This document shows positions 1-64,000 of a stretch of DNA of 64,000 nt, one piece after another (the first letter of the stretch is position 1; the number at the start of each line of letters is the position of its first letter). The stretch comes from Planctomycetota bacterium (GTDB lineage: Bacteria > Planctomycetota > Phycisphaerae > Phycisphaerales > UBA1924), in assembly GCA_033763975.1 (NCBI GenBank), contig JANRJM010000001.1, positions 1 through 64,000 on the forward strand, given 5' to 3'. The translations under genes were made by a program, and so were the position numbers. The notes beneath the pieces are model-generated. The model was not told the origin of the DNA, searched no databases, and worked only from the letters and a program-made list of their open reading frames with translations.

Positions 1-1
1 C

Positions 2-418
2 CGCCGCGGCGGCTCGCAGGGCACGACCAAGACCGGTGGCATCCGCCGCATCCCGATCCATCCCGAGTTGCTGCCCGTGCTGAAAGGGCTGCCACGCAAG
101 ACCGACCGCGTCTTCACCCGCTCGCCGTCGCAGTTTGATCCCGAAGGTATCGAACCGCTCAATGTCAGCAAGTGCCTCAACCGCCTCCGCGTGGCGGCCA
201 AGACGCTGAAGCTGGCCGAGAACCAGCGGTTCAAGCTGCACAGTTTTCGCCACTTCTTCTGCTCGCAGCTTGCCAAGGGCGGCGCGCCTGAGCGCTACGT
301 CCGCGGTCTGCTGGGCCACCGCGACAGCACGGTGACGGATCTGTACTTCTCGCTCTACGACGATGCCGCTCTCGACGCGGTGAAGCGGATCCAGATTCCG
401 CCGCACAAGAAATCTTGA
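2..418 (+). CDS. Tyrosine recombinase/integrase, C-terminal part (cut by window edge)
   Basis: This is the catalytic C-terminal part of a phage-type integrase. The frame is open from base 2, so the gene begins left of the window; the ATG at 68 is internal. The visible 138 residues hold the TKTGGIRRIPIHPEL hairpin with the catalytic lysine, the HSFRH box (H-x-x-R), GHRD with the second histidine, and a tyrosine in the TDLYFSLYDD segment as nucleophile. The catalytic set on this side of the protein is therefore complete and the gene could be functional. It would cut and rejoin DNA at the attachment site, probably the nearby tRNA-Ser. The small gene at 441 follows after 22 bases. Confidence 0.85.
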   Translation, partial: RRGGSQGTTKTGGIRRIPIHPELLPVLKGLPRKTDRVFTRSPSQFDPEGIEPLNVSKCLNRLRVAAKTLKLAENQRFKLHSFRHFFCSQLAKGGAPERYVRGLLGHRDSTVTDLYFSLYDDAALDAVKRIQIPPHKKS

Positions 419-440
419 AGATTAAAGAAGGAGTCCGCGC

Positions 441-662
441 ATGCACTCAGTACTTAAGACTAACGACCATGAGTCCGCCCAAGCCGCAGCAACCTCCGCC
501 CCTGTTGGGCGATGCCGCAAATCCAAGGGCCTCATGGCGGGCGCGATGACTGCGCGCCCGATGTCGGTCGAGGCGGAACGTCATTTTCAAGCGGCTCTGC
601 AGCGCATCGTTGCCGACATCGTTCAGAAGAATCTGCAGAGTCGCGGGGAGATTGAGAAATGA
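441..662 (+). CDS. Small hypothetical protein upstream of serine recombinase
   Basis: This 73-residue protein is not recognised. The ATG at 441 has a good AAGGAG ribosome binding site about 8 bases upstream. Its stop overlaps the start of the serine recombinase in an ATGA at 659-662, so the two are almost certainly co-translated. The C-terminal half looks helical (EAERHFQAALQRIVADIV) and the N-terminal half is disordered. An accessory factor of the recombinase is possible, but nothing in the sequence shows this. Confidence 0.6.
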   Translation: MHSVLKTNDHESAQAAATSAPVGRCRKSKGLMAGAMTARPMSVEAERHFQAALQRIVADIVQKNLQSRGEIEK

Positions 663-2584
663 GAGACCAAAGACTTCATGGGAAGAGGTACATCGCGCTC
701 GTGCGCTGCAGTACCAAGGGGCAGGCTGATACGAGCATCGATGACCAGCTGCGTCTGGTCCGCCGATTCGCTGCGGAGAACGGCATGGTCGAGGTCGATG
801 TGGTTCGCCTTGAGGGCGTTTCTGGATCGATCGCGGAGAATCTTGACCGCGTCATCGCCAGTCTAATTAAGAGAAAGACCGAGGCGAACGACTTCGACAT
901 CGTCGTCGTTCAAGACGCGAGCAGATTCAGCCGCGCCGGTGCGGGCCATAGCGCAAAGCTGCGATACGACTTGGAGCGCGTCGGGATTCAAGTCGTCTCA
1001 GCGCTGGGGCATGCGCCGATGGGAGATTTCGGCGAGGTCAAAGACGCGCTCGACGCCGTCGTCGCGAAGCAGCAGGCCAAGTCGATCGCTATGGGCGTCG
1101 CTCGCGGATCGCAGTCGGCCCTCGAATCGGGCCGCAAGGCCCATTGCTCGATCTCGCCATTTGCGATCGACAAGTTGTACGTCTCTGAAGACGGTCGGCC
1201 GCTGCATGTCGTTCGTACCAACTACGCGGACGGGACGCAGGTCCGACTGCATCCGACGACCGGCGAGGCCTTGGACCGCTACGGCCGCAATCAGGCCTCG
1301 GGCGCGCCTGCGCATTACCGCAAGCAGAAGCATGAGCGCGTTCGCCTCATCCCTGGCGAGCCCGCCGCGGTCGAGGTCGCTCGCTCTATCTACCGACGCT
1401 ACTTCAGCGACAAGGTCGGCTACTGGACGATCGCCAAGGACCTCAACGATCGAGGCGTTCCATCGCCGACGGGCAAGGGCTGGAGCCTCTCGACGGTCAA
1501 GGCCATCATCGACAACCCAACCTATTCGGGCCGCGGCATCGCCAACCGCTCGACCATGGCTCTGTACTACGCCCGCGCGGCGGACCAGCCCTCTGAGGCG
1601 CCCAAGGCCCGCCGAACCGCGAGCGGCCGTCCCGCGCAGACAATGCGCCCCTCATCGGAATGGATCGTCGTCGAGTATCCCGACTTGGCGGAGCTCTTGC
1701 CTGCGGACCTGCGACTGCTCGCTACTGAGCATCATCAACGCATCCTTGATGACCTCAAGAACGGGCGAGAGAGCACCGCGCGCGACAAGCATCATGGGTC
1801 CGACTTCCTCCTCAAGGGGATCTTGAAGACCGTCGACGGCCAGTCCATGACCGGACGCCGCAAGGGTCGCCATGGCGAGGCTCGCTACTACGCCGTCAGC
1901 AAGTCCTTGAGCAATCCGACCAGCGACAAGGTTGCTCGCCGCATGGTCCCGGCCGAGCCGCTGGAAGCGACCGCGCTCTACCTGGCGAAATGCCTCATCC
2001 TTTCGATGCCCGGGCTGCGAGACGAGATCGCGGCCGAGTACAAGGCCGCCGTCCGCCGCCGCGCCGGCGACGGTCAGGATCGAGAGGCGCTGGCTGCCGA
2101 GGTCCGTCGCCTCGACCGCCGCATCGCCGTCGCCCTCGACGAGTTCGATGGGGAGGATGAGTCGGCCGTCCGCGCCAAGCTCGCCGAACTGAAAGCCGCG
2201 CGCCGCGAGGCGGCGCAGCGTCTGAGAGCGATGGCGACGCCGGCCGCGCTGTCTGATTCCGACGTCGAGAAGTTCGTCGATGCCGTCATCGATGTCCAAG
2301 TCGAACAGGCGGAGGCGTTGCGAGAACTGCCCGCCGCGCATCTGCGCGAACTGCTGGCGACGTTCATCGAGAGCATGACCGTTGATCTGGCGACGATGAA
2401 GGTCGAGATGGTCGCCCGCATCCCCCTCTGGGCCAGCGGATCGGCCGCCAAGGCCTCGGAAGCGATGGGCCTCGACTGCACCTCGGTATACAAAGCCGTA
2501 GCCGAGGCCCATCCGCTGGCGAGCGCGGAACGCCGACTCTGGTTCGTCGTTCCGCCGCAGCGTCTGCGTCGGCGCGCGGCATGA
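659..2584 (+). CDS. Large serine recombinase (resolvase/integrase family)
   Basis: A 641-residue site-specific recombinase. The resolvase domain (residues 8-150) has ALVRCSTKGQ with the nucleophile Ser18, and VVQDASRFSR in place of the usual V-D-x-x-R-x-x-R pattern. The Recombinase domain (about 235-300) includes DLNDRGVPSPTGKGWS and DNPTYSGRG. The zinc-ribbon region (about 385-420, LLKGILKTVDGQSMTGRR) lacks the CxxC pairs normally seen. A coiled-coil-rich stretch follows at about 475-525, and the C-terminus looks like a small HTH (SEAMGLDCTSVYKA). Such enzymes integrate or excise elements through a 2-bp-staggered double-strand break. It ends back to back with the convergent XRE gene at 2585. 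Confidence 0.9.
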   Translation: MRDQRLHGKRYIALVRCSTKGQADTSIDDQLRLVRRFAAENGMVEVDVVRLEGVSGSIAENLDRVIASLIKRKTEANDFDIVVVQDASRFSRAGAGHSAKLRYDLERVGIQVVSALGHAPMGDFGEVKDALDAVVAKQQAKSIAMGVARGSQSALESGRKAHCSISPFAIDKLYVSEDGRPLHVVRTNYADGTQVRLHPTTGEALDRYGRNQASGAPAHYRKQKHERVRLIPGEPAAVEVARSIYRRYFSDKVGYWTIAKDLNDRGVPSPTGKGWSLSTVKAIIDNPTYSGRGIANRSTMALYYARAADQPSEAPKARRTASGRPAQTMRPSSEWIVVEYPDLAELLPADLRLLATEHHQRILDDLKNGRESTARDKHHGSDFLLKGILKTVDGQSMTGRRKGRHGEARYYAVSKSLSNPTSDKVARRMVPAEPLEATALYLAKCLILSMPGLRDEIAAEYKAAVRRRAGDGQDREALAAEVRRLDRRIAVALDEFDGEDESAVRAKLAELKAARREAAQRLRAMATPAALSDSDVEKFVDAVIDVQVEQAEALRELPAAHLRELLATFIESMTVDLATMKVEMVARIPLWASGSAAKASEAMGLDCTSVYKAVAEAHPLASAERRLWFVVPPQRLRRRAA

Positions 2585-3247
2585 TCAGAGGTACCTCCCT
2601 TCAAAGACTGCCCGAAACGCAGCCTCGACCGCCGATGGGTCGTAGGTTGCGCCGCTGGGCAGAATGACCTTCGAGCGCGGCGGGGACGGCCCGCCGCGTT
2701 TCACTTCAATAACGAGGACCTGGCCGGCGCCGCCGCCTCGGCGCTGCTGCACGAGCCACTGACCTGGCTCCTCCGGTGCCGAGTCGCCATCACGCACGAA
2801 CGCCACGATGTCGCCCCGCTTGTCCCGTGCGGCGGGCATCTCCAGCGCGATGGCCTCGGCCACGGCATCGAGGTTGAGCGTCACCATGCCCACCACCTCG
2901 CACTGGTTGGGGTCGGCGTCGAAGGAGAAGTCCTCTCGCCAGCGGTACACCAGCAGCGAGAGCGAGCGGCCCTTGGGGTTTGAAGCCAATGGGGTGCGGC
3001 CGCGGGACTCCGCGGCGAACTTGTCCATGAACTTCCCGAGCGGGTGCTGGGGGTGCTTTGCAAAGGCGTCCCACATGCGACGCTGGGAGTCTGAACCCAC
3101 TGCGACCGAGCCACCCTCCCACTGACTGATCAAACCCTGGCTCACGCCGACCGCCGCGGCGAAATCGGCCTGGTTCATGGCGAGGAGCTTTCGGTACGCC
3201 CGCACGGCGGCTCCAGTGATGGGCCTCGGCTGCTGTTTGCTCGACAT
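2585..3247 (-). CDS. XRE-family transcriptional regulator (phage-repressor-like)
   Basis: A 220-residue protein with an N-terminal Cro/C1-type HTH (about residues 15-65: LAMNQADFAAAVGVSQGLIS followed by QWEGG). The remainder is a probable sensor or dimerisation domain (MVTLNLDAVAEAIALEMPAA, DIVAFVRDGD, GQWLVQQR) that loosely resembles the S24/LexA-like part of phage repressors, but I cannot point to a Ser-Lys dyad with confidence. The start at 3247 is chosen because GGAGAG lies just upstream; an in-frame extension to 3295 would run through the palindrome at 3266-3293. It probably represses itself and the divergent genes from 3429 onward. Confidence 0.8.
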   Translation of the reverse strand: MSSKQQPRPITGAAVRAYRKLLAMNQADFAAAVGVSQGLISQWEGGSVAVGSDSQRRMWDAFAKHPQHPLGKFMDKFAAESRGRTPLASNPKGRSLSLLVYRWREDFSFDADPNQCEVVGMVTLNLDAVAEAIALEMPAARDKRGDIVAFVRDGDSAPEEPGQWLVQQRRGGGAGQVLVIEVKRGGPSPPRSKVILPSGATYDPSAVEAAFRAVFEGRYL

Positions 3248-3265
3248 CGGGTGCTCTCCGCTGTG

Positions 3266-3293
3266 GATCAGATTGCGTTTTTGCAAGCTGATC
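3266..3293. promoter_or_regulatory. Palindromic operator candidate for the XRE repressor
   Basis: The site consists of GATCAG, A, TTGC, a six-base centre, GCAA, G, CTGATC. Ten of eleven arm positions pair perfectly. It lies 19 bases upstream of the chosen XRE start and in the gap shared with the divergent gene at 3429, which is where an autoregulatory operator is expected. Direct binding is inferred. Confidence 0.45.
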
Positions 3294-3334
3294 ACTTTGT
3301 TTCAGAATCTCGCGCGGAATTCCGCGCCGCGCTC

Positions 3335-3364
3335 TTGACGGCCTTATCCGTCGAGGGGTAATTA
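3335..3364 (+). promoter_or_regulatory. Possible sigma70-type promoter of the 3429 gene
   Basis: TTGACG at 3335-3340 and TAATTA at 3359-3364 are 18 bases apart, 65 bases upstream of the ATG at 3429. The box quality is fair, but planctomycete promoter consensus is poorly known, so this is tentative. Confidence 0.3.
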
Positions 3365-3428
3365 GACGGCTAATACGGCTGCTTGTCAAGGCCTGTGGCC
3401 AAAGAACCCGTCAAACTGGGAGAATCGC

Positions 3429-4448
3429 ATGAAGATCGAAGACCGTCGTCGTCAGAACGTGGCCATCTCGGAACTCACCCAGGCCCTCACCCTCACCAAG
3501 CTCGCCTCCCGCAGCCTGATCGACCTCTACGAGCGTCATCCCAAGCACCGCGGCTCGCTCAAGCAATTCGTCGAGGTGTACAACCGCTGGTTCAGCGAGC
3601 AGTGGGACACGCTGGTGGCCGTGACCGACCCCAGCGAGCGTTGCACGTACAACATCTCCGTGGAGGTGAAGCCGACCTCGCAGGAGTTGGTCCGCACGGT
3701 CGTCAAGCTCGAAGAGCAGGTGCAGGAGGTGGTCATGCACATCCAGCAGCTGGTCCATGAGAATCCCGAGATGGTGCCGTGGGGCGCGAAGCTGGTGTCC
3801 GGGCTGTGGAACGCGGCGAACCACTGCCGCCAGAGCTACGGCCGCACGCAGATCACGCTCCGCCATCAGGCTCGCCTTGAAAAGCTCGGTAAGCCCGACC
3901 CGGTTGGTGTCGAAGTCGGCGAGCCGACGCGTCCGATAGAGCCGCCGCAGCGCGTGGACGCCGAGGTCGCTGCGTGGATGGCTGAGAACCCGGCGGATGC
4001 CATCCTGCCGCCCAGCGGTCCCGAGGACTTCGTCTTCAAGCACGGCGACGGCACGGTGACGCGTCTGCGCGACCTCGCGCCGGCGTACGAAGCGGGGCTC
4101 ATCGACCGCCCGTGGGCGCCGATCACCACCAACTGGGAACTCGATCTCATCCACGACCTGATCCTCGTGCGTGCCAGCGCCGACAACGTCTACCGCGTCT
4201 CGGACGTCCATCTCAACTGGTGGCTCAAGCCGCTCAAGGCGTTGGTCAAGACGCTTGATCCCGATGCGTTGCTTCTGACCGCCAAGGCGCAGCTCGCGAG
4301 CATGATGTCCGCGCAGCCCATGCTCGTGACCTCGCTTGGCAATGAGCGCGGCGGAGGCTGGATGCTGACCCACGCCGGCCGCGTCATCGTCGAGGAGAAG
4401 CTGCTGCCGCAGTGGCCGACGTTCAACGGCAACGGGGGTGGTCAGTGA
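3429..4448 (+). CDS. Hypothetical protein, first of a paralogous pair
   Basis: A 339-residue soluble protein I do not recognise. Residues 1-115 are helical (a long amphipathic stretch, TVVKLEEQVQEVVMHIQQLV). The C-terminal part (about 200-330) contains GLIDRPWAPITTNWELDLIH followed by DLILVRA. This region resembles the downstream protein at the same relative place (EMIDRSEW and GDWERDLMEDMVL), which suggests an old duplication. The ATG is preceded by GGGAGAA. Its stop overlaps the next start (GTGA at 4445-4448), so the pair is translationally coupled. It sits in the mobile element downstream of the repressor region. Confidence 0.7.
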   Translation: MKIEDRRRQNVAISELTQALTLTKLASRSLIDLYERHPKHRGSLKQFVEVYNRWFSEQWDTLVAVTDPSERCTYNISVEVKPTSQELVRTVVKLEEQVQEVVMHIQQLVHENPEMVPWGAKLVSGLWNAANHCRQSYGRTQITLRHQARLEKLGKPDPVGVEVGEPTRPIEPPQRVDAEVAAWMAENPADAILPPSGPEDFVFKHGDGTVTRLRDLAPAYEAGLIDRPWAPITTNWELDLIHDLILVRASADNVYRVSDVHLNWWLKPLKALVKTLDPDALLLTAKAQLASMMSAQPMLVTSLGNERGGGWMLTHAGRVIVEEKLLPQWPTFNGNGGGQ

Positions 4449-5251
4449 GCTTCGTCCAAGACGCAAAGATCCTGTTGACCGAGCCATCGCGTGTGAAGTG
4501 GGAGACGGCGTGCATGCTGCTCAACCTCGTCAAGCGCGACTCGCAGCACTCGCGCAAGGCGTACGACCAGGCCGTCGAACTGTCGGAGTATCTCCGTGCG
4601 TGGTACGAGCGCGGCTGTGAGGCGGTGGGCCGCAGCGTGATGCAGAAGCAGTACGGCCGCGTGGAACTGCCCTACGTGAAGCTCAAGTTGAAGCCTCCGA
4701 AGGAACGCCTGCGCCCCAGTATTCCGCCGACCCGCAAGCCGCTCCCGGCGAAGGACCACCCGTCGTACTTGGAGTTGATGCGTTGGCTCGACACGCACGA
4801 GAATCTCCGCGCCACGTTCGCCTACGCGCCCCGGTTCCGCATGAAGAATCCGATCGACCTGGCGTTCCACATCCCATACTGCGGCGGCGCCCTCCGCGGC
4901 ATCCCGCTGGCCGACATGTACCGCGGCGAGATGATCGATCGCTCGGAGTGGCAAACCGAGTCGGGCGACTGGGAGCGCGACCTGATGGAGGACATGGTGC
5001 TCTTCCAGATCTTCCACCGCCCCGGCATCCGCACCCGCACCATCCTGCGCTTGAACCGCCGCCTTGCTGGGTTCATGCGCGAGCGCACCGAGATGATCAT
5101 CGAGATCAACCTGTTCTCCCACCTCCTCGAACTCCGCAAGGCCGGGCGCATCGAGGAGATCCGCCCGGGGCGGTGGCACATCAACCCGTGGTGGTCAACG
5201 GCGGTGGCGAAGTTGAGCGAGGCGTGGGTGGAGAGATCGTTGAAGGCGTGA
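4445..5251 (+). CDS. Hypothetical protein, second of a paralogous pair
   Basis: A 268-residue protein of unknown function. The GTG start at 4445 is preferred over an in-frame GTG at 4412 because it gives a GTGA overlap with the upstream gene and a G-rich Shine-Dalgarno-like stretch just before it. The segment ADMYRGEMIDRSEWQTESGD plus WERDLMEDMVLFQI parallels the C-terminal region of the upstream protein. The end (EEIRPGRWHINPWW) may be a small beta structure. No catalytic motif is visible. Confidence 0.7.
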   Translation: MSFVQDAKILLTEPSRVKWETACMLLNLVKRDSQHSRKAYDQAVELSEYLRAWYERGCEAVGRSVMQKQYGRVELPYVKLKLKPPKERLRPSIPPTRKPLPAKDHPSYLELMRWLDTHENLRATFAYAPRFRMKNPIDLAFHIPYCGGALRGIPLADMYRGEMIDRSEWQTESGDWERDLMEDMVLFQIFHRPGIRTRTILRLNRRLAGFMRERTEMIIEINLFSHLLELRKAGRIEEIRPGRWHINPWWSTAVAKLSEAWVERSLKA

Positions 5252-5346
5252 AGGGTGCGCCGAAGTGCCTAGCCAAGCAGCCGTTAGGCAATTCCTCGGC
5301 GACGTCTCCGTCGAAGTACAATGGCATGATGAAGGTGGAGATCTGC

Positions 5347-5715
5347 ATGAACGAGCAACAAGCCAAAGCCCTTGCCGAAGTGTTCAGCGGGGAGGCGTGG
5401 GACAGCGGTGGCGGTATCTGGCTCGCCGCGTACTGGCGGGGCGACGGGAAGTACATGGTGTTCTCCGGCGATGCCCTATGCGAGTACGACAGCGAGGAAG
5501 ACTTCGACGAAGCCCGGGCCGCCAAGACCATCGTGCTCGCCAGCGGCGACGAGGAGTGCTGGGTTGTCGTCGACACCGAGGGAAACACGTTCTATCGCAA
5601 TGCCGACTTGAAGACTGGTTGGCGCTTTCGCGAAGACGCTGAGCATGAGGCGAAGGGGCTACAGAGCCGAACGGGAGAGCGGTATGTCGCCGTGGAATGG
5701 ACCGGCCACGGCTAG
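5347..5715 (+). CDS. Hypothetical acidic protein
   Basis: A 122-residue acidic protein without recognised family. The ATG at 5347 follows AGGTGGAG at a 6-base distance, which decides it over the in-frame ATGs at 5326 and 5329. The fold appears beta-rich (IWLAAYWRGDGKYMVFSGDA, ECWVVVDTEGNTFYR) and may be a small SMI1-like or immunity-like protein, but this is only a guess. The frame is open far upstream; that extension is antisense-type noise overlapping the 4445 gene. Confidence 0.55.
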   Translation: MNEQQAKALAEVFSGEAWDSGGGIWLAAYWRGDGKYMVFSGDALCEYDSEEDFDEARAAKTIVLASGDEECWVVVDTEGNTFYRNADLKTGWRFREDAEHEAKGLQSRTGERYVAVEWTGHG

Positions 5716-5982
5716 AGCTTGATTCCGCTGGACAGGGCACTTGCTCCGGGGGTTCCCGAGACCTCCCGGCCACTATCTCAGTTGTCCATCACCGAATTGG
5801 AGCAGATCGAACCACTCTGAATGAAATCGATAGACGGGTGCGCCGGGCGCAGGATCGGATTTGCAGACCGCAAGACGCCAGGAAGGAAAGCCGGTGCATT
5901 GTCCAATACACTGGGCCCAGAGAGGCTAAACTGCACCAGAATCGAGCTTTGGAGCAATCTGGATGAGCCGTGGCGAGACAAC

Positions 5983-6201
5983 ATGAGCGAACGATTACTC
6001 TCAGTTGACGAATTGGCCGTGTTTCTCGGTGTCAAGCGCGACACCGTCTACAAGTTGATCGACCGCAACAATCTGCCCGCGCTCAAGGTCGGCCGCCTCT
6101 GGAAGTTCCGCCAGCCCGAGATCGACGCGTGGCTGGACAAGCAATCGGGTCGTCCGCGCGCCGGTGCCGGCTCGCGTCACGCGAGCAGGAGAGGCGCATG
6201 A
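5983..6201 (+). CDS. Excisionase/MerR-type HTH protein, first gene of the defence-like operon
   Basis: A 72-residue DNA-binding protein of the excisionase family. It has the typical layout: LSVDELAVFLGVKRDTVYK (helix-turn-helix), LPALKVGRLWKFRQPEIDAW (wing and last helix), then a basic tail. The ATG at 5983 begins right at the domain; the frame is open upstream to 5821 but that part has no family similarity. Its stop overlaps the methyltransferase start (ATGA at 6198-6201), so it is the head of a tightly coupled operon. It probably controls the operon, as controller proteins do in restriction-modification loci. The 267 bases before it (5716-5982) hold no other gene I can support. Confidence 0.8.
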   Translation: MSERLLSVDELAVFLGVKRDTVYKLIDRNNLPALKVGRLWKFRQPEIDAWLDKQSGRPRAGAGSRHASRRGA

Positions 6202-7514
6202 ACACCGACCCGCCGGCACCGGCGAAGTCATCGCAGGCGGGAAACTTCGTAGACCTGTTCGCGGGCTGCGGCGGCCTTTCCCTCGGGCTCATGTCAGCCG
6301 GCTGGAACGGCCTCTTTGCAGTCGAGCGCGACGCGATCGCGTTCGAGACGCTCAAGCACAATCTGGTTGATGGGCAAGTTAACTGCCCGTTTCGCTACGC
6401 GTGGCCAGACTGGCTTGAGAAGACCCCGATCGAAATCAGCCACTTCATTAAGAAGCACCAAGATGAACTTGCCGCCATGAGGGGCACGGTTGACCTCCTC
6501 GCGGGTGGCCCGCCGTGTCAGGGCTTCTCGCTCGCGGGCCGCAGGAAGCGGAACGATCCTCGCAACGAGCTCTTCAAGCACTACATCACGCTGGTCAACG
6601 TGCTGCAACCGTCGTTCGTGCTTCTCGAAAACGTGAAGGGCATCTCCGTCGCGTTCAAGAATGGGGTGAAGAACAAGAAGCGACGCGGCCGACCGCCCCA
6701 GCCGTTCTCGGAGAAGATCAAGGCCCGGTTGGACAAGGCCGGGTACCGCGTCTTCACGAAGCTCGTGCATGGCACGGATGTCGGCGTGCCGCAGTTTCGC
6801 CCTCGTTACATCATGCTCGCCATCAAGAAGCCCCTGTTGAAGGACCTCACCGATTTTGATCCCTTCAAGGACTTCGAAACCCGCCGCAAGAAGTTCCTTC
6901 AGCACAAGGGGCTGCCCGCCGACAAACCGGTGACCGTCAAGCAGGCGATCTCCGATTTGGCGAGAGAGAAGAACAGGATCATCGAGTGCGTAGATTCCAA
7001 GGGGTTCAAGCAGATCGAGTACAAGCACCCGCTAAGTACTTACCAACGCCTACTGCACGGCACGCTCAACGGGACTGCTCCCAACAGCCTTCGCCTCGCG
7101 CGACACGGCGACGAGGTGACCACGCGCTTCAAGAACATCCTCTCCACATGCCGAAAGGGCGTGCAGTTGTCCGCGACCGACCGGAAGCGATTTGACCTCA
7201 AGAAGCAGTGCGTCGTTCCGCTGCACCCGGACAAGCCTTCTCACACGCTGACGACGTTGCCCGACGATTTTCTGCACTACTCGGAACCCCGCATCCTCAC
7301 AGTGCGCGAGTACGCTCGGCTCCAGTCTTTCCCAGACTGGTACGACTTCAAGGGGAAGTACACGACCGGCGGGGATCGGCGGTTGCGCGAGTGCCCTAGG
7401 TACACGCAAGCCGGTAATGCTGTGCCACCGTTCCTCGCGGAAGTTGTCGGTGAACTGATTGCCGATTTGAAGCGCAACCTCGGGTTGCCGGAGGCACCAT
7501 GCCAGCAAACCTGA
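6198..7514 (+). CDS. DNA (cytosine-5-)-methyltransferase
   Basis: A 438-residue C5-cytosine methyltransferase that transfers a methyl group from SAM to cytosine in a specific DNA site. Motif I is FVDLFAGCGGLSLGL (about 17-31), motif IV is GGPPCQGFSLAGR with catalytic Cys107, motif VI is LLENVKG with Glu144-Asn145-Val146, motif VIII is QFRPRYIML, and the last motif is QAGNAVPP. The target-recognition region lies between about 215 and 350. The start is taken at 6198 (ATGA overlap with the HTH gene) because the upstream in-frame extension to 6129 lies inside that gene. The end overlaps the NTPase gene by 16 bases. No separate standard restriction endonuclease is next to it; the downstream large genes may be the effector. 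Confidence 0.93.
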   Translation: MNTDPPAPAKSSQAGNFVDLFAGCGGLSLGLMSAGWNGLFAVERDAIAFETLKHNLVDGQVNCPFRYAWPDWLEKTPIEISHFIKKHQDELAAMRGTVDLLAGGPPCQGFSLAGRRKRNDPRNELFKHYITLVNVLQPSFVLLENVKGISVAFKNGVKNKKRRGRPPQPFSEKIKARLDKAGYRVFTKLVHGTDVGVPQFRPRYIMLAIKKPLLKDLTDFDPFKDFETRRKKFLQHKGLPADKPVTVKQAISDLAREKNRIIECVDSKGFKQIEYKHPLSTYQRLLHGTLNGTAPNSLRLARHGDEVTTRFKNILSTCRKGVQLSATDRKRFDLKKQCVVPLHPDKPSHTLTTLPDDFLHYSEPRILTVREYARLQSFPDWYDFKGKYTTGGDRRLRECPRYTQAGNAVPPFLAEVVGELIADLKRNLGLPEAPCQQT

Positions 7515-9565
7515 ATCCACACGTCGTGGACCTGTTGACGTGGCATGGCCACTCGGCCGGTGGTGTGCACGTTCCCTTCCAACCGCGCCCAAACCCCGTC
7601 GGCCAAATCATCGAAACCGCGCTCGTCCGCCGCCTTAGGACCCTCGCGACCGAAATCGCAGCGAGCGCGCAGTCAAAACCACGATGGATTTTCCTTGTCG
7701 GCGGCCCGGGAAACGGCAAGTCCGAAACGGTCCAGGACTTTCTTACTCACCTCGACACGGCTCTCGGCGCCGGCGGCGGCCTCACCGACGCGCTCCGGCA
7801 GCAGTTCTCACGCCCCGGCCTCTTGCCCCGAAAGGTCGAAATCCGGACCGCTGACCTGGCGCGAGGTGCCACGGAATTTGCCGCCAAGGTGGCGCGCCTC
7901 ATCGTGGTCCAGGACGCGACCGCGACCGAATCCGCAAACGGCAACGCCGCGGCTGAACTTGCCGATGACCTCGCGGACTTGTTCACGTATCCAGCGACGC
8001 CGCCGCTGCCCGTCTTCGTCGCCTGCGCGAACCGCGGCCTGCTGGCGCGCGCGATGAACGAGGCGGTGAGAGCCTACGGTCCGACCAATGTGGTCACGCG
8101 TCTGCTTGCGAGCGTCATCCAGGCGTCGAGCCTCGGGCATGAAACTCTGGCCGGCCGAAAGCGATGCTGGCCGCTGGACGACGAACGCTTCGCGTGTTGG
8201 CCGCTTGACGTAGAGAGCCTACTAGCGGATGGGCAAGGGCCAAGTCCATTCGAGGTGACGCTTCGGCAGGCGGTGGATGCCACACGGTGGGAGACGGCCG
8301 GCCGTTGCCAGGATTGCACGTCGAGAGCATCGTGCCCGTTTCGCCAAAACGCCGAGTGGCTCCGGGCCGATGCACAGCGCGCCAACCTGCACACGCTTCT
8401 TCGGCGCGGAGAACTCGCCCGCGGCCAGCGCTGGAATTTCCGCGACGCGTTCTCGCTTGCCGCGGAACTCCTTGTCGGACAGTGGAGTGACTTCGAGCCT
8501 GCGAACCATCCATGCCAGTGGGTTCACCAGCACAATGCCGCCACCGGCACCGCCGCGGCCGACGCTCGAAGCGTCTTCTCGCTCGCGTCGCAGCTTTATC
8601 CCAACGCGATGTTCCGCGGCGGAGAAGCTCGCCAGACTGCCAGCGCCTTCCTTGAGCAGCGAACCGTGACAGCGCAGCTGCAACCGCTCACCCAGGCGCT
8701 CACCGCCGCCATCGCCATCGGCGACAGTCGCGCCTCGTCCAAGCCCATCCGCGACACCTTGTTGCGCGACTACGCGCGGCTTGACCCGGCAACCTATACT
8801 CCCGTCGATCCCGTGCACGCGCTTCGCGTCATCGAAGACGCATTTTGCCAATCGGTAGAGCAAGGCCGATCGGCGTTCCAGGCGTCCGCGCCGTCACCGC
8901 TGGAGGATCGCCTTCTCGCCCTCTTGGAGAAGGCCGAGGACGAGTGGGACACGCTTGGACGCGAGTCGGCGACGGCAATCGCCGCCGTTTGCCTGATCCG
9001 CAAGATCTCCGCGATGATCGCCAAACGGAGCGCCGGGCTTCGCTTCGGACACCACGCGCTGGACGAGTACCTCGCGGACTACGAGGCGTCGCTTCGCGAC
9101 GTGACACGGCTAGCGGCGGTGCGAGGCGCGCTGCAACCGCTGCTCGGAGAAACGGTGCCGCGGTTCAACATGCTGGAGATTCTCGGCCAACCCACGGCAG
9201 ATCGTCAGCCGCTGGTGAGCCTTCAGGGGCAAGGCCCCGGCATCCGCCCAATCGCGGCACCGGTCGGGACCCCGACCACTCCCGGCCACGACGTGCCGTG
9301 CATCGAGTTCACAAGCCTCAACTACCGCATTCCCCTGACGTTTGATTTCTTCATGGCGATCCGCCTGCGAAAGGAAGGCTGCGCCGGGAGCAGCCTACCG
9401 GCCGGAGTTCGCGCCGCGATCGACCGGGTCCGCCACAGGATTGCAGGTGGCCTGTGCCGCGCGGACGACCTCTTTGTTGACGGTCGCGCGTCCATCAAGC
9501 TGCCCGCCAACCAGAAACTGACGCTCCCCGTTGCGGCGGGACAGCCCACTATCGTGCCTGAATAG
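7499..9565 (+). CDS. P-loop NTPase with cysteine cluster, defence-operon component
   Basis: A 688-residue ATP-binding protein. The Walker A motif GGPGNGKS is at residues 68-75, and PVFVACANRG (about 171-180) has the hydrophobic strand plus Asn expected of a sensor 1. A C-x2-C-x5-C cluster followed by PFRQNAEW lies at about 270-287 and may bind zinc. The rest is mainly helical. It overlaps the methyltransferase by 16 bases and is followed after 11 bases by the 518-aa gene. Size, cysteine cluster and position before a mid-size and a giant gene recall DptF of the phosphorothioate-dependent DptFGH restriction module; this is inferred from architecture, not from an alignment. It probably drives or gates the effector. 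Confidence 0.75.
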   Translation: MPANLNPHVVDLLTWHGHSAGGVHVPFQPRPNPVGQIIETALVRRLRTLATEIAASAQSKPRWIFLVGGPGNGKSETVQDFLTHLDTALGAGGGLTDALRQQFSRPGLLPRKVEIRTADLARGATEFAAKVARLIVVQDATATESANGNAAAELADDLADLFTYPATPPLPVFVACANRGLLARAMNEAVRAYGPTNVVTRLLASVIQASSLGHETLAGRKRCWPLDDERFACWPLDVESLLADGQGPSPFEVTLRQAVDATRWETAGRCQDCTSRASCPFRQNAEWLRADAQRANLHTLLRRGELARGQRWNFRDAFSLAAELLVGQWSDFEPANHPCQWVHQHNAATGTAAADARSVFSLASQLYPNAMFRGGEARQTASAFLEQRTVTAQLQPLTQALTAAIAIGDSRASSKPIRDTLLRDYARLDPATYTPVDPVHALRVIEDAFCQSVEQGRSAFQASAPSPLEDRLLALLEKAEDEWDTLGRESATAIAAVCLIRKISAMIAKRSAGLRFGHHALDEYLADYEASLRDVTRLAAVRGALQPLLGETVPRFNMLEILGQPTADRQPLVSLQGQGPGIRPIAAPVGTPTTPGHDVPCIEFTSLNYRIPLTFDFFMAIRLRKEGCAGSSLPAGVRAAIDRVRHRIAGGLCRADDLFVDGRASIKLPANQKLTLPVAAGQPTIVPE

Positions 9566-9576
9566 CTAGGAGTTCC

Positions 9577-11133
9577 ATGCAGGTCCAGGATTTCGAGAGC
9601 GAGCCCACGAAGAAACGGCACCCCTCCTACGAGGGATCGCTGCTATACACCACCGCGCCGGAGTGGTCAACGGGCGAGGTTCTACTTGCGGCTGCATGTC
9701 GCCGGCTGGTACTGGGCGTGAACGAGAGCACGATTGACTTGGAGAACATCGCACGCACGCCCGCCTCGATGCCAGCGGGAGTGGGAGGCCGCGAAGTGTG
9801 GATGCCACTTCTCACCGAGCGAGGTGGCATCGCGAGCCCACTTCGCCACGGCCAGTTCAGCCCCACGGCGTCCCGGCAGCTGATGCCGATCGTCCCGACC
9901 ATCGCGCGGATTGCCGGCGTGCTCGGCAAGCGCCCGAGGAGCCGGTGGAACCCGTCCAACTTGTTGCTGGAGACTATCGGTGCGGGGCTAGGCAAAGCGG
10001 ACGGCGAGGCACTGGTTGTCGCTCTCGGCGAGGCGCTGGAAGTAGCACCGACCGACGACGTGTTTGCACGCTACGTGGAGGATGCTCTGCGGCAGGGCCT
10101 GCAGGGCGTAGACCCGGTCCCGGTGACACCCGCGCCTTTCCGGCAGATTGCACTTGGTGACGACGTGCTGCGGGCACGCCGCGTGGCAACCACCCCGCCA
10201 CCGCGGCTCAGCCCGGCCGAGCGGTTTTGCACCGACCTTCCCGCGGTGCTCGCGATCAAACCGTCGCTCACCCGTCGCCAGTGGACGGTGTTGCTCGAAG
10301 CCATGCTTCGCCTTGGTCTCGGTATGCACGTGCTTTGGACCTGCAACGCAAACATCCTGGCATGGGAGCAGGTGCTCGCCGTCGCCTCGGGAGGCACCCC
10401 GCCATCGGCGCCGGCGGTCGAGTTGGCGATCTGGGAAACGCACGACGAGGCAAGGCCGCTCCTCGAACTCGGCGCGGACGCGGAGTCCCTCGTCGAGCGC
10501 ATGATCGAGTTGTACGCCTACGCGAGGACCGGGCTGAACTTACTTCTCTGCCGACTGGACGACGCCGGCGTCTCCTGGGCGCCCACTGTTCCGATCGGTT
10601 TCAGCACGATGCCACAGAAAAGCGCCCCCGTCGCGCTCGCAGAGTTTCTCGCCCATGTGCACGCGAACCGGCAAGCGATCGACGCGGGCGATGCAGGGCA
10701 GTGGTTGCGAGCCAAGGTCGGGGGCCTGTTCGACAGTCGAGAGGATCTCCGGGCACTTGCCCAGTGCGACTCGGGCTACACCAAGAACTTGTTCGAGTTT
10801 GCCCGTCACAGCCTCGGCCAAGTCAAGGCGAAGGACCCCGACCAGCGTTGCTACGACCTGTCTTACCTGCTGGCCTACGCGGACGAGCGCAAGCCCCTCC
10901 CGGTGCAGCCCGGCCCCGCCATGCTTGTGGCTCTGGTGCACGCGTGCTGCTCTGCGAACCCGGCAATCCCGGTGAGCCTCGACGATTTCAGGCGACATCT
11001 CGGGGACTATGGGCTTCGCGTCCCGGCTGGCGAACTGGTGCATGGCAAAACGGGCCGAGACCTTTCCATGCTGGGCCTGGTCGTGGATAGCCCCGACGCG
11101 GCCGGTGGTAGGTTGCTGGTCAGACCATTTTGA
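9577..11133 (+). CDS. Uncharacterised defence-operon protein (DptG-like position)
   Basis: A 518-residue protein of unknown function. The ATG at 9577 has TAGGAG just upstream. It is alpha-helical, with RRQWTVLLEAMLRLGLGMHV near the middle and a C-terminal part (DDFRRHLGDYGLRVPAGELV ... LGLVVDSPDAAGGRLLVRPF) that looks like a conserved end domain. There is no P-loop or nuclease motif. It lies between an NTPase and a giant motor protein, the place DptG holds in dptFGH, so an adaptor role is the simplest idea. That is an inference from order and size. Confidence 0.65.
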   Translation: MQVQDFESEPTKKRHPSYEGSLLYTTAPEWSTGEVLLAAACRRLVLGVNESTIDLENIARTPASMPAGVGGREVWMPLLTERGGIASPLRHGQFSPTASRQLMPIVPTIARIAGVLGKRPRSRWNPSNLLLETIGAGLGKADGEALVVALGEALEVAPTDDVFARYVEDALRQGLQGVDPVPVTPAPFRQIALGDDVLRARRVATTPPPRLSPAERFCTDLPAVLAIKPSLTRRQWTVLLEAMLRLGLGMHVLWTCNANILAWEQVLAVASGGTPPSAPAVELAIWETHDEARPLLELGADAESLVERMIELYAYARTGLNLLLCRLDDAGVSWAPTVPIGFSTMPQKSAPVALAEFLAHVHANRQAIDAGDAGQWLRAKVGGLFDSREDLRALAQCDSGYTKNLFEFARHSLGQVKAKDPDQRCYDLSYLLAYADERKPLPVQPGPAMLVALVHACCSANPAIPVSLDDFRRHLGDYGLRVPAGELVHGKTGRDLSMLGLVVDSPDAAGGRLLVRPF

Positions 11134-11161
11134 AGCTTGAAAGAGCGAAGAGGATCCCTGG

Positions 11162-14100
11162 ATGCGCGCCCTTGCAGAATGCTTGAAGACCTACGCCGAG
11201 CAGCACTTCAGCGCGGCGATTGCGCGCGATCCCAACGGCCCGGTTCGTCCGGTCATGGTGGGGCCTCCTGACTCGGCGATCCGCGAGCTCTTTTCCATCC
11301 TGACAAGCGCGGGGCAACACGATTGGCATCTCGTGCCTGGCACGCCGGCGCGCGACGTGGTAGTGCTTCTGGTAGACCCGGGGGCACCCGCGGCAGGCAC
11401 GGGGCTCTCGCAGGTTTGTGGTTGGGACTACGCGGTCTCCATCAGGAACAGCCGGCCCCGCGTCCTCATACTTGCCAGCCGCCGGTCGTGGGATAATCGC
11501 CCGGAGTCGCTTGCAAACACGACCGAGACGATCGGCCAGATCGGGTCTACACGTGCCGGAGACGATCCGCTGCAGGCCCATCTAACCGGTGCCGTCGCGA
11601 CGCGACTGGCCCTTCAAGAGCCTCAGGCCCGGGACCTCTTGCGCCTTGTCCGTACCGAGTCCTCGCACTTGGAACCCGCCGCGCGCGACGCCATGACCTG
11701 GGAGGTCATCGACCGGCTGTTATCCACCGTGCCCGGGCCGTCCGGCGTCGATGCTGCCTGCCGCGCAGCCGGCCTTCCAGTGCTGGGTGCCAGCGGCGCG
11801 GGCTTTCGGGGCGCGTACGACACCCTTGCCGGCCTGGGCAAGTTCGTCGCTACCGAGGGACTTCGCGACGCCATCGACCAGATGAAGGCAACCGCTGCGG
11901 CACAGCAACACGGCATCGGGAACAGCCTTGACTCCCTGTATACGCACCTGTCCGCAAGCCTGTTCTCACCAACGCTGCTCCAGACAGCGCCCTCCAGGTA
12001 CTACCGCGTAACCACGCCGTCCCCGTCCTGGTACGACGCGCTGACCACTCCTGTCCTTGCCGAAATACTCGCCGAGCTTGACCAGGGACCGCAGCAAGGC
12101 CGTCTAGCTCTGGCTTGCACGAACGGGCTAGCAGGCGCGAGCCCGGTGCGAAAGGGACCATTTGTCGTCACCACAACCGCGGAACTCCAGGCCTCCGCCG
12201 CGCAGGGTGCCGTTCCGGGTCCCCTCTCATTCACACGCAAGGTAGACCGCGCGCAACCGGTAGCCGTGCCGCCGCTCGCAATGGACCCGTCGCGGGTGTC
12301 CGATGCCGCGGCCCCGGCCCACCGCAAGCCCCTAACGTACAAAGTCGAGGCGAACAACTTCCGCGCTGGCACAGTGGACGTGATCGTGCTGCAGTCGTTC
12401 GCCTGCGGTGGCTTGGTTGTTGCACGCGACGCGGAGCGGAACGGGCTGCCCGTGCATGCTGCCCGTAGCGGCGCGTGGACGCAGGAACTCAGCCTCTCCA
12501 GGGGCGGAAACACAGACCTCACCGTCTTTCATGTCGATTCCGTTACCCATGTCAGTGTTGGCCGACCGGGCGAGGCGCCCCAGATCCAGGCCACGGCAGC
12601 CGGTGCCTGGTCAACGGTGATCACCGTTGACGTGGAAGACAACGACACTTTCACGGTAACTCTCACCAATCAGGCCGGAACGACGGTCGGCGAATGGACC
12701 CTGCTCGTCACCGTTCAGGACATCGCCGACGTGGCCAGTTCGCGGCTGGCGGCTTTGATCCGCGAGCACCGCGAACCGAAGCGCAAGTGCATACCCCATG
12801 CGCCGGACAACGCGATCCACCGTCTGGAGTTGGGTTCGTACCTCGGAGCGGCGGATAGCTGGCGTCCCGTTATCGCGTGCTGGACCTCCGAGGGTGCGGG
12901 CGTCCGCGTTGTTGACTGGACCGCGTCGCGCTCCCTGGGCGATGTCACGCCGCAGATTGATCCACGGCCGGCCATCACGCCGCCGCCCGCCTTGCTTGCT
13001 GCCCGCGAAGCAGTGCGAACGGTTCTCAATCAGGAGCAGCGGTGCATTTCCGAGATCGACCTCGGCAACGCAGCCCTTGCCCCGCTTGTCTCGGAGTACC
13101 TTCGCCAGTATCACGACTGGCTGGCTCAGGATGCCTCAGCCGCGGGCTGGCTAGACGTAATGGCGATTCACACGGCCGAGTGGAATGCTCAGGCCGGTCG
13201 CCACGTGGCAACCGACGAGCCCGTCGTGATTCTCCTGTCACCCCTTCACCCGTTGCGGCTCGCCTGGCATGCCACCGCGCAGCGACAACTAGCGGACTCG
13301 CTCGCCCACCCCTGCCCCGGCGCGGGGTTGTTGAGCCCGGCGCACTGCCCGGACGCGGCCCTGTTGCAACTGTGGGATGGCCACGCTTTGAAGCCGCGCG
13401 CGTTCTTCTCGCTGCCATGCGAGCATCCCCACTGGGCCGTGCTCATTAACACCGCGTATCTTGACAGGCCCGTCCCGCGCGCGGAGGCGATGCGCCGCCT
13501 ATTCGACCTTGGTTTGCAAGTGCAGGCCATCACGGGAGGCTTCACCGCCCAGCAAACAGAAGACAGCCTCGACGAGGTCAACCGCCTGCTCCCCGCCCGC
13601 GCGACGCTTCGCGTGGGGATCGTCGGCGATGCCGAGACATCCAGCGAGTGCGGAGACGGGGTTTTTCGCTGGAGCAAGGCGCAGCACTCGCAGGACTTCG
13701 TTAACCCATCGAACAGCCTGCGCGTGGAGGTCTTTGACACCAGGGGCGCTAGCGACCCGTCGCCCGAAGAGCTTGCCGACCTTTCAGAGATTACCGGCGA
13801 GCGGGCGCGGTGGTTCAAGCTTCATCCCGCGGCGCAAGTTCCCAAGCTCGACCTCACAATCATCGACCAGCTTGGAGCCCGGTCGCACGAGGCGGTCGCC
13901 GGCGGGACCCGGTCGGCCACGACTCCTGGCGTCCTCTATAGGGCACGCATCCGCGAGGACTTCCACGACGCGAGGTCCATCCTGGAGTCACGCGTGTCCA
14001 CGACGCGTCTCGCGGGAAACGATCTTCCATCGCTTTTGTCGCGTACGGTCCAGCAGTACGAGCAACTGGTCAACGCCGACGCGCAACACACACACTTCCG

Positions 14101-16462
14101 GTTTACGCCGAATCAGGACGCCGTAGGAAGCAGGTTACGCGACGCCATTTTCCTCTCGCTCACGTCGAATCAGGTCGATCCCGCGTGCATCGTGCGCGGC
14201 ACCGTCTCGCAAAGCGGGTTCCTATGGGACTACGAGTTGCCCGGCGTCTTGGGCGGCGGCGAAAGTAGCCTTGGGTACTACCTCGTCGCGCAGCCGACCA
14301 CGGCCATGTGCGACGCCGTTGAACACGCTGCCTCGCTCGTTGTCAACCCGCCGCCGAGTATTCCCGGCTTGCTCGAAGAAGTTTCCCGGCACGGCATCCC
14401 GATTCTCAAACGCCTCGCGAGCGGGGGGAGCCAATCGCGCGGGGAGCTCGGACTGCTCTTGGCCACCCGGCTTCTCCAGGATGCCTTCCGTCCGAACGCT
14501 ACCACCGCGCGCCTTCCGGTGTGGCTAGGCAGCTGCATTCACCTTGTTCTCCCGGTGGATCCCTACGAGGACTTGTTTGACCGGCTTCGTCGCGCGTCGT
14601 TGCCCGCCTCCGCTAGTGCGCAGCGGCCCGACCTTCTGGTCGTTGCAATCCAGTTGCCCGCGGCGGCGCAACCGGTCTCGATCAAGATCACTCCCGTCGA
14701 GATCAAGTACCGCGCCACCGGCATGGCGGCAACCGACATGCGCGATGCGCTCACTCAGGCACAAACTCTGGGCGGCCTTTTGCAAGCGTTGTGGACACAG
14801 CCTCCTGCCAGCGATCTCTGGCGCACCTGCGTGAACGCGTTGCTCGCCCAGCTCCTCGACTTTGCCTTCCGCATTTACGCCGCCCACTGGCTACATCAGC
14901 ACCCGAACCAGGACTGGGCGGCCGTGCACCAGCGCACCATGCAGGACGTGCTCGAAGGGACCGCCCGCATAACGGTTACAACGGCCGGCAGGCTAGTGGT
15001 GTTTGACGGCTCGCAGACAACGCGCGTTGCCGACCTGGACGGTGATCACCGTCAGGACACGATTATTGTGTCGCAAGACGATGCCCGGGCGTTGCTATCC
15101 GGTGGCACGGGAGTTTCCGTGGCAGCCGACACGGCAGTTACGCAGATGGACTTCTCGTTCCCGGGCTGCGGTGCTGCGGCGACTCCACCGGCTGCCACCG
15201 CGCCTCCTGCCGTCCCGGTTACCCCCGTGCCAACAGCGCCTCCGTTGTCGGCAACACAGGCCCCAGTTGCAATACCAGAGCTGCCGGCCGCACCAGTCCC
15301 GGCGCAGTCACTGGCCCCGACCGCGGGCCAGACCCCTGCTTCGACGGCACCAACCCGGCCATCTGCAGCGAATCTCACAGCAACTCCCGCTGCTTCTCCA
15401 ACTGTCGCCGCAATCACGCCGGCGACCCAGCCCCAAGCCGGTTCGCGTGTCCCGTCTGAGGTGCGCCAGCGTGTGCGCGACGCATTCGAAGGCTTCATCG
15501 GAAACGAGCCTGCGGTAACCCGGTTGTCTAACGACCTGCTGCGGGCACTCATCGAGAATCCTCCGCACCTCGCGAAGAACTACCTCTTCACCGGCTTGCC
15601 GAGTACCGGCAAGACCGAGCTTGCCCGTCGCATGTCACGCGCTCTGGGCCTGCCGTTCGTCAAGCTGGACGGGCGCGGCGTGTCAAGCCGCGACAAGTTG
15701 TTCGAGATGGTGAACGGCGAACTCTCGTCACACAACCTCACCGCCTCGCAAGTGGGACAGCAAGTTGGCCTGCCCGTCCTGGAGTACCCGCCCCTCATCA
15801 TCTTCATCGACGAGGTGCATCTGGTGCCGCGGGCACTCCAGGAAGCGTTGCTCACCATGCTCGAAGCGGCCGACCGCACGGTCGTCCTGAACGATCACGT
15901 TGCCCGCGTTCAGAGGACAACGTTCCTTTTCGCGACCACGCGCGTGTCGGACGTGGATGCCGCCTTCGCAAGCAGGTGCGACGAGATACAGCTCCGCGAG
16001 TACACGGAAGCCGAGGTCGCCCGCATTCTCCGCTGGAAGGTGCCACACGACGATTGGCCCGAACCCGTGTACGAGTCCGTCGCTCGGCTGGGCCGCCGCG
16101 TTCCGCGAATTGCCATACAGTTGGCCGAGGCGCTTGAAACGGCCGTTTTGGTCGCGGAGGAATCCAAGACGATCCTTGATCATTTGGAGGAAGTGCGGCG
16201 TGCCAGGGAGATCGACGCTCGCGGGCTCACGCGCATGGACTTCGAGTACCTCGCCATCCTTGAGCGGGCCAATGCACCCGTCGGCGAGCAGAACATCTTG
16301 AACCTCATGCGAACGGTGGACAAGGATCGCATCTTGAACGACGTGGAGCCCTTCCTCGTGCGTCTGGGCTTCATCAGGCACGGTCCGCGCGGACGCGAAT
16401 TGACGAGCGAGGGCCGCGAATACCTGCTTGCCCACCGCGCGAGTGGCCGCGGCGGACCATGA
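11162..16462 (+). CDS. Giant defence protein: PD-(D/E)XK-like core plus C-terminal RuvB-like AAA+ motor
   Basis: A 1766-residue protein. Residues 1-1150 are not recognised; one distinctive segment is VVILLSPLHPLRLAW near residue 690. A PD-(D/E)XK-like site follows: RPDLLVV with Asp1157, then TPVEIKYR with Glu1180 and Lys1182, and DALTQAQTL downstream where this superfamily often has a helix with Gln. A linker rich in Pro, Ala and Thr spans about 1337-1425. The C-terminal 310 residues resemble RuvB: Walker A FTGLPSTGKTE (about 1476), Walker B FIDEVHLVPRALQEALL (about 1546), arginine-rich sensor region, and a winged helix (DVEPFLVRLGFIRHGPRGRE). It overlaps the glycosylase gene (ATGA at 16459-16462). 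It is probably the DNA-cutting and translocating effector of the operon. Confidence 0.8.
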   Translation: MRALAECLKTYAEQHFSAAIARDPNGPVRPVMVGPPDSAIRELFSILTSAGQHDWHLVPGTPARDVVVLLVDPGAPAAGTGLSQVCGWDYAVSIRNSRPRVLILASRRSWDNRPESLANTTETIGQIGSTRAGDDPLQAHLTGAVATRLALQEPQARDLLRLVRTESSHLEPAARDAMTWEVIDRLLSTVPGPSGVDAACRAAGLPVLGASGAGFRGAYDTLAGLGKFVATEGLRDAIDQMKATAAAQQHGIGNSLDSLYTHLSASLFSPTLLQTAPSRYYRVTTPSPSWYDALTTPVLAEILAELDQGPQQGRLALACTNGLAGASPVRKGPFVVTTTAELQASAAQGAVPGPLSFTRKVDRAQPVAVPPLAMDPSRVSDAAAPAHRKPLTYKVEANNFRAGTVDVIVLQSFACGGLVVARDAERNGLPVHAARSGAWTQELSLSRGGNTDLTVFHVDSVTHVSVGRPGEAPQIQATAAGAWSTVITVDVEDNDTFTVTLTNQAGTTVGEWTLLVTVQDIADVASSRLAALIREHREPKRKCIPHAPDNAIHRLELGSYLGAADSWRPVIACWTSEGAGVRVVDWTASRSLGDVTPQIDPRPAITPPPALLAAREAVRTVLNQEQRCISEIDLGNAALAPLVSEYLRQYHDWLAQDASAAGWLDVMAIHTAEWNAQAGRHVATDEPVVILLSPLHPLRLAWHATAQRQLADSLAHPCPGAGLLSPAHCPDAALLQLWDGHALKPRAFFSLPCEHPHWAVLINTAYLDRPVPRAEAMRRLFDLGLQVQAITGGFTAQQTEDSLDEVNRLLPARATLRVGIVGDAETSSECGDGVFRWSKAQHSQDFVNPSNSLRVEVFDTRGASDPSPEELADLSEITGERARWFKLHPAAQVPKLDLTIIDQLGARSHEAVAGGTRSATTPGVLYRARIREDFHDARSILESRVSTTRLAGNDLPSLLSRTVQQYEQLVNADAQHTHFRFTPNQDAVGSRLRDAIFLSLTSNQVDPACIVRGTVSQSGFLWDYELPGVLGGGESSLGYYLVAQPTTAMCDAVEHAASLVVNPPPSIPGLLEEVSRHGIPILKRLASGGSQSRGELGLLLATRLLQDAFRPNATTARLPVWLGSCIHLVLPVDPYEDLFDRLRRASLPASASAQRPDLLVVAIQLPAAAQPVSIKITPVEIKYRATGMAATDMRDALTQAQTLGGLLQALWTQPPASDLWRTCVNALLAQLLDFAFRIYAAHWLHQHPNQDWAAVHQRTMQDVLEGTARITVTTAGRLVVFDGSQTTRVADLDGDHRQDTIIVSQDDARALLSGGTGVSVAADTAVTQMDFSFPGCGAAATPPAATAPPAVPVTPVPTAPPLSATQAPVAIPELPAAPVPAQSLAPTAGQTPASTAPTRPSAANLTATPAASPTVAAITPATQPQAGSRVPSEVRQRVRDAFEGFIGNEPAVTRLSNDLLRALIENPPHLAKNYLFTGLPSTGKTELARRMSRALGLPFVKLDGRGVSSRDKLFEMVNGELSSHNLTASQVGQQVGLPVLEYPPLIIFIDEVHLVPRALQEALLTMLEAADRTVVLNDHVARVQRTTFLFATTRVSDVDAAFASRCDEIQLREYTEAEVARILRWKVPHDDWPEPVYESVARLGRRVPRIAIQLAEALETAVLVAEESKTILDHLEEVRRAREIDARGLTRMDFEYLAILERANAPVGEQNILNLMRTVDKDRILNDVEPFLVRLGFIRHGPRGRELTSEGREYLLAHRASGRGGP

Positions 16463-17301
16463 CTGGCCAGCGTTCGCAGAGCATCGTTGCCCGGCTCGGT
16501 CGTGAGCAATGGCGATTGCGCGCCTTTCGCCGCCTGATTCTCTCGTGGTTTCGATCGCACGGGCGCCAGTTTCCGTGGCGCAACCGGTCGGCCTCTGGCT
16601 ACGCCCTGATCGTGTCGGAGCTCCTCCTCCAGCGCACGCGGGCCGAGACCGTGGCGGGGTTTTTCCCACGCTTCGTGAAGCGGTTTCCCAGCTGGAACCT
16701 TCTTGCACTGGCAAACGAGGACGAGCTCCGCGCGTTCCTGGAACCAATAGGCCTTTGGAGACGACGTTCCGCGTCGCTCCGCGCACTGGCAGCCGAGATG
16801 CGAACAAGGCGTGGAAGATTCCCTACCAATCGCGATGACCTTGAAGCCTTGCCGGGCGTCGGACAATACGTGGCGAACGCCGCGATGCTGTTCTGCCACG
16901 GCAAGCGAGAGCCCTTGCTCGACGTGAACATGGCGCGGATCTTGGAGCGATGTTTCTCGCCCCGAACCCTCGTCGACATTCGATACGACCCGTGGCTTCA
17001 GGCCCTCGCACGCGCGGTGGTAGATCATCCGCGGGCCCGCGAAATCAACTGGGCGATCCTGGACCTTGCAGCTACGACTTGCACGGTTCGGAAACCTCGT
17101 TGCAAGACATGCCCATTGGAGACCGTTTGCCGCTTCGCTCGACGTGTGGGCCACACTTCTGGTTCCCCCTCTCGCACCGTCCAAACGAGAGTAACGGTCC
17201 GATCCAGGCCTTTTGAGCATCGCTGCTCTATCGATGATCTTGGAGAGTCTCACGCACTTCCGGCCAAGACAACGCCATCCAATCACGATGGGGCCTCTTG
17301 A
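16459..17301 (+). CDS. HhH-GPD [4Fe-4S] DNA glycosylase, MIG-type G:T mismatch enzyme candidate
   Basis: A 280-residue base-excision glycosylase of the EndoIII/MutY superfamily. It shows FPWR (38-41), VSELLLQRT (52-60), the helix-hairpin-helix LPGVGQY with Tyr137, the catalytic Asp155 in LLDVNMARI, and the iron-sulphur ligands Cys208, 215, 218 and 224 (C-x6-C-x2-C-x5-C). In EndoIII the residue after LPGVGx is Lys and in MutY it is Ser; Tyr is the mark of MIG-type thymine glycosylases, which repair T:G made by deamination of 5-methylcytosine and are known next to a C5-methyltransferase gene (Mig.MthI). Being the last gene of an operon with a C5-methyltransferase, the same role is likely here. 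MutY-like activity is the alternative. Confidence 0.85.
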   Translation: MTGQRSQSIVARLGREQWRLRAFRRLILSWFRSHGRQFPWRNRSASGYALIVSELLLQRTRAETVAGFFPRFVKRFPSWNLLALANEDELRAFLEPIGLWRRRSASLRALAAEMRTRRGRFPTNRDDLEALPGVGQYVANAAMLFCHGKREPLLDVNMARILERCFSPRTLVDIRYDPWLQALARAVVDHPRAREINWAILDLAATTCTVRKPRCKTCPLETVCRFARRVGHTSGSPSRTVQTRVTVRSRPFEHRCSIDDLGESHALPAKTTPSNHDGAS

Positions 17302-17432
17302 CACGACGCGTCAGATTCAATGCAATCGCACGCGCCGTGTGTCTGTTAAGCCGACATCTCAACGGATTGTGCCTAGAGCCACGTCGACGAGTCGGCAATG
17401 CCGATCGGCTCTGACCGTACTACAGTCCTACA

Positions 17433-18011
17433 GTGGACCTTCTGAAAGTGGCACGTTCAACCCCCAACTCCTGGTCTGAGTCCCTCGGCAACGTCCAAGT
17501 GCTGCTCGAAGCCCGTATTGCACGGGAGGGCGCAAAGGCGGCCGATCTGTCGATCGCGCTGACCCATCTCAACCGCAGCCGGACCCAGGTCGAGGCGGAG
17601 CTCGCCCGCGTCGCCGCCGGTCCTCCGAAGCGTGAGGGCCGAACGGGCGCTCGGATCACCGAGTACCGCGTCGAGTCGTTTGACGGGCAGGAAACGCTGA
17701 CCGAGTACCGCGGCCCGATGACCGAGCCGTTCCGCACCCCGCATGCGGTGTACGCCGCGGTCGTCAAGTTCGCCGGTGGTCGGAAGGACCCGTTCGACTT
17801 CATGCTCCTGTTCGACACGCTTCGGAAGTCGCTGGGGGAGTTGCCAGACTACCGCGTGCGGGTCTGCACGCGCTTCATGGTTGCCGCGGGCGTGCTCCGT
17901 CACGAACGTCGTCGGTTCGTTGCGGCCGACGGCCCAAAGGGCTTCTCGAAGGCTGCCGCCGAAGCTTGGGCTGCCGCGGCAAAGTCACCGCTGATCCCGC
18001 CCGCGCGCTGA
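17433..18011 (+). CDS. Hypothetical protein at the right end of the element
   Basis: A 192-residue protein of unknown function starting with GTG. It begins 131 bases after the glycosylase and in the same direction, so it could be a late member of the operon or separate. The first 70 residues look helical and basic (LSIALTHLNRSRTQVEAELA). The C-terminal half (HAVYAAVVKFAGGRKDPFDF ... RKSLGELPDYRVRVCTRFM) looks like a small winged-helix-type fold, but this is not certain. Bases 17302-17432 hold no gene I can support. Confidence 0.55.
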   Translation: MDLLKVARSTPNSWSESLGNVQVLLEARIAREGAKAADLSIALTHLNRSRTQVEAELARVAAGPPKREGRTGARITEYRVESFDGQETLTEYRGPMTEPFRTPHAVYAAVVKFAGGRKDPFDFMLLFDTLRKSLGELPDYRVRVCTRFMVAAGVLRHERRRFVAADGPKGFSKAAAEAWAAAAKSPLIPPAR

Positions 18012-18120
18012 GCGAAAAACAAAGTAGGCACGAAAGGCGAAGGCATCCGTTCGGTGCCGAGTTGCCACCGCGCCGCTTTGGCCGACTGGGGACACTTTTG
18101 GGGACAGCCACCCAAAACGA

Positions 18121-18177
18121 AATCGAGGGTCGTCGGTTCAGGCCTGTTTTTCAGGCACAAACTGACGACCCTCGATT
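18121..18177 (-). terminator. Large inverted repeat/terminator beside tRNA-Ser
   Basis: Two perfect 14-base arms (18121-18134 and 18164-18177; AATCGAGGGTCGTC and its complement) enclose a second hairpin GCCTG-TTTTT-CAGGC at 18142-18156. Read on the minus strand it begins 7 bases past the tRNA 3' end and is followed by TTTCGTTTT, as in a rho-independent terminator of the tRNA. The long stem with a nested hairpin is unusual for a simple terminator and could also mark the element end. Confidence 0.6.
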
Positions 18178-18183
18178 GTGAAG

Positions 18184-18270
18184 CGGAGAGGGGGGGATTC
18201 GAACCCCCGAAACGGTTGCCCGTTTACGCGATTTCCAGTCGCGTTCCTTCAGCCTCTCGGACACCTCTCC
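18184..18270 (-). tRNA. tRNA-Ser(GGA)
   Basis: An 87-base tRNA with long variable arm. The acceptor stem GGAGAGG/CCTCTCC pairs fully, the anticodon stem is CGCGA/TCGCG with loop CTGGAAA and anticodon GGA at 18236-18234, and the T arm is GGGGGTTCGAATCCCCC. The discriminator base is G and CCA is not encoded. It reads serine UCC and UCU codons. Its 3' end faces the mobile element and is the likely attachment site. Confidence 0.95.
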
Positions 18271-18289
18271 GGCTGGGGGAATCGCAAGG

Positions 18290-19093
18290 TTAGGCCGCGC
18301 GAGGCCCGCGCGGTAGCACGCGTGACGCGGCCCGCTCGCCCCATCGCCCGTGCATCGCCAGGGTTGCGGCGGCGTATCCCAGCGTCGCGCCGGCGATCAC
18401 GTCGGACGGGAAGTGCGCGCCGAAGATCACGCGAGAGAGACCGACGATCACCGCGAGCGTCCACACCAGCACGCCCAGCCGGGGATACATGGCGTGCAGG
18501 GCGACCGCGAGCACCATCGCGGCCGATGTGTGGCTCGAGGGCATCGACCACAGGTCCGAGGAGATGCCCCCCCAGAACTCCCACGCGTGCCGCTCGACCA
18601 GGCCGGGCCCGTCGGCCCCGGGGCGCACCAGGTCGAACGTCGACCAGGGCGGGGTGAACGACACGACGGGCACGCTCTCGAATCCCGACGCCGACCTGGC
18701 GGGGTCAAAGACCACGCGCGGTCGGGGGCGGCCGAACGCCATCTTGGCGACCTGCACGAGCGCGGACGTCGCGAGGGCGGCGACGATCCAGTCCAGCACG
18801 CGGGTGCGCTTCGCCGGGTCGAGCAGCAGCACGCACGCCCCCGCGATGAGGCTCGACGCAAGATCGCCGAACTGCTGCAGGAACTGGAGCGTGCGCCGGA
18901 CGTCTCCTCCAAGGCGGAGATCGCCGCCGTCCTGCAGGCGGAGGGCGGCCCGCGCGACGGGCTCGTCGACGAGGAGGCACAGGCACGTGAGGGCGGCGCC
19001 GGCGAGCAGGGCGAGGGCGGCGCGACGGGTATAGTCGGCGGGCGCGGGGATCGCCGCGGTCGGAGCCTGCATGGACGTGCTGGGCGTGGTCAT
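18290..19093 (-). CDS. PAP2-family membrane phosphatase
   Basis: A roughly 267-residue PAP2 superfamily phosphatase, probably acting on lipid phosphates or undecaprenyl pyrophosphate at the membrane. All three signature motifs are present: KMAFGRPRPR, MPSSHTSAA (PSSH instead of PSGH) and SRVIFGAHFPSDVIAG with the catalytic His and Asp. About five hydrophobic segments are visible. The start is uncertain: ATG at 19093 or 19072, both overlapping the start of the divergent glycosyltransferase gene; the frame is open much further but without similarity. Partnership with that lipid-linked-sugar enzyme would fit. Confidence 0.88.
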   Translation of the reverse strand: MTTPSTSMQAPTAAIPAPADYTRRAALALLAGAALTCLCLLVDEPVARAALRLQDGGDLRLGGDVRRTLQFLQQFGDLASSLIAGACVLLLDPAKRTRVLDWIVAALATSALVQVAKMAFGRPRPRVVFDPARSASGFESVPVVSFTPPWSTFDLVRPGADGPGLVERHAWEFWGGISSDLWSMPSSHTSAAMVLAVALHAMYPRLGVLVWTLAVIVGLSRVIFGAHFPSDVIAGATLGYAAATLAMHGRWGERAASRVLPRGPRAA

Positions 19094-20813
19094 GCCGGGG
19101 CGGTTCGGCCAGACGTCGGGGCGGCGCGCGCTGGCGGGGACGTGGTGGGGCGGGCTCCTGCTCGTGCTGATCTGCCTCGCAGTGTATCTGCCGGCGATGT
19201 GGAACATGCCCCCGGTCGACCGCGACGAGTCGCGGTTCGCGCAGGCCAGCCGCCAGATGGCCGAATCGGGCGACTGGGTGATCCCGAAGGTGGGCGAGCG
19301 GCCCCGGCTCAACAAGCCGCCCCTGATCTACTGGGTGCAGGCGCGGACCGCGCAGGCGCTGAGCGGCGGCGACGTGCGCCGCGACGCGATCTGGATGTAC
19401 CGCGTGCCCTCGCTCGTGTCGGCGGTGCTCGTCGTGCTCCTGACGTGGCGTCTGGGCTGCTCGATGTTCGCCCCGAACGCGGCGTGGGCGGGCGCCGCGC
19501 TCGTGGCGATCTGCCCGCTGATGGCCTGGGAAGCACGCCAGGCACGCGCCGACATGCTCATGATCGCGTTCACTACCGCGGCGGTGTGGCTGCTGTGGGA
19601 GACGCTTCGTCGCCCCAGCGTCGCCCGGGCCGCGGCGTTGTGGATCGCGGTGGGGTTCGGCGTGCTCGCCAAGGGACCGGCCCCGCCCCTGATCATCGGG
19701 ATGACGCTGCTGGTGTGGTGCGTGCTGCGCGGATCGCTCGCGCCGCTGCGCGCGACGCGCCCGTTGCTCGGTGTGGCGATCGTGGGCGTGACGGTCATGC
19801 CGTGGGTGCTGCTGGTCGCCCAGCGCGTGGGGTTCGAGAACTACCTCGGGATCATCCACACCGAGACGCTGGGGCGCAGCGTGGAAGGGGCCGAGGGGCA
19901 CTGGGGCCCGCCGGGGTACCACCTCGTGCTGACGGTGGTCATGTTCTTTCCCGGGTCGCTGTGGCTGGTCGGTTCGATCGTCCGGGGGGTGCGTGTCGGG
20001 CTGCGCTGGGAACCGTCGGCCGGGGGCGTGGTCGCGCGGGTGCGCGGCGCGCTCCGCACGCTGCGCGTGGGCCGCCCGGCCGAGTGCTTCCTGCTGTGCG
20101 TGCTGGTGCCGTCGTGGATCGTGTTCGAGGCGATCGGGACCAAGCTCCCGCACTACGTGATGCCGCTGTACCCGGCGCTGGCGCTCCTGGCGGCCCGGGC
20201 GGCGATGTCGAGGTCCGCGTGGCTCCTGCGCTGGCGCGCACGGCCCACGGTGGTCGCGCTGGTGCGGGCCTGGTGCATCGCGGGCGTGCTGGTGGGCGCG
20301 ACGGGGGGGCTCGTGGGCGTGCTGGCGGCGTCGGCGGGGGCGTGGTGGGCGTGGGGCGTGGTCGGGGCGAGCGTGGCGGGGGTGCTGGCGTTCCTGATCG
20401 ACGCTCACGGGCAGATCTCGCGCCGGGACTACTCGCGCGTGCTCACGCACGCCGCGGGCCTGGGAGCCGCGAGCCTCGTGATGATCGGCGTGACGCTGGC
20501 GCACGCGCCGCAGTTGTGGGTGGTCGACAGGCTGGTCAAGGCGGCCGGGCGGCACGGGGCGCGAGACACCCGCCCGCTCGCGTTCGTCGAACTCCACGAG
20601 GACAGCTCGCGGTTCCTCACGCGCGGGCGCGTGGTGTGGCTGAACGAGCACGACACGCGCGGCTTCCTCCGCGAGAATCCCGATGCGCTCATCGTCATGC
20701 CCGCGCCGATGGCCGCTCGCTGGCGCGGATTCCGCACCCTCGACGAGGTCTCGGGCTTCAACTACCCCAAGGGCGCCGCCGGCACGTGGCGGCTCGGGGA
20801 GTTCCCGCCATGA
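19071..20813 (+). CDS. PMT/ArnT-type membrane glycosyltransferase
   Basis: A 580-residue integral membrane protein of the dolichyl-phosphate-mannose protein mannosyltransferase (ArnT-like) family, which moves sugars from polyprenyl carriers onto lipid or protein acceptors outside the membrane. The N-terminal periplasmic loop has PPVDRDESRFAQASRQM with the conserved acidic pair, then RPRLNKPPLIYW, followed by about ten transmembrane segments and a soluble C-terminal domain. GGAG lies 5 bases before the ATG at 19071. The stop overlaps truB (ATGA at 20810). The donor and acceptor cannot be deduced. Confidence 0.85.
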   Translation: MDVLGVVMPGRFGQTSGRRALAGTWWGGLLLVLICLAVYLPAMWNMPPVDRDESRFAQASRQMAESGDWVIPKVGERPRLNKPPLIYWVQARTAQALSGGDVRRDAIWMYRVPSLVSAVLVVLLTWRLGCSMFAPNAAWAGAALVAICPLMAWEARQARADMLMIAFTTAAVWLLWETLRRPSVARAAALWIAVGFGVLAKGPAPPLIIGMTLLVWCVLRGSLAPLRATRPLLGVAIVGVTVMPWVLLVAQRVGFENYLGIIHTETLGRSVEGAEGHWGPPGYHLVLTVVMFFPGSLWLVGSIVRGVRVGLRWEPSAGGVVARVRGALRTLRVGRPAECFLLCVLVPSWIVFEAIGTKLPHYVMPLYPALALLAARAAMSRSAWLLRWRARPTVVALVRAWCIAGVLVGATGGLVGVLAASAGAWWAWGVVGASVAGVLAFLIDAHGQISRRDYSRVLTHAAGLGAASLVMIGVTLAHAPQLWVVDRLVKAAGRHGARDTRPLAFVELHEDSSRFLTRGRVVWLNEHDTRGFLRENPDALIVMPAPMAARWRGFRTLDEVSGFNYPKGAAGTWRLGEFPP

Positions 20814-21592
20814 CCGAGCCCCCGCCGCTGGACGGCCTGCTGCTCATCGACAAGCACGTCGGGCCGACGTCGATGCAGGTGTGCGCGAACATCCGCCGGC
20901 GGCTGCGCGAGGGGGGTGCGCCCAAGCGCGTGAAGGTCGGGCACGCCGGCACGCTCGACCCGCTCGCGTCGGGGCTGCTGGTGGTGCTCGTCGGGCGGGC
21001 GACGCGCCTGTGCGACCTCTACATGGCGGGCGAGAAGGCGTACGTCGCGCAGGTCGATCTGTCCGCGAACTCCGCGACCGACGACGCCGAGGGCGAACGC
21101 ACGCCCGTTGATGTGCCGGTGCCCCCGACGCGCGGCGCGGTCGAGCGCGCGCTCACGGGCTTCGTCGGCACCATTTTGCAGACGCCCCCGGTCTATTCGG
21201 CGGTGCACGTCGACGGGCGGCGGGCGTACGCCCTCGCGCGGGCGGGCACGCCCCCGCAGCTCCTGCCCCGCCCCGTGTTCGTCTCCGCGCTGCGACTCAC
21301 GGACTTCGCCTGGCCCATCGCGACCGTCGAGATCGAGTGCGGCAAGGGCTTCTACGTTCGCAGCCTGGCACGCGACCTCGGACGCGCGCTCGGCGTCGGC
21401 GGGTTGCTGGCGTCCCTCCGACGCACGCGTGTCGGCGCGTTCAGCGTCGGGCAGGCGGTGCGCATCGCCGACCTGCCGAACGCGATGGACCAGTCGCACC
21501 TGGCGCCCGCGCGCCCCGGGCCCGCGCCGCTCACGCTCCCGGATCCGCCGATGCACCCGGGCTCGACGTCAGCGCCCCCGGCGTCGCCGTGA
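20810..21592 (+). CDS. truB: tRNA pseudouridine(55) synthase TruB
   Basis: A 260-residue pseudouridine synthase that makes Psi55 in the T loop of tRNAs. It has GLLLIDKHVGPTS at the start, KVGHAGTLDPLASGLLVVL with the catalytic Asp, YVAQVDLSANSATDDAEG, PPVYSAVHVDGRRAY and GFYVRSLARDLG. The short C-terminal PUA-like region is proline-rich. It overlaps the upstream glycosyltransferase by four bases, and its last 62 bases overlap a small opposite-strand gene candidate. Confidence 0.95.
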   Translation: MTEPPPLDGLLLIDKHVGPTSMQVCANIRRRLREGGAPKRVKVGHAGTLDPLASGLLVVLVGRATRLCDLYMAGEKAYVAQVDLSANSATDDAEGERTPVDVPVPPTRGAVERALTGFVGTILQTPPVYSAVHVDGRRAYALARAGTPPQLLPRPVFVSALRLTDFAWPIATVEIECGKGFYVRSLARDLGRALGVGGLLASLRRTRVGAFSVGQAVRIADLPNAMDQSHLAPARPGPAPLTLPDPPMHPGSTSAPPASP

Positions 21593-21815
21593 ACTGCCAC
21601 CGGTCGGCGTGCACGCGGCACGCGCCGGTTCGCGCCACACGCTCGACCAGAAGCCCGGGCAGATCGGTCTCGCGAGGGCGGTGGTCGCTGCGCCGGACCG
21701 CGGCATCGATCAGCGTGAGGCGCGTGACGCCCTGCTCGGCCAGCCAGCCGGCCAGCGCGACACCCCGCGCGGCGAGATCTTCGCCCGGAAAGACGGCGGG
21801 CGGATCAGTCGTCAT
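21531..21815 (-). CDS. Possible small hypothetical protein overlapping truB
   Basis: A 94-residue frame beginning at ATG 21815, eleven bases before the end of the upstream membrane-protein gene, the kind of overlap seen in coupled genes. It contains AARGVALAGWLAEQGVTRLT and LTLIDAAVRRSD and resembles a short regulatory or nucleotide-binding fragment, without a clear family. Its end overlaps truB convergently. In this GC-rich DNA a spurious frame is quite possible. Confidence 0.4.
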   Translation of the reverse strand: MTTDPPAVFPGEDLAARGVALAGWLAEQGVTRLTLIDAAVRRSDHRPRETDLPGLLVERVARTGACRVHADRWQFTATPGALTSSPGASADPGA

Positions 21816-22986
21816 CGTCGGACTCAGCATGCGGCTCGACATCAACCGACGCGAGCCCGGGCGTGGCGCCCGGGCGCCAGAGTTCCTGGGCGTCCTGTCC
21901 GTCGCAGACGCGCCGCATGGTGAGGTAGAGAAGCGTGCCGCCGGTGAACCAGAAACTCATGACGTACGACCCGATGGCGAGCGAGGGAATGGCCGCCCAG
22001 AATCGCAGGAAGCGGGAGGCGCCGACACGCGGGGGGGCGGCATCGTCGCGCGGGGGCGCGGGCGGGGCCGGCTCTCCCCGGGCCGCTCGCTCCAGGCGCT
22101 CCCGTCGCGGCTCGGAGATAAGCGCCGTGGTCGTCGCGGCGGTCAGGCGCTGTCCGGCGCCGAAGACGACTTCGAGGACCGAGACGACGACGAACAACTG
22201 CACGAGCAGGACGGCCAGGTACGCGACGAGGCGTGCGGGCTTGGTCAGGGCGTACGCGATGGTGCGCTGGACGCTGTCGATCGCGTCGGTGCCTTCGCAC
22301 ACGACGCCCGGCACGAGCATCGGGGCGCCCAGCAGCAGGGCCAGCCCGAACACGACGACCAGCACGCCGACGAGCATCGCCCCGCCGTAGAGAACCCCGC
22401 CGACGACGTCGGCGACGGGGAAACTCAGCAGCAGATAGCCGGCGCCGGCGAGGAGGGCGCACACGATCGCGAGCAGCGCGACGGGCGCGATGAGCACGAG
22501 CGCGAGCGAGACGCCCCGGGAAAGGGCGATGCCGAGCCCGGATGTCCAGGGCGACCGGACGAAGAGGGCGTGTTCCTCGGCGGTGAGGCGCGAGATGGCG
22601 CCGCCGAGCACCCCGCACGCCGCCAGGGCCGGCAGCGCGATGGCGAGCGTGCTCCACGGGTTGTTGCGGAGGGACTGAAGCGGGGCGCCGAGCGTGAGGT
22701 CGGCGAGCGCGTCGAGTGCAAGGGTGAGGTCGAGGCGGACGACGCCGCTGCGGAAGCGGTCGAGGGCCTCGCTGCCCAGGTTGGCGAGGGTGGGTGCGGG
22801 GCCCTCTCCCGCGCCTAGCCAGAGCGAGGGCAGGTGCACGAGCAGGCCCAGGATGACGAGGAGCACGCCCGCGAGGCCGAGGCGCGCCGGGCGGAGCGCG
22901 AGCCGGGCGGTGCGGAGCAGGGCCGGCCAGACGAGCGTGGATGCGATCTCGTCGAACGAGGGCGCCTGCGAACGGAATCGTTTCAT
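21805..22986 (-). CDS. Polytopic membrane protein, unknown function
   Basis: A 393-residue membrane protein starting at MKRFRSQAPSFDEI. About six hydrophobic segments are visible (for example LGLAGVLLVILGLLVHLPSL and VAYLAVLLVQLFVVVSVLEV), with a Pro/Ala/Arg-rich cytoplasmic loop (EPAPPAPPRDDAAPP) before the last one and an acidic tail ending in DDDD. No catalytic motif is seen. It is divergent from the membrane protein at 23060 with 73 bases between them. The longer open frame to 23526 has no protein-like content and was not used. Confidence 0.75.
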   Translation of the reverse strand: MKRFRSQAPSFDEIASTLVWPALLRTARLALRPARLGLAGVLLVILGLLVHLPSLWLGAGEGPAPTLANLGSEALDRFRSGVVRLDLTLALDALADLTLGAPLQSLRNNPWSTLAIALPALAACGVLGGAISRLTAEEHALFVRSPWTSGLGIALSRGVSLALVLIAPVALLAIVCALLAGAGYLLLSFPVADVVGGVLYGGAMLVGVLVVVFGLALLLGAPMLVPGVVCEGTDAIDSVQRTIAYALTKPARLVAYLAVLLVQLFVVVSVLEVVFGAGQRLTAATTTALISEPRRERLERAARGEPAPPAPPRDDAAPPRVGASRFLRFWAAIPSLAIGSYVMSFWFTGGTLLYLTMRRVCDGQDAQELWRPGATPGLASVDVEPHAESDDDD

Positions 22987-23059
22987 GCGGGGACTCCCAC
23001 GGGGCATTATCGCATAGTGCGGGCGCCGGCGCGCCGGGGGCGTCCGTATCATCCGCCCC

Positions 23060-23944
23060 ATGACCCGCTCCGCGCTGCGGTGGACGCTCATTCTCTCGTG
23101 CCTGCTGGTGCTCGGCCCGCTCGCGATGGCGGCGCTCGCGCGCGTGCACGACGCGGACGGCGGACGGGCGGCCACGCTGCTCGTGAACGACACGCCTGGG
23201 GCGGCGCTCGCGGGGGCTGCGCTCACGATCGTCGCCGCGGGGGCCGTGGGCCTGCTGGGCGCCCGGTTCTTCTCGCTCAACACCGGCTGCCTGTGCGCCG
23301 GGCTCGTCGTCGCCTGGGCACGCTGGGGGCTGGGCACGCTCGACGGGCTGGTGCGGGGCGAGTCGCCCGGCTCGGTGCTCCCGTGGCTCGCCATCGAGAA
23401 CGTGCTCGCGGTGGCCGCGACCGTGGCGCTCGCCCTGGTGATGGGACGCGTGGCGGCCCGGTACCAGCCGAGCGTGCGCCCGCCCGGCGCCGCCAAGCCC
23501 CACGCCGGGGGACTCTTGTCCAGCATTGTTCGGGGCGAGGGTGCGCCGGTGCCCGCGCTGGTCGCGAGCGGGCTGGTGGGGATGGTCGCGCTCGTGCTCG
23601 CGACGTGGCTCGTCGCCGCGACTCCGCTGCGAGGTCAGACGTTGATGGCCGCCGTTGCGGGGACGATCGCGTGCGGGGCCGCGGCGCAGTTGGTGGCGTC
23701 GTCGATGCGCTGCTCGCTCACGCCCGTGACGGTCGGCCTGTTCGTGCTGCTGGCGGCGGGGGTGTCGCCGCTGGTCGCGTCGATCATGCACGGCTCGCGC
23801 CTGGTCGACGCGGTGTTCCAGGGGCGGGTGATCGGTCTTGCGCTCCCGCTCTCGCTCGACTGGGCGGCGGGCGCGTTGCTGGGCGCACCGATCGGGCTGT
23901 CGTGGGGCGGCGCGATCGTCGACGCCCGGGCCGCGGAAGAGTGA
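23060..23944 (+). CDS. Hypothetical membrane protein
   Basis: A 294-residue protein with about seven hydrophobic segments and an N-terminal signal-anchor (WTLILSCLLVLGPLAMAALA). No family is recognised. It is 99 bases upstream of folE2 in the same direction and divergent from another membrane-protein gene. A conserved-looking segment is ARFFSLNTGCLCAGLVVAWA. Function unknown. Confidence 0.7.
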   Translation: MTRSALRWTLILSCLLVLGPLAMAALARVHDADGGRAATLLVNDTPGAALAGAALTIVAAGAVGLLGARFFSLNTGCLCAGLVVAWARWGLGTLDGLVRGESPGSVLPWLAIENVLAVAATVALALVMGRVAARYQPSVRPPGAAKPHAGGLLSSIVRGEGAPVPALVASGLVGMVALVLATWLVAATPLRGQTLMAAVAGTIACGAAAQLVASSMRCSLTPVTVGLFVLLAAGVSPLVASIMHGSRLVDAVFQGRVIGLALPLSLDWAAGALLGAPIGLSWGGAIVDARAAEE

Positions 23945-24043
23945 CGCATCCGGGGCGTCTCCGGCATCGAAGCCCGTATCGTGGACAGAGCGATCCCCCT
24001 ATCGTCCGGTGAACAAGCCAGCCCGCTCGTTCGCGGAGGTTCG

Positions 24044-24916
24044 ATGGCGCAGAAGACTCGTCGCAAGCCCGTGCGGACCAGCGGCCCGGCGGCCCGCACC
24101 GCGGTCGCTCGCCCCAGCCCGAAGACCGCCCGCGTCAAGATGCCCGACGTGCAATCGTCCGACGACCTGCGCAATGTCGCCATCGACCGCGTGGGCGTGA
24201 AGGACATCACCTACCCGATCATCCTCCGCACGCGCGACGGCGGCACGCAGGCCACCGTCGCGAAGATCAGCATGTACGTTGCGCTCCCGCACTACCAGAA
24301 GGGGACGCACATGTCCCGCTTCCTGGAGGTGCTGAACGATCACGCGGCCGAGCCCGTGACGCCCGACCGCATCCCGGAGATCACGCGCGCGATCTGCGGC
24401 AGGCTCAACGCCGAGGTCGCGCACTTCGAGGCCCGGTTCACGTACTTCATCAAGAAGCCCGCCCCGGTGACGGGCCAGATCGGCCTGATGGACTACGAGG
24501 TCACGTTCGAGTGCACCGCGAACGGGGAAGACGATTTCATCATGGGGGTCGCCGCCCCCGCCACGAGCCTGTGCCCGTGCTCGAAGGAGATCAGCAAGTA
24601 CGGCGCGCACAACCAGCGCTGCCGCATCGAGGCGAAGGTGCGGCTGAACGGGATGATGTGGATCGAGGACCTGGTAGAGTTGCTGGAGCGAGCGGCGAGC
24701 TGCCCGGTCTTCGCGGTCCTCAAGCGCCCCGACGAAAAGTGGGTGACCGAGAAGGCCTTCGAGAACCCCAAGTTCGTCGAAGACATCGTGCGCGACCTGG
24801 CCCTGGGGCTGGAGTCCGACGAGCGGGTCCGCTGGTTCTCGATCAACTCGGAGAACTTCGAGTCGATCCACAACCACAACGCCTACGCGCAGATCACCCG
24901 GGCGACGCGGCGCTGA
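24044..24916 (+). CDS. folE2: GTP cyclohydrolase FolE2 (type IB)
   Basis: A 290-residue GTP cyclohydrolase IB, which converts GTP to 7,8-dihydroneopterin triphosphate for folate or queuosine synthesis. Family signs are HMSRFLEVLN, FIKKPAPVTGQIGLMDYEV, the metal-binding SLCPCSKEISKYGAHNQR and IHNHNAYA near the end. The start at 24044 is chosen because GGAGG precedes it; the 40-residue N-terminus before the conserved part is basic and alanine-rich. FolE2 differs from FolE in metal use, and some bacteria prefer it under zinc limitation. Confidence 0.94.
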   Translation: MAQKTRRKPVRTSGPAARTAVARPSPKTARVKMPDVQSSDDLRNVAIDRVGVKDITYPIILRTRDGGTQATVAKISMYVALPHYQKGTHMSRFLEVLNDHAAEPVTPDRIPEITRAICGRLNAEVAHFEARFTYFIKKPAPVTGQIGLMDYEVTFECTANGEDDFIMGVAAPATSLCPCSKEISKYGAHNQRCRIEAKVRLNGMMWIEDLVELLERAASCPVFAVLKRPDEKWVTEKAFENPKFVEDIVRDLALGLESDERVRWFSINSENFESIHNHNAYAQITRATRR

Positions 24917-24974
24917 GCGACCGGCGCCCGATCGTTCTCGGTGCGGCGTCGGAATCGCCGATCCTATCGTCGGC

Positions 24975-27362
24975 GTGTCGCTCAAAGTCCTCATTCCCAG
25001 CATGTTCCAGCGAAGGGTGCTCCTGCTCGGGGTGCTCTTCGTGCTGTCGCTGTCGCCGCTGGCGGCCCAGTTGGTCCGCCTCACGCTGGCGCAGGGCGCG
25101 GACCTGCGGCTGGCCGCCGAGGCGCGGCTGACACGCAGCCAGGAGACCCCGACGGTCCGCGGTCGGATCGTCGACCGCAAAGGGCGGGTGCTCGCCCAGG
25201 ACCGTCCACGGTTCGACCTCGCGGTCGACTACCGGGTCATCGACGGGACGTGGGCGACGGACCAGGCCCGTCGGGCGGCGGCCCGGGCGGCTGGGTCCGC
25301 GTGGGGCAGCCTGAGCCGCGACCAGCGCCAGGCGATGGTCGACGTGTACGTGCCCGTGTACCGGGTGCATCTCGACCGCGCGTGGGACCGGCTGGCGGAG
25401 GTGGGGGGCGTGTCGCGTGCGCAGCTCGACCGGGCGCGCGACGGGGTGATCGCGATGGTGACGCGCCGGCAGGACGCCGTCACCGCCGCCCGGCTCGAAC
25501 AGGAACGCGCGCGAGTGGCGGCGTCGGGGCGGACGCCGACGGCGCGTGACGAGCGGGCGATGCGCCGGCGTGCGGAAGCGCCGATCCTGGAGAAGGAGCG
25601 CGCGCACGTGGTCATCGCGCGTGTCGACGACGAGCGGGGCTTCCGGGCGATCGGCGTGAGCGAAGAGCAGGTCGAACTGGAACTGCCGCTGGCGGACGAT
25701 CGCCTGAGCGAGGCGCGCCGGCTGCCGGTGGACATCGTGCCGACGGTGCCGGGGCTGTCGGTGCGCGACAGCGGCGAGCGCGACTATCCCAACGAGAACG
25801 TGCGCGTGCGGATCGACCGGACGACGCTGCCCAGGCCGGTGGCGTCGGACGAGCCGCTGGAGATCGAGGTTTCGGGCGTGGCGTGCCATATTCTGGGAAC
25901 GCTGCGCGACACGGTGTTCCAGAGCGCCGCGGGCGATCCGGCGTCGGGCACGGTGGACGTGCTGGGCGACGCGGACCGGCGGCGCGAGTACTTGAAGGCC
26001 CGGCCGGAGGTGGCCGAGCGTGCGCGGCGCGGGCTGGGCGGCGACCGCGGGTCGTACCGCGACGGGGACCGGATCGGCGCGTGGGGGCTCGAGCACACGT
26101 ACGAGAACGAGCTGCGCGGGCTGCGGGGCGTGCGGACGACGCGCGTCGACACCGGGGAGCGGGAGTTCGTGCCCCCCGAGCCGGGGCGCGACGTGCGGCT
26201 CACGATCGACGTGGATTTTCAGGCGCGGGTGCAGGCGCTGCTGGACCCGCGTCTGGGGCTGGCGCGCGTGCAGGACTGGCACAAGCAGGAGAGCCCGACG
26301 CAGCCGGTGGGGTCGGACCTCGCCGGGGCCGCGGTCGTGCTCGATGTGGATACGGGCGACATCCTGGCGCTGGTCTCGACGCCGACGTACACGCGCGAGG
26401 AGTGGGAGACGCAGCGCGAGCGTCTGGCGGCGGACCTGGTCGGCACGCCGCTGGTGAACCGGGCGACGGGGAAGTACTACACGCCCGGGTCGATCGTGAA
26501 GCCGCTGATCCTGGTAGAGGCGGTGGCGCGCGGGAAGTACGACGTCTCGCAGGCGATCGCGTGCACCGGGCACCTGTACGAGCGCTCGCCCAACGCGTAC
26601 CGCTGCTGGATCTACAAGCGGTTCCAGACGACGCACTCGGCGACGCTGGGGCACGACCCCGGGGCCGAGGAAGCGATCATGGTGTCGTGCAACATCTTCT
26701 TCTTCACGCTGGGGCGTCGGCTGGGCCCGGAGGGCGTCATCACCGCGTTCCGCGACTTCGGGGTCGGGAGCACGTTCGGGCTGGGCGTGGGGGGCGAAGC
26801 GCCCGGCGCGCTGGGGTTCGACGCGGCGCACCCCCTGCTGGGGATCGAGACGGGCGACGCGACGCAGATGGGGATCGGCCAGGGCCCGGTGACGTGGACG
26901 CCCCTGCACGCGGCGAACGCGTACGCGACGCTGGCGCGCGACGGGGTGTGGGTGCAGCCGCGGATCGTCGTGGGCGCGGCGCGTCCCGAGCCGCGCGACC
27001 TGGGGCTGGACCCGCGCGCCGTCCGGGCGGCGATCGAGGGCCTGCGCGCGAGCGTGGGCGAGCACCAGGGGACGGGCAACCACATCGCGACGGGGAACGG
27101 CGAAGAGCCGATCTTCAACGTGCCGGGCGTGCGGGTGTGGGGCAAGACGGGCACGGCGCAGGCGCCGCGGATCTTCACGCGGGGCGAGCCGCGCGAACTG
27201 CTGGAAGAGGGCGACCACTCGTGGTTCGTGGTGCTGGCGGGTCGAGACCGCCCGCGCTACGCGATCGCGGTGGTGATCGACTTCGGGGGGAGCGGGGGAA
27301 AGGTGTCGGGGCCGATCGCCAACCAGATCATCCATGCCCTCGTCGCGGAGGGATACCTGTGA
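24975..27362 (+). CDS. mrdA: Penicillin-binding protein 2 (elongasome transpeptidase)
   Basis: A 795-residue class B penicillin-binding protein that cross-links peptidoglycan during cell elongation. It has an N-terminal membrane anchor (VLLLGVLFVLSLSPLAAQLV), a dimerisation domain starting at VRGRIVDRKGRVLA, and a transpeptidase domain with the catalytic SIVK in TPGSIVKPL, SCN in MVSCNIFFF and KTGT in WGKTGTAQAP. It begins with GTG and is followed after 19 bases by rodA, its usual partner. Several long internal insertions (for example residues 150-230) make it longer than the enterobacterial protein of about 630 residues. The presence of this pair supports a peptidoglycan wall. Confidence 0.93.
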   Translation: MSLKVLIPSMFQRRVLLLGVLFVLSLSPLAAQLVRLTLAQGADLRLAAEARLTRSQETPTVRGRIVDRKGRVLAQDRPRFDLAVDYRVIDGTWATDQARRAAARAAGSAWGSLSRDQRQAMVDVYVPVYRVHLDRAWDRLAEVGGVSRAQLDRARDGVIAMVTRRQDAVTAARLEQERARVAASGRTPTARDERAMRRRAEAPILEKERAHVVIARVDDERGFRAIGVSEEQVELELPLADDRLSEARRLPVDIVPTVPGLSVRDSGERDYPNENVRVRIDRTTLPRPVASDEPLEIEVSGVACHILGTLRDTVFQSAAGDPASGTVDVLGDADRRREYLKARPEVAERARRGLGGDRGSYRDGDRIGAWGLEHTYENELRGLRGVRTTRVDTGEREFVPPEPGRDVRLTIDVDFQARVQALLDPRLGLARVQDWHKQESPTQPVGSDLAGAAVVLDVDTGDILALVSTPTYTREEWETQRERLAADLVGTPLVNRATGKYYTPGSIVKPLILVEAVARGKYDVSQAIACTGHLYERSPNAYRCWIYKRFQTTHSATLGHDPGAEEAIMVSCNIFFFTLGRRLGPEGVITAFRDFGVGSTFGLGVGGEAPGALGFDAAHPLLGIETGDATQMGIGQGPVTWTPLHAANAYATLARDGVWVQPRIVVGAARPEPRDLGLDPRAVRAAIEGLRASVGEHQGTGNHIATGNGEEPIFNVPGVRVWGKTGTAQAPRIFTRGEPRELLEEGDHSWFVVLAGRDRPRYAIAVVIDFGGSGGKVSGPIANQIIHALVAEGYL

Positions 27363-27381
27363 CGCGGGCGGGGAGTCGCTA

Positions 27382-28605
27382 GTGTCGTTCGTGCACACCA
27401 ATCAGGCGGTGCTCCGCCCGGGCGTGCGGGTGCGCCCGGTGCTCGGGGCGGCGGCCCGTGCCGGGCCCGCGTGGCTCACCGTCGGCGCGTCGCTGGGGCT
27501 GTCGCTGGTCGGGCTGCACGCGATCGACGTCGGGGCGGGCGTCGCGGATCGCGCGCTGTTCGAACTGGGCCCGCTGGCGATGCGCCAGGGCGTGTTCGTG
27601 GGCGCGGGCGCGCTCGCCGCCCTCGCGATCATCCTTCCGAACTACCGGCTGCTCGGATACGCGTCGTGGGTGCTGTTCGGCCTGGCGCTCGCGCTGCTCG
27701 TGGTGCTGCTCCTGCCCTTCGTGCCCGCGTTCCTGGTCCGCCCGCGCAACGGGGCGCGGAGCTGGATCGACCTGGGGCCGGTCGACCTGCAGCCCAGCGA
27801 ACTCATGAAGATCGCGTGGGTCATGGCGCTCGCGTGGTATCTCCGCTACAAGGGAAACCATCGCACGCTGCGCGGGCTGCTGCCCCCGGCGCTCATCACG
27901 GCGTTGCCCGTGGGGCTCATCGTGCTCCAGCCCGACCTCGGCACGGCGTGCCTGTTCATCCCCGCGTTGTTCGCCGTCCTCGTCGCCGCCGGCGCCAAGC
28001 TCTGGCACCTCGGGCTCATCGTGCTGCTCGCGGCGCTCGCCGCCCCGGCGGCGTACCCGATGCTGCTGCCCCACCAGAAGGCGCGCCTGGCGGGGCTGGT
28101 CATGCAGATGCAGGGCGACGAGAGCGCCGACCAGGACATCAACATGCAGTCCGCGACCGCCAAGCGCCTCGCCGGGGCGGGCGGGCTGGCGGGCGCGGGC
28201 CAGCACATGTCGCGCGTGCTCGTGCGGTACAACGCGCTGCCCGAGCGGCACAACGACATGGTCTTTGCCGTCGTCGTCAACCGCTTCGGGCTGGGCGGGG
28301 GCCTGGGCGTCCTGGCGCTCTATGCGCTGTGGGCGGTCGGCGCCCTGTGGACCGCCGCCCTCTGCCGCGAGCCGTTCGGCAGGCTCGTGCCCGTCGGGCT
28401 GGCGGCGTTCGTCGGCGCGCAAGCGTTCATCAACATCGGGATGAATCTCGGGCTGCTCCCGATCATCGGCATCACGCTCCCGTTCGTCAGCCACGGCGGC
28501 TCGAGCATGGTCACGTCCTGGCTCATGACCGGGCTCGTGTGGTCGATCGCGCTGCGCCGCCCCCGCGTCACGGTGCGCAAGAGCTTCGAGTGGGACGAGG
28601 ACTAG
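27382..28605 (+). CDS. rodA: RodA/FtsW-family peptidoglycan glycosyltransferase
   Basis: A 407-residue SEDS protein that polymerises lipid II with PBP2. About ten transmembrane segments are visible; family motifs are RPRNGARSWIDLGPVDLQPS with ELMK, LQPDLGTACLF, PERHNDMVFAVVVNRFG with the catalytic-type Asp, and LPFVSHGGSSM near the C-terminus. The GTG at 27382 follows GGGGAG and is preferred over an upstream in-frame ATG inside mrdA. The neighbouring mrdA makes the RodA assignment more likely than FtsW. Confidence 0.93.
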   Translation: MSFVHTNQAVLRPGVRVRPVLGAAARAGPAWLTVGASLGLSLVGLHAIDVGAGVADRALFELGPLAMRQGVFVGAGALAALAIILPNYRLLGYASWVLFGLALALLVVLLLPFVPAFLVRPRNGARSWIDLGPVDLQPSELMKIAWVMALAWYLRYKGNHRTLRGLLPPALITALPVGLIVLQPDLGTACLFIPALFAVLVAAGAKLWHLGLIVLLAALAAPAAYPMLLPHQKARLAGLVMQMQGDESADQDINMQSATAKRLAGAGGLAGAGQHMSRVLVRYNALPERHNDMVFAVVVNRFGLGGGLGVLALYALWAVGALWTAALCREPFGRLVPVGLAAFVGAQAFINIGMNLGLLPIIGITLPFVSHGGSSMVTSWLMTGLVWSIALRRPRVTVRKSFEWDED

Positions 28606-28666
28606 CCCCGCGCGGCCCGTCCCGCGCCCCGTGCTGGGCCCGGCACGGGCGGACTACGCTGGGCGC

Positions 28667-29611
28667 ATGACACCTTCCCGGCGCCCGCCGCGCTCTGCGC
28701 CGCACCAGCGCCTTGGCTCGCGCCAGCAACCCGGGCCCCGCCAGCGCCCCGGCTCAGGCCAGCGACCCGGGCCCCGCCAGCAGCCCGGGCCCCGCCAGCA
28801 GCCCGCCGCCCCGCAACGCGACGCGATCGATTTCGGCCTCGCGGGCGTCGCGCCCATGCAGCCCCCGCCCTGGTTTGCGGGCGCCGCCGCGGAACTGGGT
28901 ATCGAGTTCGAGGGCGACGATGTCGGGCGGCTCGGGCGGTTCCTCGCGATGCTCTTGCACGCGAACGAGCGGGCGAACCTGACCAGCGTCGTCGAGCCCG
29001 ACGAGGCCTGGCGCCGGCACATCCTCGACTCCCTCACGCTCATCCCCGTGCTCGCCCAACTCCCCGAGGGCGCGCGGGTGATCGACGTGGGCACCGGGGG
29101 CGGGCTGCCGGGCATGCCGCTGGCCATCAGCATGCCCCACCTGCGGTTCACGCTGATGGACGCGACGGAGAAGAAGATCCAGTTCCTGCGTCAGGCGGCG
29201 GGCGCGCTCGGGCTCGCGAACGTGGAGTGTGTGCAGGCCCGGGCCGAGGACGCGGGGCAGGACCGGGGCGAGCGCGGGCCCACCGGGCGCGTCGGCGGGC
29301 ACCGCGAGCGGTACGACGCGGTGGTCGCGCGGGCGTTGGGCCCGCTGCGCGTGCTGGCCGAACTGACGGTGCCGTTCGCGAAAGCGCAAAGCGAGGGCCT
29401 CCCGGGCGGGGTGATCGCGCTGATCAAGGGGGCAAAGGCCGAGGCAGAACTCGCGGAGGCGGTCGGGGCCCTGCGGCTGCTCAAGGCGTCGCACGCGGAG
29501 ACGCTGGAGACGCCCACGGGGCGGATCGTGCTGCTCGAGAAGGACGCGCGCACGCCCCGGATGTACCCCCGCCGCGACGGCGAGCCCAAGCGCGCCCCGC
29601 TGGGCGGGTAG
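28667..29611 (+). CDS. rsmG: 16S rRNA (guanine(527)-N(7))-methyltransferase RsmG
   Basis: A 314-residue SAM-dependent methyltransferase that makes m7G527 in 16S rRNA. Core signs are RRHILDSLTL, VIDVGTGGGLPGMPLAI, LMDATEKKIQFLRQ and VVARALGPLRVL. The family is usually about 210-240 residues. Here an additional N-terminal 60 residues are a low-complexity Pro/Arg/Gln stretch encoded by an 18-base tandem repeat (28717-28806). A start after the repeat (Met at MQPPPWF) is also possible, so the tail may not be translated. Loss of this enzyme gives low-level streptomycin resistance in other bacteria. Confidence 0.9.
   Translation: MTPSRRPPRSAPHQRLGSRQQPGPRQRPGSGQRPGPRQQPGPRQQPAAPQRDAIDFGLAGVAPMQPPPWFAGAAAELGIEFEGDDVGRLGRFLAMLLHANERANLTSVVEPDEAWRRHILDSLTLIPVLAQLPEGARVIDVGTGGGLPGMPLAISMPHLRFTLMDATEKKIQFLRQAAGALGLANVECVQARAEDAGQDRGERGPTGRVGGHRERYDAVVARALGPLRVLAELTVPFAKAQSEGLPGGVIALIKGAKAEAELAEAVGALRLLKASHAETLETPTGRIVLLEKDARTPRMYPRRDGEPKRAPLGG
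28717..28806 (+). repeat. 18-bp tandem repeat x5 in the 5' end of rsmG
   Basis: Five 18-base units close to GCCCCGCCAGCAGCCCGG lie end to end. In frame they encode repeats of the type GPRQQP/GSGQRP, since 18 is a multiple of three. Units 4 and 5 differ at only one base, so unit-number variation between strains is plausible. Confidence 0.8.
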
Positions 29612-29636
29612 GCCCGCGCCGTGGCATACTGCGCGG

Positions 29637-30386
29637 ATGCTCTCGCTCGTCGCGCTGTACGCCACGCTCCTGCTCTGCGCCGCCGGCATCGGCGCGCTGG
29701 TGTACCGCTACGACCTGTACGACAAGGAGCCGCCCCGCCCGCTCGCGCTCGCGGTCGTCCTCGGGGCGGCGTCCATCTGGATCGCCGGGCGCGTGCAGGG
29801 CGTGCTCATCGATATCACCGTCGACGTCGCGCACGAGGCGGCGGGTAACACCATGTGGGCCCTGTTCGCCGGCGTCAGCGAGGAGGTCGGCAAGATCGCG
29901 GCGGTCTTCGTCGTGCTGCTCGTCTTCCCCAGGCACTTCAACGACCCGCTCGACGGGCTGATCTACGGCAGCTTCGCCGGCATGGGCGCCGCGCTCGAGG
30001 AGTCTGTCTTCTTCGTCGGGTTCAATGATGGGTCGCCCTTTCTCCCCGGCCAGGAGCCGGTGCGGCTCGCCGGGCACCTCATCATGGGCGGCATCGGCGG
30101 GTTCGGGCTGGGCCTGCGCGCCATGCGCCACCCCCGCTGGAGACTCGCCGCGGCGGCCTCCTTCGCCGGGGCGGCCCTGCTGCACACACTCTGGGATGTC
30201 GTCGCGTTCGGGGCGGCCGACGAGTACGACCTGCGCGGGCGCGTCTCGGCCTGGCGGACCGCCGCTGGCGTGGTCCTGATGCTCCTGGGCATGGTGGCCT
30301 TCCGCTGGATGGTCTCGCGCGGGGCCGCGCTTTCCAAGCGGGTCTTCGACACCCGGCCCGAAGCTCCGCCCGGCGAACCGGCGTAA
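29637..30386 (+). CDS. PrsW-family intramembrane metalloprotease
   Basis: A 249-residue membrane protease of the PrsW/CAAX-like glutamic group. Diagnostic features are YDLYDKEPPRPL after the first membrane segment, the EExxK-like SEEVGK, GMGAALEESVFF, and HTLWD with the conserved His in a later segment. About seven transmembrane segments are seen. In Bacillus PrsW cleaves an anti-sigma factor; the substrate here is unknown. It lies 25 bases after rsmG and 25 bases before the DinG-like helicase gene. Confidence 0.85.
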   Translation: MLSLVALYATLLLCAAGIGALVYRYDLYDKEPPRPLALAVVLGAASIWIAGRVQGVLIDITVDVAHEAAGNTMWALFAGVSEEVGKIAAVFVVLLVFPRHFNDPLDGLIYGSFAGMGAALEESVFFVGFNDGSPFLPGQEPVRLAGHLIMGGIGGFGLGLRAMRHPRWRLAAAASFAGAALLHTLWDVVAFGAADEYDLRGRVSAWRTAAGVVLMLLGMVAFRWMVSRGAALSKRVFDTRPEAPPGEPA

Positions 30387-30411
30387 GCCCACGGCGGGCT
30401 ACGCTGCGTCC

Positions 30412-32550
30412 GTGACGCAGGACGCCGTGCAGATCCTCTCGTCGCGGGGGCCCATCGCCGCCCACCTTGGCGCGTCGTTCGAGGCCCGGCCCGAGCAGGG
30501 GCACATGGCCCGGGGCGTGGCGGAGGCGATGGATACGCGCTCGCACCTGCTCGTCGAGGCGGGCACCGGCGTGGGCAAGAGCTACGCCTACCTCGTGCCC
30601 GCGATCCTCCGGTGCATGGAGCGCAACGAGAAGGTCGTCATCGCGACCAACACGATCGCCCTCCAGGAGCAGCTCGTCGAGAAGGACGTGCCGCTGCTCA
30701 CCGCCCTGCTCTGCCCGCCCCCCGCAAGCCTCGACGACCCGCCCGCCGTCCGCCCGGTGCTCGTCAAGGGGCGGGGGAACTACGTCAGCGTCCGGCGGCT
30801 CAAGCTCGCGTCGCAGCGTCAGGACCGGCTCTTCGCCGACGCCGCCGCCCGGCGCTCGCTGCACGTCATCGAGGACTGGGCGATGCAGACCCGCGACGGG
30901 ACGCTCAGCACGCTGCCCGCGCTCGAGCGCCCGGGCGTGTGGGACAAGGTCCAGTCCGATTCGGGCAACTGCATGGGGCGAAAGTGCCCGACGTACGCGC
31001 AGTGCTTCTATCAGGCGGCCCGGGCGCAGATCGAGCACGCCAACCTCTTCATCACCAACCACGCGCTGTTCTTCGCCGACCTCAACCTCCGCGCCCAGGA
31101 CGCGGGCATCCTGCCCGCGTACGACCACGTCGTGCTCGACGAGGGGCACGGCGTGGAAGACGCCGCGAGCGACCACTTCGGGGTCAGCCTCGGCGAGGGA
31201 CGCGTGCAGCACCTGCTCACGACGCTCTTCCAGGGGCGGTCGAACAAGGGGTACCTCACGCACCTGACGCTGGCGATGGGCGAGGCCGACCGCGTGGGCG
31301 GGGCGGTGCGGAGCGTCGAGCAGGCGGCAGGGGCCGCCCGCGCGTTCTTTGACGACCTGCGCCACCTGATCGGCGCGGACGGTCGCGAGGCGCGCTCGTG
31401 GATCGAGCGCTCGCCCGCTGGCGCCCGGGGGGCCGACGAGCCCCGCTCGGCGCGCCTGCGCGGGCCCGGGTGCGTGCCGAACGTGCTGACGCCGGCGATG
31501 CGCGAGCTCTCGCTGCGTCTCAAGGGCCTGCGCGAGAGCGTGAAGGCCGACGAGGATCGCTACGAACTGAACGCGTACGCCATCCGCGCCGAGCAGATCG
31601 CGCTGGACGCCGAGGTCCTCGTGTCGCAGCAGATGCCCGGCAACGCGTACTGGGTCGAGGTCGCGGGCGGGGGAGAGGGGCCGCGGGGCGAGCGCGTGAC
31701 CCTGGCGTGCGCGCCCATCGAGGTCGGCCCGATCCTGCGCGACCGGCTGTTCCGAGCGGGCTGTTCGGTGGTCGTCACCAGCGCGACGCTCGCGACCCGG
31801 GGTGTGCGCGACGACGAGCCGACCGAGACCGCCGAGACCGCGTTCGCGCACGCCATCACGCGCCTGGGCTGCGAGGGCGCCCGCTGCCTGCAACTGGGCA
31901 GCCCGTTCGACTTCGCCAGCCAGATGGAGGTGCACCTGGGGGCGCCGCGCGCGGGCGAGCACGCGCGGGGCCTCTCGCCGCTTTCCGCGGCCATTCTGCA
32001 CCACGTGCGCGCGACCCGCGGCGGCGCGTTCGTGCTGTTCACCTCGTTCGCCTCCCTCAACCGCTGCGCGAGCGAACTCGCCGGGATTCTCGCCAACGAC
32101 GGCTACCCGCTCGTGGCCCAGGGGCGCGACGGCTCGCGCACCGCGATCCTCCAGCGATTCAGGGAGAGCGAGCGGGGCGTGCTCTTCGGGGCGGCGTCGT
32201 TCTGGCAGGGCGTCGACGTGCGAGGCCAGGCCCTCCGCAACGTCATCATCACCAAGCTGCCCTTCGACCCGCCCGATCGCCCCATCACGCAGGCCCGGGG
32301 CGAGCTCATCCAGTCGCGCGGCGGCAACCCGTTCATGGAAGACGCGCTGCCCCGGGCCGTCATCAAGTTCAAGCAGGGCGTCGGACGACTCATCCGCAGC
32401 GCGAGCGACCACGGGCGCGTCGTGATCCTGGACGATCGGGTGCGCACCGCGCGGTACGGGCGGCTGTTCCTGAACGCGCTCCCCGCGGGCGTGCGGATCT
32501 CGCCCGCGGACGACGAGTTCGCCCCGGACGGGGGCGATCCCGGAGCCTGA
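30412..32550 (+). CDS. DinG/XPD-like superfamily 2 DNA helicase
   Basis: A 712-residue helicase starting with GTG. Motif Ia/Walker A is VEAGTGVGKSYAYLVPAIL, Walker B is VVLDEGHGVEDAA (DEGH), and C-terminal motifs are VVTSATLA, GAASFWQGVDVRG and FKQGVGRLIRS. Cysteines in NCMGRKCPTYAQC match three of the four iron-sulphur ligands of DinG; the first ligand site, usually KGRxNYLC, reads KGRGNYVS here, so the cluster may be altered or absent. The role is probably unwinding of D-loops, R-loops or damaged DNA. Confidence 0.9.
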   Translation: MTQDAVQILSSRGPIAAHLGASFEARPEQGHMARGVAEAMDTRSHLLVEAGTGVGKSYAYLVPAILRCMERNEKVVIATNTIALQEQLVEKDVPLLTALLCPPPASLDDPPAVRPVLVKGRGNYVSVRRLKLASQRQDRLFADAAARRSLHVIEDWAMQTRDGTLSTLPALERPGVWDKVQSDSGNCMGRKCPTYAQCFYQAARAQIEHANLFITNHALFFADLNLRAQDAGILPAYDHVVLDEGHGVEDAASDHFGVSLGEGRVQHLLTTLFQGRSNKGYLTHLTLAMGEADRVGGAVRSVEQAAGAARAFFDDLRHLIGADGREARSWIERSPAGARGADEPRSARLRGPGCVPNVLTPAMRELSLRLKGLRESVKADEDRYELNAYAIRAEQIALDAEVLVSQQMPGNAYWVEVAGGGEGPRGERVTLACAPIEVGPILRDRLFRAGCSVVVTSATLATRGVRDDEPTETAETAFAHAITRLGCEGARCLQLGSPFDFASQMEVHLGAPRAGEHARGLSPLSAAILHHVRATRGGAFVLFTSFASLNRCASELAGILANDGYPLVAQGRDGSRTAILQRFRESERGVLFGAASFWQGVDVRGQALRNVIITKLPFDPPDRPITQARGELIQSRGGNPFMEDALPRAVIKFKQGVGRLIRSASDHGRVVILDDRVRTARYGRLFLNALPAGVRISPADDEFAPDGGDPGA

Positions 32551-32640
32551 CGCGGGGTAGGGGAAAACCGCATGCGCGAGGCATATTCGGGTGAAGTTTG
32601 GGGGATCGCCGACCTACCGTAGCACCTCAGGAGAACCCTT

Positions 32641-34071
32641 ATGCTCGGACGCGTCTTCAAGGCCTACGACATCCGCGGCACGTACCCGGATCTGCTGAAC
32701 GACACGATGGCGTGGCAGATCGGGTACGGGGCGAGCAAGTACCTGCTGGCCGACGCCGCCGCGGCGGGCGATTCGACGCCGATGATGCACAACATCGTGG
32801 TAGGCCGCGACATGCGCGCGAGCAGCCCGAGCCTGGCGAAGCAGGTGATCCAGGGGATCCGCGACCAGGGGGGCGACGTCATCGACATCGGGCTGTGCGA
32901 CACGTCGATGATCTACTTCGCCATCAACCACCTGGACTGTGCGGGCGGGGTGATGGTGACCGCGAGCCACAACCCGCCGAACTACAACGGGTTCAAGATC
33001 AGCAAGCGCAAGGCCAAGCCGGTGGGCGAGGCGACGGGCCTGGCGGAGATCCGCAAGCACGCCGCGATGGTGGACAAGTCGTCGCTGGTGAAGCAGAGCG
33101 GGCGCGTGGAGGAGCGCGACCTGTGGCCCGCGTACACGCGCCACGTGCGGAGCTTCCTCGACCTGCCCGCGGGCAAGAAGCTCAAGATCGTGATCGACGC
33201 GAGCAACGGCATGGCGGGGACGATGATCCCCAAGGTCTTCGGGAAGGACGGCCCGATGGGCGCGGTGCCGGGGCTCGAGATCATCCCGCTGCACTTCGAC
33301 AACACGAAGAACCAGTTCGTGCACGAGCCCAACCCGCTCGTCGCCGCCAACATGAAGTGGACGCAGGACGCGGTGCTGGCGCACCACGCCGACGCGGGCT
33401 TCTGCTACGACGGCGACGCCGACCGCTGCATGGCGGTGGACGAGAAGGGGCGCATCGTGGGGTGCGATCACCTGACGGCGTTGCTCGCGAAGCACTTCCT
33501 GGCGCAGGCGCCCGGGTCGGCGATCGCGTACGACCTGCGTTCGACCAAGGCGGTGGAGGAGGACGTGCTCAAGGCCGGGGGCAGGCCCGTGCGCGGGCGG
33601 GTGGGGCACGTGTTCATGAAGCAGGCGCTCGCCGAGCACGGGTGCGTGTTCGGGGGCGAACTCTCCGGGCACTTCTACTTTGCGCGGAACTTCAACGCCG
33701 ACAGCGGCGCGATCGCGATGTGCTCGCTGCTCACGGTCCTGGCGCGCAGCGGGAAGCACCTGAGCGAGCTCGTCAAGCCCATCGCCCGCTACGCGCAGAG
33801 CGGGGAGATCAACTTCCAGGTCGAGGACAAGGACGCGGTGCTTGCCGAGCTGCGCGAGGACTACGGCCCGGGCACCGAGGCCGATGGCGTCATCGACGAC
33901 CTCGACGGGGTCACGATCGACTGCTTCAAGAACCACGGCTGGTGGGCGAACATCCGCAAGAGCAACACCGAGCCCCTGCTCCGCCTCAACCTCGAGGCCC
34001 GCGACAAGTCGACCCTCGATCGGATGGTCGACGCGATCTCCCCGCGCCTGGGGCGCCGGGTCGATCACTGA
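32641..34071 (+). CDS. manB: Phosphomannomutase/phosphoglucomutase
   Basis: A 476-residue alpha-D-phosphohexomutase that interconverts hexose 6- and 1-phosphates for nucleotide-sugar synthesis. It shows FKAYDIRGTYP at the N-terminus, the phospho-serine loop VTASHNPPNYNG (Ser109), the metal site YDGDADRCM, GGELSGHFYF for sugar binding, and RKSNTEPLLRLN for phosphate binding. Length and domain order are normal. Which of the two hexoses is preferred cannot be told. It is transcribed with the 34118 gene, 46 bases apart. Confidence 0.92.
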   Translation: MLGRVFKAYDIRGTYPDLLNDTMAWQIGYGASKYLLADAAAAGDSTPMMHNIVVGRDMRASSPSLAKQVIQGIRDQGGDVIDIGLCDTSMIYFAINHLDCAGGVMVTASHNPPNYNGFKISKRKAKPVGEATGLAEIRKHAAMVDKSSLVKQSGRVEERDLWPAYTRHVRSFLDLPAGKKLKIVIDASNGMAGTMIPKVFGKDGPMGAVPGLEIIPLHFDNTKNQFVHEPNPLVAANMKWTQDAVLAHHADAGFCYDGDADRCMAVDEKGRIVGCDHLTALLAKHFLAQAPGSAIAYDLRSTKAVEEDVLKAGGRPVRGRVGHVFMKQALAEHGCVFGGELSGHFYFARNFNADSGAIAMCSLLTVLARSGKHLSELVKPIARYAQSGEINFQVEDKDAVLAELREDYGPGTEADGVIDDLDGVTIDCFKNHGWWANIRKSNTEPLLRLNLEARDKSTLDRMVDAISPRLGRRVDH

Positions 34072-34117
34072 TCTCCCGCCCGCAGGGGCCTATGCCCCGT
34101 GAGAGGCTGACGCACGC

Positions 34118-35701
34118 GTGATCCTGAACGAGTTCCTCGAACACTGGGGCCTGCACGAGAACCCGTTCAAGGGCGAGGAGGCCCGCTCCGACCATGTGTT
34201 CGCGCGCCTCTGCGGCACCGACGCGCCGCCCCCCGGCGCCGAGTTCCGCCACGTCCCCACGCAGGGCACCTACCACGCCGAGTTCGAGAAGATCCTCGGC
34301 GACCTGCGACGTCCCTCCGGGTCGGTCGTCTTCGGCGAGAAGGGCAGCGGCAAGACCGCCATCCGCCTGCAGATCGCCCGGCGCATCGACGAGTTCAACG
34401 GCGCCAACCCCGGCGCCAAGATCCTCCTCGTCGCGTACGACGACCTCAACAACGCGCTCGACCAGCTGCACGAACGCCTCGGGGGCAAGGCCCCGCTCGA
34501 CTCGCTCCAGAAGATCCGGATGGTCGATCACATCGATGCGATCATGCACCAGGTCGTGCCGCGGCTGGTCGATTCCATCCTCGGCGAGAACGACCCCGAC
34601 GCGCGCCTCGCCCTCGCCGACGACGGACCGATCGCCAAGCGCCTCGACAAGCCCACGCGGCGTGACGTGCTGCTCCTGCAGGTGCTGTACGACCGTCCCC
34701 AGCACGCGACGCAGCGCACCGCGCGCCTGCGCTCACGCCTGCGCCTGCTCCCCCCGGGCAGCGCCATCTGGGGGCGCCTCACGCTCGTGCTGGTGCCGCT
34801 GCTCATCGTCGCCGGGTGGTGGTGGGGCAAGAAGCTGCTCCTCGCGCGCCCGGCGGACGCCTCGCCCGCGCTCGACCCGCAGTGGGCCGACTGGGCGCTG
34901 GCGGCGTTCGCGGCGCTCTACGCGATGCTGGCCCTGAAGATCGGCGTGTGGGACCGGCTCGCGCTGCTCCGCCAGGCCCACCGCGTGCGTCGGCAGATCC
35001 GCGTCATCGGGCGTGGCGACATCTCGTTCGCCGGCTCGCTGCGCCATGTGCCCCGCTGGTTCCGCGAGGCCGCCCACCTCCCGCTCACCGACTCGGACGA
35101 ACCGCGCTTCGAGATGATCGAGCGGCTGCGGCGCGTGCTGCGGAACTTCGGCTACGCGGGCATCGTCGTCGTCATCGACCGGGTCGACGAGCCCACCATC
35201 GTGAACGGCGATCCCGAGCGGATGAAGGGCGTGGTGTGGCCCCTGCTGAACAACAAGTTCCTCCAGCAGGAGGGCTTCGGCGTGAAGATGCTGCTGCCGA
35301 TGGAGCTGCGCCACGCGGTGTTCCGCGAGAGCAGCGCGTTCTTCCAGGCGGCCCGCCTCGACAAGCAGAGCATGGTCGAGCGGCTCTCGTGGACGGGGCA
35401 GACGCTGTACGACCTGTGCGAGTCGCGCCTCAACGCCTGCCGCAACCCGGGCCTGCCGACGCTGCCGCTGATCGACCTGTTCGCTGAGGACGTGACGCGT
35501 CAGGAACTGGCCGAGGCGCTGGAGCGGGTGCACCAGCCGCGCGACGCGTTCAAGCTGATGTACCGGTGCATGAACGAGCACTGCGCCGGGGTGACGCGGG
35601 GCGAGGGCCAGTGGCGCATCCCGCGCCACGTGCTGGTGAACGTGACTAAGCAGGAGTCGGAGCGCGTGCAGCAGATGCACCGGGGCATCAGGCCCGGGTA
35701 G
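34118..35701 (+). CDS. Membrane-anchored P-loop ATPase, unknown role
   Basis: A 527-residue protein starting with GTG. The N-terminus (EHWGLHENPFKGEEAR) resembles the FGLxxxPF opening of AAA/ExeA-type ATPases. Walker A is FGEKGSGKT (about residue 75), and IVVVIDRVDEP (about 350) is a Walker B-like strand with Asp. Two hydrophobic segments near 220-275 (LVLVPLLIVAGWWWGKKLLL; WALAAFAALYAMLALKIG) split the ATPase region, an arrangement similar to KAP-type NTPases. No operon partner suggests a function. The end overlaps the broken gene on the opposite strand by 14 bases. Confidence 0.72.
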   Translation: MILNEFLEHWGLHENPFKGEEARSDHVFARLCGTDAPPPGAEFRHVPTQGTYHAEFEKILGDLRRPSGSVVFGEKGSGKTAIRLQIARRIDEFNGANPGAKILLVAYDDLNNALDQLHERLGGKAPLDSLQKIRMVDHIDAIMHQVVPRLVDSILGENDPDARLALADDGPIAKRLDKPTRRDVLLLQVLYDRPQHATQRTARLRSRLRLLPPGSAIWGRLTLVLVPLLIVAGWWWGKKLLLARPADASPALDPQWADWALAAFAALYAMLALKIGVWDRLALLRQAHRVRRQIRVIGRGDISFAGSLRHVPRWFREAAHLPLTDSDEPRFEMIERLRRVLRNFGYAGIVVVIDRVDEPTIVNGDPERMKGVVWPLLNNKFLQQEGFGVKMLLPMELRHAVFRESSAFFQAARLDKQSMVERLSWTGQTLYDLCESRLNACRNPGLPTLPLIDLFAEDVTRQELAEALERVHQPRDAFKLMYRCMNEHCAGVTRGEGQWRIPRHVLVNVTKQESERVQQMHRGIRPG

Positions 35702-36095
35702 CGGCGACAGGCCGCAGTCGCCGTCCGCCCGCGAGCAGCAGCACCCCCGACACGCCCGCCGGCGCCGCCAGCAGCGCCCACGCCGCCGGGTGCGGGAAGA
35801 ACGCGACCGCCCACACCGCGTAGGTCAGCGCGAGCACCGCGCCCGCCATCGGCCAGCGCAGCGGCAGCAGCGCCAGCACGAGCACGCCGCCCAGCATGCC
35901 CCCCGCCGGCGCCAGCGCCCCCGTCGGCTCGGCGATCACGCTCATGATGATGAACCACGATCAGAACGCCGCCCACACGAGCAGCACCGTCTGGCCCGCG
36001 TACCGGAACCAGCGCCGGCGCGGCGGGGTCGTTGCGATGCCCGGCGCGCCGGGCGCGGGAGGGGCTGCCTCGGGAACACGGGCGTCCTGAGTCAT
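35688..36095 (-). pseudogene. Small membrane-protein gene interrupted by an in-frame TGA
   Basis: Reading from ATG 36095 gives MTQDARVPEAAPPAPG..., a basic stretch PPRRRWFRYAGQ and the first membrane segment TVLLVWAAF, then TGA at 35961-35963 (codon 45). The same frame goes on with SWFIIMSVIAEPTGA and two further hydrophobic segments to a stop at 35688. The protein-like hydrophobic pattern runs straight across the TGA, so one original gene of about 135 codons is likely. TGG to TGA is the simplest change. A sequencing error, a real break, or a restart at the Met of MSVIAEP are alternatives; no selenocysteine element is evident. Confidence 0.6.
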
Positions 36096-36170
36096 CGAGT
36101 AAAGTGTACGCTAACTTGCCGTGCGTGTCCAGACCGCCCGACGGGTCCGGCCTGCGGCTCGGGCCGGCGG

Positions 36171-38567
36171 TCAGCGCACCGGCACGAGCCGCGCGTACTC
36201 GAGGATCAACGTCTTGACGCCCAGGTCGCGGAACTTGACGGTCGCGCGGGCCTGCGCGCCCGGCGTGATCGACACGACCTCGCCCACGCCGAACTGCGGG
36301 TGGCGGACGCGCTCGCCCACCTGGAAGGGCACGCTCGGCGTCGGGCGCGGGCCCGGCGGGCGGGGCGGGATGGTGCCCGTCGGCCCGACACGGCGCGATG
36401 GGTGTCCTTCGCCCTCGTCTTCGTCGCCCCGCCACGCGGGGTCCAGCCCCTCGAACGCGTCGGACTGATCGGCGATCGCGAGGAACTCGCGCGGCAGTTC
36501 GCCCAGGAAGCGACTGGGCACCGTGCGGTCGGGCACGCCCCGGTGCGTGCGGTACTTCGCGCTCGTCAGCAGCAGTCGGCGCATCGCGCGGGTGATGCCC
36601 ACGAAGCACAAGCGCCGTTCCTCTTCCAGGTCGGCGTCGCTCTCGAACGCACGGCTGTGGGGCAGCATTCCCTCCTCCAGCCCGATCATCGCCACGCTGT
36701 CGAACTCCAGCCCCTTCGCCGCGTGCAGCGTCATGAGCGTGACGCTGCCCTGCGCGGGGTCCACCGCGTCGGCGTCCGCGACGAGCGCGACGCTCTCCAG
36801 GTACGCGCGCAGCAACGCGAGCAGCGGGGGGGCGCTCTGGATGCCCGGGGCGAGGGCGGCGTCGGATGTCGGGTCGTACTCCATCTCGAACTGGCGCGCC
36901 GACGACACGAGCTCGTCGAGGTTGTCCACGCGCTGCGCGTCGGCGTCGCTCCCGCTCGTCTGCGCCTGCTTCGCGTACATGTCGCGCAGGCCCGACTCGC
37001 GGATCACCCGGTCCACCAGATCCGTGAGCGACACCGCGACCGTCTGGCCCATGAACGTGCCCCCGCCCGTCCACGCGTCGAGCATTTCGAGGAATCGCCC
37101 GATCGCCGGCACGGCCCTGGCCCCCAGCCCCGGGACCTCGCCCGCCCGGCGCAGCGCCTGGAGCGCGGGGACGCGTGCCGCGCCCGCGAAGGCCTCGAGC
37201 GCGTCGAACGTTGTCTTGCCGATTCCCCGCGTGGGCGTGTTGATGATGCGGGCGAGCGAGACGTCATCCGCGCCGTTCGCGACGACGCGGAGGTAGGCCA
37301 GGGCGGTGCGGACCTCCTCGCGCTCGAAGAACGCGGTACCGCGCGCGATGGTGTACGGCACGCCCCGCGTGCGGAGGGCGTCTTCCATCACGCGCGAGAG
37401 CGAGTTCGTGCGGTAGAACACGGCCATCTCGCGCCACGCGGCGCCGGCCTCGTGCCGGCGGGCCAGCCAGTCGGCGACGAGCGAGGCCTCGTGCCCCTCG
37501 TCGCGGCAGAGCACCGCCTCGGGGTTCTCGCCCCCGGGCCGGCGCGTGAACAGCGGCTTGTGCTTGCGCCGCTGGTTGTGCCGGATCAGCGCATCGGCCA
37601 GCGCCAGGATCGGCGCGGTCGAGCGGAAGTTCTCGCCCAGCGTGATCACGCGGCATCCCGCGTAGTGCTCCTCGAACTCCAGGATGTTGCCCAGGTCCGC
37701 CCCGCGCCAGCCGTAGATCGACTGGTCGGGGTCGCCGACGACGCAGATGTTCGGGGCCGCGGCGCAGGCCGCGCCGTCCGGCGACGACCCCGCGCGCGGC
37801 CGGCCATCCCCGGCGATCATCGACGCGATGACGAACTGGGCGTGGTTCGTGTCCTGATACTCGTCGACGAGCAGGTACCGCCACCGCGACTGGCACTCGC
37901 CCCGCACGCTCGCGTTGTCGCGCAGCAGCTTGGCCGTCAGCACGAGAAGATCGTCGAAGTCCACGGCGTTGGCCTGGCGCATGAGGCGGGTGTACTCGGC
38001 GAAGATGCGCGCGATGTTCTTCGTGTTCCACTCGCGCGCCCGCGCCGCGTACGCCTCCGCGTCGAGCAGATCGTTCTTGGCGCGAGAGATCGCCGACAGC
38101 ACGCTGCGGGGCGGGAAGTTGCTCGTCGCGAGCTGGCACGCCTCGATTGCCTTCTTGCACAGCGACGCCTGGTCGTCGCTGTTCATGATCGAGAACTCCG
38201 CGCTCAATCCCGCCTCGGGCGCGAACCGACGCAGCAGGCGCGCGCACAGCGCGTGGAACGTCGTGACCGTGAGCCCGCGGGCCCGGCGGTCCTCCGCGCC
38301 GCCCAGCAGCGTCAGCACGCGCTCGCGCATCTCGGCCGCCGCCTTGTTCGTGAACGTCAGCGCCAGGATGTTCCACGCCGGCACGCCGCACGACACGAGG
38401 TGCGCGATGCGCCGGGTGATGACCCGTGTCTTGCCCGACCCCGCCGCCGCGAGCACGAGCAGCGGGCCCTCGGTGCACAGCACCGCGTCGCGCTGCTCGG
38501 GCGTCAGCCCGCGCAGCAGCGTCGCGCTGGGGTCGTCCGCGGTGTCCGGGAGGCCTCCGTGCTCCAT
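36171..38567 (-). CDS. pcrA: UvrD/PcrA-type superfamily 1 DNA helicase
   Basis: A 798-residue 3'-5' DNA helicase for repair and replication restart. It has LTPEQRDAVLCTEGPLLVLA, Walker A AAGSGKTRVI, LTFTNKAAAEMRERV, YLLVDEYQDTNHAQ (motif II, DEYQD), GDPDQSIYGWRGAD, LGENFRS, VTLMTLHAAKGLEF and VGITRAMRRLLLT. The C-terminal tail ends in a small Tudor-like domain (QVGERVRHPQFGVGEVVSI), as in PcrA. An insertion near residue 250 (PRAGSSPDGAACAAA) is unusual. UvrD and PcrA cannot be separated from sequence alone. Confidence 0.94.
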   Translation of the reverse strand: MEHGGLPDTADDPSATLLRGLTPEQRDAVLCTEGPLLVLAAAGSGKTRVITRRIAHLVSCGVPAWNILALTFTNKAAAEMRERVLTLLGGAEDRRARGLTVTTFHALCARLLRRFAPEAGLSAEFSIMNSDDQASLCKKAIEACQLATSNFPPRSVLSAISRAKNDLLDAEAYAARAREWNTKNIARIFAEYTRLMRQANAVDFDDLLVLTAKLLRDNASVRGECQSRWRYLLVDEYQDTNHAQFVIASMIAGDGRPRAGSSPDGAACAAAPNICVVGDPDQSIYGWRGADLGNILEFEEHYAGCRVITLGENFRSTAPILALADALIRHNQRRKHKPLFTRRPGGENPEAVLCRDEGHEASLVADWLARRHEAGAAWREMAVFYRTNSLSRVMEDALRTRGVPYTIARGTAFFEREEVRTALAYLRVVANGADDVSLARIINTPTRGIGKTTFDALEAFAGAARVPALQALRRAGEVPGLGARAVPAIGRFLEMLDAWTGGGTFMGQTVAVSLTDLVDRVIRESGLRDMYAKQAQTSGSDADAQRVDNLDELVSSARQFEMEYDPTSDAALAPGIQSAPPLLALLRAYLESVALVADADAVDPAQGSVTLMTLHAAKGLEFDSVAMIGLEEGMLPHSRAFESDADLEEERRLCFVGITRAMRRLLLTSAKYRTHRGVPDRTVPSRFLGELPREFLAIADQSDAFEGLDPAWRGDEDEGEGHPSRRVGPTGTIPPRPPGPRPTPSVPFQVGERVRHPQFGVGEVVSITPGAQARATVKFRDLGVKTLILEYARLVPVR

Positions 38568-38645
38568 CGTTGCCGAGTGTAGACGCGGGCCCGCCCATCA
38601 CCTGACACCGGGCGACATCCGTCGCGGCACGTGCGCCGGGCGGCG

Positions 38646-40700
38646 CTAGCTGGGCGACGCGATGTCGTCGTCATCGCCCGCGGGCGCGTCCGGCCTCCGG
38701 GGCGTGGCGGGCGTCGTCGGCGGCAGAGTCGTCGCCGGCGGGGCCCCCGCGACGCTCGGCTCCTCGTGCCGCGCACCATCGGGCCCGGTCGCGGCGCGCG
38801 TGACCAGCGTGATGCCCTCGGGCAGGTGGGCGCTCACCGTCGCGAGCACGTCGCCCGCGACGGCCCGCGAGAACACGCCCCGGCGCGTCTTGCCCATGAT
38901 CAGCGTGTCGCACCCGAACGTCACCGTGTAGTCGAGGATCTCGTCGGCGATCTCGGGCGACGTGACGTAGATCGGCACGATCGGCACGCCCGCCTGCTTC
39001 GCCAGCACCGCCACCGTGCCCAGCGCCTCCTGCGCCTGCGCGTCGTTCTCGATGGTGGGCATCTGCCCGGGGCGCACGTCGATGACGCGCAGCGTGCGCA
39101 CGTAGATCACGAACAGGATCGCGTTGCGCCGGCGGGCCAGGTCCACGGCGAACTCGGCGTTGCCCCGCCCGCGGGCCGCCAGCATGATCCGCGGGCGTCC
39201 GCCCTCCAGGCGCACCTCGGCCGAGCGGATCTCCGCGAGCCATCCCGCCTCTGGGGTGGGCAGGGGCTCGACCCCCGCCTTCGGGCGGCGCGCGTGCACG
39301 ACGTACCGCGCGCCCAGCACCACCGCGACGATCGAGCCCGCGAAGACCGTCGCGTGCGGCTTGGCGACGATGATCGTCAGTTCGATCGCGCTCATCAGCA
39401 CCGCGAGCCCCCACAGCCCCGCGCGCTCCAGGCGCGTCATCACCAACTCGCGGTTCGCGGCGCAGCACGCCATGTTGATCGCGATCGCGCCCACCACGCC
39501 GATCGCGTACAACTCGGCCAGCGCCTTGTCGTCGTGCACGAACAGCAGCACCAGCGCCGGCAGCCCCGCCGCCAGCAGCAGCCCCACCCACGGCACGCCC
39601 GAGTAGTTCAGCCTCGTCAAGCCGCGCGGCAGTTCGTTGTCCTGCCCCAGCGCGTAAAAGACCGAGACCATCGCCAGAATGGCCGTGTTCGCCGCCGACA
39701 GCAGCAGCAGCCCGAACACGATCCCCGACGCGATCGCCACCGCGTTGCCGAACGTCGGGCCGAAGAGGCGCGAGCCCGAGTAGTCGCCGAGCACCTTGAC
39801 CGCCGTCTGGCGATACTCCTTCACCTCTGCCAGGCGCTCGCGCTCGCCCTCGAACGCCGCGACCTCCTCGGGCGTCGCGTCGGGGCGGGGCGTCAGGTCG
39901 CTCGAGAGATCCATCCGCTGCTCGTACTTCACGTAGTCCGGGACGTCGGTGTCGATCCGCCCCGGCAGCGCGTTGATCGCGATGCAGAAAATCGTGTTGA
40001 GGATCACGACCTCCAGCAGCACCGGCCAGATCGTGCGCTTGGCGGTCTTCGGCACCGGCTCCTTCATCAGCCCCGTCATGCTCGCGACCGCCTCGACCCC
40101 CGACAGCGCCAGCACGATCCGCACCAGGCTCTCCCACCGGTCCCAGGTGGTGTCGATCCCCTCGACGTTGAACTTCGCCACCCGCAGCCCCTCGGGCAGG
40201 AGGGGGATGCACAACGCCCCGATCACCGCCGACGCCCCGATCGCCGCGATCGCGATCACCAACGCGAACCGTCCCGCGGCCTTGGCCCCGAACCAGTTCA
40301 GCGCGCCCAGCACCCCCATAGTGCCCATCGCGCAGATCACCACCATCGCCTGGCTCTGCACGCCCAGGTAGTGAAACCCTTCGATCGCCGAGAGCGCCGC
40401 CGTCACGATGAAGTCGCACAGCAGCAGCGTCGCCGCCACCACGCTCAACAGCGGGCTGATCCGTCGCGCCGCCGAGTACACCCCGCCCCCGTCCGGAAAA
40501 CTCCGGCAGACGACCGTGTACCCCCAGGCCACCCCCGCCATGATCACCGACATCACCAGCAGGTAGAACAGCGACGCGTGGGCGGTGTAGTAGAACGACA
40601 GCCCCAGCACGTACAGGCGGCTCGTTCCCCAGTCCCCGAACAGCAGGGGGCCCGCGTGCAGCCAGCTCAGGTTCCGCGGGCGTTTCTCAGAAACGAGCAT
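38646..40700 (-). CDS. APC-family amino-acid permease with C-terminal stress-protein-like domain
   Basis: A 684-residue protein. Residues 1-480 are an APC-type permease with about twelve hydrophobic segments (LHAGPLLFGDWGTSRLYVLG at the start). Residues 525-650 form a soluble UspA-like domain (RPRIMLAARGRGNAEFAVDL; MGKTRRGVFSRAVAGDVL with the GxxxG-type nucleotide loop). The tail is proline-rich and ends in DDDDIASPS. Such fusions are thought to link nucleotide sensing to transport, and the substrate is unknown. Between membrane segments 7 and 8 there is a charged insert (PRPDATPEEVAAFEGERERL). Confidence 0.85.
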   Translation of the reverse strand: MLVSEKRPRNLSWLHAGPLLFGDWGTSRLYVLGLSFYYTAHASLFYLLVMSVIMAGVAWGYTVVCRSFPDGGGVYSAARRISPLLSVVAATLLLCDFIVTAALSAIEGFHYLGVQSQAMVVICAMGTMGVLGALNWFGAKAAGRFALVIAIAAIGASAVIGALCIPLLPEGLRVAKFNVEGIDTTWDRWESLVRIVLALSGVEAVASMTGLMKEPVPKTAKRTIWPVLLEVVILNTIFCIAINALPGRIDTDVPDYVKYEQRMDLSSDLTPRPDATPEEVAAFEGERERLAEVKEYRQTAVKVLGDYSGSRLFGPTFGNAVAIASGIVFGLLLLSAANTAILAMVSVFYALGQDNELPRGLTRLNYSGVPWVGLLLAAGLPALVLLFVHDDKALAELYAIGVVGAIAINMACCAANRELVMTRLERAGLWGLAVLMSAIELTIIVAKPHATVFAGSIVAVVLGARYVVHARRPKAGVEPLPTPEAGWLAEIRSAEVRLEGGRPRIMLAARGRGNAEFAVDLARRRNAILFVIYVRTLRVIDVRPGQMPTIENDAQAQEALGTVAVLAKQAGVPIVPIYVTSPEIADEILDYTVTFGCDTLIMGKTRRGVFSRAVAGDVLATVSAHLPEGITLVTRAATGPDGARHEEPSVAGAPPATTLPPTTPATPRRPDAPAGDDDDIASPS

Positions 40701-40841
40701 CGACGATCAGGGGCGGCCCCGCTCCGAATGGGAAGCCCGGAGTGTACGGACTACGCCGCTCCCGTCAGTTCGGACGCCGGTCGGACGCTGGCCGGGTGCG
40801 TGCCCCCCACGCACCCCCGCCGCGGGTCGCGGGCGTGGCCG

Positions 40842-41531
40842 CTATCGCGCGAGTTCCGCGACCTTTTCGCACATCCGCCCGATGCCCGCGAAGACCTCGT
40901 GCGGGGCCGCGTCGCACATGTACGCCGGCGTCGTCACCACCAGGTTCTGCTCGTCGACGTACGCCTCCATGACGGACTTGGGCACGTTCGTCGAGCCCAT
41001 CATGGCGATGGCCTCGGCGGTGGCGGCGTCGGTCCCGATGGTCACCTTGACCCCCGGCCCGCCCTTGCGCGTGCCCAGCACCCGGGCCGCGAGGACGGGC
41101 GCGATGCAGCACAGCCCGATCGGCTTGCCCGCCCGATGAAACCCCTGGATCACGCGTTGCACGTCGGGCAGCACCTCGCAGTTCGCCCCGCCGCGGTCGC
41201 CGGCCTCGCCGTAGGTGCACAGGTTCTTGGCGGCCCCGAACCCGCCGGCGAACACCACGGCGCTCCACTCGCCCGGCTCGAGCCGGTGCAGGGGCGCGAT
41301 GTCGCCCCGCGCGATGCGGGCGGCCTCGACCATCATGTTCCGCGTCTGCCCGCCCGGCGCCGGCGCCCCCGTCGCATGGTTGATCACCTGCGCCTGGGGC
41401 GCATCGGGCGCGAAACACTTGTACGCCACGCCCAGGCGCGACAGGTGCACGAGAATGCTCACCGACTCGTGAATCTCCGAGCCGTCGGCGCGCCCGCAGC
41501 CGGACAGCACCACCGCGCAGGTCTTTGGCAT
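40842..41531 (-). CDS. elbB: ElbB-like DJ-1/PfpI-family glyoxalase
   Basis: A 229-residue DJ-1/PfpI superfamily protein. It begins VVLSGCGRADGSEIHESVSI, continues with INHATGAPAPGGQTRNMMVE, FAGGFGAAKNLCTY, and the nucleophile elbow KPIGLCCIAPVLAA with the conserved Cys. This matches ElbB, reported as a glyoxalase-like protein affecting isoprenoid synthesis in E. coli. Length is typical. It stands alone between the permease and the small membrane-protein gene at 41602. Confidence 0.9.
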   Translation of the reverse strand: MPKTCAVVLSGCGRADGSEIHESVSILVHLSRLGVAYKCFAPDAPQAQVINHATGAPAPGGQTRNMMVEAARIARGDIAPLHRLEPGEWSAVVFAGGFGAAKNLCTYGEAGDRGGANCEVLPDVQRVIQGFHRAGKPIGLCCIAPVLAARVLGTRKGGPGVKVTIGTDAATAEAIAMMGSTNVPKSVMEAYVDEQNLVVTTPAYMCDAAPHEVFAGIGRMCEKVAELAR

Positions 41532-41601
41532 CGTGACCTCCGGGCGCAGTGTACCCGGCGGGGTCGGGGCCGGACGAATGACATCGGGTCGACGCGTCGC
41601 C

Positions 41602-41844
41602 TTACTGCGGCATGGGGATGCGCCCGCGCGGCGCGGTCAGTTCGGGCGCCGGGGGAGGCGAGGGCTGTTCGGCCTGCTGCGCCTGCATCGTGGCGGAGAT
41701 TTCTTCCACCCGCTGCTGTGCCGCGGCGTCGGTCTCGGACGGGGCCGCCGAGCCGCCGCTGAGCGAGACGTAGGCGATGATCGCCCCGACCAGGCACAGA
41801 CCGATGAGGCCGATCTGGATGTAGAACTTCTTCTTGTTCTCCAT
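41602..41844 (-). CDS. Small single-span membrane protein (second module)
   Basis: An 80-residue protein beginning MENKKKFYIQIGLIGLCLVG: a short basic cytoplasmic start, one membrane helix, a GGS turn, then a Gln- and Pro-rich periplasmic tail (QAEQPSPPPAPEL) ending in RIPMPQ. It follows the prepilin-like gene by 17 bases, on the same strand. Its layout mirrors the 76-residue protein at 42923, which follows the other prepilin gene. It could be a pseudopilin assembly partner; this is inference. Confidence 0.7.
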   Translation of the reverse strand: MENKKKFYIQIGLIGLCLVGAIIAYVSLSGGSAAPSETDAAAQQRVEEISATMQAQQAEQPSPPPAPELTAPRGRIPMPQ

Positions 41845-41861
41845 CGCGTCTTGGAGAAAAC

Positions 41862-42893
41862 TCACGGCAGGTCCACTCCGCGGAAGCCGAAGCGCGTCGC
41901 CCAGAAGTAGGCGGGGTACGGCCCGTTCGGCGCGGTGATCTCGAACTGGAACGGGCTGTTGTACGCGGTGGTGTTGTACACGAAGAAGTACCGCAGTTCC
42001 TGCTCGGTGGCGAATCCCGGGCCCCACGTGCCGGCGGGCTGGAAGAGCGTGCCGTCGCCTTGGTTGGTGTTTCCGGGGTTCGTCGAGGTCCGGTTGATGA
42101 CGTTGGACATGTTCACGCTCTTGGCGCTGCCGTCCACGCACGCCACCTGGGGCGTTGCCTGCGGCTTGTTCCACTGCACGATGCGCCCGTTGCGGGTGCG
42201 CGTGTAGAAGTCGGCCCGCTCGAAGAGAAGCACCTTCTTCGAGGGGCTCAGCGCCTCGCTGAACTTGTTGCGCCGGATCTGGAAGTTATTGCTGGCCGTC
42301 GGGAACGGTCGGGTCGCCGTGGCGCCCGAGAATCGCGCGGGGTCCTGCCAGAAGACCGGCGGGTACCAGTACGACACGGGGAAGATCCACGACAGATCGC
42401 CCGATGCGGACGGATCAGGGTTGTTGCGCAGGAAATCCAGCATCGCGAAGTCGGCGGGCGCAAAGCCCGACCGGGCGCGCGAGGTCTGTTCGGCGTCGCC
42501 GAACAGCATATGGCTCAGCCAGTGGTACCCGAACGTCTCGGTGCCGCTGTTGCTCTGCGTGCCCTGCCCGTAGTCCCAGGCGTACTGGTACGGCTGATGC
42601 CCCTCGCGGGCGGCGACGCCCAGCGGCTCGAAGACCACGTTGCACTCGTTCCACCCGCCGGTGCGGAACCGGCGCGCGGCGAACGGATTCAGGAAGTCCT
42701 CCTTGTTGTCGGCGCTGTAGTACGCCATGTAGGTCACGTTCTGGCGGAGGTTCGAGAGGCTCACCGCGCGCTGGCCGCTCTGTCGCGCCTTGCCGATCGC
42801 CGGCAGCAGGATCCCGATCAGCAGCGCGATGATCGCGATGACGACCAGGAGTTCGATCAGGGTGAAGCCACGACGAATGGATCGGTCGAACAT
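41862..42893 (-). CDS. Prepilin-like (type II secretion GspG/H-X9-DG family) protein
   Basis: A 343-residue protein with class III signal: basic start, then the prepilin peptidase site at [15 protein letters not shown], a long hydrophobic helix and a large periplasmic part. [16 protein letters not shown] near the C-terminus is the DG motif of planctomycete H-X9-DG proteins. The start at ATG 42893 has GGAG upstream and is preferred over 42926. It shares its first 55 residues closely with the upstream prepilin-like protein, differing after. These proteins are found in many copies in planctomycetes and their role is not settled. Confidence 0.87.
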
Positions 42894-42922
42894 AGAGATA
42901 CTCCACGATGACGCGGCGTCGC

Positions 42923-43153
42923 TCACTGCGGATTAAAGACCCGGGCGCCCCCCTGATGGCCCGTGCCCTTGGGTTCGGGCGGTGCTTGCCCGGCGTCGAC
43001 CGCGGCCTGTTCCGCCGCCTTGACCGGGTCGGACGGCACCGAGTCGCCGCCCAGGACCTGCATGACAATGACCACCACCGCGACCAGGCCGATGACGCCC
43101 AGTACGCCGATGGTGATTTTCCGCTTCTTGGGGTCTTCGGGGAGCAGTTCCAT
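42923..43153 (-). CDS. Small single-span membrane protein (first module)
   Basis: A 76-residue protein: [16 protein letters not shown], one membrane helix ([18 protein letters not shown]), then GGDSVPSDP and a Gln/Pro-containing tail ending GGARVFNPQ. It lies 79 bases after the first prepilin-like gene and 29 bases before the second, on the same strand. It has the same layout as the 80-residue protein at 41602, supporting duplication of a two-gene module. Confidence 0.68.
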
Positions 43154-43232
43154 GCTCGTGCGATTCCTCTTGCAACAACCGCCCCGGGGCGCGCGATCGC
43201 GCGTGGGGCGGGCGGGGCGGTGAGATCCGAGG

Positions 43233-44153
43233 TCAGTTGATGTACGGGAAGATCACGCAGTACTTCTCGTTGTTGAACGCGGGCACGCGGTCCGGACGCC
43301 GATTGGCCTCGGGGTGGCTGGTGCCGCCCGGAATGACGTCGAGGTAGGACGCGTGCCCGTCCATGAAGCCGAGGACCGACTTGTTGATGTCGCCGTAGCC
43401 GTTGCGCACCCGGTAGTTGTCGGAGGGAGCGTTCATGATGATGTCGGCCCACTCATCGTTCAGCCACACCATGCGCGAGGGCTGGAACGAGTCGGCGATC
43501 TTGAAGCGCTTGGCGCCGATGTCGAAGCGGCCGAGGAAGCTCTGGCCGGGGAACTGCAGGGTCACCTGATCCCACCACTTCGCCTGCCACTGGTAGGACG
43601 TGCCGACATCGTCGTAGCACGAAAGGAAGGGGTTGGCGTTGTTGTTCGGCCAGTTCTGCTGGTGTCCCTGCTGATCGCTGGGGTCACGCGTGACCGGGAT
43701 CTGGAAGTTGAGCCGCGCGGTGTCGGTGGGAGACGCGCTCGTCGGATTCGGAATCGCCTCGCTGGTGAGGAACGGATTCAGCGGACGGTTGCCCGCATAG
43801 GGGTCGAACTGAGCGCCGTAGGTGCCGGCTCCCCAGCGGTACTGGGCGTTCTTGCCGAACGCGCTCCACGTGCACCAGCCGATGAGCCCGGTGGTCGGCG
43901 AGGAGGGACTGGGGGGCGAGGTGCGCCCGCCGGACCACAGCGGGGTGATGGGCAGGAAGCCCTTCTGCTCGGTCTGGTACGCCGCCCCGGCCTTGGCGAT
44001 CTGCGCGACGTTGCTGAGCGACACCGTCTGACGGCCGGCCTTGCGGGCCTTGCCCAGCGCCGGCAGCAGGATCCCGATCAGCAGCGCGATGATCGCGATG
44101 ACGACAAGGAGTTCAATCAGGGTGAAGCCGCGACGCGCGTTCGAACGACCCAT
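43233..44153 (-). CDS. Prepilin-like (type II secretion GspG/H-X9-DG family) protein
   Basis: A 306-residue protein with the prepilin N-terminus ([35 protein letters not shown]) and a secreted C-terminal domain. [17 protein letters not shown] near the end is the H-X9-DG-type signature. It is the first gene of a four-gene minus-strand cluster [prepilin, small membrane protein, prepilin, small membrane protein]. A sigma70-like promoter is placed 95 bases upstream. Confidence 0.87.
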
Positions 44154-44247
44154 AGCGTGTACCCCTTGAAAACCGACAGACGGCCTTGTCGCCGACCGCC
44201 CGAGCGGGACTCCCGGGGTGTGCCCGGTGTCGGCAACGTCAGGATGC

Positions 44248-44276
44248 AGTTAACCACACTACGAACAGACCGTCAA
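44248..44276 (-). promoter_or_regulatory. Sigma70-like promoter of the prepilin cluster
   Basis: On the minus strand TTGACG (44276-44271) and TTAACT (44253-44248) are 17 bases apart, about 95 bases before the first prepilin-like start. The rest of the 329-base divergent gap (44154-44482) shows no gene or repeat that I can support; the kinase promoter must lie in it too. Confidence 0.45.
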
Positions 44277-44482
44277 CCGGGATGCACCAACTTCCCCGGC
44301 ATCGACCGATATCGAGCGTCGCCGGGGCGTCGATGAGCCGAACCGCGTGGTTCGTCCTCGCCCAGCGAACTGCCGGCTTCTGGCAACTGGCGGCGCGTGC
44401 GGGCGTACGCTGATACCATGGGCCGCGTTTTCATCGCCGATCTGGCGGCGCGGACGACCGACCGAGTTCCGAACGACCTCGA

Positions 44483-45874
44483 ATGCCCGACGAATCCGCT
44501 CATTCTCCCCGTCGCCCGGATCCCGGCGCCACCTCGCCCCTGGGACGCAGCGGCCCCGTGAGCGAGGCCGACGGGCGGAAGATGGGCTCGACCGGCCCGG
44601 CTGCCCCGACGCCCGAGGAAGTGCTCCAGGAAGTCGCCAAAAGCGGGACAAACGTCGACACGATCGTGGGGCGTCTGGTGATCGATCAGGGGTTTGCGAC
44701 CCCCGAAGAGGTTCAGCACTGCCTGTCGATGGTGAAGCAGTTGACCGAGGATCCGAACCAGCGCTCGCTGGCGGACCTGTTGGTCGAGAACGAGTACGTG
44801 ACGCGCCGGCAGATGGCGCGCCTGCGCGAGGTGGCGCAGGCGGAGCGCAGCGGGCAGAAGATCCCCGGGTACAAGGTGCTGGGAAAGCTCGGCGCGGGCG
44901 CGATGGCGACGGTGTTCAAGGCGAAGCAGCTGAGCCTGGACCGGATCGTCGCGATCAAGGTGCTGCCGCGGAAGTTCACGAGCAACCCGCAGTTCATCGA
45001 GCGGTTCTACGCCGAGGGGCGTGCGGCGGCCCAGCTGAACCACCCGAACATCGTGCAGGCGTACGACGTGGGGAAGGCGGGGGAGTACCACTACTTCGTG
45101 ATGGAGTTCGTGGACGGGACGACGGTCTACGACGAGATCGCGAAGAGCAAGCGGTTCGCGGAGAAGGACGCTATCGACCTGACGCTGCAGGTGGCCGAGG
45201 CGCTGCACCACGCGCACCAGCGCGGGCTGATCCACCGGGACGTGAAGCCCAAGAACATCATGCTGACGAAGGGCGGGACGGCGAAGCTGGCGGACATGGG
45301 GCTGGCGCGGGCGATCTCGGACCGGGAGGCGGCGGAGGCCGAGCAGGGCAAGGCGTTCGGCACGCCGTACTACATCTCGCCGGAGCAGATCCGGGGCGAA
45401 CTGAACATCGGCCCGCAGGCGGACGTGTACTCGCTGGGCGCGACGCTGTACCACATGGTGACGGGGCAGGTGCCCTTCGACGGGAAGAACCCCTCGAGCG
45501 TGATGCACAAGCACCTGAAGGCGGAGCTGGTGGCGCCGGACCACGTGAACCCGAAGCTGAGCAGCGGGATCTCGGAGGTCATCGAGATGATGATGGCCAA
45601 GGACGCGGCGTCGCGGTACCAGACGTGCGCGGACCTGATCGAGGACCTGCGCCTGGTGCGCGACGGGAAGGTGCCCCGCCTGGCGCACAAGGAGATCGGC
45701 GGGACGGACCTGAGCCAACTGGCGGCGGCGGAATCGTCGGTGCCGGCGGACTACGTGGAAGCCAAGCCGTCGGGCGCGATGGCGATCCGCAACTGGCTGT
45801 TCGTGCTGCTGTGCGTGCTGCTCGGGGTGAGCGTCATCGTGAACATCGTGCTGGTGGCGCGGTCCGGGGAGTAG
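44483..45874 (+). CDS. Membrane-anchored Ser/Thr protein kinase
   Basis: A 463-residue Hanks-type kinase. The N-terminal 125 residues (LVIDQGFATPEEVQHCLSMV) resemble the type II/IV secretion GspE N-domain-like segment seen in planctomycete kinases. The kinase domain runs from 130 to 395: GYKVLGKLGAGAMATVFKAK, AIKVL lysine, HRDVKPKNIM catalytic loop, and LADMGLA where DMG replaces DFG but keeps the metal-binding Asp; the activation segment has FGTPYYISPEQ. A single C-terminal membrane helix (WLFVLLCVLLGVSVIVNIVL) ends just before the stop, so there is no extracytoplasmic sensor domain. Substrate unknown; prepilin genes are divergent neighbours. Confidence 0.92.
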   Translation: MPDESAHSPRRPDPGATSPLGRSGPVSEADGRKMGSTGPAAPTPEEVLQEVAKSGTNVDTIVGRLVIDQGFATPEEVQHCLSMVKQLTEDPNQRSLADLLVENEYVTRRQMARLREVAQAERSGQKIPGYKVLGKLGAGAMATVFKAKQLSLDRIVAIKVLPRKFTSNPQFIERFYAEGRAAAQLNHPNIVQAYDVGKAGEYHYFVMEFVDGTTVYDEIAKSKRFAEKDAIDLTLQVAEALHHAHQRGLIHRDVKPKNIMLTKGGTAKLADMGLARAISDREAAEAEQGKAFGTPYYISPEQIRGELNIGPQADVYSLGATLYHMVTGQVPFDGKNPSSVMHKHLKAELVAPDHVNPKLSSGISEVIEMMMAKDAASRYQTCADLIEDLRLVRDGKVPRLAHKEIGGTDLSQLAAAESSVPADYVEAKPSGAMAIRNWLFVLLCVLLGVSVIVNIVLVARSGE

Positions 45875-46162
45875 AAATAGCCGGCGTGGACGGGCCGGAA
45901 TGTGCTTGCTCTGGGGGGCAGGGTCCCGTAGCATTGGACGGGAATCACCCGGTATCGCCCGCAGCGTGCGGGCGGCGTGCGGGAGATCGTGGAGCGTGCA
46001 TGCGTCCAGCAGTATTCCGGACATTCGTGCGCCGCGCGGGGCAGGGCCCCTCGACGTCCGCATGAGCACGCGCCCCGGCACAATGCAGCAGACCAGACAG
46101 GCGACGGCGAAGCGTCGCGCGGGGACCGCCGCGCGCCCGTCGACCAGGAGAGAACGCCGCTA

Positions 46163-46855
46163 ATGGGTCGATTCAGCCGCGATCAGGGGCCGGTGCAGCG
46201 CATCCGCGTGAACCACATGATCCGCATCACGCCGGTGCGGGTGATCGGTCCGGACGAAGAGATGTTCGGCGTCATCGAGACGAGCGAGGCGTTGCGCCGC
46301 GCGAACGAGCTCGGGATGGACCTGGTCGAGATCTCGCCCGAGGCGCGCCCGCCCGTGTGCAAGATCATGGACTACGGGAAGTACAAGTACGAGCTCGGGC
46401 AGAAGCAGCGCAAGCAGCGGGCGGCGAGCAAGTCCAACGAGATGAAGGAGCTGCGCCTGGGGCGCAGCGTCAAGATCGACCCGCACGACATCAAGGTGCG
46501 CGTCGACCAGGCGCGCCGCTTCCTGATGGCCGGGCACAAGGTCATGTTCACCCAGCGCTTCAAGGGGCGCGAGATCGCCCACAAGGAGCTGGGGCTCGAG
46601 AACCTCGCCGACGTGCGCGACGCGCTCGCCGACATCAGCAAGGTCGAGCAGAGCCCGCGCTGGATGGGCAAGCAGGCGAGCATCATCCTCGCGCCCGACA
46701 AGGTCAAGGTCGAGGCGATCAAGCGCAAGCTCGAGAAGGAACGCGCCGAGAAGATCGCCGCCGGGCAGAAGGTGGAAGAGGAAAAGTCCATCGAGGAACT
46801 CGAGCAGGAACTCGCGTCCGAGCAGCACGACGACGGCGACGACGCCGAAGATTGA
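46163..46855 (+). CDS. infC: Translation initiation factor IF-3
   Basis: A 230-residue IF-3 that keeps the 30S subunit apart from 50S and proofs initiator tRNA. It has the N-domain RVNHMIRITPVRVIGPDEEM, LVEISPEARPPVCKIMDYGK, the linker YKYELGQKQRKQRAASKSNE and the C-domain VMFTQRFKGREIAH. A charged tail of about 50 residues (EEEKSIEELEQELASEQHDD) is longer than in E. coli (180 residues). The ATG at 46163 follows AGGAGAG; an open frame to 45977 upstream has no similarity. The usual rpmI-rplT genes do not follow. Bases 45875-46162 show no other gene. Confidence 0.95.
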   Translation: MGRFSRDQGPVQRIRVNHMIRITPVRVIGPDEEMFGVIETSEALRRANELGMDLVEISPEARPPVCKIMDYGKYKYELGQKQRKQRAASKSNEMKELRLGRSVKIDPHDIKVRVDQARRFLMAGHKVMFTQRFKGREIAHKELGLENLADVRDALADISKVEQSPRWMGKQASIILAPDKVKVEAIKRKLEKERAEKIAAGQKVEEEKSIEELEQELASEQHDDGDDAED

Positions 46856-46934
46856 TGCGGCGCGGGACGGCGTGCCGGACAGCGGTCAACGGGGGCGAAC
46901 GAACAGGCGGCAATCGCCGCGGAAGGAACGTGTC

Positions 46935-47450
46935 ATGTCCACTCGTGCGTGGGGTATGGGTCTGCCGCTGGTGATGGCCTCGATGCTGGTGCTCCCGGTG
47001 GGCTGCGAAGAGAAGGCGCCCCCGCCCGCAACGCCCGCCCAGACGCCCACCACCGGGGCGGCCGGCGCGGTCGACGGGCTCGTCGGGGCCGGCAAGGACG
47101 CGATGAAGCAGGGCGCCGACGCCGTGCAGAAGGGGGCGCAGGGCGCCGCCGACGCCGCGGCCCAGGCGCGGGCCGATCTGCTCGACGCCCTCAACCCCAA
47201 GCTGGACACGCTCGGGGCGCAGGTGAAGCGCATGAAGGAGCAGGCGGCGAAGCTGCCCGAGGCGACGCGGGCCGGAGCGATGACCGGGATCGAGTCGCTC
47301 GAGAAGCAGTACGACGCCCTCGCCGCCAAGGCCGCGTCGCTCAAGGACGCGTCCGGCGAGGCGTTCGACACGCTGGGCGCCGAAGTGCGTCAGGGCGTGG
47401 AGGCCCTGGGCACCGAGGTGCAGAAGCTCGCGGCCCAGTTCAACCTGTAA
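46935..47450 (+). CDS. Putative lipoprotein with coiled-coil/apolipoprotein-like helices
   Basis: A 171-residue exported protein. The signal peptide MSTRAWGMGLPLVMASMLVL ends in a lipobox-like PVGC. The mature part is long amphipathic helices (TLGAQVKRMKEQAAKLPEAT, SLEKQYDALAAKAASLKD) with regular Ala/Lys/Glu spacing. GGAAGGA lies before the chosen ATG. No family is recognised; an envelope-spacer or stress protein is possible. Confidence 0.7.
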   Translation: MSTRAWGMGLPLVMASMLVLPVGCEEKAPPPATPAQTPTTGAAGAVDGLVGAGKDAMKQGADAVQKGAQGAADAAAQARADLLDALNPKLDTLGAQVKRMKEQAAKLPEATRAGAMTGIESLEKQYDALAAKAASLKDASGEAFDTLGAEVRQGVEALGTEVQKLAAQFNL

Positions 47451-47543
47451 GCGGTGCGACCGTGGGCGACGCGGCGGCCGCGCGGGCGGGCGCCGGATGC
47501 ACCCCGCCCGCGCGGTTCGAACGGATCTCGACAGCGGGAAAAC

Positions 47544-47595
47544 ACACACGCGGTGCGCGAGGGGCTCTGCGGAGCGCCGCGTGCACCGCGTGTGT
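47544..47595 (-). terminator. Hairpin between convergent lipoprotein and hppA genes
   Basis: Perfect 13-base arms ACACACGCGGTGC (47544-47556) and complement (47583-47595), with a smaller GCTC-TGCG-GAGC hairpin inside. On the minus strand the stem is followed by a GTTTTC stretch, consistent with ending hppA transcription. It may serve both directions. Confidence 0.6.
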
Positions 47596-47642
47596 CGTTG
47601 CGAGGCGTGTGCGCCGGGCCCACGAGCCCGGGGCGGGGTCGG

Positions 47643-50264
47643 TCAGTGCGAGCCGACCTTCGAGCCGGTGATCTGCATGCCGTAGAACGAGCGGTAGACG
47701 AAGAACGCCGAGATCGCCATGAAGACGGCGGCGAGGGTGTGGGTGAAGACGGTGCCCTGCGAGGCGGCGACGCTGATGGCGAGTTCGACGGCGAGCAGGC
47801 CGAAGAGCGTGCAGAACTTGATCACCGGGTTCATGGCGACCGAACTGGTGTCCTTGAAGGGATCGCCGACGGTGTCGCCGACGACGGTGGCGGCGTGGAG
47901 ATCGCTGCCCTTGCCGCGCCCCGACTTCTTGTAGACGGGATCGGTCTCGACGATCTTCTTGGCGTTGTCCCACGCGCCGCCGGCGTTCGCCATGAAGATG
48001 GCCTGGAACAGCCCGAAGAGCGCGGTGGAGATGAGGAAGCCGATGAAGAAGTACGAGTCGTAGAAGGCGAAGGCGAGGGTTGCGAAGAAGATGCCCAGGA
48101 AGATGTTGAACATGCCGGCCTGGGCGTAACGCGTGCAGATGTCGACGACGCGCTTGCTGTCCTCGACGCTCGCCTTGGTCGAGCCCTCGAGCTTGATGTT
48201 CGCCTTGATGAACTCCACCGCGCGGTAGGCGCCGGTGGACACGGCCTGCGTGCTCGCGCCGGTGAACCAGTAGATGACCGCCCCGCCCGCGATCAGCCCG
48301 AGCAGGAAGGGCGGGTGCAGCAGGCCCATCTTGTCGAGGTTCTCCGTCAGGCCGTGCGTCAGGCCGATGATGAGCGCGAAGACCATGGTCGTCGCGCCCA
48401 CGACGGCGGTGCCGATGAGCACGGGCTTGGCGGTCGCCTTGAAGGTGTTACCGGCGCCGTCGTTCTCTTCGAGGAACTCCTTGCCCTTCTCGAAGTCGGG
48501 GTCGAAGCCGAAGTCCTTCTTGACCTCGGCGTGGATGCCCGGGGTAGTCTCGATGGTCGAGAGTTCGAAGACGGACTGCGCGTTGTCGGTGACCGGGCCG
48601 TACGAGTCGACCGCGATGGTGACCGGGCCCATGCCCAGGAAGCCGAAGGCGACCAGGCCGAAGGCGAACACCGCCGGCGCGACCATGAGGTCGCCCAGGA
48701 ACATGGGGGTTTCGGCGCCAGGTGGGGTGAAGCCCCACGTGGTGAGGTAGTAGGCGATGCCCATGAGGATCATGATGGCGATGCCGAGCCAGTAGGCGGA
48801 GAAGTTGCCGGCGACCAGGCCCGAAAGGATGTTGAGGCTGGCCCCGCCCTGCTCGCTGCTGGTCACGACTTCCTTGACGTGGCGCGAGTGAACGCTGGTG
48901 AACCACTTGACCATCTCGGGGATGAGCGCGCCCGCGAGCGTGCCGCACGTGATGATGGACGAGAGCTTCCACCACAGGCTGGTGTCGCCGTTGATGTCGG
49001 GGATGAGCAGGTAGCTGACGACGTACGTCAGGATGATCGAGACAAAGCTGGTGATGAAGACGAGGGTGGTGAGGGGCTGCTCGAAGTTCATCTTCGAGGC
49101 GCTGCCGAACTTGGCCTTTGCCCAGGCCTGGTTCACGAAGTACGACGCGGCCGAGGCGATCACCATGATGATGCGCATCATGAAGATCCAGACCAGCAGC
49201 TTGACCTGCACGCTGGCGGCGTCCATCTGGGCGGCGGCGAGCTGCTCGGCGGTGGCCGACGCGACCGTCACCCCGTCGGGCAGGTACAGCCCGGGGACGA
49301 GGGCGAGCATGATGAACGTGATGAGCGCGACGCCCGTGACGCCGTAGGTCTCGAACCCGTCGGCCGAGGGGCCGACGCTGTCGCCGGCGTTGTCGCCCAC
49401 GCAGTCAGCGATGACGCCGGGGTTGCGGGCGTCGTCTTCCTTGATCTTGAAGACGATCTTCATGAGGTCGGAGCCGATGTCGGCGATCTTCGTGAAGATG
49501 CCGCCGGCGATGCGGAGGGCCGCGGCGCCGAGCGACTCGCCGATCGCGAACCCGATGAAGCACTTGCCCGCCAGTTCGCTCGGCAGGAAGAGCAGGATGA
49601 TCAGCATGATGAGCAGCTCGACGCTGATGAGCGCCATGCCGATGCTCATGCCCGCCTTGAGCGGGATGTCGTAGCAGGGCCAGGGCTTCCCGCGCAGGGC
49701 GGCGAAGGCGGCGCGGCTGTTCGCGAAGGTGTTCACCCGGATGCCGAACCACGCCACCCCGTACGACCCCGCGATCCCGATGAGCGAGAAGAGCAGGATC
49801 ACGCCCATGTCGAACGCCGACACGCCCACCAGCAGCAGGAAGTACGCCGTCATCGCCGCCGCGACGAACGCCCACAGGATCAGCAGGAACTTGCCCTGCC
49901 GCAGGAGGTACGCCTTGCACGTCTCGTAGATCAGCTCGCTGATCTCGAGCATGCTCTTGTGCACTTCCATCGCGCGGAGTTGCATGAAGATCATCAGCCC
50001 GAAGACCAGACCCAGCACGCTCACCGCGATCCCGCCCAGGAGCAGCGTGTGCCCGCTCATCCCGCCCAGGAACTCGGCCTTCACCGAGTCGTTCGTGAGG
50101 TCGGGAAGCACGATGTTCACCTCGCCGCCGGGCTTGTGCCCGCCGGTGGTCTCGGCGAACGCGGGCGACACGCCCAGGAGCACGGCGGCGAGCACGCCCA
50201 GCAGGCGCGCCACGATCGCGCCCGCGCGTGCCGGTGTCAGCGGGGGGGTGGAGCCGGATTGCAT
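47643..50264 (-). CDS. hppA: Membrane-bound ion-translocating pyrophosphatase
   Basis: An 873-residue pump that hydrolyses pyrophosphate and moves H+ or Na+ across the membrane. About sixteen membrane segments are present. Signature stretches are SDLMKIVFKIKEDDARNPGV, DCVGDNAGDSVGPSADGFET and a C-terminal TSSVAMNPVIKFCTLF. In GNTFKATAKP, Lys sits at the position that is Ala in K+-dependent and Lys in K+-independent enzymes, so a K+-independent pump is likely. The start at 50264 follows GAGGAGG; the N-terminus (LLGVLAAVLLGVSPAFAETT) looks like a cleavable signal peptide, unusual for this family, and extends the protein beyond the usual 660-800 residues. Confidence 0.93.
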   Translation of the reverse strand: MQSGSTPPLTPARAGAIVARLLGVLAAVLLGVSPAFAETTGGHKPGGEVNIVLPDLTNDSVKAEFLGGMSGHTLLLGGIAVSVLGLVFGLMIFMQLRAMEVHKSMLEISELIYETCKAYLLRQGKFLLILWAFVAAAMTAYFLLLVGVSAFDMGVILLFSLIGIAGSYGVAWFGIRVNTFANSRAAFAALRGKPWPCYDIPLKAGMSIGMALISVELLIMLIILLFLPSELAGKCFIGFAIGESLGAAALRIAGGIFTKIADIGSDLMKIVFKIKEDDARNPGVIADCVGDNAGDSVGPSADGFETYGVTGVALITFIMLALVPGLYLPDGVTVASATAEQLAAAQMDAASVQVKLLVWIFMMRIIMVIASAASYFVNQAWAKAKFGSASKMNFEQPLTTLVFITSFVSIILTYVVSYLLIPDINGDTSLWWKLSSIITCGTLAGALIPEMVKWFTSVHSRHVKEVVTSSEQGGASLNILSGLVAGNFSAYWLGIAIMILMGIAYYLTTWGFTPPGAETPMFLGDLMVAPAVFAFGLVAFGFLGMGPVTIAVDSYGPVTDNAQSVFELSTIETTPGIHAEVKKDFGFDPDFEKGKEFLEENDGAGNTFKATAKPVLIGTAVVGATTMVFALIIGLTHGLTENLDKMGLLHPPFLLGLIAGGAVIYWFTGASTQAVSTGAYRAVEFIKANIKLEGSTKASVEDSKRVVDICTRYAQAGMFNIFLGIFFATLAFAFYDSYFFIGFLISTALFGLFQAIFMANAGGAWDNAKKIVETDPVYKKSGRGKGSDLHAATVVGDTVGDPFKDTSSVAMNPVIKFCTLFGLLAVELAISVAASQGTVFTHTLAAVFMAISAFFVYRSFYGMQITGSKVGSH

Positions 50265-50363
50265 CAGGAAAACCTCCTCACGAGGGATCGGGAGCGGCTG
50301 GAGCGCAACATCACTGGCGCGGCGGGCAGCGGACAGCGGACACGGGGCCAACGCCCCGCGGCG

Positions 50364-50585
50364 TCAACGCTCGGGCTTCGCGGGCTTGGCGGGCAGCGGC
50401 GAATCGGTCTTCAGACGGCGGACCTGGCTCTTGCGCGCCGCGCGACGCCGGCGCTCGGAAGGCTTCTCGTAGAACTCCTTCCGCTTGATGTCCTTCGTCA
50501 GCCCTTCCTTCTCGCACAGCTTCTTGAAACGACGGAGAAGACCCTCCGTGCTCTCTCCACTGCGCGCTTTGACTCGAATCGCCAT
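50364..50585 (-). CDS. rpsU: 30S ribosomal protein S21
   Basis: A 73-residue ribosomal protein S21: VKARSGESTEGLLRRFKKLC, then EKPSERRRRAARKS. The C-terminus (PLPAKPAKPER) is longer than in E. coli. It lies 99 bases upstream of hppA on the same strand. The frame is open further upstream, but MAIRVKARS is a normal S21 beginning. Confidence 0.92.
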   Translation of the reverse strand: MAIRVKARSGESTEGLLRRFKKLCEKEGLTKDIKRKEFYEKPSERRRRAARKSQVRRLKTDSPLPAKPAKPER

Positions 50586-50819
50586 GTGCAACCTCGCCAG
50601 GGGCTTCGACAGCGAGTCCGCGACGGCCCACGCCGCCGGGAGTTCGAACCTCGCCATCTCTTGCCGGACACCCGACCCTTCCACGAACCCCGGGCCGGGC
50701 CCCAAGTAAAGCCTATCCGCCGCCCGGTATCAAGTGCCGCGCCGCTCGCCTGACGCCAACGCCCTCCCCGCCGGGTGTATCCTCCCGCCGGGTTCGGTCG
50801 TTGGTCAGGAGGGTTCTCG

Positions 50820-51338
50820 ATGCGCGCGCGTGCCAGGTCGTCGTCGGTGCGGACGGTTGGATTGGGTCTGTTCGGGTCGGGCATTCGAGCGTTCGCCCGG
50901 CAGGCCGCGAACGGCGCGACGGCCCGTGCGATCGCGAGCCGGCTGGCCGCGACGGCCTGCGCAGTGAGCATCGTCGCTGGCGCGCTCGGCGGATGCAGCC
51001 CGGCGGTCAAGTCGCACGGCCAGTCAGGCCTCGAGGCCACCTACTCCGCCCGCACGCTCTCCGCCGTCCTCCCGGCGTCCGCCCGTATCCCGGCCGTCGT
51101 CGCCGCGGCGGAGGACACCGTGCGGGCCCGCGGGTACGCCGTCGTCCGGGCCGATGCCACCGAAGAACTCGGGACGCTCGTCGCCCGCCCGCCCCGCACG
51201 AGCGACTACCCCGTGCTCGAGCTGACCGCCGACCTCGTGCCCAATGGCACCCGCGTGCGGCTCGTCGTCAAGCCCTTCGGCGATCAGGAAATGTCGCGCT
51301 CGATCCTCGACGGCACGCTGCAACGGCTGGGGATGTAA
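50820..51338 (+). CDS. Putative lipoprotein, hypothetical
   Basis: A 172-residue exported protein. A long N-terminal region (MRARARSSSVRTVGLGLFGS) leads to the hydrophobic stretch ATACAVSIVAGALGGC, ending with lipobox GALGGC. The mature domain has VVAAAEDTVRARGYAVVRAD and YPVLELTADLVPNGTRVRLV, an alpha/beta pattern without a known family. AGGAGGG lies 7 bases upstream of the ATG. Confidence 0.7.
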   Translation: MRARARSSSVRTVGLGLFGSGIRAFARQAANGATARAIASRLAATACAVSIVAGALGGCSPAVKSHGQSGLEATYSARTLSAVLPASARIPAVVAAAEDTVRARGYAVVRADATEELGTLVARPPRTSDYPVLELTADLVPNGTRVRLVVKPFGDQEMSRSILDGTLQRLGM

Positions 51339-51408
51339 CAGGACGCGCGGGACGGTGTGCGACACGCCGCGCGTCGCGGGAGCGGCGCCACGGGCCACCG
51401 CGTTACAT

Positions 51409-51488
51409 CGCCACAGCGCCACAGCGCCGCAGCGCCACAGCGCCGCAGCGCCACGTCGCCGCAGCGCCACAGCGCCACAGCGCCGCAG
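51409..51488. repeat. 8-bp tandem repeat x10
   Basis: Ten head-to-tail units of CGCC[A/G]CAG, one reading CGCCACGT. The period of eight shifts the reading frame each unit, so it is unlikely to be coding. It begins 70 bases after the lipoprotein stop. Together with the 14-bp repeat and REP copy it fills the 433-base gene-free gap 51339-51771. Confidence 0.9.
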
Positions 51489-51547
51489 GGCGGGGGTTTG
51501 CGTCACGAAGCGACCGCCGCCGATGGTCGTGCCGGGCTCCTTTCGTG

Positions 51548-51631
51548 TTGCTGCGTTCGCCTTGCTGCGTTCGCGTTGCCGCGTTCACCAGGCTGCGTTC
51601 GCCTGGCTGCCTTTGCTTGGCTGCGTTCACC
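51548..51631. repeat. 14-bp tandem repeat x6
   Basis: Six degenerate units of about TTGCTGCGTTCGCC in direct order; units 1 and 2 differ only at the last base. It lies between the 8-bp repeat and the first REP-like palindrome, in a gene-free gap. No coding role is visible. Confidence 0.85.
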
Positions 51632-51655
51632 TCGGCGCTTCACGCATCGCTCTTC

Positions 51656-51711
51656 GCGGCGAAGCCGCGGGGGTAAGTAGCCGGGGGGTCGCCGCGCAGC
51701 GGCACCCCCGG
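51656..51711 (-). repeat. REP-like palindrome pair, inverted copy
   Basis: Two hairpins in series: GCGGCGAAGCCGC (51656-51668), then CCGGGGGG...CACCCCCGG (51681-51711). On the opposite strand this reads in the same order as the two copies right of the transposase gene (52270-52324 and 52428-52482). It is therefore the inverted left partner of those REP units. Confidence 0.8.
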
Positions 51712-51771
51712 AAAGCGGCACCCCCAGATACACACTCCCCTCCCATTCGCACCGCGCAGCGGTGCGGGTGG

Positions 51772-52215
51772 TCAATCCCACAGATATCGCGGGTCGTGCT
51801 CGACCCTGTACTTCGCCAGGCACGCGAGGACTTCCTGCTTGAAGTCGGTCCCCCGGTGGTGTTCCTCCTGCCGGTCGAGGTACGCCCGGACGGCGTCGAT
51901 GGTGTCATGCCCGACGGAGAACGCGAAGTAGCCGTCCTGCCAGGCGAAGAGCGGGACCTGGTGTTTCATCCATGACGACGTGCCGCGCTTCGCGTGCAGC
52001 ATGAGGTCCGCGATGCTGGTTGTTTTTCCCAGGCTGACGAGGAGGTGGACATGGTCGGCGACGCCGCCGGCGTGGAGAAGCGCGGAGTGCATGTCGCGGC
52101 AGATGCCGCCCATGTAGCGGAAGAGCTCGGGCCGCGGGTCGAGCGGGAGTGTTGGATCGCGGCCTTTGGTCGAAAACGTAACATGGACGAGGATGCTCGT
52201 GAGCGTGGTCGCCAT
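51772..52215 (-). CDS. REP-associated tyrosine transposase (RAYT, IS200/IS605-like Y1)
   Basis: A 147-residue single-strand DNA transposase. The HUH motif is HVHLLVSL, and the catalytic Tyr lies in AVRAYLDRQEEHHRGTDFK. Length and ending (DPRYLWD) are those of the solitary IS200-like enzymes. It is not part of a classical IS with tnpB; REP-like palindromes flank it in inverted orientation, which fits a domesticated RAYT acting on REP elements. Confidence 0.88.
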   Translation of the reverse strand: MATTLTSILVHVTFSTKGRDPTLPLDPRPELFRYMGGICRDMHSALLHAGGVADHVHLLVSLGKTTSIADLMLHAKRGTSSWMKHQVPLFAWQDGYFAFSVGHDTIDAVRAYLDRQEEHHRGTDFKQEVLACLAKYRVEHDPRYLWD

Positions 52216-52269
52216 GCGCGCCAGCGTACCGCACCGCTACGCGGTGCGTGCGGGTGGTAGGCACGGCGT

Positions 52270-52324
52270 CCGGGGGTGCCGTTTCGCGGCGACCCCCGGC
52301 TATTGACCCCCGCGGCTTCGCCGC
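52270..52324 (+). repeat. REP-like palindrome pair, copy 1
   Basis: Hairpin with arms CCGGGGGT (52270-52277) and ACCCCCGG (52292-52299), then a short spacer and GCGG-CTTCG-CCGC (52312-52324). It is a direct repeat of copy 2 (52428-52482) and inverted relative to 51656-51711. It lies in the 278-base gap between the transposase and citrate synthase genes. Confidence 0.85.
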
Positions 52325-52427
52325 AAGGGAAGGTCGGCGAGGGGCGGTGAGGCGAAGAGCGGCGAGGTAAAGGGCCGCGAGGCGAACCGCGGCGACGTGT
52401 ACTGACGGTGTGCTCGGGGCACGGCGT

Positions 52428-52482
52428 CCGGGGGCGCTGCTCCGCAGCGACCCCCGGCTATGGACCCGAGCGGCTTCGCCGC
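52428..52482 (+). repeat. REP-like palindrome pair, copy 2
   Basis: A longer hairpin, CCGGGGGCGCTGC with GCAGCGACCCCCGG (52428-52457), then GCGG-CTTCG-CCGC (52470-52482). The second hairpin ends 11 bases before the citrate synthase stop codon, so it may also terminate that gene's transcript. Confidence 0.85.
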
Positions 52483-52493
52483 AGCGCGAGGGT

Positions 52494-53624
52494 TTACCGC
52501 TTCTCGATCGGCGTGTACGCGACGTTGTGGGGGCCGGTGTAGTCGACGTCCGGGCGGTAGAGGCGGTTGCCGTTGAGCTGCTCGAGCGCGTGGGCCGACC
52601 AGCCACCGACGCGCCCGATGACGAACATCGGCGTGAACAGGTCCAGCGGCAGGCCGATGCAGTGGTACGTCGTGGCGCTGTAAAAATCGACGTTGGGGTA
52701 GATGCCCTTGGCGGCCTTCTCGCGGTTCATCACCGCTTCGATCGCCGTCGACTTCTCGTACAATTGGGTGTTGCCCGTGTCGTGCGCGAGCTGCTGCGCG
52801 AGCACCTTGAGGTGCGTGGCCCGCGGGTCGTACGCCTTGTACACGCGGTGCCCGAAGCCGGGGATCTTCTCTTTCTTGGCGAGCTTGTCCTGGATGAAGG
52901 CCTCGCACGCCGCCACGCTGGGGATCTGGTTCAGCATGCGCATGACGCCCTCGTTGGCCCCGCCGTGCAGGGGCCCGCGGAGGCTGCCGATGGCGCCGGT
53001 GATCGCCGAGTAGATGTCGCTCTCGGTGGAGATGATGACGCGCGCGGTGAAGGTCGAGTTGTTCAGGCCGTGGTCCGTGTGCAGCACGAGGCAGACGTCC
53101 AGCGCCTTGGTCATGGCGGCGGTGGGGCGCTTGCCGTTGAGCATGTACAGGAAGTTCTCGGAGAGCCCGAGCGAGGCGTCTGGGCGCACGAAGGGCTTGC
53201 CTTGGCGGTGCTGGTGGAAGTAGGCCAGCAGGGTGGGCGTCTGCGCGAGGATGGTGAGCGCCTTCTCGCGGAGCGACGGCACGTCGATCGCGTTGGGCTT
53301 GGCGTCGTGCAGCCCCAGGCTCGACACGAGCGTGCGGATGGCGTGCATCGGCTCGGCGGCCGGCGGGATGTTCTTGAGGAACGCCTCGACGCCCTGCGGA
53401 ATCTCGTACCGGGCGCGGATGGCGCCGGTGAACTCGGCGAGCTCGCTCCGGGTCGGCAGGCGCCCGTTCCAGAGGAAGAACACGGTTTCTTCGAACGTGC
53501 TCTTCTCGGCCAGTTCGCCGATGGGGATGCCGATGTACTCGAGAACGCCCTTCTCGCCGTCGATGAACGACAGCTTCGTCTCCGCCGCGATCACGCCCTC
53601 AAGGCCCTTCGAGTACGTCGTCAT
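52494..53624 (-). CDS. gltA: Citrate synthase
   Basis: A 376-residue citrate synthase joining acetyl-CoA and oxaloacetate at the entry of the TCA cycle. Family motifs are VLHTDHGLNNSTFTARV, GPLHGGANEGVMRML with catalytic His, GFGHRVYKAYDPRA with the second His, and VDFYSATTYHCIGLP with the catalytic Asp. GGAGG lies 6 bases before ATG 53624. The length is that of the type II, Gram-positive/archaeal group. The methylcitrate synthase activity of related enzymes cannot be excluded. Confidence 0.94.
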   Translation of the reverse strand: MTTYSKGLEGVIAAETKLSFIDGEKGVLEYIGIPIGELAEKSTFEETVFFLWNGRLPTRSELAEFTGAIRARYEIPQGVEAFLKNIPPAAEPMHAIRTLVSSLGLHDAKPNAIDVPSLREKALTILAQTPTLLAYFHQHRQGKPFVRPDASLGLSENFLYMLNGKRPTAAMTKALDVCLVLHTDHGLNNSTFTARVIISTESDIYSAITGAIGSLRGPLHGGANEGVMRMLNQIPSVAACEAFIQDKLAKKEKIPGFGHRVYKAYDPRATHLKVLAQQLAHDTGNTQLYEKSTAIEAVMNREKAAKGIYPNVDFYSATTYHCIGLPLDLFTPMFVIGRVGGWSAHALEQLNGNRLYRPDVDYTGPHNVAYTPIEKR

Positions 53625-53825
53625 GGAACCTCCTGCACCCCGCCGACGATCGCGCGGCCCGCCCGTGCTGTGCCCGCACGCCCCGCCCGGCATCGGCCAA
53701 GAACCGCAGTATAGAGCCGCCGACGCCACCCGCCCCGCGCGGCGCGCGCTCGAGTCCGTAGGATGCCCCCGCCGTCCTCCGCGAGGGATTCCCCTCGCCC
53801 GGGCATGGGCGATCAAGGAGCCACC

Positions 53826-54461
53826 GTGGCACGCACGCGCATCAAGATCTGCGGCATCCGCGATGAAGACGCCCTGTTCGCCGCGGCCGACAGCGGCGCC
53901 GACGCCGTCGGCTTCATGTTCGTCGCGTCCTCGCCCCGCTACATCGATCCCGACGCCGCGTCCGAGCTCATGGGGCTGCTCCCGCCGTTCGTCGCGGCGG
54001 TGGGGGTGATCGCCGACCCGCGCCCCGACGCCTTCGCCGAGCTCGAGCAGGCCTGCCCCACGCACCTCACGCAGTTGCACGGCAATGAGAACGAGAAGGT
54101 CGTGCGCGCGTGCGGCCCGGATGTCATCAAGGCCATCAGGTTCGACCCCGCGACCATCGGCGCCGACCTCGACCGCTGGGCGGCGTGCGACGACGTCGGC
54201 ACGATCCTCGTCGACGGCTCCGCGGGCGGACAGGGCGAGGCCTTCGACTGGAACCTGCTCGCGCCGCTCGTCGAGGCATGCCCGAAGCCGATCATCATCG
54301 CCGGTGGACTCACGCCACAGAACGTTGGCGAGGCAATCCGCGCCGCACGCCCCTACGCCGTCGATGTTTCAAGCGGCGTGGAATCCTCGCGCGGCGTGAA
54401 GGACCCCGTATTGATAGAAGCCTTCTGCGAGGCCGTGCAACGCGCGGATGCGGCGGGTTGA
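53826..54461 (+). CDS. trpF: Phosphoribosylanthranilate isomerase
   Basis: A 211-residue TIM-barrel enzyme of tryptophan synthesis (PRA to CdRP). It has IKICGIRDEDAL with the catalytic Cys9, DAVGFMFVASSPRYI, LTQLHGNE, TILVDGSAGGQGEAFDW with the catalytic Asp, and ILAGG-like IIAGGLTPQNV plus VDVSSGVESSRGVKD. It starts with GTG after AAGGAG. No other trp gene is next to it; the gene stands alone between gltA and an outer-membrane protein. Confidence 0.94.
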   Translation: MARTRIKICGIRDEDALFAAADSGADAVGFMFVASSPRYIDPDAASELMGLLPPFVAAVGVIADPRPDAFAELEQACPTHLTQLHGNENEKVVRACGPDVIKAIRFDPATIGADLDRWAACDDVGTILVDGSAGGQGEAFDWNLLAPLVEACPKPIIIAGGLTPQNVGEAIRAARPYAVDVSSGVESSRGVKDPVLIEAFCEAVQRADAAG

Positions 54462-54517
54462 TCCGTGAGGCGATGTTGGTCGCGCCGGGCGGTGCTCATA
54501 CATGCCGCCGACGCGCC

Positions 54518-55678
54518 TTAGTTCGTCGCCGCGCCGGGCGTGAACACGGTGAAGGCGCGGCCCCACACAAGATTGACCGCGAACGTGTAGTTGAGTTCGC
54601 TCTCGGCGTGCTGGAGGACGGCGGTGGTCTCGATTCGGAAGCCCTCGCCGGGCGTCCAGAAGGCCGTCACACCGCCCTGCGTGTAGTCGTCGAACTGGTA
54701 CAGCGGGTCGCCCCGGGCGCCGGAGAAGTCGCTGCCGGAGAAGTGGCTGGCGAAGCCGCGCACCATGACGAACTCGGCGGGGCGCGTGTCGATGTGCGCG
54801 GAGACTTCCCAGCCCGAGCCGGTCTCCTCGGCGAGCGTGTCGTCGTGGCTGGCGAGGATCGCGCCGCCGACGCGGACGTCCTCGAGCCACTTCGGGCGGT
54901 CCTCGAAGATCGTCGAGCCCATGAGCCCGAACGACGCGCCGATCAGCCCGGCGACGCGGTTCTCGACGCGATCCGCCGAGTTCTGCTGGCCCCCGACGTG
55001 GTACCAGAGGAGCTGCGCGTCGGCGTGGAAGCCCGCGTAGCGGAGCTGCGAGGCGTTGCCGACCTCGAACTCCTCCGCGGTGAGTTCGTCCTCGCGGATG
55101 CGCCAGTTGATCCAGGTGTCGTTCTTCCAGTTCTCGAGGTCGACGCGCACCTGCAGCCCCTGCTCGGTCTCGCGGAAGACGTGCAGGTCGTCGAGGAGCG
55201 CGTCGTGGATGGGGTGCGTGGGCAGGATGGTGCCGCCGACGAGGAAGACGTTCTCGGTCGGCTCGTAGACGATGCGCAGCAGGGGCTCGGCGATGTCGAG
55301 TTCGTCCTCGTCGCCGAAGTTCTGGCCCAGCACGGCGCCGGCCTCGATCGTCACCCGCTCGCCCGCGCGGTAGCGCAGGCGCAGGGGCGCGAGAAACCCG
55401 AAGAACGTCTCGCCGTCGATGCCGGTGGACGTGTCGTAGCCCGTGAGTTCGAGGTTCTTGAGGAAGATCACCGACTCGAACACGACGTCGAGGTTGTCGA
55501 CGCGCGTCTCGCCGGTGGGGTTCTCGGTGTTGCGCGGATGGGGCGTGCCGGTGGGATATCCCCAGTTGCGCCCGATGACCGTGCTGTCGGGGATGATCGA
55601 GAACTCCTGGGCGTGTGCCTGCGGGGCGATCCCCAGCATGAACACGCCCGCCGCCGCCGAAACCAATGCGCTTCGCAT
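54518..55678 (-). CDS. Exported beta-rich (probable outer-membrane) protein
   Basis: A 386-residue protein with signal peptide (LVSAAAGVFMLGIAPQAHAQ) and GGAGG before the ATG. The mature part alternates hydrophobic strands with turns (LRLRYRAGERVTIEAGAVLG, ENVFLVGGTILPTH, FTVFTPGAATN at the end) as in outer-membrane beta-barrels. A similar pattern is seen in phosphate-selective or alginate-type porins, but no specific family can be named. The C-terminus does not end in Phe. Confidence 0.7.
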   Translation of the reverse strand: MRSALVSAAAGVFMLGIAPQAHAQEFSIIPDSTVIGRNWGYPTGTPHPRNTENPTGETRVDNLDVVFESVIFLKNLELTGYDTSTGIDGETFFGFLAPLRLRYRAGERVTIEAGAVLGQNFGDEDELDIAEPLLRIVYEPTENVFLVGGTILPTHPIHDALLDDLHVFRETEQGLQVRVDLENWKNDTWINWRIREDELTAEEFEVGNASQLRYAGFHADAQLLWYHVGGQQNSADRVENRVAGLIGASFGLMGSTIFEDRPKWLEDVRVGGAILASHDDTLAEETGSGWEVSAHIDTRPAEFVMVRGFASHFSGSDFSGARGDPLYQFDDYTQGGVTAFWTPGEGFRIETTAVLQHAESELNYTFAVNLVWGRAFTVFTPGAATN

Positions 55679-55784
55679 GACCCAGCCTCCTGAACGGGCA
55701 CACGCCCGGGATGAGAAGGGGGCGAGTGTACCTCCCGTCGCGGGCGACGCGCGTCGTGCTCGTTCGGGCGTCATGAGCGCCGCT

Positions 55785-56312
55785 TCACGCGTGCGGCGCA
55801 CCGGCGCAGCGGGCGACGACGTCGGCCTGCGACAGCCCGTCGACATCGATCACCACGTCGGCCAGCGCCAGGTACAGCGGGTCGCGCACCGCGAAGAGGG
55901 CGTCGATCTCGGCCAGCGTGCCCGCGCCGGTGAGCGACGGCCTGGCCGCGAGATCAGAGTCTCGCAGGCGTACCGCGAGTGTGTCGGGGCGGGCGCGGAG
56001 GTAGATCGTGCGGGCCCGGCGGGCGACGCGGGCGTCGGAGAGCAGGCGGGCGCTGGGGGCGTACGTCGGCGTGCCGCCGCCGAGCGCAACGACGTGCTGG
56101 TCGCCGGCCAGCACGACGCGGAGGGCGCCGGCCTCGGCCTCGCGGAAGCGGGCCTCGCCGAGCGTCGCGAGCGCTTCGCCCGCGCTGGGCAGGCCGGCCG
56201 CGCGAGCGGTGATGATGTCGAGATCGACGAAGGGGCGCAAGAGGGTTTCGGCGAGGGCGGGGCCCACGCTCGACTTGCCCGCGCCGCGCAGGCCGAGGAG
56301 CACGAGATTCAC
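55785..56312 (-). CDS. aroK: Shikimate kinase
   Basis: A 175-residue shikimate kinase that phosphorylates shikimate at O3 in aromatic amino-acid synthesis. P-loop GLRGAGKSS (7-15), VDLDIITARAAGL with the shikimate-binding Asp, ARFREAEAGALR with conserved Arg and Glu, VVALGGGTPT, and IYLRARPDTLAVRLR. It follows efp after 16 bases and may be its operon partner. Confidence 0.93.
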   Translation of the reverse strand: MNLVLLGLRGAGKSSVGPALAETLLRPFVDLDIITARAAGLPSAGEALATLGEARFREAEAGALRVVLAGDQHVVALGGGTPTYAPSARLLSDARVARRARTIYLRARPDTLAVRLRDSDLAARPSLTGAGTLAEIDALFAVRDPLYLALADVVIDVDGLSQADVVARCAGAPHA

Positions 56313-56328
56313 GCGGCCCGCCGCACGG

Positions 56329-56883
56329 TCAGGCGCGCGACTGGTACGCGCCGTCCGCCGTGGAGATGCGGAGCGTCTCGCCCTGGTTGATGAAGTCCGG
56401 CACGCGGGTCTTGAGGCCCGTTTCCATCGTGGCCTCCTTCATCACGCTCGTCACGGTCGCGTTCTTGACGCCCGGGTCGCAGTCCTTGACGACCAGCTCC
56501 ACCGACGGGGGCAGTTCGATCAGGATCGGATTGCCGTCGTGCATGAGGACGATGGCCGAGGAGTTCGGGCGCATGTAGAGGAGCGCGTCGCCGAGGACCT
56601 CCTTCGAGATCGTCATCTGCTCGTAGTTCTCGGCGTCCATGAAGGTGGCGCCGGTGTTGTCGGAGTACAGGTACTCCATCGGGCGCCGGTCGAGGTCGAT
56701 GACCTCCAGATCGTCGGAGGGCTTGAAGCGGCGCTCGAGGGTCTGGGCCTTGATGACGTCCTTGATCTTGAGCTGAATGAACGCGCGAAGGTTGCCCGGC
56801 GTGCGGTGCTCGATGCCCGTCACGACGAACAGTTTGCCGTCCAGCTTGATGCCCTGACCGGGGCGGAGGTTGGTCGCCTGCAT
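56329..56883 (-). CDS. efp: Elongation factor P
   Basis: A 184-residue EF-P that relieves ribosome stalling at polyproline. It shows LRPGQGIKLDGKLFVV, RTPGNLRAFIQLKIKDV, EYLYSDNTGATFMDAENYEQ and the OB-fold C-domain with VPDFINQGETLRI. At the tip of domain I, where E. coli has Lys34 in PGKG and other groups Arg, the loop here is PGNLRAF, so it is probably not modified by EpmA or EarP. Start ATG 56883. It is upstream of aroK. Confidence 0.94.
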   Translation of the reverse strand: MQATNLRPGQGIKLDGKLFVVTGIEHRTPGNLRAFIQLKIKDVIKAQTLERRFKPSDDLEVIDLDRRPMEYLYSDNTGATFMDAENYEQMTISKEVLGDALLYMRPNSSAIVLMHDGNPILIELPPSVELVVKDCDPGVKNATVTSVMKEATMETGLKTRVPDFINQGETLRISTADGAYQSRA

Positions 56884-57088
56884 CGGAGTCCTCGACTGTT
56901 TCCAGGCCGACGGAGCGAAGGCCGCGCAGACCGCGACGTGACCCGAGTGCTCGACCGGCGATGGGTGGGAGTGTAGGCCCGGCCGGAGCGGCGGGACGCG
57001 TGCCTCCGGGCGAAGCGCCGGGCAGAGGCTCCCTCCGTCCTCCCCGCGGGTACCCTCATCGGGAGGGTTCTTCCCAGGAGACAGATCG

Positions 57089-58153
57089 ATGCACATCTCT
57101 CGCCGCCAGTTTGTCGCCCTGAGCGCCGCCACGGGCGTCGCGGTCATGGGAGGCCGGTTGCACGCACGCCCGCTCGCCGCCCGCCGGGCGGCCGAGTTCT
57201 TCGCCTGGCGTTCCGCGGGCACGCACGCGCTCGTCGCGCTCGGGCGTACGGGGGACGACCTGAGCCTGGTGGGCGGGAACAGCGTGGTGCTCACCATCAA
57301 GGGCGAGACGCTGCTCGTCGACACCAAGCAGGCGGTGATCGCCCCCGCGCTGCGGCGCGAGATGCAGCCCCGCGCGGGCACGCTCGTGCGCGTGCTGAAC
57401 ACGCATCACCACTTCGACCACGCCGGCGGGAACGGGTCGTTCCACGCCGACGCGCCGCTCATGGCGCACCCGAAGGCCGCGGAGCGCATCGGGGCATCGC
57501 GCGAGGCGTTCCTGGCGCAGCTCGATCAGAAGATCGGCGCGCTGGAGGTCAGCAAGGTCGAGGGCGCGCAGGCCGCCGCCGCCGACGCCAAGTCGTTCCG
57601 CGACAACCTCGCGAACCTCCCGGGCGACGCGCTCACGCCCAAGGAGCCCTGGACGCCGCAGACCAAGCTCGCCGTCGGCGGGACGCCGGTCACGCTGCTG
57701 CACTATGGCCCGGGGCACACCGACAACGACCTGGTCGTCCACGTGCCGTCGGAGAACCTGCTCGTCACCGGCGACCTGGTCTTCAACGGGCTGCACCCGT
57801 ACTTCGACGTCGAGGGCGGCGCGACCATCACGGGCTGGCTGGGCGCGCTGAAGCGCATGCGCACGCTGTGCAACGACAAGACCGTCGTGGTGCCCGGGCA
57901 CGGCGATGTCGGCGGCCCCGCCATCATCGACACGCAGATCGCGTACCTCAACGCCGTGCACCGCACGGTCGCCAAGGCCATCGCCGACGGCACGCCGCGC
58001 GAGGACGTCGTCAAGATGACCCTGCCCGACCGCGACGCCTATCTGCTGAAGTTCGCGCAGCCGTTCCTCTGGGGCGGGGTGTTCGACGAACTCAGCAGGG
58101 GCAAGAAGGACGACGCGCCCAAGGCTCCCGCGGGCACGCCCGCCGGCGCCTAG
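57089..58153 (+). CDS. Tat-exported metallo-beta-lactamase-fold hydrolase (first of tandem pair)
   Basis: A 354-residue protein with Tat-type leader MHISRRQFVALSAATGVAVM. The metal site is NTHHHFDHAGG with HxHxDH-like spacing (HHHFDH), then GPGHTDNDLVVHVP, TGDLVF, and VVPGHGDVGG. AGGAGA precedes the ATG. It resembles the next protein throughout its mature part, so the two arose by duplication. Substrate unknown: hydrolase or beta-lactamase-like, probably periplasmic. Confidence 0.85.
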   Translation: MHISRRQFVALSAATGVAVMGGRLHARPLAARRAAEFFAWRSAGTHALVALGRTGDDLSLVGGNSVVLTIKGETLLVDTKQAVIAPALRREMQPRAGTLVRVLNTHHHFDHAGGNGSFHADAPLMAHPKAAERIGASREAFLAQLDQKIGALEVSKVEGAQAAAADAKSFRDNLANLPGDALTPKEPWTPQTKLAVGGTPVTLLHYGPGHTDNDLVVHVPSENLLVTGDLVFNGLHPYFDVEGGATITGWLGALKRMRTLCNDKTVVVPGHGDVGGPAIIDTQIAYLNAVHRTVAKAIADGTPREDVVKMTLPDRDAYLLKFAQPFLWGGVFDELSRGKKDDAPKAPAGTPAGA

Positions 58154-58172
58154 CACACACCGGAGACCATTC

Positions 58173-59219
58173 ATGCTCTCACGAAGGACCTTTGTCGCCG
58201 GCGCCATCGGCGTGGGCGCCGGCGCCGCGTTCGCCCGCCAGCCGGGCGTCCCCATGACGCCGGTGCTCCCGCAGCGCCAGCCCGACAGGCCCACCGGCGG
58301 CGCATCGCCCGCCACGTTCTTCGAGTGGAAGCCCATCGCGCCGGCCGCGCGCGTCGCCATCGGCAGCGGCGGCAACTCCCTCGTCGTCCGGGGCGAGGGC
58401 GCCGGGCTGCTCATCGACTGCAAGAACGCGCCCTACGCCGAGACCCTGCGGCGCGAGGCCACCGACTTCGCCGGGCCCCTCGCGGGCGTCATCAACACGC
58501 ACCACCACGCCGACCACACCGGCGGCAACCACGCCTTCACCGCCGACATCGAGACGATCGCGCACGAGAAGTGCACGCCGCGAGTCCTCGGGCAGCTCAA
58601 CCGCTACATCTCGCAGCTGAAGGAAGTCGCCACGCAGCTCGAAGGACGCACCGGCCCCGCCGCCGACCGCCTGCGCGAGGAGGCCAAGGCGCTGTACCTG
58701 CGCGCCAACGACCTCAAGGCCGCCCAGTTCGCGCCGCGCACCGGCGTCGGCGACCGGCACACGCGCACCATCGCCGGCGTGACGGTGGAACTCGAGCACT
58801 TCGGCCCCGGGCACACCGACAACGACCTCGTCGTGCGGCTCCCCGCGCTCAACATCGTGCACACCGGCGACCTGCTCTTCTACCGGTCGCACCCGTTCAT
58901 CGACCGCGCGTCGGGCGCCGGCGTCCGCTCGTGGATCGGCGTCATCGGCAAGATCGCCGAACGCTGCGACGACGCGACGGTGGTCGTGCCCGGGCACGGC
59001 GAGGTCACGAACAAGGCCGGCCTGCTCTCGCAGCGCGAGTACTTCGAAACGTTGATCGCGCACGTCGAGCGCCTCATCGCGCAGGGCAGGTCGCGCAAGG
59101 AGATCGGCGAATCCGACCCCGGCGCGTTCGCGGAGTACGCCAACGCGCGGTTCAGGCCGATGGCGCTGCAGGCGATCTACGACGAACTGCAGCCCGAGCC
59201 CGCCGCCCCGCCGAAGTAG
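58173..59219 (+). CDS. Tat-exported metallo-beta-lactamase-fold hydrolase (second of tandem pair)
   Basis: A 348-residue protein starting MLSRRTFVAGAIGVGAGAAF, a Tat signal with twin arginine. The zinc site is NTHHHADHTGGNHAF, followed by EHFGPGHTDNDLVVRLPA, HTGDLLFYRSHPF and VVPGHGEVTN. It is 19 bases after its paralogue and surely co-transcribed. Both conserve the metal residues, so neither is obviously degenerate. Confidence 0.85.
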   Translation: MLSRRTFVAGAIGVGAGAAFARQPGVPMTPVLPQRQPDRPTGGASPATFFEWKPIAPAARVAIGSGGNSLVVRGEGAGLLIDCKNAPYAETLRREATDFAGPLAGVINTHHHADHTGGNHAFTADIETIAHEKCTPRVLGQLNRYISQLKEVATQLEGRTGPAADRLREEAKALYLRANDLKAAQFAPRTGVGDRHTRTIAGVTVELEHFGPGHTDNDLVVRLPALNIVHTGDLLFYRSHPFIDRASGAGVRSWIGVIGKIAERCDDATVVVPGHGEVTNKAGLLSQREYFETLIAHVERLIAQGRSRKEIGESDPGAFAEYANARFRPMALQAIYDELQPEPAAPPK

Positions 59220-59301
59220 TCGGTGAGGCTCGTCGCACGCGGCGACCGGCGCGGGCCTCGGCATCGGCCCCCGGTTCACGCCCCCGTTTACGCCGCCCGG
59301 T

Positions 59302-60741
59302 TCAGCCCTTCGCGCTCACGGTCACCTGCGTCGGCGCGCTCGCGGCGCCCTGCTTGGGCGCCTCGATGTGCAGGCGGCGCGTGCGGTGCGCCGACCAATC
59401 CGTAACGCGCCGGTCCGGCGACTCCGCGCCGTCGTGCACGCGCAGCACGTCGTACGTGTTGTTCCGCTGCGCGGGCACAAAGCCCGCCTCGCGGATCAGG
59501 CGGCACAGCACCGCCTCGTCCAGGCAGTACGTCGTCCCCGCGCTGCTCACCACGTTCTCTTCCATCATCACGCTGCCCATGTCGTTCGCGCCGTACCGCA
59601 GCGCCACCTGCCCCACGTGCGGGCCCATCGTTACCCACGACGCGCCGATCGAGTACACGTTGTCGAGGTACAGGCGGCTGAGCGCCTGCGTCCGCAGGTA
59701 CTCGCTCGCCCCCGCCATCCGAACGCGTCGCCCGAACTCCGCCGCCTCCGGGCCCAGCGCGCGATAGTCCACGTCGGGCTCTGCGCCCCACGCGAACGCC
59801 CGCGCCACCACGTCGCCGGGGAACTCACGCTCGAACTCGCCCTCGCCCCGCCCCCAGTCGCGCACTCTGCCCAGCGGCGTGTTCTCCCGCTGGAAGGGCC
59901 ACGAGATGAACGCCGTGTAGTGCCCGACCCCGCCCCGCGCTCCGCCGGCCTCGCGCAGCGCCCGGTCCTGCCACGCCCGCACCAGGTGCATGTGGTGCAC
60001 GCGGTCGGCGTGCCCCTCGATGTGCCCGAACATCATCGTCGCGCTCGTGAACATCCCCAGCGTGTGCGCCACGTACATCACCGTCAGCCAGCTCTCCGCG
60101 TCGCACTTGCCCAGCCCGATCTTCCGACGCACCGGGTCCGCGAAGATCTCGCCCCCGCCCCCCGGCAGGCTGTCCAGCCCCGCGTCGCGCAGGCGCGTCA
60201 GCACCCAGCGCACCTTCGCCTCGAACGTCTCGCCCGGCGGGTTGAAGAAGTGCACGAACTCGACCATCTCGGGCGGGCTGAACGCGTGCACATGGATCCT
60301 CGGAAACCTCGCCTTGATCGCGCGCAGCAGGTCGAGGTACCACTCCAGCGGCAGGCGGTCGTTCATCCCGCCCTGCATCAGAATCTGCGTGCCGCCGATC
60401 CGCTCCAGTTCCGCGATCTTCCCGAGGATCGCATCGGCCGTCAACGTGTACGCGTCGGCGTCGTCGTGGTCGCGCCGGAACGCACAGAACGTGCACTTCG
60501 CCGTGCACACGTTCGTGTAGTTGATGTTGCGGTCGATAACATACGTCCGCACCGTCTCGCCGTGCACCACGCGGCATCTTGCGTCCGCCAGCCGCCCCAG
60601 CTCCGCCAGCGGCGTGCGAGTCAGCATCTCCACGCCCTGCGCGGGCGTCAGCCGGGCCGCCCCTTCCACCACCGCGCTCAAAAAGCCCTCGTCGCGCACG
60701 TCGGCGTTCGGGCTCTCGGGGGGCGGGGTGTAGACGGGCAT
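59302..60741 (-). CDS. mqnC: Cyclic dehypoxanthinyl futalosine synthase MqnC
   Basis: A 479-residue radical-SAM enzyme of the futalosine route to menaquinone, which closes the ring of dehypoxanthine futalosine. The [4Fe-4S]/SAM motif is CTAKCTFC (Cys79, 83, 86). Other family segments are GGTQILMQGGMNDRLPLEWY, HVHAFSPPEM, DSLPGGGGEIF and SWVTMGPHVGQVALRYGAND. The C-terminus (about 60 residues after residue 420) is an extension rich in Arg, His and Ala. GGGAGAG precedes the ATG. The other mqn genes are not in the window. Confidence 0.92.
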   Translation of the reverse strand: MPVYTPPPESPNADVRDEGFLSAVVEGAARLTPAQGVEMLTRTPLAELGRLADARCRVVHGETVRTYVIDRNINYTNVCTAKCTFCAFRRDHDDADAYTLTADAILGKIAELERIGGTQILMQGGMNDRLPLEWYLDLLRAIKARFPRIHVHAFSPPEMVEFVHFFNPPGETFEAKVRWVLTRLRDAGLDSLPGGGGEIFADPVRRKIGLGKCDAESWLTVMYVAHTLGMFTSATMMFGHIEGHADRVHHMHLVRAWQDRALREAGGARGGVGHYTAFISWPFQRENTPLGRVRDWGRGEGEFEREFPGDVVARAFAWGAEPDVDYRALGPEAAEFGRRVRMAGASEYLRTQALSRLYLDNVYSIGASWVTMGPHVGQVALRYGANDMGSVMMEENVVSSAGTTYCLDEAVLCRLIREAGFVPAQRNNTYDVLRVHDGAESPDRRVTDWSAHRTRRLHIEAPKQGAASAPTQVTVSAKG

Positions 60742-60883
60742 CGGGCTCTCCCAACCCGGCCCGGAGGCCGGTTTTCAATACCTACTGAAACCTTCGAAGG
60801 ATATCATTCTTCCGTCGCCGATTCCACTTGTCCGCCCAAGCGCCCATTGCCCCGAGGCGATCCGCCGTCCACAATCCGCCCGG

Positions 60884-62635
60884 ATGCGACCCGACCAGGC
60901 CTTTGCCGCAGCGCTCGAGCACGCGAACGCCGGGCGCGTGGAGCAGGCGGAGCGTCTGCTGCGCTCCATCCTCCAGAAGTCCCCGGCCGAGCCGAACGCG
61001 AACACGCTGCTCGCGATGATCCACGGCTCGCGCGGCGAGGACGAGCGGGCGCTCTTCTACATCAGCCGCGCCGCCGCCGCCAGCCCCGATCCCGACACGC
61101 TGTTCATGCACGGGAACGTGCTGTACCTGCTGCGCCGGCACGCCGAGGCCGCCGCCGTGCTCGGACGCGCGCTCGACCAGGCCCCCGCGCACGCGCAGGC
61201 CCTCGACGTGTACTGCAAATGCCGGATGACGATCGGCGAGTCCGACGCGGCCGCCGCGGCCTTCGAGCGTGCCATCGCCGTCGAGCCCCACACCCCCGCG
61301 CTCTACTCATCGCTCGCGTGGACGTTGTGCGAGGTCGCCCGCCCCGACGACGCCGCGGCGGTGCTGCACCGCGGGCTGCGCGCCTGCCCGAACAACCGCG
61401 ACCTGGTGATGTTCGCCGCGTGCTATCTCAACTTCGTCGAGACCGATCCGAACATGCACCGCGAGCTGCACCGTCGCCTCGCGTCGTTCGATGCGCCCGC
61501 CGGTGCCGGGCCGCGCGTGCCGGTCGACAACCCCGACCCGCAGCGTGCGCTGCGCGTGGCGATCCTGTCGTCAGACCTGCGCGACCACGTGTGCGGCACC
61601 TTCCTGAGGCCGCTCGTCGCGCACGCGTCGGGCGCGGGCATCGAGCTATACCTGTACGCCGTGGTCGACCAGCCCGACGCCTGGAGCGCGTGGTTCCGCG
61701 AGCGGGCCGCCTGGCGCGACGTGGGGGCCTTGGACGCCGCCGCCCTGCGTGCGCAGTGCGCGCACGACCGCATCGACGTGCTGGTCGAGTGCAACGGTTG
61801 GACGACAGGCATGCGCCTGGCGCACCTCGCGGCGGGAGCGGCGCCGGTGCAGGCGACGTACCTGGGCTACCCGAACACCACCGGCATGCCCGGGATCGGC
61901 TGGCGCCTCGTCGATGCGGCGACCGACCCGCCGGGTGCCGAGGCGCACTGCACCGAGCGCCTCGCGCGCCTCGACGGGTGCTTTCTGTGCTACATGCCCC
62001 ACGAGGGCGACCCCGCGCCCGCCGACCGCGCGCCGTGCGAGGCCAGCGGGAGCGTCACGTTCGGGTCGTTCAACCGGGCGGCGAAGATCAGCGCCCGCAC
62101 CGTGGCCCTGTGGTCGCGCATCCTGGCCCGCGTGCCGGGGTCGCGCCTCATGCTCAAGAGCCGCGTGCAGTCCGAGGCGCTCAACCGCGACATCGCCCGG
62201 CGAATCGCGTCGGACGGCGTTGATCCCGGGCGCATCGTCTTCTCGCCCTACGCCGCCGCGCACGCCGACCACATGGCGCTGTACCGCGATCTCGACGTCG
62301 CGCTCGATTGCGTGCCCTACAACGGCACGACGACCACCTGCGAGGCGCTCGCCATGGGCGTGCCGGTCATCACGCTCGCGGGAAGCGTGCACCGTGCGCG
62401 CGTCGGCGCCTCGCTGCTCTCCGCCGCGGGGATGCCCGACCTCGTGGCCGCGGACGACGACGCGTACGTCGACCTCGCGGCCTCGCTGGGCACAGATCGC
62501 GCCCGCCTCGCCCAGACCCGCGCGCGCCTGCGAGCCGGGCTGCCCGGCTCGACGCTGCTCGACGCCGCCGGGTATGCCCGGCGGTTCGAGGCCGCGATGC
62601 GCGGCATGTGGCGCGACGCGTGCGCCCAGCGCTGA
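60884..62635 (+). CDS. TPR-repeat protein with O-GlcNAc-transferase (SPINDLY)-like domain
   Basis: A 583-residue protein. Residues 1-185 are tetratricopeptide repeats (AFAAALEHANAGRVEQAERL; ALFYISRAAAASPDPDTLFM). Residues 215-580 match the OGT C-terminal glycosyltransferase (GT41): RVAILSSDLRDHVCG, APVQATYLGYPNTTGM, TFGSFNRAAKISART, LKSRVQSEALNRDI, and CVPYNGTTTTCEALAMGVPV, the UDP-sugar site. The gene is 83 bases beyond xerD's end side and close to flagellin, so flagellin glycosylation is a plausible but unproven role. Confidence 0.88.
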   Translation: MRPDQAFAAALEHANAGRVEQAERLLRSILQKSPAEPNANTLLAMIHGSRGEDERALFYISRAAAASPDPDTLFMHGNVLYLLRRHAEAAAVLGRALDQAPAHAQALDVYCKCRMTIGESDAAAAAFERAIAVEPHTPALYSSLAWTLCEVARPDDAAAVLHRGLRACPNNRDLVMFAACYLNFVETDPNMHRELHRRLASFDAPAGAGPRVPVDNPDPQRALRVAILSSDLRDHVCGTFLRPLVAHASGAGIELYLYAVVDQPDAWSAWFRERAAWRDVGALDAAALRAQCAHDRIDVLVECNGWTTGMRLAHLAAGAAPVQATYLGYPNTTGMPGIGWRLVDAATDPPGAEAHCTERLARLDGCFLCYMPHEGDPAPADRAPCEASGSVTFGSFNRAAKISARTVALWSRILARVPGSRLMLKSRVQSEALNRDIARRIASDGVDPGRIVFSPYAAAHADHMALYRDLDVALDCVPYNGTTTTCEALAMGVPVITLAGSVHRARVGASLLSAAGMPDLVAADDDAYVDLAASLGTDRARLAQTRARLRAGLPGSTLLDAAGYARRFEAAMRGMWRDACAQR

Positions 62636-62646
62636 GGACGCCGGTC

Positions 62647-63624
62647 TCACGCCCGCGGGTGGTGTTTCGCGTGCACGCTCTTCAGCCGCGAGCGGTCGAC
62701 GTGCGTGTAGATCTGCGTGGTGCCGATGTCGGCGTGCCCGAGCAGTTCCTGCACGACGCGCAGGTCCGCCCCGCCGATGAGCAGGTGCGTCGCGAAACTG
62801 TGGCGCAGCGTGTGGGGGTGGACGTCGCGCAGCCCCGCCCGCACCGCGGCACGCCGCACGATCTGCCAGACCGCGACGCGTTCCAGGGGTCGCCCGGTCG
62901 CCGAGAGCAGGAGACGCCCGCGATCGCGCCCGTCGGGGCGAAGCAGTCGCGGGCGGCAGTCGCGTCGGTACGCGTCGATCGCGTCGCGTGCCGGCTGGCC
63001 GAAGGGCACCAGGCGCTGCTTGTTGCCCTTGCCCGTCACGCGCAGCACGCCGAGCGTGTCGAGCACGTCGGCGTCCATCGCGCCGGCCGCTTCGCTGGCG
63101 CGCAGCCCGCTGCTGTACAAGAGTTCGAGCAGCACGCGGTCGCGCTGCCAGAGGGCCGGGGCGTCGTCGTCGTCGTCTCCGGGCGCGCACGCGTGGAGGA
63201 GCTTGCGGACCTGCGCGGGCGAGAGCACATCGGGCAGGCGCTTCCAGCGGTGGGGGCGCTCGAGGGGCTCGGTGGGGTCGCGGTCCAGGGCGCCGGTCGC
63301 GACGCACCAGCGGAAGAAGACGCGGATGGACGCCAGGTGGCGCGTGACGGAGGCGCCCCCCATGAGCCGCCGGGTCTTGAGGCCCGCGAGGTGCTGCGCG
63401 ACCGCGCGGGGCGTCGCGGCGTCCAGCGAGGTGCCCCCGTGGGCACCGAGGTCGCCCAGGAGCAGCAGCACGTCCCACCCGTACGCGGCGAGCGAGTTGG
63501 GGAGCAGCCCGCACTCCACGCGGAGGTAGGCCAGGAAGCGGTCGCGGACCTTCCGCAGGGCGGGCGGGAGGTCCTCGGGCCGCGGCGAGGGGACGTCGTG
63601 ATGTCTGGCGATGCGCGCGCCCAT
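62647..63624 (-). CDS. xerD: Tyrosine recombinase XerC/XerD
   Basis: A 325-residue site-specific recombinase. The SAM-like N-domain (RDRFLAYLRVECGLLPNSLA) precedes the catalytic domain with Arg in LYSSGLRASEA, Lys in VTGKGNKQRLVPF, HTLRHSFATH (His-x-x-Arg), LLGHADIGTTQIYTHV with His and the nucleophilic Tyr. It resembles the chromosomal Xer proteins that resolve dimers at dif, though an 11-residue Asp-rich insert (CAPGDDDDDAPAL) and a longer N-terminus are unusual. The start at 63624 is used rather than 63660. Confidence 0.88.
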   Translation of the reverse strand: MGARIARHHDVPSPRPEDLPPALRKVRDRFLAYLRVECGLLPNSLAAYGWDVLLLLGDLGAHGGTSLDAATPRAVAQHLAGLKTRRLMGGASVTRHLASIRVFFRWCVATGALDRDPTEPLERPHRWKRLPDVLSPAQVRKLLHACAPGDDDDDAPALWQRDRVLLELLYSSGLRASEAAGAMDADVLDTLGVLRVTGKGNKQRLVPFGQPARDAIDAYRRDCRPRLLRPDGRDRGRLLLSATGRPLERVAVWQIVRRAAVRAGLRDVHPHTLRHSFATHLLIGGADLRVVQELLGHADIGTTQIYTHVDRSRLKSVHAKHHPRA

Positions 63625-63661
63625 GCGAGCGGGAGTATCGGGCCGGGGCGGCCCGCGCAAC

Positions 63662-63690
63662 GAAAAACGCCCCGGCGCGGGCCGGGGCGT
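63662..63690 (-). terminator. Rho-independent terminator of the flagellin gene
   Basis: Stem ACGCCCCGGC (63667-63676), GCGG loop, and its complement (63681-63690). On the minus strand it is followed by TTTTTCG. It lies 28 bases beyond the flagellin stop and upstream of xerD, which thus has its own promoter or is read through at low level. Confidence 0.85.
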
Positions 63691-63718
63691 GCGAGGTCAG
63701 GTGATGTCGTCGTCAGGC

Positions 63719-64000
63719 TTAGCCGAGCAGCGAGAGGGCCGACTGGGGCTGCTGATTCGCCAGGGCCAGGACGTTCGTCGAGGCGTTGACGAGGATCTGC
63801 GAGCGGGTCAGCTGGGCGGTCTCGGTGGCGAAGTCGCTGTCGCGGACGACGCTCTGGGCGGCGGCGGTGTTCTCGACCGCGATGCCCAGGCTGCGGATGG
63901 TCGCACCGACGGTGTTCTTCTGGAAGGCGCCCAGGCGGCCTCGCAGGCCCGAGGTCTGCTTGATCGCCTCGGACACGATCTTCTGGGCGTTGCCGAGGTC
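63719..64000 (-). CDS. Flagellin, C-terminal part (cut by window edge)
   Basis: The frame is open to the right edge, so the gene starts beyond the window. The visible 93 residues are the conserved flagellin C-terminal D0/D1 helix: LGAFQKNTVGATIRSLGIAV, ENTAAAQSVVRDSDFATETA, LTRSQILVNASTNVLALANQ and the end SALSLLG. This helix packs with the N-terminal one in the filament core. The organism is thus probably flagellated at some stage. The central variable region and any glycosylation sites are outside. Confidence 0.93.
   Translation of the reverse strand, partial: DLGNAQKIVSEAIKQTSGLRGRLGAFQKNTVGATIRSLGIAVENTAAAQSVVRDSDFATETAQLTRSQILVNASTNVLALANQQPQSALSLLG

Follow-up and report, generated by a model that had tools for sequence, protein, structure and literature searches.

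Whether a small tyrosine transposase gene set between inverted hairpin repeats is a domesticated REP system or a mobile insertion sequence is the question raised by positions 51652-52482 of the window, a 64,000-nucleotide stretch (contig JANRJM010000001.1, positions 1 to 64,000) of the genome of a planctomycete of the order Phycisphaerales. A preliminary description, made from the letters alone, had read the arrangement as a RAYT transposase with REP-like double hairpins in the geometry of a REPtron. A citrate synthase gene adjoins the element.

Layout of the element and its hairpin unit

The transposase gene tnpA (51772-52215, minus strand) encodes a protein of 147 aa and lies between a left unit (51656-51712) and two right copies (52260-52325 and 52418-52483), relative to which the left unit is inverted. 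The inverted left unit and the two direct right copies of the preliminary description are thus borne out, the left unit and the nearer right copy being 94% complementary over 32-nt arms and 93% over 29-nt arms. The right copies, each of 66 nt and 88% identical to each other, are 158 nt apart from start to start, as had been noted; the interval 51652-52482, assigned to the transposase at the outset, is the span of the whole arrangement and not the gene, which is on the minus strand. The double hairpin described at first is there, but each full unit beside the gene holds three hairpins (distal, central with a GTAG or ATAG foot and a bulge, and proximal, next to the gene), the proximal one having been missed. 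In the left unit, read on the plus strand, these are a distal hairpin GCGGCGAAGCCGC (51656-51668), a central REP (51677-51711) with a GTAG foot, an 8-bp stem, an unpaired C, a 5-bp stem, a 3-nt loop and, in this copy, one extra G, and a proximal hairpin CGCACCGCGCAGCGGTGCG (51748-51766). The inverted right unit has, on the minus strand, its proximal hairpin at 52230-52248, its central REP with an ATAG foot at 52270-52303 and its distal hairpin at 52312-52324. The third copy, also on the minus strand, has a central REP with an ATAG foot (52428-52461) and a distal hairpin (52470-52482), and the proximal hairpin of the two gene-flanking units was not found in it. Short tandem arrays, likewise missed at first and assigned to no strand, abut the units: one with a 14-nt repeat borders the left unit distally (51550-51632), another with a 15-nt repeat separates the right unit from the third copy (52336-52395), and an 8-nt array lies further outward from the left unit (51385-51488). 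When folded as single-stranded DNA, the units form separate hairpins (z = -4.3 for the left unit, -3.5 for the right), the left central hairpin competing with an adjoining partial extra repeat. Rfam gave no match at the gathering threshold within 50500-53500, and inspection of the window's list of open reading frames, as distinct from a profile search, revealed no tnpB-type gene adjoining tnpA.

The central hairpin has one shape (foot, 8-bp stem, one unpaired pyrimidine, 5-bp stem, 3-nt loop) in 24 copies from this genome and related genomes. Both sides have changed at 8 of its 13 base pairs, with 22 covarying cells against a shuffle mean of 3.1 (none of 500 shuffles was as high), and sliding the stem partner by 1-3 columns lowers pairing from 99% to 41-58%. 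The strict shape without mismatch, on an [AG]TAG foot, has matches only at REPs in approximately 464 kb of the window's own genome, where the foot, GT[AG]G in REPtrons, is GTAG at the left unit and at the copy on contig C8, ATAG at five other copies and GAAG at the copy on C10. According to excerpted text of Corneloup 2021 (PMC8266576), a conserved foot together with an asymmetric bulge is a requirement of group-2 TnpA-REP in E. coli. Among 19 copies scanned in this genome and in genome G034, the distal hairpin is present in 19 and the proximal hairpin in 18, compared with 144 and 257, respectively, of 720 random stretches of the same loci that contain a hairpin of the corresponding type. From the end of the distal hairpin to the foot the distance is 6-9 nt in 18 of the 19 copies, and the proximal hairpin mostly begins 20-24 nt after the central stem. 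Stem sequences of the hairpins vary between copies and species despite the near-fixed spacing; as judged from these scans, the unit is conserved as a whole, with three hairpins at near-fixed spacing.

The hairpin proposed at the outset as the site of binding and nicking, GCGGCTTCGCCGC, turns out to be the distal satellite hairpin and not the GTAG-footed one expected as the cut target of a REP transposase. Within the window its 13-mer matches four times at up to one mismatch, where 1.44 matches are expected; as many as four are seen in 7 of 100 shuffles. Three of the matches are exact, all of them at the tnpA arrangement; the 13-mer is too short to count alone, and is weak evidence.

Family and class of the transposase

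The protein contains a Pfam Y1_Tnp domain (E = 1.4e-19), with the motifs DHVH (residues 54-57), WQ (92-93) and YLDRQEEHH (catalytic Tyr 112), and its invariant residues were found in an alignment of 49 relatives. It scores 57.7 bits with the IS200/IS605 TnpA model NF033573, narrowly above the curated cut-off of 55, and 15.2 bits with the REP-associated tyrosine transposase model NF047646, far under the cut-off of 80, whereas the reciprocal control, E. coli RayT, scores 13.4 bits with the IS200 model and 179 bits with the RAYT model. The IS200 model is matched by all 49 relatives scanned (E <= 1), the RAYT model by 28 of the 49 at the same threshold (best E = 1.1e-6). In a motif survey of 107 relatives, gathered by their similarity to the window protein, WQ and Y---Q are present in all 107, Y---Q--HH in 101 and Y---NP in none. 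Y---NP is the motif of class 2 (RAYT), and subclass 1.2 of TnpA has Y---Q--HH, WQ and a length of about 148 aa, in the portions of Quentin 2018 (PMC6006769) that treat these groups; the same portions list REP "no" for subclass 1.2, describe it as free of IS properties and place it mostly in Cyanobacteria and Bacteroidetes. The name RAYT given in the preliminary description does not survive this comparison, the protein having Y---Q--HH in place of Y---NP, and membership in the RAYT family was rejected on the reversed model scores and on the motif survey.

A query with the single window protein (phmmer) yielded no PDB match at E <= 0.01. The family profile matched IS608, ISDra2 and other IS200-type structures, and RayT (4er8) was not among its nine PDB matches at E <= 1. 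With Foldseek for ordering and VIA-align for comparison, an AF2 model of TnpA (pLDDT 92.4) aligned best with IS608 TnpA (Z 14.6, 1.8 A over 103 residues), above 4er8 (Z 11.1, 3.7 A over 121 residues); the VIA-align comparison places the tyrosine helix in one chain, which has no bearing on dimer versus monomer. In a small tree with four references, RayT and the Y1 domain encoded on contig C5 (see below) are split from the rest with support of 95/97; its branches are long, and the positions of IS608 and ISDra2 within the subclass 1.2 set are poorly resolved, so that subclasses 1.1 and 1.2 are unseparated by it; with so few references the tree is not decisive. By its motifs, model scores and predicted fold, the window protein is an IS200/IS605-type Y1 transposase of class 1 with the signature of TnpA subclass 1.2. 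That the locus is a canonical domesticated REPtron, with a class 2 TnpA-REP, is very unlikely: inverted REP flanks, a GTAG or ATAG foot, a bulged stem, a single-copy gene, dispersed intergenic copies and the RAYT-model matches of 28 relatives are all in its favour, but it has to contend with the reversed scores, the IS200-model match of every relative scanned, Y---Q where Y---NP is called for, and near-identical whole copies of a related element in genome G006 (see below). Membership in the class 2 family is largely refuted.

Dispersed units and related elements

A BLAST search of the window's own genome with the 66-mer gave ten matches (E = 1.6e-28 to 3.4e-4), which resolve into nine copies at seven loci: three in the window, one each at C14:116081, C14:110859, C13:54547, C8:40604 and C10:51972, and a rearranged composite at C14:79850-79928. 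Eight of the copies in this genome are also found by the covariance model, and identity between the dispersed copies is 84-91%. The preliminary description had named absence of the unit from the rest of the genome as the finding that would speak against it; the count gives six further loci in the 3.27-Mb genome, and since the unit recurs elsewhere, that refutation fails. The REPtron-like geometry of inverted REP flanks is present as claimed; a GTAG- or ATAG-footed bulged hairpin and dispersed copies are there too. It was also fair to say that few REP systems are described in planctomycetes, yet Rhodopirellula baltica is included in a GTAG-REP survey, as passages of Di Nocera 2013 (PMC3733652) indicate. 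The copy number is low, nine here against 18 model hits in G034; nine copies are far below the hundreds usual for REPs, which counts against the REP reading, and REPtron copy numbers run from tens to thousands. Profile PF01797 identified three genes only in this genome (window, C6 and C5) and neither a tnpA remnant nor a transposase near the solo copies.

All six dispersed loci are outside open reading frames predicted from codon composition, and three are between convergent ones. Such positions would suit transcription terminators or mRNA-stability elements with an accidental resemblance to REPs, but the 84-91% identity of the dispersed copies, the lineage-specific insertion described below and the inverted pairs that surround tnpA genes at most related loci, and none of the control windows, reduce this reading to a next-to-negligible probability.

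On the foot side, a tandem array lies no more than 120 nt away at six of the nine copies in this genome, at 3 of 15 in G034 and at none of nine in other genomes; on the proximal side the figure is 2 of 33 copies in all. This asymmetry may be due to neighbouring genes that lie close to the units on that side. The foot-side arrays have short periods of 7-8 or 14-16 nt, and occur also at loci L077, L062 and L059. Nicking as the maker of arrays beside REP units was rejected as a general explanation on the counts in G034 and the other nine copies.

Homologues of the window protein at E <= 0.001 are present in 35 of 101 related genomes, its own included; a scan of species genomes gave at least 400 loci, of which the best 80 were kept, and these are from Planctomycetota, Verrucomicrobiota, Lentisphaerae, Acidobacteriota, Armatimonadota, Ignavibacteria, one Nitrotoga and others. 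Five of the 104 loci inspected have short flanks and were set aside; among the remaining 99, inverted flank similarity is above all 30 shuffles at 77 and the inverted-flank score is at least 40 at 70, a score that none of 366 control windows from those loci attains, strong inverted flanks being absent at 29. For a class-1.1 control, an IS608 query gave only six viral loci, too few for comparison of flanks. In the survey of feet and hairpins, which had 70 positives among 98 testable loci (repeats removed, three loci added), three or more hairpins were found in an arm at 54 of the 70, and automatic detection found an AG-footed hairpin in both arms at 33, in one arm at 22 and in neither at 15. 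The feet, counted by arm, are CCAG (36), GTAG (18) and ATAG (12); outside Phycisphaerae, CCAG feet (36 arms) exceed GTAG (18). A 22-mer of the CCAG version (exact to two mismatches) occurs 1 to 15 times per genome in 14 genomes, often clustered at the gene and in several genomes on other contigs too, and its reversed control does not occur. A single tnpA, at L034 (G056:C1:2075689), is surrounded by locally dense groups of ATAG-footed hairpins that fall into two stem types.

Genome G004 has the closest relative of the window protein (74%), and in it the covariance model finds only the two flanking copies, none dispersed, a point against dispersal of the end units. Model hits of at least 40 bits are present in 7 of 61 genomes, in a search with stricter filters by which weak matches were lost, and all seven hold a tnpA homologue versus 23 of the 61 overall (Fisher p = 5.6e-4), an association with some circularity in it, since sequences from four of the seven went into building the model; the strong-hit genomes outside the model-building set are G001, G024 and G034. 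This association bears on the reading in which the window gene is a passenger and the solo units were moved by another transposase, either the class-2 Y1 domain on C5, which could act on REPs, or the class-1 TnpA on C6. Both exist in the genome, but the hairpin that flanks the C6 gene differs, as do the repeats around the C5 domain when read by eye, and the seven of seven strong-hit genomes with a window-gene homologue point, within their partial circularity, to the window gene; this reading is given very little credence indeed.

The TnpA on C6 (G000:C6:104188-104841; L021, L268) belongs to a subclass 1.2 element and is 42% identical to the window protein. Its inverted GTAGNCACGGGTG...AACCCGTGG hairpins are GTAG hairpins of its own, different in sequence from the window unit, and the genome has three copies of them, two being its own flanks and one dispersed at C14:38376.

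The C5 domain, outside the window, is a class-2 (Y---NP) Y1 domain that lies in frame within an uninterrupted ORF of 1244 aa for leucyl-tRNA synthetase (G000:C5, L190:446-4180), between WIGKS..EIEF and TTRPDT, at the editing domain, and is bordered by translated hairpin repeats; G001, G013 and G017 have a Y1 insertion at the same point of this enzyme. All 14 embedding ORFs scanned are housekeeping enzymes by Pfam (leucyl-tRNA synthetase, another class-I aminoacyl-tRNA synthetase, MiaA-type IPP transferase or Ham1), with Y1_Tnp at E <= 0.001 in 13 of the 14, some below the curated cut-off. Order-wide, 22 of 151 genomes have a match at E <= 1e-20, not all of them embedded. Intragenic REPs are known, as sections of Di Nocera 2013 (PMC3733652) attest, and literature searches found no whole Y1 gene inside such housekeeping enzymes. 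The in-frame class-2 Y1 domain in leucyl-tRNA synthetase and other enzymes is the most striking side result of this analysis.

Probable movement of the element and comparison with known systems

At the C8 locus, two convergent genes have 145 nt between their stop codons, filled by a single unit plus an additional distal hairpin. The same two genes have 4, 0 and 0 nt between their stop codons in G006, G002 and G005, respectively; the junction in G004 holds other sequence of approximately 1 kb, and the neighbouring gene was not found in the fetched stretch of G001 or G003. Comparison of these junctions marks the C8 solo unit as a lineage-specific insertion. In G006, four contigs (153-291 kb) end inside one related tnpA; the right halves are 96.5% identical and the left halves 98.1% identical, their flanks differ, and the shared sequence ends approximately 12-16 nt outside the distal hairpins. 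Left and right halves are unpairable without longer reads; the alignments mark this related element, as distinct from the window copy, as one apparently duplicated whole, with near-identical copies at different sites. Another pair of tnpA genes, on contigs C3 and C17 of G006 (L256, L255), encodes proteins 88% identical, and its homology ends at the distal hairpin on one side.

Among further paralogous pairs of elements, homology starts or ends at the distal hairpin, at one end at least, in seven of eight; that of L108/L120 does not end at the distal hairpins, and that of L255/L256 and of L117/L141 runs on past the other end. Within-genome copies of tnpA are mostly divergent (29-66%); the closer ones are those of G006 (97% and 88%), of two MAGs (92-93%) and of another (84%). 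None of six congeners has the transposase beside citrate synthase, and the 74% homologue of G004 is on a different contig from citrate synthase. A single shared empty site for the window element was sought and rejected, synteny downstream of citrate synthase being lost in all six congeners, and C14:110859 (locus A) has no conserved neighbour.

The duplication of a whole element in G006 and the gene pairs of 97%, 92% and 93% in three genomes are the behaviour of an ordinary IS200-like insertion sequence, of which the solo units would be decayed or truncated copies (MITE-like remnants) without any REP-like dispersal; the rearranged copy at C14:79850-79928 does look decayed. The solo copies, however, are single end units that retain the three hairpins at their conserved distances and lack any remnant of tnpA, and the C8 insertion is a single unit with an extra distal hairpin, not two inverted units, which makes this explanation unlikely. 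The locus is probably an IS200-class element with REPtron geometry, able both to move as a whole and to scatter its end units as REPs. The case for such an element is drawn from DNA comparisons: its architecture, covariation, dispersed copies, one solo insertion and one whole-element duplication in a congener.

Binding, cut site, strand choice and the role of the window enzyme as mover of the solo units we infer as follows. Most likely, TnpA would bind the central hairpin and its foot in single-stranded DNA, on a lagging or an excised strand. By analogy with IS608 and TnpA-REP, H55 and H57 (HUH) would hold the metal, Tyr112 would attack single-stranded DNA near the footed hairpin or at the edge of the unit, and the freed strand would be joined elsewhere. 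Action on both ends would move the whole element, and action on one end would disperse a solo three-hairpin unit, thereafter a REP between genes. Since the ends are inverted and near-identical, each strand has one footed hairpin at its 5' end, so that solo units could be set free by events at one end, and the entire element by paired ones. A more tentative proposal, though quite a possible one, is that the PVC group's subclass 1.2 elements represent a surviving intermediate stage on the way from IS200/IS605 to domesticated REPtrons: one transposase, with a single set of inverted three-hairpin ends, would both move the whole element and seed solo units, and REPtrons could then arise from such an ancestor by loss of whole-element movement.

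IS608 and ISDra2 (IS200/IS605) are like the window element in protein family and fold, and are its best PDB matches; in that family, whose transposases cut single strands as dimers, the left-end and right-end hairpins go with guide sequences and face the same way on a single strand, whereas the ends of the window element are inverted copies. TIRtrons, as portrayed in parts of Di Nocera 2013 (PMC3733652), resemble it in that a Y1 gene (TIRYT) has inverted flanking repeats, possibly palindromic, that occur as families, and by their inverted repeats they are its nearest described relatives; they differ in a GGGGWSAS motif, where this unit has a GTAG foot, and in enzymes of class 2, where this one is of class 1, the 26 TIRYT examples in the relevant portion of Quentin 2018 (PMC6006769) being of class 2 (20 in subclass 2.1, the rest in 2.2 and 2.5). 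The RAYT/TnpA-REP REPtrons of E. coli (group 2), in the text consulted from Corneloup 2021 (PMC8266576), share the inverted REP borders, the bulged stem, the dispersed intergenic copies and, in part, the GTAG-type foot; the element described here differs in its class 1 protein, its two satellite hairpins per unit and its low copy number, and in the evidence for whole-element duplication, whereas those pages report no evidence of tnpAREP mobility. To TnpA subclass 1.2, as outlined in part of Quentin 2018 (PMC6006769), it corresponds in length (147 aa against a median of 148), in DH[IV]H, WQ and Y---Q--HH, and in low copy number with divergent intragenomic copies; it differs in having inverted GTAG-tagged units, dispersed copies and whole-element duplication, and in that such elements occur here in Planctomycetota, Verrucomicrobiota, Lentisphaerae, Acidobacteriota and others.

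Among known systems, this is a class-1 TnpA element and not a RAYT; its ends probably behave as REPs, and it would work in the manner of a REPtron. The open-access literature contained no paper on REPs with subclass 1.2 and none on IS200 in Phycisphaerae, an absence of weak value. The spread of REPs, and the origin of RAYTs from IS200-type transposases, are treated as an open question in the portion of Corneloup 2021 (PMC8266576) that addresses them. The published picture of subclass 1.2, with no REPs and no IS properties, is changed by these elements. With a class-1 transposase in REPtron geometry, dispersed units, a solo insertion that can be dated and an element duplicated whole, both questions come within reach of tests that use a single enzyme and a single 110-nt substrate.
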